The translations under genes and the position numbers were made by a program. A stretch of 22,024 bases of DNA from a virus: IMG/VR virus record IMGVR_UViG_3300030060_007888, positions 1-22,024 of that record. One strand, given 5' to 3'. Position 1 is the first letter of the stretch, and the number at the start of each line of letters is the position of its first letter. Shown piece by piece: positions 1 to 22,024 of this stretch. The notes under the pieces were generated by a model, which ran no database searches, was not told the origin of the DNA, and saw only the letters and a list, made by a program, of their open reading frames with translations.

Positions 1-243
1 CAAGATAAATTTGTGATCCAGACTACGCAGGATGTGACCGACATCATTCGCAAAAACAAGGTGAGCTTAAACGAAGTAGATAAGCATCAACCCTGGGGCG
101 AATGGTCTAAGGTCGCATCACTGCCCTTGTCTATTTATTTTGATCTGAAGCAGCAAGGAATCTTGGACGATAAGAAAGCGTTTAAGAAATGGCTCAATGA
201 TCCTGACAATAAATATTACAGGACCAGAGGCGGGACAATTTAA
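1..243 (+). CDS. 3' part of an unknown phage structural-module protein
   Basis: The reading frame is open from base 1 (frame caa-gat-aaa-ttt) and ends at TAA 241-243, so this is the C-terminal 80 residues of a gene that begins outside the window. A GTG at 13 is in frame but has no convincing ribosome site, so I treat the left end as truncated. The fragment is hydrophilic and has no recognisable motif. It is followed with a one-base overlap (TAATG) by the head-tail adaptor gene, so it probably belongs to the head/connector module. Function unknown; similar short sequences sit beside adaptor genes in other podovirus-like phages, but I cannot assign a family. Confidence 0.6.
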   Translation, partial: QDKFVIQTTQDVTDIIRKNKVSLNEVDKHQPWGEWSKVASLPLSIYFDLKQQGILDDKKAFKKWLNDPDNKYYRTRGGTI

Positions 244-860
244 TGGCGATATCAACTTATTCAGAATTGAAAAGCGCAATCGCAGACTGGCTTAATAGGG
301 ACGATCTAACGAGCGTGATTCCAAGTTTTATAGAGCTTGCAGAAGCGGAGCTCACGCGAAATTTGCGTCACCGCAAAATGATTGCTCGAGCCGATGCGAC
401 GATTAATTCTGAATACACGCAGACGCCGCTTGATTGGTTTCAAACTCAGACTTTAATTTTAGAGACTGACCCGGTGACAACGCTCGAATATTTAACGCCC
501 GAAGCGCTCAACGCAAAACGAGCGGCGAGCACTGCGAACGGTAAACCTTTGTTTTACACCATGATAGGAACAGAGATTCAGGTCTACCCGGTGCCGAGCG
601 GAGACTATACCGCCGAGATGGTTTACTACTCGAAAATCCCTAGTTTGTCAGATAGCGAGACAACGAATTGGCTGCTTACTTTAGCGCCTGACATTTATCT
701 GTATGGATCGCTTATGCAGTCAGCGCCATATCTGCAAGACGATAATCGGCTTTCGGTTTGGAACGCTTTATATCAGAAAAAAATAGAGGACATTTACATT
801 AGCGATCAGCGCACCACTGGCCAAACTTCGGTGGTGATGCGAGCGGCAGTATTAGGATGA
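243..860 (+). CDS. Head-tail adaptor protein (SU10 adaptor-like)
   Basis: A 205-aa protein with ATG at 243 overlapping the previous stop by one base. The N-terminus (MAISTYSELKSAIADWLNR followed by an acidic helix with FIELAEAEL) and the middle segment, where a predicted beta region contains PDxxTTLEYLTPEAL and QVYPVPSGDY, match my recollection of the phage adaptor family named after phage SU10, which forms the ring between portal and tail. Length is normal for that family. The position just before tail genes fits. There is no signal peptide or membrane segment. The family assignment is from memory of sequence style, not from a search. Confidence 0.65.
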   Translation: MAISTYSELKSAIADWLNRDDLTSVIPSFIELAEAELTRNLRHRKMIARADATINSEYTQTPLDWFQTQTLILETDPVTTLEYLTPEALNAKRAASTANGKPLFYTMIGTEIQVYPVPSGDYTAEMVYYSKIPSLSDSETTNWLLTLAPDIYLYGSLMQSAPYLQDDNRLSVWNALYQKKIEDIYISDQRTTGQTSVVMRAAVLG

Positions 861-864
861 GACT

Positions 865-1245
865 ATGGCTTTTTCAAATTATTTAGCGGGCGAGATACTA
901 GACGATGTCTTTTCTGGCAATGCATTTACGCCGCCAGGGACGTTTTATCTTGCTTTGTATACATCAGCACCCACTGCATCCGGGGGCGGTACAGAGCTTT
1001 CAGGGAACGGCTATGCGCGGCAAACGGTTGCATTTACGACCACCGCGCAGCAGAGCTCAAATACGGCTGCTGTAGAGTTCCCAACGGCCACGGCAGATTG
1101 GGGAACCATTGTGGCCGTAGGGGTGTTTGACGCCAGTACAAGCGGCAACTTGCTGGCTTTTGGAAATCTTACAGCAAGTAAAAGCATTGTTAGCGGAGAC
1201 GTTTTACGAATCCCCGCTGGCGATTTAGACATTAACTTAGCGTGA
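865..1245 (+). CDS. Tail fibre-associated protein, Gp80-like
   Basis: A 126-aa protein. It starts MAFSNYLAGEILDDVFSG, then TPPGTFYLALYTSAPT, then GNGYARQTVAF, FPTATADWGTIVAVGVFDA and SGNLLAFGNLTASKSIVSGD. This order of blocks is the hallmark of a widespread small beta-rich phage protein usually annotated as a tail fibre protein (Gp80-like). It is complete at both ends. The next gene begins on the overlapping GTG at 1242, so the two are translationally coupled. It is probably a virion component near the tail or fibre; its exact place in the particle is not known from the sequence. Confidence 0.7.
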   Translation: MAFSNYLAGEILDDVFSGNAFTPPGTFYLALYTSAPTASGGGTELSGNGYARQTVAFTTTAQQSSNTAAVEFPTATADWGTIVAVGVFDASTSGNLLAFGNLTASKSIVSGDVLRIPAGDLDINLA

Positions 1246-1538
1246 GCGTAGAGAGCGGATGGGGCTCAAGCGCTTGGGGTTATGGCCTTTGGGGCCAGGA
1301 GTCGAATGAAGATGTTGCGGCAACGATTACAGGAACAAGCTCAGTCACTGTTAGTGCTACTGAGTCGTCTAGCGCGAGTGCGGTTATTAACGGTGCGTGT
1401 GCAGTCTCGGTTAGCGCGAGTGAGGTATTTTCTGGACAGTGTGCGATCCAAGGCACTTCGAGTGTGGCAGTGGCTGCGCGGACTCTTTGGGAAAAACAAA
1501 CCGCAGCCAGCACCACCTGGACCAAACAAGCCGCGTAA
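1242..1538 (+). CDS. Small Trp/Gly-rich phage protein of unknown role
   Basis: A 98-aa protein starting at GTG 1242 inside the stop of the upstream gene (GTGA overlap). It opens with a tryptophan/glycine segment (GWGSSAWGYGLWGQ), continues with Ser/Ala/Val-rich repeats of the type TSSVTVSATESSSASA, and closes with a short WTKQAA tail. Such WG-headed, beta-repeat proteins are common next to Gp80-like genes in phage tail modules. The repeat composition also opens a long frame in the +1 register, which I take as a shadow. Likely a minor structural or fibre-associated protein. No function can be assigned. Confidence 0.6.
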   Translation: MSVESGWGSSAWGYGLWGQESNEDVAATITGTSSVTVSATESSSASAVINGACAVSVSASEVFSGQCAIQGTSSVAVAARTLWEKQTAASTTWTKQAA

Positions 1539-1555
1539 AAAAAGGAAAAAAGTAG

Positions 1556-2536
1556 ATGCCTAGTACATACACGAATGATTTACGACTTGAGCTCATCGCG
1601 GTCGGCGAGGGCGCAGGGTCAGCACCCAACGACTGGGGCTCGAAAACAAATGTCAATCTCACAAGCATTGCTGGAGCTCTGGGCGCTGGCATAGAGCAAA
1701 TGGCGAGCGATGCCGATGCCACAATTACAATGGCTGACGGTGCTGCTGACGAGTTCAGATCGCTGTTTCTCAAGATAACCAGTGCCGGAAGCCTGACCGC
1801 TACCCGCACGTTGACCTTTGCACCTAACACAATCAGCAAACTTTGGATTGTCGAGAATGCAACTACTGGCAGCCAATCAATTACGATAAGCCAAGGCAGC
1901 GGAGCAAACGTAACGATTGAGAACGGTAAATCGAAGATCATCTATACCGATGGTGCAGGAAGTGGAGCCGCCGTGGTTGATGCGCTAACCGATTTAGATA
2001 TTGGCGGCACCTTCACAGTTGGAACTGCTGCAACTGGTGTAAGCATAAGTTCTGGTGCAATCGATTTGAAAAATAGTGGTGCAGTTTCGAATGTAAAATT
2101 TTATTGCGAGAGTTCGAATGCCCATTACGTTGAGGTAAAGAGCCCTGCGCACTCGACGTACTCTGGCAATGTTAATTTCACATTACCGCCAACGAATGGC
2201 ACGGCTGGAACATTTCTAACAAGTGATGGGTCGGGCAATACCAGTTGGGCAGCGGCTGGCGGTGCTTATAACGATTGGGCGGTAAAGACAGGAACTTATA
2301 CCGCCGTTTCAAAAGATCAGCTTATTGCAAACAGTGCAAGCGCATTCACCATTACGCTTCCTGCAAGCCCAAACGGAGGAGACACTGTAATTATTTGTAA
2401 TGCTGGAGCCGGGTTGGTGACAGTAGGTCGTAACAGTTCGAATATCAATTCAGCAGCGGCAGACGGCACTTTACCTCAAGGTAATTCAGTTCAGCTTGTT
2501 TATGTTGATGGAACCATTGGTTGGTTTGAAATCTAG
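1556..2536 (+). CDS. Tail fibre-like protein
   Basis: A 326-aa protein with ATG at 1556 behind an AAAGGA ribosome site. The N-terminal block MPSTYTNDLRLELIAVGEGAG followed by WGSKTNVNL is a conserved opening of many phage tail/fibre proteins. The middle (about residues 50-240) is beta-rich with many Thr/Ser/Gly, as in fibre shafts. The C-terminal 85 residues (TYTAVSKDQLIANSASAF, ITLPASPNGGDTVIICNAG, VTVGRNSSNI, QLVYVDGTIGWFEI) match a recurrent fibre tip fold seen in unrelated phages. The glycine-rich adhesin-like gene follows 9 bases downstream, so this is probably the shaft or adaptor of the receptor-binding apparatus. Host range cannot be read from it. Confidence 0.7.
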   Translation: MPSTYTNDLRLELIAVGEGAGSAPNDWGSKTNVNLTSIAGALGAGIEQMASDADATITMADGAADEFRSLFLKITSAGSLTATRTLTFAPNTISKLWIVENATTGSQSITISQGSGANVTIENGKSKIIYTDGAGSGAAVVDALTDLDIGGTFTVGTAATGVSISSGAIDLKNSGAVSNVKFYCESSNAHYVEVKSPAHSTYSGNVNFTLPPTNGTAGTFLTSDGSGNTSWAAAGGAYNDWAVKTGTYTAVSKDQLIANSASAFTITLPASPNGGDTVIICNAGAGLVTVGRNSSNINSAAADGTLPQGNSVQLVYVDGTIGWFEI

Positions 2537-2545
2537 GAGAATAAA

Positions 2546-3592
2546 ATGGCAGTTTTAGGAGCATCAGGAGGCGGTAAGTCTGTATTACAAACTTTAAGTT
2601 TTATAAATAGTACTACTTGGTCGCCTGCCCAAGACATGAACGCTAAAATTTATGTAATAGGCGGTGGTGGATCAGGAGGAGGAAGTACAGCAGTAGCGAC
2701 TGGTGGAGGCGCAGGAGGTTGTGCAGTCACTATCGCTGATTTAGATGCTAGTACAACCTATACGATTACAATTGGCGCACCCGGAGCTTGTGTAGAGCAA
2801 ACGTCTTCGGGAGTAAATGGTAATGCAGGAGGCAATTCTTCTTTTTCGGGCACTGGAATTAGCACAATGACAGGAAACGGAGGCGGTGCAGGAAAGTATG
2901 ACACTCTAGCGAATGGCTCAGGCACACAAACAGGAGGTGCTGGGGGTGCTGCAAGCGGTGGAACTTATGGAAACTTCACTGGTGGTGCAGGTGGAAACAT
3001 AACCGGTAGTGGTGGCTATTACAAGGCAAGTGGTGGCGGTGCTGTAGGACTTTGGGCCACAGGAACTTCTGGCCCCGCAATAACAGGCACTAATCAAAAT
3101 TCTACTACTGGGTTTTACCATAATAACGGTGGATACATAATGAGCATGGCGGGTGGAGCAAGTGTTGGCGGCACTTATTTAAATTTTCGTGTTGACCAAT
3201 ATGACACCACTTATTCTGATTTAGTTAGAACAACTGCGGGAGGTTTAATAAGCCTATCAGGAATGGGTGGAGGCAGTCATATGGAGACTGTTTTATACGA
3301 TTATGAGTATAACAACGATAGTGTCCAAGGGTCTTTGCCTATGGGAGTTGGAGGGCCGCCAATTTATAACAATGGAAACGTATCAATTACAAACATCCAG
3401 GCAGGGGCTTTTGCAGGAGGAGGAGCCACAGCCTCATCTACAACAAGCACCTATTGGGCATTCGGAAGTCCCGGTGGTATTGGTGGTGGTGGTGGAAGTA
3501 CTTTGTCAATGAACGGAGCAGGTGATCAGTGGGGCATTACAGGACAGGGAGGAGTTGGTTGTGTCCTTATCGAAGTTTTGGAGTATAAATAA
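2546..3592 (+). CDS. Glycine-rich adhesin-like tail protein
   Basis: A 348-aa protein with roughly a quarter glycine, ATG at 2546. Around residues 15-45 the pattern F-x-TWSPAQDMNAKIYVIGGGGSGG and then GGGAGGCAVTIADLDASTTYTITIG matches the Gly-rich domain of bacterial and phage surface proteins (TW-P-V-V-GGGGGG, then TVTIG). Further poly-glycine stretches are spread to the C-terminus (GGAGGAASGG, GGIGGGGGSTL), recalling the polyglycine-sandwich adhesins of some T-even phages. The last residues (VGCVLIEVLEYK) form the usual closing strand. It overlaps by one base the chaperone-like gene. Likely the receptor-binding tip; direct homology to gp38-type adhesins is not shown, only shared composition. 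Confidence 0.65.
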   Translation: MAVLGASGGGKSVLQTLSFINSTTWSPAQDMNAKIYVIGGGGSGGGSTAVATGGGAGGCAVTIADLDASTTYTITIGAPGACVEQTSSGVNGNAGGNSSFSGTGISTMTGNGGGAGKYDTLANGSGTQTGGAGGAASGGTYGNFTGGAGGNITGSGGYYKASGGGAVGLWATGTSGPAITGTNQNSTTGFYHNNGGYIMSMAGGASVGGTYLNFRVDQYDTTYSDLVRTTAGGLISLSGMGGGSHMETVLYDYEYNNDSVQGSLPMGVGGPPIYNNGNVSITNIQAGAFAGGGATASSTTSTYWAFGSPGGIGGGGGSTLSMNGAGDQWGITGQGGVGCVLIEVLEYK

Positions 3593-3900
3593 TGACAATT
3601 AAAGTCACAAAAGATGGTGTGAGTAATTTAATTTTAGCTGATATGGAGTTTGCAGAAAAAGCCTATCCCCAAAGTGAGGGCTACTCTTGTGAATTAGTTG
3701 TTACAAGTTCAACAATATCTGATGCAGGGAAAGCAAGAGATGCAAGAATCTGGCGAAACGACGAGCTAAGAGGAACCGATAAAATAGCACAAACGCCCGA
3801 CTGGCCTGATCGTGATAAATATATTGCATACCGCACAAAATTACGTGATTGGCCTAGCACTAGCGATTTTCCAGATACTAGACCAACGCTAGATGGATGA
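3592..3900 (+). CDS. Tail assembly chaperone-like protein
   Basis: A 102-aa protein starting on the ATG that overlaps the adhesin stop (TAATG). Its C-terminal half (RNDELRGTDKIAQTPDWPDR, then YIAYRTKLRDWPSTSDFPDTRP) has the R-x-x-x-L-x-x-TD / YR-x-x-LR-D-P / FP layout of the phage tail assembly chaperone family (Pfam Phage_tail_APC). In other phages such proteins are coded directly after fibre or adhesin genes and are thought to help them fold or attach. It was complete in the ancestor: nothing suggests truncation. Family recognised from the C-terminal motif only; the N-terminal 45 residues are unassigned. Confidence 0.65.
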   Translation: MTIKVTKDGVSNLILADMEFAEKAYPQSEGYSCELVVTSSTISDAGKARDARIWRNDELRGTDKIAQTPDWPDRDKYIAYRTKLRDWPSTSDFPDTRPTLDG

Positions 3901-4057
3901 TTTGAAAGCACACGAAAAGTTGTGCCTGGAGCGTCAACAAAACATTCTTGATCGCCTTGAGCGCGGATCAGCCAGGATGAATCGCCTGGAGCTTAGTGTC
4001 TGGGCGATTTACCCTTGGATCTTGGGCGTGATGCTGCTTAACTCTTATTTCGGATAA
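3893..4057 (+). CDS. Small XhlA/holin-like membrane protein
   Basis: A 54-aa frame with ATG at 3893, inside the last codons of the upstream gene, ending at TAA 4055-4057. Residues 1-34 form a charged amphipathic helix (HEKLCLERQQNILDRLERGS, then RMNRLE), followed by one hydrophobic segment at about 35-52 (VWAIYPWILGVMLL). This N-terminal helix plus single membrane span is the pattern of XhlA-type hemolysin/holin-like proteins, and it lies at the head of a lysis cassette. No ribosome site is obvious, so it is probably translated by coupling. A holin or holin-accessory role is inferred. Confidence 0.6.
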   Translation: MDDLKAHEKLCLERQQNILDRLERGSARMNRLELSVWAIYPWILGVMLLNSYFG

Positions 4058-4062
4058 CTCAA

Positions 4063-4617
4063 TTGTTTGCGGAAATTTCCGCCATCCTTGGAATTTTAAA
4101 CTCGGTCAATGCTGGCCTCAACACGCTGCGCGAAACTGGTGGCAATGTAGAGCAAGCGGTTGGAATTCTCGATAAATTTCAAGACGCTAACCAGCGCCTC
4201 GACAAGTGGGAACGCAAGAAAAAAACCCGCAAGCCTTTGAGTCAAGCAGACTCAATTAAGCTGGCTACTAGCCGGGCAAAAGCTGCCCAGGCAAGACAAG
4301 CGCTTGCGGATCATTTTCGTATGCTTCCTGGCGGCCAAAAAATTTATCAAGACGCAATGCGTTTGATGGAACAAAGCCAGCGTGAGCACACTGCTTATCT
4401 AAAACAAATTGGAAAAAAAAGAGCCGAGCGCAGAAAAAAAGTCGAAGCGCTCTCAGCGACGACCTTCATAATAATATCTTTTATTTTTATAGGGTGGTCG
4501 GGTTACTTTTTGTATGGTGAATACAAAGAAGCGCAACTCAAGTCAGCAATTAAAAAACTTGATGCGGCAAAAGAAAGACAACGCAACATGCGTAAGTGTG
4601 GTAGACCAAAATGTTAA
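4063..4617 (+). CDS. Coiled-coil membrane protein of the lysis cassette
   Basis: A 184-aa protein with TTG start at 4063, 5 bases after the previous stop; the frame is closed by a stop at 4039-4041 and no ATG occurs until deep inside, so TTG is the best start. Residues 1-40 are mildly hydrophobic, 45-130 are strongly charged and helical, a clear membrane span lies at about 131-151 (TTFIIISFIFIGWSGYFLYG), and the tail is basic. Comparable proteins occur beside lysins in marine phages and are normally left unnamed. A role in lysis (spanin-like or holin-like) is inferred from neighbours and topology only; there is no lipobox. Confidence 0.55.
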   Translation: MFAEISAILGILNSVNAGLNTLRETGGNVEQAVGILDKFQDANQRLDKWERKKKTRKPLSQADSIKLATSRAKAAQARQALADHFRMLPGGQKIYQDAMRLMEQSQREHTAYLKQIGKKRAERRKKVEALSATTFIIISFIFIGWSGYFLYGEYKEAQLKSAIKKLDAAKERQRNMRKCGRPKC

Positions 4618-4635
4618 AATAATAAGTTAGGTTTT

Positions 4636-4651
4636 ATCCCATATCTGGGAT
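4636..4651 (+). promoter_or_regulatory. Hairpin directly before a ribosome binding site
   Basis: ATCCCA (4636-4641) and TGGGAT (4646-4651) form a perfect 6-bp stem with a 4-base loop, ending one base before the strong TAGGAGG ribosome site (4652-4658) of the TTG-start gene at 4663. No T-run follows on either strand, so it is not an intrinsic terminator. It may place or protect the ribosome site or mark an mRNA processing point. Function inferred. Confidence 0.35.
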
Positions 4652-4662
4652 TAGGAGGACCG

Positions 4663-4872
4663 TTGAAATTTGTCATTGATGGCGAAGAAATTGATTTGCA
4701 AAAGCTTGGGCAAGAAGCGCAAAACATGGCAGAACGAATGCAGCAGCTGCGAGACGAAATACAAATTTTAGAAATGCGGCAAAAAGAGAATTTAGTTCTT
4801 ATGAACACCTATGCCGCTAGTCTTAAACAAATGGCAAATCCTGATCCAAAAATTGAAATTGTTAAGAAGTGA
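4663..4872 (+). CDS. Small helical protein, DUF6447-like
   Basis: A 69-aa protein with TTG start at 4663; the start is fixed by the near-consensus AGGAGG at 4653-4658. It begins MKFVIDGEEIDLQKL and continues as one long charged helix (AERMQQLRDEIQILEMRQKE), the pattern I associate with DUF6447-type small phage proteins: a short beta hairpin followed by a coiled coil. It lies between the membrane protein and the M15 peptidase, whose GTG start overlaps its stop codon. A role in lysis or virion assembly is possible, but none is established. Confidence 0.6.
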   Translation: MKFVIDGEEIDLQKLGQEAQNMAERMQQLRDEIQILEMRQKENLVLMNTYAASLKQMANPDPKIEIVKK

Positions 4873-5225
4873 ATTATTTTACCCCGGAAGAATTTATGTG
4901 CCAGCATTGTCAACAACAAGGGATCAAGAAAGACATCGTCGATGTGCTAAACATTATGCGACGAGAGTGCGGTTTTCCTTTTGTTGTCACCAGCGGTTAC
5001 CGATGCCCAGATCATCCGATTGAGGCAAGAAAGTCGAAGCCTGGAAGCCATGCTGACGGTTACGCTGTTGACATTGGCGTTAGAGGCGAGCAAGCCTTGC
5101 AAGTCATTCGCTCGGCGATGAAGCACGGCATTAAAAGAATCGGCGTAAATCAAAAAGGTAACGGTCGATTTATCCACCTCGATGTTGATCCTAACCGGGT
5201 TAGCCCCGCGATCTGGAGTTATTGA
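4869..5225 (+). CDS. M15-family peptidase (endolysin or virion lysin)
   Basis: A 118-aa protein with GTG start at 4869 overlapping the previous stop (GTGA). It belongs to the zinc D-Ala-D-Ala carboxypeptidase-like M15_3 group that cleaves cell-wall peptide crosslinks. Visible: N-terminal FTPEEFMCQHCQQ, core VVTSGYRCPDHP (39-50), zinc motif GSHADGYAVDI with H61 and D68, and the third ligand H103 in RFIHLDVD. All ligands are present and the length is normal for the single-domain form. There is no signal peptide, so release would need a holin, consistent with the two membrane proteins just upstream. Endolysin is the best call; a virion-borne wall hydrolase is the alternative. Confidence 0.85.
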   Translation: MNYFTPEEFMCQHCQQQGIKKDIVDVLNIMRRECGFPFVVTSGYRCPDHPIEARKSKPGSHADGYAVDIGVRGEQALQVIRSAMKHGIKRIGVNQKGNGRFIHLDVDPNRVSPAIWSY

Positions 5226-5229
5226 TTAG

Positions 5230-6705
5230 ATGGCGCTTATTCCACTTGCAATCCCTCCAGGCATCGTCAAGAACGGCACAGAGTTTCAACAACTCAATAG
5301 CTGGAACGATGGTAATTTGATCAGGTGGTATGAGAGTGCCTTACAACCGATCAAAGGCTGGCGAACAAGATCAGCAAGTGCGCTTGCAGGGAGCGTTCGA
5401 GCATTGCTCACTTACATTGACAACTCAAGCAACCGACGCACAATCGCAGGATCAAATACAAAGTTATACGTCGTTCTAGAAGCTGGCCAGATTTATGACA
5501 TCACTCCGGCTGGTTTCACGACCGGAAACGCTGATGCGGATCAGAATCTTGCTTGGGGCGGATCAACCTGGGGAAGTTTTGAATGGGGAACCTTGCGGCC
5601 AGACACTGGCACTTATTCGGTTGCGGACACTTGGTCGCTAGATACTTGGGGCGAGTATACGATTGCTTGTGCCACAAGCGATGGCAAGATTTATCAGTGG
5701 GTGAATAATACTGGTTCAGCAGCTGCCGTTCTAAGTAATGCACCGACCAACACCACGGCAATTGTCGTGACGGACGAGCGGTTTATTTTTGCGCTTGGTG
5801 CTGGCGGAGAAAACAACCGGGTTGAATGGTGCGACCAGGAAAACAACAACACCTGGACCGCAGCCGCAACAAACCAAGCTGGCGGCCAGAACCTTACCAC
5901 TGATGGTTCTCTTATTAGCGGCCACAGTCTGCGAGGTGAGACGTTGCTGCTAACAACTACCGACGCTCACGTTGCTCGTTATTCGGGCCCGCCATTCGTT
6001 TACAGCTTTCAGCGAGTGGGGGACGGTTGCGGCACTATCTCCGCAAATGGGTGTGTGGCAGCTGACCAATTTGCTGTTTGGCCGGGACTTCATTCGTTTC
6101 ATATCTATGATGGATCAGTCAGAGTTCTCAAAAGTGCCGTCGGTGATTTTTTCTTTAGCAATATAAACAAAGCGCAGCGATCTAAAATTGCTGGCGTTTT
6201 GAATTCAGAATTTAATGAGGTGTGGTGGTTCTATCCCTCAGTGAACAGCATCGAGAACGACAGTTATGTCTTTTGGAATTACCGCGACAACCATTGGAAC
6301 ATTGGCACACTTGCAAGAACGGCTGGTGCAGATTCGGGTGTGTTCCTTTATCCGCAAATGGTGGGCACTGACGGTTATGTTTATGAGCATGAGGTCGGAT
6401 ATGCCTACGACGGAGAAACGCCATTTGTTCAAAGCGGTCCAGTGGAGCTCGGGAACGGCGATAATTTAATGGTGGCCCGACAGTTAATCCCCGACGAAAA
6501 AAACCAAGGTGATGTCACTGCGACCTTTAAAACGCGCTTGTATCCAAACGGCACAGAGACAAGCCACGGTCCTTTCACTATGGCGAATCCAACGAGCGTA
6601 AGGTTTCAGGGACGGCAAGTTTCTATGCGAATTGATGCAGCAGAAAACAGTGATTGGCGAGTTGGCACCATGCGAATTGATGCCGTGGCAGGAGGCAAGC
6701 GATGA
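5230..6705 (+). CDS. Large phage tail structural protein (hub/nozzle-like)
   Basis: A 491-aa protein with ATG at 5230. The opening MALIPLAIPPGIVKNGTEFQ, then WNDGNLIRWYESALQPIKGW, is a conserved N-terminus of large podovirus proteins usually left as hypothetical. The body contains repeated W- and G-rich beta segments (LAWGGSTWGSFEWGT, TWGEYTIACATSDGKIYQW, VEWCDQENNNTWTA, VWWFYPS), which suggest a beta-propeller fold like that of tail nozzle or stabilisation proteins. There is no membrane segment. It overlaps the next gene by four bases (ATGA). The structural role is inferred from context and fold style. Confidence 0.6.
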   Translation: MALIPLAIPPGIVKNGTEFQQLNSWNDGNLIRWYESALQPIKGWRTRSASALAGSVRALLTYIDNSSNRRTIAGSNTKLYVVLEAGQIYDITPAGFTTGNADADQNLAWGGSTWGSFEWGTLRPDTGTYSVADTWSLDTWGEYTIACATSDGKIYQWVNNTGSAAAVLSNAPTNTTAIVVTDERFIFALGAGGENNRVEWCDQENNNTWTAAATNQAGGQNLTTDGSLISGHSLRGETLLLTTTDAHVARYSGPPFVYSFQRVGDGCGTISANGCVAADQFAVWPGLHSFHIYDGSVRVLKSAVGDFFFSNINKAQRSKIAGVLNSEFNEVWWFYPSVNSIENDSYVFWNYRDNHWNIGTLARTAGADSGVFLYPQMVGTDGYVYEHEVGYAYDGETPFVQSGPVELGNGDNLMVARQLIPDEKNQGDVTATFKTRLYPNGTETSHGPFTMANPTSVRFQGRQVSMRIDAAENSDWRVGTMRIDAVAGGKR

Positions 6706-6908
6706 TCCTGCCAACACCAAATGATCGATATGACCGGGTAACGATTTCGCAAACCAACCTGGCAATTGAGCAAGCCGATTATTTGAATCACAAAAAGAAT
6801 CAGGACATCGAAGTAGGTGATGGTCGAGTCATCATAAAGAGTCCAAACGGCACCCGGTATAAAATCGCCGTTGATAATTCTGGCAACCTAAGTGCGAGTG
6901 CAATATGA
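6702..6908 (+). CDS. Small conserved virion-module protein, unknown
   Basis: A 68-aa protein, start ATG 6702 overlapping the previous stop (ATGA), end overlapping the next start in the same way. It has a predicted short helix (SQTNLAIEQADYLNHKKN) followed by a beta hairpin-like tail (GDGRVIIKSPNGTRYKIAVDNSGNLSA), similar in style to proteins that decorate or join tail components. No catalytic motif, membrane segment or signal. It is coding because the frame is intact, its codon use is like that of its neighbours, and it is coupled on both sides. Function unknown. Confidence 0.55.
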   Translation: MILPTPNDRYDRVTISQTNLAIEQADYLNHKKNQDIEVGDGRVIIKSPNGTRYKIAVDNSGNLSASAI

Positions 6909-7297
6909 GAGAACAAAGCTTACAAGCGCAAACGCCCCTCGAGGCAATGCTGCCTTACCAAGAGATGCTTGAGAAAGCATTGGAGTTCGGGCACAACACG
7001 CATTCTTTTCGAGACATTGTGCGAGGGGTGGCAAGCCAGGACATGCAGTTCTGGCCAATGGAAAAATCTTGTTTGGTCACAGAGATTTGCGAGTATCCAA
7101 ACATGAGAGCCCTGCACATTTTTTTAGCAGCAGGAGATTTATCAGAAATTAAAAGCATCGATGAAACGCTCGGCGAATGGGCGAAGCAACTCGACGCACA
7201 ATTCATAAGTTTGTCTGGGCGCAAAGGGTGGGTAAAAGCACTTGCCGATTTAGATTACAAAGTTGCGCACGTTACGATGTTCAAGGAGGTTAAATGA
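6905..7297 (+). CDS. GNAT-like phage protein
   Basis: A 130-aa protein with ATG at 6905 overlapping the previous gene. The pattern HSFRDIVRGVASQDMQFWP, then EKSCLVTEICEYPNMRALHI, LAAGDLSEIK and SLSGRKGWVKALADLDYK matches a phage family with an acetyltransferase-like (GNAT) fold that sits among tail genes of many podoviruses; in those the motif A-like region ends in GRKGW-x-x-L. The classical acetyl-CoA loop (Q/R-x-x-G-x-G/A) is not clear, so catalysis is doubtful and a structural or assembly use of the fold is possible. The next gene has a strong AAGGAGG site at its 3' end. Confidence 0.6.
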   Translation: MREQSLQAQTPLEAMLPYQEMLEKALEFGHNTHSFRDIVRGVASQDMQFWPMEKSCLVTEICEYPNMRALHIFLAAGDLSEIKSIDETLGEWAKQLDAQFISLSGRKGWVKALADLDYKVAHVTMFKEVK

Positions 7298-8148
7298 GTG
7301 CTTCAGGAAAGGGCGGTGGAAAAGGCGGAGGCCAGAATAGAAGTGCTGGCGGGTTAAAAACTGGTGGCGCTGTTCAGCCAATGGGCGGCGGATTTTACCA
7401 GCAGCCCATGCAAATGTATCAGCCATCAAGCACGCAGAGTATTTATAACCCAGGCAATCGATTGTTTGATCGCATGACACCAGGTTTCCAAAGTGATTAC
7501 CGACCTGGCTTAGATTTTTATGGCCCAAGTCAATACAACGGACGCTTGCTGGTTAACCAGCCGAACCCCGGATATTACCAACAGTTTATGGCACCAGGCA
7601 GCAACTACGCGCCGCCTCCAGAGCCAGTGAATCCAGACCCAACACCAGAGCCTACGCAACCTCAAGGCCCGGTATATGATATGCCGCCGTTTATCGACAC
7701 GCCTTTCGGAAGAATTGATTTGCGGTTTTTGCAACAAAACGCCAATGCAGCAACGAATCAGCCGCAAGCTGCTGCTGCACCTCCTCCAGCCCCGGTTGCG
7801 CAAGCCACGAATCAAAACGCTGGTGGTGGCTTTGGATCTCCTCTTGGGGGTACAGATGGTGGCTTTGTCAAGCCCACAGGGGGTTACGATGGCAGTGGGA
7901 TAAATCCCAACGACATGTATGGCGACGCGGCAACCAATAATTCAAGCGCTCCGATCTTAGATCAGGCGGCTGGCAATACGCCGCAGATATCGCCATACGA
8001 ACAAAGAATCCAAACACTAATGGGTCGCGGAATGACGCGAGAACAGGCTATGAAAAATCAAAGTAGCGCTATTAGTCAGGGCGCAGATTACGACCTTTCA
8101 GGATTTGTCACCGACGATGAGTGGCTCAGATTTACAGGACAATCATAA
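7294..8148 (+). CDS. Low-complexity Gly/Pro/Gln-rich virion protein
   Basis: A 284-aa protein. ATG 7294 lies 4 bases after an AAGGAGG site and overlaps the previous stop. The N-terminus is a Gly/Lys/Ser tract (KGGGKGGGQN), residues 25-110 are rich in Pro, Gln and Tyr, a PNPDPTPEPTQPQG-like linker follows, then Ala/Gln runs and Gly-rich segments; the last 50 residues look folded (PYEQRIQTLMGRGMTREQAM and DYDLSGFVTDDEWLRF). Such disordered proteins are frequent among ejection-module genes. Nothing enzymatic is seen. It is followed by the next gene at a one-base overlap. Function unknown. Confidence 0.55.
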   Translation: MSASGKGGGKGGGQNRSAGGLKTGGAVQPMGGGFYQQPMQMYQPSSTQSIYNPGNRLFDRMTPGFQSDYRPGLDFYGPSQYNGRLLVNQPNPGYYQQFMAPGSNYAPPPEPVNPDPTPEPTQPQGPVYDMPPFIDTPFGRIDLRFLQQNANAATNQPQAAAAPPPAPVAQATNQNAGGGFGSPLGGTDGGFVKPTGGYDGSGINPNDMYGDAATNNSSAPILDQAAGNTPQISPYEQRIQTLMGRGMTREQAMKNQSSAISQGADYDLSGFVTDDEWLRFTGQS

Positions 8149-9371
8149 TGAGTTTCGGAAAAAATAAATCAGAGAGTAGCCAAACATTTGATCCGCAATT
8201 GAAACAAGCGCTTTTAAGCGTTTTTAATGAGGGTCAGCGACTGTACAACACCATGGATTACGCGCCTTACACCGCAGCCACCGTGGCCCCATTGTCCCCG
8301 ATGCAACTTGCTGGGATGCAAGGTGTGGTTGATGCTGCCCAGGCTGGCATTGGCCAAAACGAGTTAATGAACGCAATTAACACTACTGGCGCGCTTACGA
8401 ATTTCAACCCGCTGGCAGTTGGCGCAGATACAATCGGTATGGACAGAGTTGGTTCAAGGGACATTGGTCCAGGCTTTATCTCAGAAGAAAGGATTAATCC
8501 GTTTGCGGCGATCAATGCACAAAACATTGGTGCAGAAAGATTCCGAGATCAGAGCCTCACCCCTTATATGAATACGTTTGAAGATACCGTCGTTGATTCT
8601 GCATTAGGCGATATTGAAAGAGCTAGGCAAATGCAACAAAACCAAAACGCTGCAAGCGCAATTAGCGCCGGAGCGTTTGGCGGCGATAGGCAAGGGATCG
8701 TGGAAGCGGAAACCAACCGGGCGGCTCTCGAACAGGCTGCCAAGACCGCTGCCGGACTTCGGCAAAGTGGTTTTGAGTCAGCAGCTAAACGCCTTGAGGC
8801 AGATGCTAATCGAGGGCTCACGGCTGATCGCAGCAACCAAGCAGCGAACTTAACGGCAGCCAGGAGCAACCTCGCAGCGGAGCAAGCCAGAGCAACTCAA
8901 AATGCCCAAAATGCGTTAAGAGCAAGATTGGCCAATCAATCGACTGATCTTACTGCGCAAGGACGCAATCAAGATGCAGCGCTCAGGGCTGCGCTGGCAA
9001 ACCAATCAACGAGATTCCAAACAGGCCGTGCGAATCAGGATGCGGCATTAAGGGCAGCGCTCGCTAATCAAAACGCCGTTAATGACGCAGCGAGAATGCG
9101 ACTGAATGCGGCCAACCAACTTGGCTCACTTGGTCAGGATCTGAGAGGCAGTACTTTCGCGGACATGAATGCAATTTTAGGCGTGGGTGATCTGCAACAG
9201 CAACAATCCCAAAGAATCCTCGATGATCTGTTTGCCCGGTTCCAAGAAGAAAGAGACTTCCCGCTCAGAATGTTTGATGTGTTGAGAGGCGCGGCGGGCA
9301 TCTTGCCTAATCCTTTGACATCGAGATCGTCACAGAGAGGATTTAACGTGGGCGTTCCGGGGGCAGGATAA
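8148..9371 (+). CDS. Ala/Gln-rich repeat protein, putative internal virion or ejection protein
   Basis: I start this 407-aa protein at ATG 8148 (MSFGKNKSESSQTFDP), which overlaps the upstream stop (TAATG) and follows an ACAGGAC site, rather than at the in-frame ATG 8121 inside the neighbour. Residues 1-130 contain YAPYTAATVAPLSPMQLAGMQG, and 140-330 are a long Ala/Gln/Arg-rich helical region with tandem repeats of the motif NQDAALRAALANQ. The C-terminus has FQEERDFPLRMFDVLRGAAG. This design (signal-less, helical, repeat-rich) is typical of proteins ejected with DNA by short-tailed phages. Assignment is by architecture and position only. Confidence 0.55.
   Translation: MSFGKNKSESSQTFDPQLKQALLSVFNEGQRLYNTMDYAPYTAATVAPLSPMQLAGMQGVVDAAQAGIGQNELMNAINTTGALTNFNPLAVGADTIGMDRVGSRDIGPGFISEERINPFAAINAQNIGAERFRDQSLTPYMNTFEDTVVDSALGDIERARQMQQNQNAASAISAGAFGGDRQGIVEAETNRAALEQAAKTAAGLRQSGFESAAKRLEADANRGLTADRSNQAANLTAARSNLAAEQARATQNAQNALRARLANQSTDLTAQGRNQDAALRAALANQSTRFQTGRANQDAALRAALANQNAVNDAARMRLNAANQLGSLGQDLRGSTFADMNAILGVGDLQQQQSQRILDDLFARFQEERDFPLRMFDVLRGAAGILPNPLTSRSSQRGFNVGVPGAG
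8901..9090 (+). repeat. Imperfect tandem repeats inside the Ala/Gln-rich gene
   Basis: Three consecutive units of about 21-22 codons encode QNALRARLANQSTDL, QDAALRAALANQSTRF and QDAALRAALANQNAVN, each with a short spacer. The second and third share the peptide NQDAALRAALANQ exactly, while the DNA differs at several third codon positions. This shows the repeat is kept at protein level and is not a very recent duplication. Confidence 0.65.
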
Positions 9372-9704
9372 ATGAAAATACTCGAAGCAATAATTGGAGG
9401 GGTCGGAGATAGCTTGCAAAATACTGCATCAAATCTTGGCGATATCGTAAGCGATCCAATGTCTTATTTGGGTGATGTGTTTAACAATAGCGGCATTAAA
9501 CAACTTTTCAGTGACCCCGAGGAATACGCAAAATTTATTGAGCAAATGATAAGAAACGCACCCGCAAACTCGCGCAGTTCAGGCGGTTTTGTGGGAACGC
9601 CATATACTCAAGCAGTCGGACCTATGGCCCCAATGGGTGGTTTTTTAAATCAAAATCCAAACTACATGAACACTGATCAACTTATTTTACGAGGATTGTT
9701 ATGA
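9372..9704 (+). CDS. Small unknown protein of the ejection-like module
   Basis: A 110-aa protein whose ATG (9372) directly follows the previous stop. The N-terminal half is amphipathic helical (MKILEAIIGGVGDSLQNTAS; DPEEYAKFIEQMIRN), the C-terminal half is Gly/Pro/Asn-rich (GGFVGTPYTQAVGPMAPMGG). There is no clear membrane span or motif. It overlaps the next gene by four bases (ATGA). From here to about 11160 the sequence looks somewhat more AT-rich than the upstream tail genes. Function unknown. Confidence 0.5.
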   Translation: MKILEAIIGGVGDSLQNTASNLGDIVSDPMSYLGDVFNNSGIKQLFSDPEEYAKFIEQMIRNAPANSRSSGGFVGTPYTQAVGPMAPMGGFLNQNPNYMNTDQLILRGLL

Positions 9705-11146
9705 GCGAGATGGCGCTTGTAGATGAAGAGTTAGTACAGCGACTGAATGCGTTGCCAATCGATCAACGTAACGCGATCATGCAAAATGTTTTAAATCCTA
9801 GTCAACAAACGCTTCAGTTGCCCTATCCATATACACCCGCAACAAATTTGCGCGAGGGGATAGGAAACTTTTTCAACAACATAACTTTAGGTACGAGACA
9901 AGCGCTTGGCATGGCTCCTACGATAAAAGGGCAACTTGCAAACCAAACGTACATAAAAAACTTTATCGACTTACAAGAAAGTGCGAAAGAAATTCAAAGA
10001 GGAGAAAACCTCAGAGAGTGGTACAAAGCTAACACTAAGATCAAGCCAGAATTAATTGAGAACGCTCCTTTAAATCAACTTGAAAGTTTGTACGGAAATC
10101 TTGTAGGAGACATAGAGTACATTCCTGGTGCTGGTGTGGGACAACGTAACTTGTCAACTAACCAGGCAACAATTCTCGGGCAATCGACGACTGATCTAAA
10201 AGAATACGAAGTGCACGTCGGTCAACTAAAAGCGCTCAACAGCACCTTGCCTGATGAAAAAAAAGAACCGATCCCTAGTTTTACAGACTATATAGAACAG
10301 AAAAAAGTTGTCGAAAGGACACCACCTGCTGCGTTACAAATTTATGACAGGATGTTGGAGTTAAACCCAGAACTTGCAAAGCAAACACCAGAGCAACAAA
10401 CTGAACTGCTGAAAACAATTATGCGTCAAGGTAGAGATCCTGATTACATTTTCGCTGAAAATTTAGCAAGATTGCGCGGAAGTTTAGGTGGAGTCGAATT
10501 AACTCCGGGGCAAATAGAGCTCGACAAAAAATTTGCAGCGACAGTTGAATCTTATGAAAACGCAGGAGGCTACGCAAATAGTCAGCGCAACTATAAAGAA
10601 CTAAATGGTTTGATTGCAGGTTTGCTTGCAGAGCCTAGAGATGGCAGTTCTTCAATTAGCGGCAGAGTTGTTTTTGCGACACCTCAATTTGCAAGAAGTG
10701 CAAAAGCAATTGATACGAAAGATCAGATAGATCGAATCATTACACAAGATTTGAGACAAACGCTTGGCGCTCAGTTTACACAACAAGAGGGTGAGCGCTT
10801 TGTTGCTTACGCCTATAATATCATGCTTCCTCCGCACATTAACGCGAGAAGGCTTGCTCGTATGAGAAACGCAATGGAGCAAGCGTCAAAAGCGAAAAGA
10901 GATTCGATTTCTTATTTTAAAAAGAACGGCACCCTAAAAGGATTTAAGGGGCCAGAAAATGTTGCGGAAGGGATTTACGAAAGCATTTTCAGAGAAGAAG
11001 ATTACGCAGACTTTGACGACAAAGAACTTGCAGAAATGTTTGCCCGAGTCGTAGACGATCCAAATACTTTCGATGAAGAATTTGAAGTGATCGCAGATTT
11101 GTTGATAAAGCGGAATATCGATTTAGGCGCTTACAACGTAAAATAA
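9701..11146 (+). CDS. Unknown 481-aa protein, putative internal virion protein
   Basis: ATG 9701 overlaps the previous stop; an in-frame ATG at 9710 is an alternative start. The protein is mostly helical and charged, with few cysteines, no membrane span and no enzymatic motif that I recognise. Segments such as TNLREGIGNFFNNITLGTRQ near the N-terminus and the acidic C-terminus (FREEDYADFDDKELAEMFAR) may be surface helices. Its size, position between other soluble helical proteins and lack of motif fit the group of large internal or ejected proteins of podoviruses. This is positional inference; no homologue is recognised. Confidence 0.5.
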   Translation: MSEMALVDEELVQRLNALPIDQRNAIMQNVLNPSQQTLQLPYPYTPATNLREGIGNFFNNITLGTRQALGMAPTIKGQLANQTYIKNFIDLQESAKEIQRGENLREWYKANTKIKPELIENAPLNQLESLYGNLVGDIEYIPGAGVGQRNLSTNQATILGQSTTDLKEYEVHVGQLKALNSTLPDEKKEPIPSFTDYIEQKKVVERTPPAALQIYDRMLELNPELAKQTPEQQTELLKTIMRQGRDPDYIFAENLARLRGSLGGVELTPGQIELDKKFAATVESYENAGGYANSQRNYKELNGLIAGLLAEPRDGSSSISGRVVFATPQFARSAKAIDTKDQIDRIITQDLRQTLGAQFTQQEGERFVAYAYNIMLPPHINARRLARMRNAMEQASKAKRDSISYFKKNGTLKGFKGPENVAEGIYESIFREEDYADFDDKELAEMFARVVDDPNTFDEEFEVIADLLIKRNIDLGAYNVK

Positions 11147-11160
11147 AAAGGAAATTTTAA

Positions 11161-12801
11161 ATGGCTTCAGAAGCTAACCGCAAACAAATAGAAGCGATGC
11201 GAGAAAAGCGCTTGCAAATTAAAAAGCAAGGTGGAACCGAACTAAGCTTTGGCGAAGTTGCAAGCCAAGCTATAGGGAACCTTCCAAAAAGCGCATTAAA
11301 ATACGCAGAAGATTTAGTCACGCCAATCACTGATCCAGTGGGCACGGCAAAAGGTTTGTATTCCTTTACCACTGGCTTGATTCAATTAGCAATCCCTGGC
11401 GAACAACCAGATGAGAAAACCGTAAAGGCAGTCGGAGATTATTTCGCAAATCGTTACGGATCGCTCGAGGCGTTTAAGCTCGCAGTCGCAGAAGATCCAG
11501 TTGGTGTTGTTGGTGATGTATCAACGGTCCTAACTGGCGGGGGAATGTTAGCTGCGAGAGCTCCAGGCATGGTTGGTAAAGCAGGGGCTGCACTAGAAGA
11601 AGCTGGTCGCAAAATTGATCCGCTCGCAGTCGCTGGAAATACATTACAAGCAGCAGGAGGAGTTGTCACGGAAGGAGTGCCAGCAGCCATTGGCATGACA
11701 ACTGGCGCGGGAGGAGAATCAATTCAACAGGCTTTCACTGCTGGCCGGGTAGGCGGCGAAACAGATAGAAGGTTTGTCGAAAACTTACGGGGACAAGAGG
11801 AACCCGGCGCGATTGTGCAAGATGGCATTGCGGCTTTGCGAAGACTCAAAGAAACAAAACAAAATAAATTCGTAACCTCAAGAGAGGCGTTAAACCTTGA
11901 AAAAATGCCAGTTGATTTTGATGCGCTTGCAGAAAAAATAAATGAGTTCGCAGAAAAATTTAATTTTGAAGGCGTGTCCGAACTCTCTGAACTTGGCCAA
12001 AGCAAATTGGCAAAAGTGCAAAGTTTAGTTTCTGATTGGCAAAGGAGCCCTGCGCTACATAATGCCAAGGGTTTAGATATTTTAAAAAGAAGAATTGATA
12101 ATGAATATCCCGCCGGAATTAACCCTGGCGATGAGGCAGTTGTCGTCGCACAAGCTAGAGACATTATTAAAAAAGAAATCACGGACCAGGTGCCTGATTA
12201 TTCAAAGGTCATGCAGCCCTATGAAGAGGCCACCCGGCTCGAAAGAGAATTGCAGCGAGCACTATCACTGAGCGATAAAGCGTCGGCAGATACTGCACTC
12301 AGAAAATTGCAAAGTGTGATGCGCAATAACGTCAATGCAAACTTTGGCAATCGACTTAAATTGGTTGAGCGCCTCGAGGAAGCAGGAGATTATTTTTTAT
12401 TACCGAGGATTGCAGGGCAAGCACTGAACTCGCCTACGCCTCGAGGACTGCAAGGACTCGCTGCGACAGGAACTGGTATTAGTGGGTTAACTAATCCAGG
12501 CACACTGGCAGCACTGCCCATGTTTTCGCCCAGAGCAATGGGTGAGGTGAGTAGGGTAGCTGGAATGACGCGAGGACAGTTAGATCGTGCATTTGATGCG
12601 CTTCCAAAACGAGATAATTTAAGTCCACAACAACAGCAGCTGTTAGATATGATTCCAGACTTCCGGCAACTGCAACTCCCCTTGCAAGCCTCTCGCTTAA
12701 GCGGAGCTATTATGAACGAAGACCCATCAGGACAAATGACTCCTGAAGAGCTCCGAAGGTTGATGATGTTGCGCGACGAGCAACGCATTCTGATGCAGTA
12801 A
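11161..12801 (+). CDS. Putative internal virion / DNA ejection protein
   Basis: A 546-aa protein, ATG 11161 behind an AAAAGGAAATTTTAA leader. Residues 25-130 (SFGEVASQAIGNLPKSALKY, then DPVGTAKGLYSF, VGDYFANRYGSLEAFK, EDPVGVVGDVSTVLTGGG) repeat a block I recognise from internal virion proteins of marine podoviruses, including the Y-G-S-L-E and DP-G-V/M-x-D-x-x-T/S-L steps. Residues 110-190 are Ala/Gly-rich and may interact with membranes. The central part (200-420) is coiled-coil-like. The C-terminus is Met/Arg/Glu-rich. It is the last gene of the rightward virion block. Recognised from one segment, so moderately sure of class, not of function. Confidence 0.6.
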   Translation: MASEANRKQIEAMREKRLQIKKQGGTELSFGEVASQAIGNLPKSALKYAEDLVTPITDPVGTAKGLYSFTTGLIQLAIPGEQPDEKTVKAVGDYFANRYGSLEAFKLAVAEDPVGVVGDVSTVLTGGGMLAARAPGMVGKAGAALEEAGRKIDPLAVAGNTLQAAGGVVTEGVPAAIGMTTGAGGESIQQAFTAGRVGGETDRRFVENLRGQEEPGAIVQDGIAALRRLKETKQNKFVTSREALNLEKMPVDFDALAEKINEFAEKFNFEGVSELSELGQSKLAKVQSLVSDWQRSPALHNAKGLDILKRRIDNEYPAGINPGDEAVVVAQARDIIKKEITDQVPDYSKVMQPYEEATRLERELQRALSLSDKASADTALRKLQSVMRNNVNANFGNRLKLVERLEEAGDYFLLPRIAGQALNSPTPRGLQGLAATGTGISGLTNPGTLAALPMFSPRAMGEVSRVAGMTRGQLDRAFDALPKRDNLSPQQQQLLDMIPDFRQLQLPLQASRLSGAIMNEDPSGQMTPEELRRLMMLRDEQRILMQ

Positions 12802-12820
12802 AACCAACCTCAAAAACAAC

Positions 12821-12842
12821 TGGTCACGTAATTGGTCACGTA
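12821..12842 (+). repeat. Integrase arm-type repeats, left pair (P arm)
   Basis: Two direct copies of TGGTCACGTA, at 12821-12830 and 12833-12842, spaced 12 bases from start to start. The same 9-mer GGTCACGTA occurs twice more right before the integrase gene. Paired direct repeats on both sides of an attachment core are the usual layout of arm-binding sites for the N-terminal domain of tyrosine integrases. The repeats are seen; their role is inferred. Confidence 0.65.
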
Positions 12843-12895
12843 TTCAAGCTCTTAAAAACCAAACCCCTTGATTTTACTGGGCTGTAGAGCATTGG

Positions 12896-12915
12896 TGGCG
12901 GAGGGGCAGGGAGTC
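12896..12915 (-). other. attP: attP core identical to a tRNA-Ser 3' end
   Basis: Read on the minus strand the 20 bases give GACTCCCTGCCCCTCCGCCA. This parses without gap as the end of a tRNA: last T-loop bases GACT, T-stem CCCTG, acceptor strand CCCCTCC, discriminator G73, CCA. A GGAGGGG acceptor with G73 is typical of bacterial tRNA-Ser. On the plus strand the tRNA-like match stops after GAGTC (next bases CCACC instead of GAACC), so no tRNA gene is present; only the 3' end is carried, as in attP sites that rebuild the host tRNA on integration. It lies 126 bases before the integrase start. Confidence 0.7.
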
Positions 12916-12975
12916 CCACCTTTGTGACTACCATTGACAGTGATGAACAAAAACAATGACTTAGCTACATAACCT

Positions 12976-13005
12976 TTGACAGTTGTTGCCAGTTAATGCC
13001 AGAAT
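12976..13005 (+). promoter_or_regulatory. Candidate integrase promoter
   Basis: TTGACA (12976-12981, exact -35 consensus) and CAGAAT (13000-13005, 4 of 6 bases of the -10 box) are separated by 18 bases, and the integrase ATG follows at 13041. Transcripts would begin close to the right pair of arm repeats, so bound integrase could block its own promoter. The flanking TTGACAGTTGTTGCC matches the immunity region motif at 20140 in 13 of 15 bases. Confidence 0.4.
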
Positions 13006-13016
13006 GCGACATCAAA

Positions 13017-13039
13017 TGGTCACGTATATAGGTCACGTA
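13017..13039 (+). repeat. Integrase arm-type repeats, right pair (P' arm)
   Basis: GGTCACGTA occurs at 13018-13026 and 13031-13039, 13 bases from start to start, and the last copy ends 1 base before the integrase ATG at 13041. The arrangement mirrors the left pair at 12821-12842. No separate ribosome site is visible between the repeats and the ATG, so the repeat segment must also serve as the translation start region. Confidence 0.65.
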
Positions 13040-13040
13040 T

Positions 13041-14264
13041 ATGCCAAGCAATTTATCAGATTTCGCTATCAAAAATTTAAAAAGCAAAGGTGATTACAGG
13101 GTTTCACAAAGTCTGTATGTTCGAGTAAAAACTCATCCAAGATTGGTTAAAGAATGGCGTATCCGCCAAACAATCGACGGCAAACGCAAGTGGATCTATA
13201 TAGGCTCCTACCCGGCAATCTCTCCCAAACAAGCTCGAGCGAAAGCAGCCGAGCTCCTGAGCTCCGACCAAGCGCCCCAAGAAGTTTTACGCGAACAGAA
13301 ACAAAAGAAAGTTGCGAGCGCCAGGAGGACTGAAAAGAAAGTTACTTCTTTTGCAGTGGTTGCTGATGACTATATAAAAAACATTAAGCGACCAGTTTGG
13401 AATGACAGAGGTCGAAGCGAACAGTCCTGGCAGAACACTTTGAACAGTTACATTTTGCCAGTGATCGGCAAGAAAGAAATCGAGGACATCTATCCCGACG
13501 ATGTTGTGAAAGTTTTAAAACCAATCTGGACCACCAAACACGAAACGGCAGTTCGCACTCGATCTCGTGTAGAAAATATTATCGACTACGCAATCGCAAA
13601 AGGCATTAGCGAAAAACGTAATCCAGCACAGTATAAAAATTTGCTCGAGAATCTCTTACCGAAGTTTAAGCCAGAAATAAATCACCATGCAGCATTACCG
13701 TTCGATGAGCTCCCAGGTTTCATTTCTGAGCTATGGGATAAAAAAGAAGGCTCCTACGATGCCCTAAAATTGATTTCGCTCACTCAAGTACGAAGTAATG
13801 ACGCCAGAGAGGCCGTATGGGACCACTTTGATTTGCAAAATGGCGTGTGGATGTGCCCGATTCAAAAACTGGGCGGGGAAGTTCACAAGCTGCCAATCCC
13901 TAAAAAATTACTCTGGTTATTGCAGGAAAGAATAGAAGTTACGAAAGATGAAAGATTGTTTCCTGGCCTTGGGAGAAATAAATTTATCAGCAGCAATGCG
14001 CTCGATAAATCTTTAGACGTTTTCTCTCGAACTGATGCCGTGGGCAAGCGAGTCACGATACATGGTTTCCGCTCTACTTTTATGGACTGGGCAACGGCCA
14101 CTGGTGCAGGAACTCGAGAGGACGCAGATCGTCAACTCGGACATCGAGAGAGAAATGCGGTCCTCGCGGCGTACATGAGGACCGACCTTTTCGACAGGCG
14201 CGCAAAATTAATTCAAGAATATGAGGACTTTGCTTTCTCTGATGTTGCTTCCTCGAGCCATTGA
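13041..14264 (+). CDS. int: Tyrosine-recombinase integrase (P4-type, DUF4102 arm domain)
   Basis: A 407-aa protein that joins attP to a host tRNA gene. Residues 1-85 form the DUF4102 arm-DNA-binding domain (LYVRVKTHPRLVKEWRIRQT, then GKRKWIYIGSYPAISPKQAR). Residues 110-210 are the SAM-like core-binding domain. The catalytic domain shows R251 (SLTQVRSNDAREAVW), H341-x-x-R344 (HGFRSTFMDWA), H368 (QLGHRERNAVLAAY) and the nucleophile Y378 (AAYMRTDLFDRR). All catalytic residues are present, so it should be active. It starts at ATG 13041 directly behind the arm repeats. The last 52 bases are overlapped on the other strand by the excisionase-like gene. Confidence 0.95.
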   Translation: MPSNLSDFAIKNLKSKGDYRVSQSLYVRVKTHPRLVKEWRIRQTIDGKRKWIYIGSYPAISPKQARAKAAELLSSDQAPQEVLREQKQKKVASARRTEKKVTSFAVVADDYIKNIKRPVWNDRGRSEQSWQNTLNSYILPVIGKKEIEDIYPDDVVKVLKPIWTTKHETAVRTRSRVENIIDYAIAKGISEKRNPAQYKNLLENLLPKFKPEINHHAALPFDELPGFISELWDKKEGSYDALKLISLTQVRSNDAREAVWDHFDLQNGVWMCPIQKLGGEVHKLPIPKKLLWLLQERIEVTKDERLFPGLGRNKFISSNALDKSLDVFSRTDAVGKRVTIHGFRSTFMDWATATGAGTREDADRQLGHRERNAVLAAYMRTDLFDRRAKLIQEYEDFAFSDVASSSH

Positions 14265-14410
14265 TCAATTTCACTTTCGACAAAATAGTGGCGGCGTCCA
14301 TAAGGCTTGCTTGGTTTTGGAAATGTTCCGCCGCTCTCAATCATTCGGTAAATCGTGCGGGTACTGATCCCGCATTTTTTTGCTGTTTCTTTCAACGACA
14401 ACAATTTCAT
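14213..14410 (-). CDS. xis: AlpA-like excisionase / MerR-type HTH protein
   Basis: A 65-aa protein starting MKLLSLKETAKKCGISTRTI, then YRMIESGGTFPKPSKPYGRR, then FVESEIDQWLEE: the complete winged HTH of the AlpA/excisionase group, in which the RR wing binds DNA beside attachment sites. I chose ATG 14410 because an AGGAG site lies 9 bases upstream; the longer frame to 14545 would run through the intergenic gap. It is the last gene of the leftward operon and its 3' end overlaps the integrase 3' end by 52 bases. Probably directs excision and may control int. Confidence 0.85.
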   Translation of the reverse strand: MKLLSLKETAKKCGISTRTIYRMIESGGTFPKPSKPYGRRHYFVESEIDQWLEEATSEKAKSSYS

Positions 14411-14519
14411 AAAAATAAAACTCCTACTAAAACTATTATGGTCAACGCATAGCCATAGACACTTGGCCACGCAATTCGTTCTCTCCAATCGCCAGGGTTT
14501 TCTCCCCAGCTTCGTCTCT

Positions 14520-14816
14520 TCAAAATTCGCATGTTCCTCCATCACACCCAGTTTGGTTCAGGTATGCTTGCAGTTTTTGATCGTCCACTTCTCCGAGCTC
14601 TTTTCCTTTTTTTCCTTCTACTTCTTCTATTAAAAATTCGACGTAGTGCTTTATCTTTTTCAAATCTTCAATGCCGTTTTTCTCTCGCCACCGAGAGATG
14701 TACTTCACAATGTTTCCTTCGATGTAACTTAATCCGTTGGCCTGGATATATTCGATTGGCTGTATAGCCATGCCTTTGTAATGATCGCCGCCGATTTGTT
14801 TGTCATAAGCGCTCAT
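14520..14816 (-). CDS. DUF3310 protein
   Basis: A 98-aa protein starting MSAYDKQIGGDHYKGMAIQP, then IEYIQANGLSYIEGNIVKYI, then SRWREKNGIEDLKKIKHYVE: the full DUF3310 signature (GGDHY, P-E-x-I, EGN-x-x-KY-x-R, DL-K-x-x-Y). These small proteins occur in many phages near nucleotide or replication genes, and some are labelled nucleotide kinase-like, without proven activity. I prefer ATG 14816, which lies 14 bases inside the end of the upstream gene, to the longer frame starting at 14945. Cys residues near the C-terminus (GCDGGTC) might bind metal. 109 bases separate it from the excisionase gene. Confidence 0.85.
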   Translation of the reverse strand: MSAYDKQIGGDHYKGMAIQPIEYIQANGLSYIEGNIVKYISRWREKNGIEDLKKIKHYVEFLIEEVEGKKGKELGEVDDQKLQAYLNQTGCDGGTCEF

Positions 14817-16104
14817 AATTTGCTCTTTCTGCAATTTCTTTTTTATCTGCCTCGAGGGCGTAATCTTTATGCACCACACCGAGTTTAGAATCGCCTCGAG
14901 TGTGCGCTTTGACCCAAGTTCTTCTTTTAAACTCGCCGTGCTCATTTCTTAATATGCGCCAATGTCCTCGAACCTGGTGCTGCCTTACGCCGTAGTGCTC
15001 CTCTCGACCAGGAAGCGGGTCGCGTATTTCGATGCCTTCTTTTGGCAAAGCAATCTTTGCACGATAGTAGTGATCTTGCGGCGCAATTCTTGGCGTTTTA
15101 GATTTCCTGCCAATTACGCCCATCACCTTTTCTGTTTTAGTCCAGGGATAATTCAGCACGTTCATTAAATAAATTACGAAACGTAGTGCAGTAGGAATAT
15201 ATGATAAATATAAGATATTTAGTGACTTGTGATTTTTTCGAAATGAAAAACTAAAGTTTTCGTCGATGAGCACGTTGTCGCATAAATTTCGATAACTATC
15301 ATTTCCATAATAAATGTATCCCTTAGATTCATCCCAATGACGCAACGTGCCTTCCCCATCATATGTGTTATCTTCATAAGTCAGTGTGCGACCTTGTCGA
15401 TCTATAAAAATTCCAGGCGGCATCAAACTGAAACCGAATACGTGAAATGATGTGTAGTGTTGAATTTCGTCGATTCGGTTTGGTTTGGTTTCATCATCAA
15501 ACTTATGTGCGCGAAGTTCCCTGATATTTCGGTCACTACGGTCTGTCGGGATTACGATGACAGGTGCATGGAAATAATTTTCATGGAAAAATTTAAAGTT
15601 TAGTGCGTTGACAGGATTCTCTCTCCCCTCAATAAGCTGCTTACTTTCAGTAATCAAACACCCGAATGTTCTTGATTGTGCATTAATCAAATCTTTTATT
15701 TCTGGCCCATAATCGTCGTAATGGCCGAACTCGAAACCGTGTTCGATATTTTTTGAATCAAACTCGACCCATACTCGAGGGAACGGCAAACGAAAGTTAT
15801 CAAAATAGTTATAAAATTCGTTTGGTGTTTTTTTAGAAACATAATTGTCCCAAACAAAATTCATAAGATCGTTCTCAACATCAAAACGCTTCGCAGTGCG
15901 CAAGTCTATTCGTAAATTCGCACAGCATTTCTTTCTTAATTTTTTTATGTTTTTTGAATTGACTATTTTTTTTGTTATCGAATCTTCCATGGAAAAAGGA
16001 GTGTCGTTTTGTTGCACCATATATTCGTAATTTGGCAAGTTGTTAGGTTTATCGAGAGCTCGATTCACAAAATTATAAAGCTCTCCTACTTGTACTGGTT
16101 CCAT
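14803..16104 (-). CDS. AcrVA2-like protein (putative)
   Basis: A 433-aa protein. The start is ATG 16104 (MEPVQVGELYNF), which overlaps the stop of the 41-aa gene (TAATG) and has an AGAGGA site; an upstream in-frame ATG at 16176 lies inside that gene. The N-terminal three quarters are mixed alpha/beta with no enzymatic motif. The C-terminus has VRGHWRI (378-384) and RRTWVKAHTRGDSKLG (394-409), the arrangement I recall from the phage/plasmid family that includes AcrVA2, an inhibitor that lowers Cas12a production through its mRNA/nascent peptide. Many relatives occur where no Cas12a is known, so an anti-CRISPR function here is only a hypothesis. Place in the early operon would suit a counter-defence gene. 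It slightly exceeds the size I remember for AcrVA2. Confidence 0.5.
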   Translation of the reverse strand: MEPVQVGELYNFVNRALDKPNNLPNYEYMVQQNDTPFSMEDSITKKIVNSKNIKKLRKKCCANLRIDLRTAKRFDVENDLMNFVWDNYVSKKTPNEFYNYFDNFRLPFPRVWVEFDSKNIEHGFEFGHYDDYGPEIKDLINAQSRTFGCLITESKQLIEGRENPVNALNFKFFHENYFHAPVIVIPTDRSDRNIRELRAHKFDDETKPNRIDEIQHYTSFHVFGFSLMPPGIFIDRQGRTLTYEDNTYDGEGTLRHWDESKGYIYYGNDSYRNLCDNVLIDENFSFSFRKNHKSLNILYLSYIPTALRFVIYLMNVLNYPWTKTEKVMGVIGRKSKTPRIAPQDHYYRAKIALPKEGIEIRDPLPGREEHYGVRQHQVRGHWRILRNEHGEFKRRTWVKAHTRGDSKLGVVHKDYALEADKKEIAERANYERL

Positions 16105-16229
16105 TAAGAATCCTCTTTTTTGTTTTCTAAGATCGATACAATTTTTTCTAATAAAGCAGTCACCTCTCCGGCCCACTCAAGCGCCTCTCTAGCGTCATCA
16201 TCATCGATCTCAATTGTTATTTTTGTCAT
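16104..16229 (-). CDS. 41-aa acidic protein, unknown
   Basis: The frame runs from ATG 16229, which overlaps the stop of the nuclease gene (ATGA), to TAA 16104-16106, which overlaps the ATG of the next gene. The peptide starts MTKITIEIDDDDAREALEWA and ends in a helix (LLEKIVSILENKKED); it has a short strand followed by an amphipathic helix. Coupling on both sides and the absence of a gap indicate that it is a real gene. It is strongly acidic (DDDD at 9-12). It may be a small partner of a neighbour, but nothing shows which. Confidence 0.65.
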   Translation of the reverse strand: MTKITIEIDDDDAREALEWAGEVTALLEKIVSILENKKEDS

Positions 16230-17251
16230 CCGGCAACCCTCCCATCGAATGTCTGTTTAATCTGATCAACGGTTTCATCACCGATGATCCTGACGTCTTG
16301 AGCGAGGCTGATCTCAATAGATGAGTACCCTGGCTCGCCGTTCAAAAATTCTTTGCCATTCTGCGTGTTTTTATATTTCACGCTCTCGCCGTCCATCTCT
16401 TTGAACTCCGCCCAGTTTTCTATCAGGTGCGGGATGAAGCGATGCTGGTCGCAGCCTTGCTTTTGTAATTGGCGCGTGAGCTCCAGGTTTTTCTTTTCAC
16501 ATAGCCAGCGGCCATCTTCTTTCTCTGGCGTGGAATGAACACAGGTCCGGCAATTAGCCTGGGGCGTTGCCTCGTAATGACAGAGCTCCTTATAGTCGCA
16601 GAAGCGACATTTGAAAAACGTCGGGTCTTCACTCAACTTTGTTGGCGGAGACTCGGCAGCCACAATCGCTTCGGCCTTTGCCTCAATCCTGGCTCCTTCG
16701 TCTCGGTCATACTCGACGCGCTCAAAATAAAGTTCATCATCATTTTTATTTACGACAATGTAGGCGGCAAACTTGAGGCCACTAAGATGCATATAGATTT
16801 GCATCTGCGCATAGTGAACTGGCTTTGCTGACCGTACTCCTGCTTTCTGCACCTTCTTAAATTCTTTATCGCTTGACGTTTTGAATTCGGCTAGGTGCCA
16901 CTCAGGATGATCTGGCAAATTTTTTAGCGCACCGTCCAGATGTCCACCGCCATGCCCCCAGGCAAAACTCACTGCGAATTGCTCACCAGTTTTTTCATCA
17001 ACCTCATAGCAATCGACGCCAGCGTCGGTTAAATATTTGATCAATGCGGGTTCCTCGCGATGGCCTCTATCGAAGAGGCGCAAGATGCGAGGACCAAAGA
17101 CAATTAGCATCGCCCAACGAAATGAGTACCAAAGTTTCCGCTCACACTCTTCGCCGATCTGACTACCGCCGAGGTAGTGCCGCCCGACCGATGGCGGATT
17201 GTTCTCCGCCACGGCCAGGTCGATTGCTTCAATGAGCTCTAGCTCTGCCAA
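16226..17251 (-). CDS. PD-(D/E)XK exonuclease, Cas4/RecB-like, with two Cys clusters
   Basis: A 341-aa protein. The start is TTG 17251, preceded by AGAGGA at a good distance and overlapping the DUF669 gene by 13 bases. Nuclease motifs: G63-H-x-x-E67, GHLDG with D106, E122-F-K124 (the D...ExK metal site) and the QMQIY motif at 148-152. C36, C214, C217 and C223 are spaced like the four ligands of the iron-sulphur cluster in Cas4 and AddB. A second group C233, C236, C250, C266 with H269 follows and looks like a zinc-ribbon-type addition. Probably trims DNA ends for the recombination pathway together with the neighbouring annealing proteins. Cas4 itself in a CRISPR locus is excluded: no cas1/cas2 or array. 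Confidence 0.85.
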   Translation of the reverse strand: MAELELIEAIDLAVAENNPPSVGRHYLGGSQIGEECERKLWYSFRWAMLIVFGPRILRLFDRGHREEPALIKYLTDAGVDCYEVDEKTGEQFAVSFAWGHGGGHLDGALKNLPDHPEWHLAEFKTSSDKEFKKVQKAGVRSAKPVHYAQMQIYMHLSGLKFAAYIVVNKNDDELYFERVEYDRDEGARIEAKAEAIVAAESPPTKLSEDPTFFKCRFCDYKELCHYEATPQANCRTCVHSTPEKEDGRWLCEKKNLELTRQLQKQGCDQHRFIPHLIENWAEFKEMDGESVKYKNTQNGKEFLNGEPGYSSIEISLAQDVRIIGDETVDQIKQTFDGRVAG

Positions 17252-17760
17252 GGGGCTTTTTCCTCTCCACCAAGGTTAGGCACTGGATCATCGAAGTTGC
17301 TTTGGTTGGCTGCCTTCGTTGGTGCTTGAGGAGCCGGGGCTGCTTGAGGCAGCGGCTTGTATTTCTTAATCGCTACTCGCTCAGTGCCGTCTCGCTTGTC
17401 TACGTCAATTTTGGTTTCAACGATAAGCTCATTATTCAAAATGTCTTCTTCGTTTTCTGCCGTGCCGGAAAGGCCAATTGCCCTGCACAATCGAGAGAGC
17501 TCCTCAACCGCAATTTTCTCAGCAACAGGATTACTGTGCTTAATGTTATAAAAAACACTAAAGTCCTTGCCATCCTGTGGGCCGCCTTTGACCTCAAAAC
17601 CAAGTCGCAACCATCTCCCGGTTCCTTGGTTGTTGTCTCTTTGATCGCTATCAAAAATCACCACTTGGTAATTACCTGGCGGGATTGGTGTGTTGTCGTA
17701 AGAAGACTGATCCTGCTGGTCTTCAGACTCATGCTGAATAGAAAAATTTAAATTACCCAT
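17239..17760 (-). CDS. DUF669 family, ssDNA-binding-like protein
   Basis: A 173-aa protein with ATG 17760 overlapping the end of the ATPase gene by 8 bases and a GGAG site upstream. It starts MGNLNFSIQHESEDQQDQSS, then PIPPGNYQVVIFDSDQRDNN and TGRWLRLGFEVKGGPQDGKD, which is the DUF669 pattern (P-G-x-Y, G-x-x-L-x-x-x-F-E-V-x-G-G). The linker is Pro/Ala/Gln-rich (PQAAPAPQAPTKAAN) and the tail is acidic then PWQS, reminiscent of SSB proteins. DUF669 proteins are thought to act as phage SSB partners of annealing proteins. Family recognised; activity inferred. Confidence 0.8.
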   Translation of the reverse strand: MGNLNFSIQHESEDQQDQSSYDNTPIPPGNYQVVIFDSDQRDNNQGTGRWLRLGFEVKGGPQDGKDFSVFYNIKHSNPVAEKIAVEELSRLCRAIGLSGTAENEEDILNNELIVETKIDVDKRDGTERVAIKKYKPLPQAAPAPQAPTKAANQSNFDDPVPNLGGEEKAPWQS

Positions 17761-18550
17761 TTACTGCTTGCTCCTTTTTTTCTGGATTAGTTGATTCTTT
17801 TAATGCAGCCATGAATGCGCTCCAACTTAATTGAATCTCTCCTTCTAAGTTGTACCGATTCTTGGCCGTGTGGTGAGGTCCACCAGTGGTGACTAAAACT
17901 CTCTCGCCAGTGTCGATACCTTTGTTGCGAGTCTGGCCAAAGCCCTTATCTTCTTTGCGCAATGTAATTTTGTGCTTGGCAAAGAAAACGCAGTCCACGG
18001 TTTCGGCAACGATCCCTGAGCTCTTTTGGTGTAGTTTGAGATCGTGCTTGTCTAATTGGCCATACTCCGCATCGTCGATTTTCTTTTGCTGATTGTGTGC
18101 TATTAAAATGATTGCCATCTTCTTTTTTTTCCGCAGTGTCTCGAGCTTTTTTAAGAAGACTCGCCATTCCTGAGCGGCAGCATTGTAGCCAGCACCATAG
18201 CCAGCCTTATCAATGTTGGCCCAGCCGTTCTTTTGGCATAGGTCTGCCCAGATCAAAGGCTCGAGGTGGTCAATTGAATCGACGACCAATGTGCCGTATT
18301 TGTGGTCGTTGTTTAGAAGACTGTCCACGGCCTCGAGGACTTCCTCGTAGCTCGTCGCAATGCCCTCGCTACCAAAATGGAATGTGTCAATCTCGAGCAT
18401 CCCATGCCCTGCTTCGGTTTGAATGAAAATAGGAGAGGGTGCTTGGCTTGCGAAAGTGGTCTTGCCAACCCCGCTGGTGCCGTGGATACAAATCATTGGT
18501 GGGCTATCGAGCCCCTTGGTTTTTTTAATTGCGGATAAATCTATAGCCAT
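17753..18550 (-). CDS. Sak4-like RecA-fold ATPase (AAA_24)
   Basis: A 265-aa protein, ATG 18550 with AAAGGA upstream. Walker A is G24-T-S-G-V-G-K30-T31; Walker B is TLVVDS with D91; a following IDHLEPL, then IILIAHNQQKK (sensor-type IAH) complete the RecA-like core of the phage AAA_24/Sak4 family. Members promote single-strand annealing or recombination and typically lie beside DUF669 and a nuclease, as here. The length is normal. An intrinsic-terminator-like hairpin lies directly upstream, so expression may be reduced relative to the first gene of the operon. Confidence 0.9.
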   Translation of the reverse strand: MAIDLSAIKKTKGLDSPPMICIHGTSGVGKTTFASQAPSPIFIQTEAGHGMLEIDTFHFGSEGIATSYEEVLEAVDSLLNNDHKYGTLVVDSIDHLEPLIWADLCQKNGWANIDKAGYGAGYNAAAQEWRVFLKKLETLRKKKKMAIILIAHNQQKKIDDAEYGQLDKHDLKLHQKSSGIVAETVDCVFFAKHKITLRKEDKGFGQTRNKGIDTGERVLVTTGGPHHTAKNRYNLEGEIQLSWSAFMAALKESTNPEKKEQAVNG

Positions 18551-18568
18551 ACGTTTTCCTTTTGTTTT

Positions 18569-18613
18569 AAAAACTGGCGGGAGTCATGAATTTTCTGAGC
18601 TCTCTCCCGCCAG
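18569..18613 (-). terminator. Attenuator-like intrinsic terminator inside the early operon
   Basis: On the minus strand CTGGCGGGAG (18613-18604) pairs perfectly with CTCCCGCCAG (18583-18574), giving a 10-bp GC-rich stem with a 20-base loop. Five T residues follow immediately (18573-18569). This is a textbook rho-independent shape, reading from the DUF7173-like gene toward the Sak4-like gene. On the plus strand no T-run follows. It probably lets only part of the transcription through, or is antiterminated. Confidence 0.65.
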
Positions 18614-18630
18614 CCGTGTTGCCAGGGGAT

Positions 18631-19047
18631 TCAGAGCTCAGATTGTTCAATTGTTATGTTGGGTTTTTGGGGTTCACTTACGATGCAGCGCGAGAGAATC
18701 TTATAAGTCTCCGGTTCGTTGTTTTTGAGATATCGCAGTCGCTTGGTGTCCAGCACTTCGCTGATTTTCAGCGGCAACATATCTACCGGGATTTCGTCAC
18801 GGACTTCGTTTAGGGCTTTGCCATCAAAGCTGCGTTTGATTTGTTTTTTGACGACAATTTTTTTGTTGTGCCGAGTCGTTGTGGTGGCCTGGCCTTCGAC
18901 TTTTTGAGCTAGGAGGGGAAGCATTCGTTGTTCGACTTCTAAACGCTTTTTTCTTGCGCCTTCCTCGCAAGCCTTTTGCATCAGCCAAATTTCTGCAAGC
19001 TGATCGAGGTCGGGCTCATTGTGATTGACGATTTCTAGATGTGACAT
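18631..19047 (-). CDS. DUF7173-like replication-module protein
   Basis: A 138-aa protein, ATG 19047 preceded by AGAGAGG. The N-terminal half is a helical segment (LAEIWLMQKACEEGARKKRL, then EVEQRMLPLL). The C-terminal half has TTTTRHNKKIVVKKQIKRSF, then a helix, DEIPVDMLPLKISEVLDTKRL, and a closing segment ending in IVSEPQKPNITI. This layout is common for small phage proteins of the DUF7173 type located next to Sak4/DUF669 genes; their function is unknown. It is the first gene of the leftward replication operon. Confidence 0.6.
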   Translation of the reverse strand: MSHLEIVNHNEPDLDQLAEIWLMQKACEEGARKKRLEVEQRMLPLLAQKVEGQATTTTRHNKKIVVKKQIKRSFDGKALNEVRDEIPVDMLPLKISEVLDTKRLRYLKNNEPETYKILSRCIVSEPQKPNITIEQSEL

Positions 19048-19107
19048 AAGTTGCCTCTCTTTGACTGTTTAGGTCAAAGATATAGCAACTTGTTTAAAGT
19101 GGCAACT
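19048..19107 (-). promoter_or_regulatory. Nested inverted repeats over the start of the leftward operon
   Basis: Outer arms AAGTTGC (19048-19054 and complement GCAACTT 19085-19091) enclose inner arms TTTGAC (19060-19065) and GTCAAA (19073-19078). The ribosome site AGAGAGG of the DUF7173-like gene lies between inner and outer arms. A further GGCAACT at 19101-19107 is complementary to the same ribosome-site strand, so two exclusive pairings are possible. A possible -35 TTGCCA and -10 TATATC (15-base spacing, minus strand) also fall here. Either a repressor operator or an RNA switch on translation. Confidence 0.5.
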
Positions 19108-19121
19108 AATTTAGAACAGGT

Positions 19122-19745
19122 TTATCGCTTAATGCGATAAATGTTTGACTCGAGAATCGGCCAGTTTCTAAACCATTGATAAAATTCTTCTTCTGTTGAT
19201 CCCTCCAAACCGTCAATTTTTAGTTCTGGAAAAACCAATAAACGATTTTTTTTCTTAGCATCTTTGATCATTGCTTCCCGCAGATTTTGAGGCACGATTC
19301 GTGCGTATACGTTTCTATGCAAACGCATCATCAAACTTATGTTCGTTAGGCCACCAACGGACTCATGCGCACAAACATAAATGGAACATTGCGATAACAG
19401 CAAACCGTCCTGGTTTTCCATGGAATCAGACAATAACTTTTCGACACCTTGGTCATGGTAGACCTTAGTGATGTGAGGGTGATCATACAACTTAGAGCAG
19501 AGCTCTTGACATCTTTCTGGATTGATTTCCCAGGCTTCGCCGTGAATGTCGTCCATGTGATACAGCTGCAAACCTAGTGTTTGACTGTAGGTGCACTTTA
19601 AGCCTCTCTCGTAAAAAACGTCATCGACGAATTCGCTTACGAATGCCTGGCGGATCTGATCTTTTGTAAAATCAAGCGTAAGTTGCTCGACCTCTTTCTC
19701 GCCGCTATTCGCTATTTGTAGACGATTTTCCCACGATTTTTTCAT
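19122..19745 (-). CDS. Unrecognised protein coupled to the repressor gene
   Basis: A 207-aa protein. ATG 19745 lies 41 bases inside the 3' end of the repressor gene, so the two are cotranscribed and probably translationally coupled. The sequence is mixed alpha/beta: a helix (LDFTKDQIRQAFVSEFVDDV), YERGLKCTYSQTLGLQLYHM, then LLLSQCSIYVCAHESVGGLT and a C-terminal helix ending WPILESNIYRIKR. There is no HExxH (so not an ImmA-type antirepressor protease), no membrane span and no DNA-binding motif. Genes placed this way are made in the lysogen, so superinfection exclusion, defence or lysogeny control are possible; none is shown. Confidence 0.65.
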   Translation of the reverse strand: MKKSWENRLQIANSGEKEVEQLTLDFTKDQIRQAFVSEFVDDVFYERGLKCTYSQTLGLQLYHMDDIHGEAWEINPERCQELCSKLYDHPHITKVYHDQGVEKLLSDSMENQDGLLLSQCSIYVCAHESVGGLTNISLMMRLHRNVYARIVPQNLREAMIKDAKKKNRLLVFPELKIDGLEGSTEEEFYQWFRNWPILESNIYRIKR

Positions 19746-20109
19746 CTAACTTTTTGTCCTGTGATTTTCCTATCAAACTGTTTTTTATCGAGACTAGTGC
19801 AGTAAAATCTTCGTCGCTCAACAAATCAACGTCCGCTAATTGGCTGAGTCGATCTGCTTTGCTCGGTACGTCAAAAATTTGATCTAACAAAAATGAGGGT
19901 CGAACATTGTAGAGTTTGCACAATGCGCCAATAAACTCAGGTTTTGCGACCCTAGCTTTTTTACTAGGTTGCTCCCATTTTTGCAGAGCCGAATGCGCAA
20001 TTTTAACGTCATATTTCTCGAGTAAAATAGAGGACAGTTTCCTAAAACTGTACCCGCGAGCTTCACGCAATTGTTTTAATCTTGTGTGAAGTGGGACTCT
20101 CTTTGTCAT
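19705..20109 (-). CDS. XRE-family lysogeny repressor (short form)
   Basis: A 134-aa protein starting MTKRVPLHTRLKQLREARGY, then SFRKLSSILLEKYDVKIAHS, then ALQKWEQPSKKARVAKPEFI: an HTH of the Cro/CI (XRE) family at about residues 8-70, including the conserved KWE. I choose ATG 20109 with an AAAGGCG site; the longer frame to 20235 would read through the operator region. The C-terminal 60 residues lack the S24 (LexA-like) protease domain, so induction would not depend on RecA-driven self-cleavage. Divergent from the Cro-like gene. It likely represses the early promoters and activates or controls its own. Confidence 0.85.
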   Translation of the reverse strand: MTKRVPLHTRLKQLREARGYSFRKLSSILLEKYDVKIAHSALQKWEQPSKKARVAKPEFIGALCKLYNVRPSFLLDQIFDVPSKADRLSQLADVDLLSDEDFTALVSIKNSLIGKSQDKKLDEKIVGKSSTNSE

Positions 20110-20130
20110 TTTTTCGCCTTTTTGTTTATG

Positions 20131-20227
20131 TGTCAGTCGTTGACAGTTTTTGACAACGGAGGACAGTTGTACCACGTACACAATTCGTTGACAACAATTT
20201 CGATTAAAGGCTGTTGAAATCGATTTC
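20131..20227. promoter_or_regulatory. Operator cluster between repressor and Cro-like genes
   Basis: The 146-base gap holds several dyads: TGTCA-n5-TGACA (20131-20145), TTGACA at 20150-20155, ACAAC-n8-GTTGT (20153-20170), the odd-centred palindrome GTTGACAAC (20187-20195) and the perfect 12-base palindrome GAAATCGATTTC (20216-20227). Such a mix suggests two types of operator, one for the repressor and one for the Cro-like protein. Which protein binds which is not visible. Confidence 0.55.
20166..20194 (-). promoter_or_regulatory. Candidate repressor promoter
   Basis: On the minus strand TTGTCA (20194-20189, 5 of 6 of the -35 box) and TACAAC (20171-20166, 4 of 6 of the -10 box) are spaced by exactly 17 bases and direct transcription toward the repressor ATG at 20109. 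The elements coincide with the GTTGACAAC and GTTGT dyad arms, so bound repressor or Cro would compete with RNA polymerase. Confidence 0.5.
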
Positions 20228-20242
20228 GCTTTCACGTAAAAA
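20214..20242 (+). promoter_or_regulatory. Candidate rightward early promoter
   Basis: TTGAAA (20214-20219) and TAAAAA (20237-20242) are spaced by 17 bases, and the palindrome GAAATCGATTTC covers the -35 and the start of the spacer. A transcript would begin only a few bases before the GTG at 20256 or about 28 bases before the ATG at 20277, which bears on the start of the Cro-like gene. Match to consensus is moderate. Confidence 0.35.
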
Positions 20243-20255
20243 TTGACCTCTAATT

Positions 20256-20474
20256 GTGAACGGTTTGTTACCCTTGATGCTGCCAGAAAATGTTTGGAAT
20301 CCGATAAAAAATTATGGCATCACGGCACTCGCAAACGATCTAAAAATATCGCGCCATGCCATTTATCAGTGGCACACTCGAGGAAGAATCCCACCTACCC
20401 ACGTTAAAAATCTGATGCAGCTGCTAGACCTTGAGCTTGATCAAATCGCGGAGGCAATTTGGCTTGATGGTTAG
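20256..20474 (+). CDS. Cro/YdaS-like HTH protein
   Basis: A 72-aa protein (GTG 20256; the ATG at 20277 would give 65 aa, and neither has a good ribosome site). The HTH is NYGITALANDLKISRHAIYQ followed by WHTRGRIPPTHVKNLMQLL, typical of the P22 Cro and YdaS group, in which W-x-x-R-G-R-I-P-P precedes the last helix. It is divergent from the repressor and overlaps the primase-helicase gene, whose ATG lies inside its last codons. It probably turns off repressor synthesis at the start of lytic growth. Confidence 0.8.
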   Translation: MNGLLPLMLPENVWNPIKNYGITALANDLKISRHAIYQWHTRGRIPPTHVKNLMQLLDLELDQIAEAIWLDG

Positions 20475-22024
20475 TGCCCGCGAAGAAGCGCAAAGACTAA
20501 TTGAAGAGGGACTAACGGTCATCCCTGCGCACCCGGTCAGAAAACATCCTCTTGTTCCCTGGGCCCAGTGGCAAACCGAAGATCCACCAGATCATTTATA
20601 TGAGCGTTGGTTAGGCAGGGAGTTTGAGGGGGCGAACTACGCCATCGTATGCGGCAAACAACTGGTGGTCATTGATGCCGACAGCCAGGAGGCAGAGGTC
20701 TGGATAAAGGAGAATCTGCCGTTCACGCCGCGCACCGTTAAAACTTCGAGAGGCCGACATTTTTATTTTCAGGCATCGCCAGATTTAGAAATAAGAAACA
20801 GCACCAACGCCAATGCCAAGATAGATGTGCGCGGTAAGGGCGGCATTGTCATTGCTCCAGGCTCAGTTCATGAGAGCGGGGCCGTGTATACCGAGGAGGT
20901 GGTCGAGGGGTTCGACGGTGATTGGAGAGAGTTGCCGCCTGTGTTTCAGGCAGACGTTTTGCGCATCGAGGACTACAACAAGGGAGGGTTTCTTCTTGAT
21001 CCTTCAAAACTTGGTGTGGAGGAAGGTGGCGTTGGTGTCAGTGGACGCAATGACGCAACTGCGAGGAAGGCAGGACACCTCATTAAAGATGGCCATTCCT
21101 TAAACGAAACAATCGAAGAGCTCCTCCAGTGGAATCAATTTAACCGACCGCCCTTGGATCGAGAGGAGGTCATCAGGACCGCTCGCTCTGTTATGCAAAC
21201 GCATGAGCGCAATGAGGGGGTGAGAGAGAAAGAGAAGGAAGAAACAAAAGAAGTATTGAAAGGAGAGCTCGAGCCAGTTGCGTTTGCCTTGAGCGATTTC
21301 TCGACCATTCCGAAAAGAGATTGGATTTACGGACGCCACTACATCAGAAAATTTTTAAGCGTCACGGTCGCAGCGGGAGGCACCGGCAAAACTGCGCTCA
21401 CCTTAGCCGAGGCAATGGCAATGGCCAGCGGTAGAGACTTGCTGGGCGTTGAAACGGAAAAGAAAAGAGTCTGGGTTTGGAATCTGGAAGATCCGCTCGA
21501 GGAGCTCCAGAGGAGACTCGCGGCCATTTGCATTCATTTTGGTATCGAGCCAAGTGAGTACAAGGACCATTTGTTTGTGAACTCAGGTAGAGATTCGCAG
21601 TTAGTTCTCGCAACGCAGGAAGGCAATCAATCGGTTCTTACCCCAGCCGTTGATGTGGTGACGCAATTCATTCAGGCATACAACATCGACGTCGTTGTAG
21701 TCGATCCCTTTGTGAGCTCGCACCGATTAAACGAGAACGACAACACTGGCATGGATCTAGTCGTAAAGGCTTGGGGCCGCATAGCCGAGGAGGGCCACTG
21801 TGCCGTGGAGCTCGTCCACCACGTTAGAAAAGCACAAGCCGGGGCGTCAGCTTCTTACGGTGATGCGAGGGGCGCTTCAGCCTTAACCGATGCCGCTCGC
21901 CATGTTCGCCGTCTGGTGAAGATGACGCCGGATGAAGCGAGGCTCGCCGGGATAGATGAGAGCACTGCTTGGCGTTATACGAGAGAGGCAGATAGTAAAG
22001 ACAATTTAGCACCACCGACAACGG
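20467..22024 (+). CDS. Prim-pol / RecA-like helicase fusion, 3' end outside the window
   Basis: ATG 20467 lies in the last codons of the Cro-like gene; the frame stays open to the window end (519 codons). Residues 10-190 are a bifunctional primase-polymerase domain: VVIDADS with D70 and D72, RGRHFYF with H98, and IDVRGKGGIVIAPGS with D120. Residues 200-250 look like a primase C-terminal helical domain. From about 270 a RecA-like helicase domain follows: Walker A AGGTGKT (303-309, K308), VWVWNLED, Walker B VVVVDPF with D413, then VELVHHVRK. It would start and unwind replication forks of the phage. The C-terminal end is not seen. Confidence 0.9.
   Translation, partial: MVSAREEAQRLIEEGLTVIPAHPVRKHPLVPWAQWQTEDPPDHLYERWLGREFEGANYAIVCGKQLVVIDADSQEAEVWIKENLPFTPRTVKTSRGRHFYFQASPDLEIRNSTNANAKIDVRGKGGIVIAPGSVHESGAVYTEEVVEGFDGDWRELPPVFQADVLRIEDYNKGGFLLDPSKLGVEEGGVGVSGRNDATARKAGHLIKDGHSLNETIEELLQWNQFNRPPLDREEVIRTARSVMQTHERNEGVREKEKEETKEVLKGELEPVAFALSDFSTIPKRDWIYGRHYIRKFLSVTVAAGGTGKTALTLAEAMAMASGRDLLGVETEKKRVWVWNLEDPLEELQRRLAAICIHFGIEPSEYKDHLFVNSGRDSQLVLATQEGNQSVLTPAVDVVTQFIQAYNIDVVVVDPFVSSHRLNENDNTGMDLVVKAWGRIAEEGHCAVELVHHVRKAQAGASASYGDARGASALTDAARHVRRLVKMTPDEARLAGIDESTAWRYTREADSKDNLAPPTT

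Follow-up and report, generated by a model that had tools for sequence, protein, structure and literature searches.

The analysed window is an IMG/VR virus record of 22,024 bases (GC 46%), in which virion genes on the left are followed by the gene for a tyrosine integrase and by an early operon that reads leftward, and the AcrVA2-like gene of this operon is carried by a marine temperate phage (Table 1). In transcription order, the DUF7173 gene, the Sak4-like ATPase, the DUF669 SSB-like protein, the Cas4-domain exonuclease and a 41-residue ORF precede it, and it is followed by the DUF3310 gene and also by an AlpA-like regulator. The sequence-only reading placed the ORF between the nuclease and DUF3310 genes. 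Both neighbours were confirmed, with the 41-residue ORF intervening after the exonuclease.

Table 1. Features of the early operon in the window and of the AcrVA2-like gene
Feature	Position	Strand	Basis or remark
DUF3310 gene, downstream	14520-14816	(-)	family match 2e-12
Putative AcrVA2-superfamily gene, 433 aa, early phage operon	14803-16104	(-)	ORF, relatives, profile and fold evidence
Frozen C-terminal part, residues 321-433, presumed effector	14806-15144	(-)	codon changes vs L002
Fast-changing front, residues 1-320, presumed target-recognition part	15145-16104	(-)	codon changes vs L002
Conserved strand LPFPRVWVEF, residues 106-115	15760-15789	(-)	aligns with RLPdWcvYIE, start of AcrVA2 central domain
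41-aa acidic ORF, between exonuclease and AcrVA2-like gene	16104-16229	(-)	no family match
Cas4-domain / PD-(D/E)XK exonuclease, upstream, same operon	16226-17251	(-)	phrog_1990, 4.3e-102
DUF669 SSB-like gene, same operon	17239-17760	(-)	
Sak4-like ATPase gene, same operon	17753-18550	(-)	
Gene with DUF7173 match, function not assigned, first upstream gene in transcription order	18631-19047		

The ORF itself was read correctly: it is present on the minus strand with 433 codons, and it is coding, as indicated by an overall dN/dS of 0.18 against its nearest relative (L002, 91% identity). The C-terminus VRGHWRILRNEHGEFKRRTWVKAHTRGDSKLG is found in its translation, as had been quoted. Its start is the ATG at 16104, which is preceded by AAAGAGGATTCTTAATG and lies behind GAGG, and position 16176 is a mere in-frame GTG upstream. 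The stop of the 41-residue ORF shares one base with this ATG (TAATG), and translational coupling of the two genes is likely from this arrangement; the small protein is 100% identical to that of L002, with 8 silent changes. The DUF3310 gene most likely starts at 14816, overlapping the stop of the AcrVA2-like gene.

Direct searches with the window protein gave nothing useful in Pfam, NCBIfam, PADLOC, the PDB, phage records and genome contigs, and its PHROG matches are weak and belong to families without annotation. A Pfam match to PRO8NT (0.13) and a Foldseek match to the 80alpha portal (0.02, prob 0.04) were both judged to be chance. In IMG/VR, the family includes L002 and L003, which have 91% identity and the same gene order, and more than 20 further relatives at about 20-35% identity. 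L002 and L003 have the early operon in common with the window at about 95% protein identity, and a mosaic junction lies next to the integrase (window 13041-14264, L002 7853-10170), where the integrase match extends over only about 49 residues before other genes follow. Members of the close family have in common LPF..xWxEF in the front, a helix ending in LNYP, the motif D-x-Y[YH]-x-x-KI-x-LPK, and HQVRGHWR...TWI..H.RGDxKLGVV.KDY in the tail.

Phages of Sinorhizobium, Caulobacter, Brevundimonas and Mycobacterium carry weaker relatives that are built on the same plan. These are hypothetical proteins of about 290-410 residues (Sinorhizobium phage Phosso gp53, Caulobacter phage C1 gp308, Brevundimonas phage Gurke GURKE_02570 and Mycobacterium phage Omnicron gp54), which resemble the window protein in the HxVRGHW..RG tail and the LP...WIE strand, at a mutual identity of about 17-22% and with weak pairwise E-values (2e-3 to 1). 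The genomic contexts of the relatives vary and include terminase genes, amidoligase and endonuclease/DNA polymerase, and two of them (L036 and L038) lie near Sak4 and polymerase/primase genes. A more distant relative (L052:3804-4814) adjoins a phage amidoligase gene (phrog_2443, 2e-34). No host could be assigned: judged from the phage relatives of the exonuclease and of the virion protein, various bacteria, marine and other, come into question, and one relative is found in a Verrucomicrobiales MAG, on a contig that may be misbinned. A plasmid search with the integrase indicated no host.

The AcrVA2 family proper also extends well beyond Moraxella. Shewanella phage vB_SbaS_Y11 ORF43 (WIF21996.1), published as AcrVA2-like (PMC10846135), is a phage-borne relative that matches the AcrVA2 structure 7CI1 at 1.5e-72 and is a clear homologue, in contrast to the window protein. 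Its own relatives are found in phages of Moraxella, Leptospira, Pasteurella, Erwinia, Dickeya and Lactobacillus, in 601 plasmid records and in more than 100 stretches of IMG/VR contigs. Conservation in this family marks RLPxWcvYIE, where the central domain starts, and RPHIRRaHWHgYWxG....kWlpP, at the end, and it is highest at the C-terminus. Erwinia phage RisingSun gp126 (L022:301-1302) is a member of the family, yet it is annotated as a "putative mycothiosynthase", and the end of the AcrVA2 relative JA13_060 of a Dickeya phage (L023:289-1332) runs into the start of a gene predicted to encode a (p)ppGpp synthetase.

The window protein and its alignments A1 and A2 did not match 7CI1 at E<=10 (phmmer and profile hmmsearch), AcrVA2 was not found with window-family profiles of 6 and 12 sequences, and hhalign of the 12-sequence alignment against AcrVA2 gave a Prob of only 4%. 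The link emerged once more relatives of the window protein were added. The resulting 29-sequence family scored 46.7 (Prob 81%) and 52.0 (89%) when compared in either direction with 18 AcrVA2 relatives, while column-shuffled profiles reached a maximum of 24.1 in 300 comparisons over two family profiles, and it scored 41.9 against 95 AcrVA2 relatives, with a shuffled maximum of 23.7 (n=120). With all 12 random subsets the scores were 35-46, each time at the expected places, and the signal was weaker (19-40) when only the 20-sequence close family was used. The best score among 15 real unrelated clusters was 17.0, and an AcrVA2 alignment made quickly and with redundancy scored just 21.1 in this test, which shows that the signal depends on alignment quality. 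Since the relatives were gathered by resemblance to the window protein and not to AcrVA2, the agreement is not circular.

The profiles match in colinear order at two sites that lie apart, RLPF..WVEF and HQVRGHW, so that the C-terminus, in which AcrVA2 likeness was originally seen, is one of two anchor points. With the C-terminus removed, FDVENDL..RLPFPRVWVEF of the front still aligns with YRIDEEI..RLPDWCVYIE at a score of 29.7 (null maximum 18.8), and the C-terminal segment alone scores at the edge of its null. In the motif H-x-x-R-[AG]-H-W, residues H376, R379, G380, H381 and W382 align with H325, R328, G329, H330 and W331 of ORF43, and the downstream W397 aligns with W348. The invariant R327 and the near-invariant H332 of AcrVA2 relatives (Y11 ORF43 numbering, PHIRRaHWH) are V378 and R383 in the window protein, which are themselves invariant across the 12-sequence window family.

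An AlphaFold model built from 27 sequences has a mean pLDDT of 64 and a pTM of 0.64, and its C-terminal part is poorly modelled. Foldseek alone gave no PDB match at E<=0.001 for this model. When the Foldseek candidates were realigned, 7CI1 (Z 7.6, 212 residues) and 7CI2 (Z 7.5, 207 residues) came out on top, with an rmsd of 6-7 Å to the AcrVA2 structures, and the next chain had a Z of 4.0 over 61 residues. A second model, built from 6 sequences, again placed 7CI1 and 7CI2 first (Z 6.6 and 6.4, next 2.7). Z values below 8 are modest singly, and the weight of the predicted fold lies in the isolation of these matches, their repetition and their agreement with the profile alignment. Significant structural matches of the window model in BFVD are to unannotated phage proteins, including Bacillus phage PBC2 A0A218KBS8 (4e-4), which suggests a wider superfamily.

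The modest single AcrVA2 scores, the basic C-terminus and the presence of an exonuclease, an SSB and Sak4 in the operon would also be compatible with an accessory protein of DNA replication or recombination, whose resemblance to AcrVA2 would be a coincidence of common arrangement. This is distinctly unlikely, as AcrVA2 alone stands above unrelated chains in two models, the profiles agree at two colinear places beyond both the shuffles and the unrelated clusters, and the gene is not tied to a recombination operon in its relatives. The lead given by the sequence-only reading holds, because the profile scores (42-52 against a shuffled maximum of 24) and the two fold models single out AcrVA2. What stood is the remote homology, seen in profile-profile scores beyond the nulls and in the fold; the Cas12a-specific part did not, with no direct match to 7CI1, R327 not conserved and no Cas12a host shown.

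The window protein is thus supported, from profiles and models, as a homologue of AcrVA2 in a remote, undescribed branch of the superfamily. By its sequence it is not AcrVA2 proper, because 7CI1 is not detected directly and the invariant R327 is replaced by V378. The two have in common the modelled fold, the order of conserved segments, the C-terminal H-x-x-R-[AG]-H-W with a later tryptophan, and a conserved tail behind a variable front. Unlike AcrVA2 of Moraxella bovoculi (7CI1, 7CI2), the window protein has a longer central region and its own tail RGD-KLGVV-KDY, and has no Cas12a link.

The protein has two parts that differ strongly in their rate of change. Between the window and L002, the front 320 residues have 37 amino-acid and 42 silent codon changes, whereas the last 113 residues have 0 amino-acid and 14 silent changes (Fisher 6e-4). 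The neighbouring genes have 208 silent and 41 amino-acid changes in the same comparison (front against neighbours, Fisher 2e-7). The dN/dS is 0.38 for residues 1-105, 0.16 for residues 106-320 and 0 for residues 321-433, and is 0.00-0.07 in the neighbouring genes. Two other pairs of relatives, L012-L014 and L012-L043, have 36 and 91 amino-acid changes in the front and 1 and 1 in the tail, respectively. In the close family, residues 367-420 have 70% pairwise identity and no gaps, while residues 121-300 have 22% pairwise identity and 39% gaps. The C-terminal part is basic (pI 10.0) and contains H376-Q-V-R-G-H381-W...TW...RGD-KLGVV-KDY. Judged from these codon comparisons, the front is changing rapidly under weaker constraint, at a dN/dS of 0.16-0.38 that falls short of positive selection. 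A frozen tail with a fast front would fit the pattern of a constant effector joined to variable target recognition, and suggests an AcrVA2-like silencing aimed at a different target.

The overlap of the start and stop of the gene with neighbouring operon genes, and the location of L036 and L038, would also suit a protein of AcrVA2 fold whose targets are genes of the phage itself and which would serve the early operon as a translation-coupled feedback regulator. However, the contexts of the relatives vary, and a fast front is not obviously expected while the neighbouring genes are conserved, and such a regulator is unlikely.

AcrVA2 reads the N-terminus of Cas12a on the nascent chain and sets off the loss of Cas12a mRNA, by a degrading machinery that is unknown, and according to a review this is the first documented prokaryotic case of translation-coupled mRNA destruction (PMC13131331). 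The IncI1 plasmid fertility inhibitor FinQ, which is reported to stop transcription of the tra operon at several sites without Rho and lowers tra transcripts (PMC8744291), matches 7CI1 at 4.1e-18 (phmmer). FinQ corresponds to L026:565-1653 of the E. coli plasmid NZ_CP123589.1 (tblastn 4e-15 over 95% of Y11 ORF43), and by these sequence matches it is a clear AcrVA2 homologue; no paper naming FinQ and AcrVA2 together was found in a literature search. The annotated finQ start lies 104 codons inside an open frame (L026:565-876), and the finQ gene model is probably truncated, because this upstream frame matches the front of AcrVA2. FinQ belongs to the same superfamily as the window protein and acts on a rival mobile element at the RNA level (PMC8744291), and it differs in having the PHIRRGHWHTYW form of the motif, in being a plasmid gene and in having the F tra operon as its target. 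Both characterised members, AcrVA2 and FinQ, lower the transcript of a specific opponent.

Because both do so, a silencing function is proposed for the window protein as well; the homology itself is the supported part, and the function is inferred by analogy. The favoured reading, at slightly below an even chance, is that this remote member of the AcrVA2/FinQ superfamily is a nascent-chain-guided mRNA silencer of a target other than Cas12a. As in AcrVA2, the front would grip a peptide of a single specific protein while this emerges from the ribosome, and the constant C-terminal part, which may contact the ribosome, mRNA or the decay machinery, would then cause the loss of the mRNA of that protein. 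The target would probably lie either among other defence factors of the host or among the genes of a competing mobile element, comparable to the F tra operon for FinQ. Of the two functions suggested earlier, an anti-CRISPR or a wider translation-linked silencer of another factor, the latter would be the best inference, and it is strengthened by the membership of FinQ, too, in the AcrVA2 family.

A role as a type V-A anti-CRISPR, with Cas12a itself downregulated as by AcrVA2, would agree with the remote homology, the fold and the early phage gene, but it is highly improbable: the window protein is very distant from Moraxella AcrVA2, with no direct sequence match, and members of the AcrVA2 family are themselves spread over the phages and plasmids of many bacteria. 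A search for Cas12a gave 0 in the relative-linked genome and in 142 genomes of its order, where the control also gave 0, which leaves this negative with little weight. A remote AcrVA2 homologue could also inhibit its target by binding the finished protein, with no mRNA loss, as AcrVA2 in crystals binds the Cas12a peptide 618-634 (PMC13131331) and the front is the variable part. This seems fairly unlikely, as it leaves unexplained both the frozen basic C-terminal part that is common to very different fronts and the RNA-level effects of AcrVA2 and FinQ.

A remote branch with a frozen tail and a variable front indicates which part of these proteins probably serves as general machinery and which part does the aiming. 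More tentatively, phages and plasmids may carry a large superfamily of translation-coupled mRNA silencers, with a constant C-terminal effector and a fast-changing nascent-peptide reader, of which AcrVA2 and FinQ would be the two known ends and the window family a marine branch. With FinQ and the window branch, the targets of AcrVA2-type proteins outside Cas12a become directly testable in E. coli, since both the phenotype and the target operon of FinQ are known.
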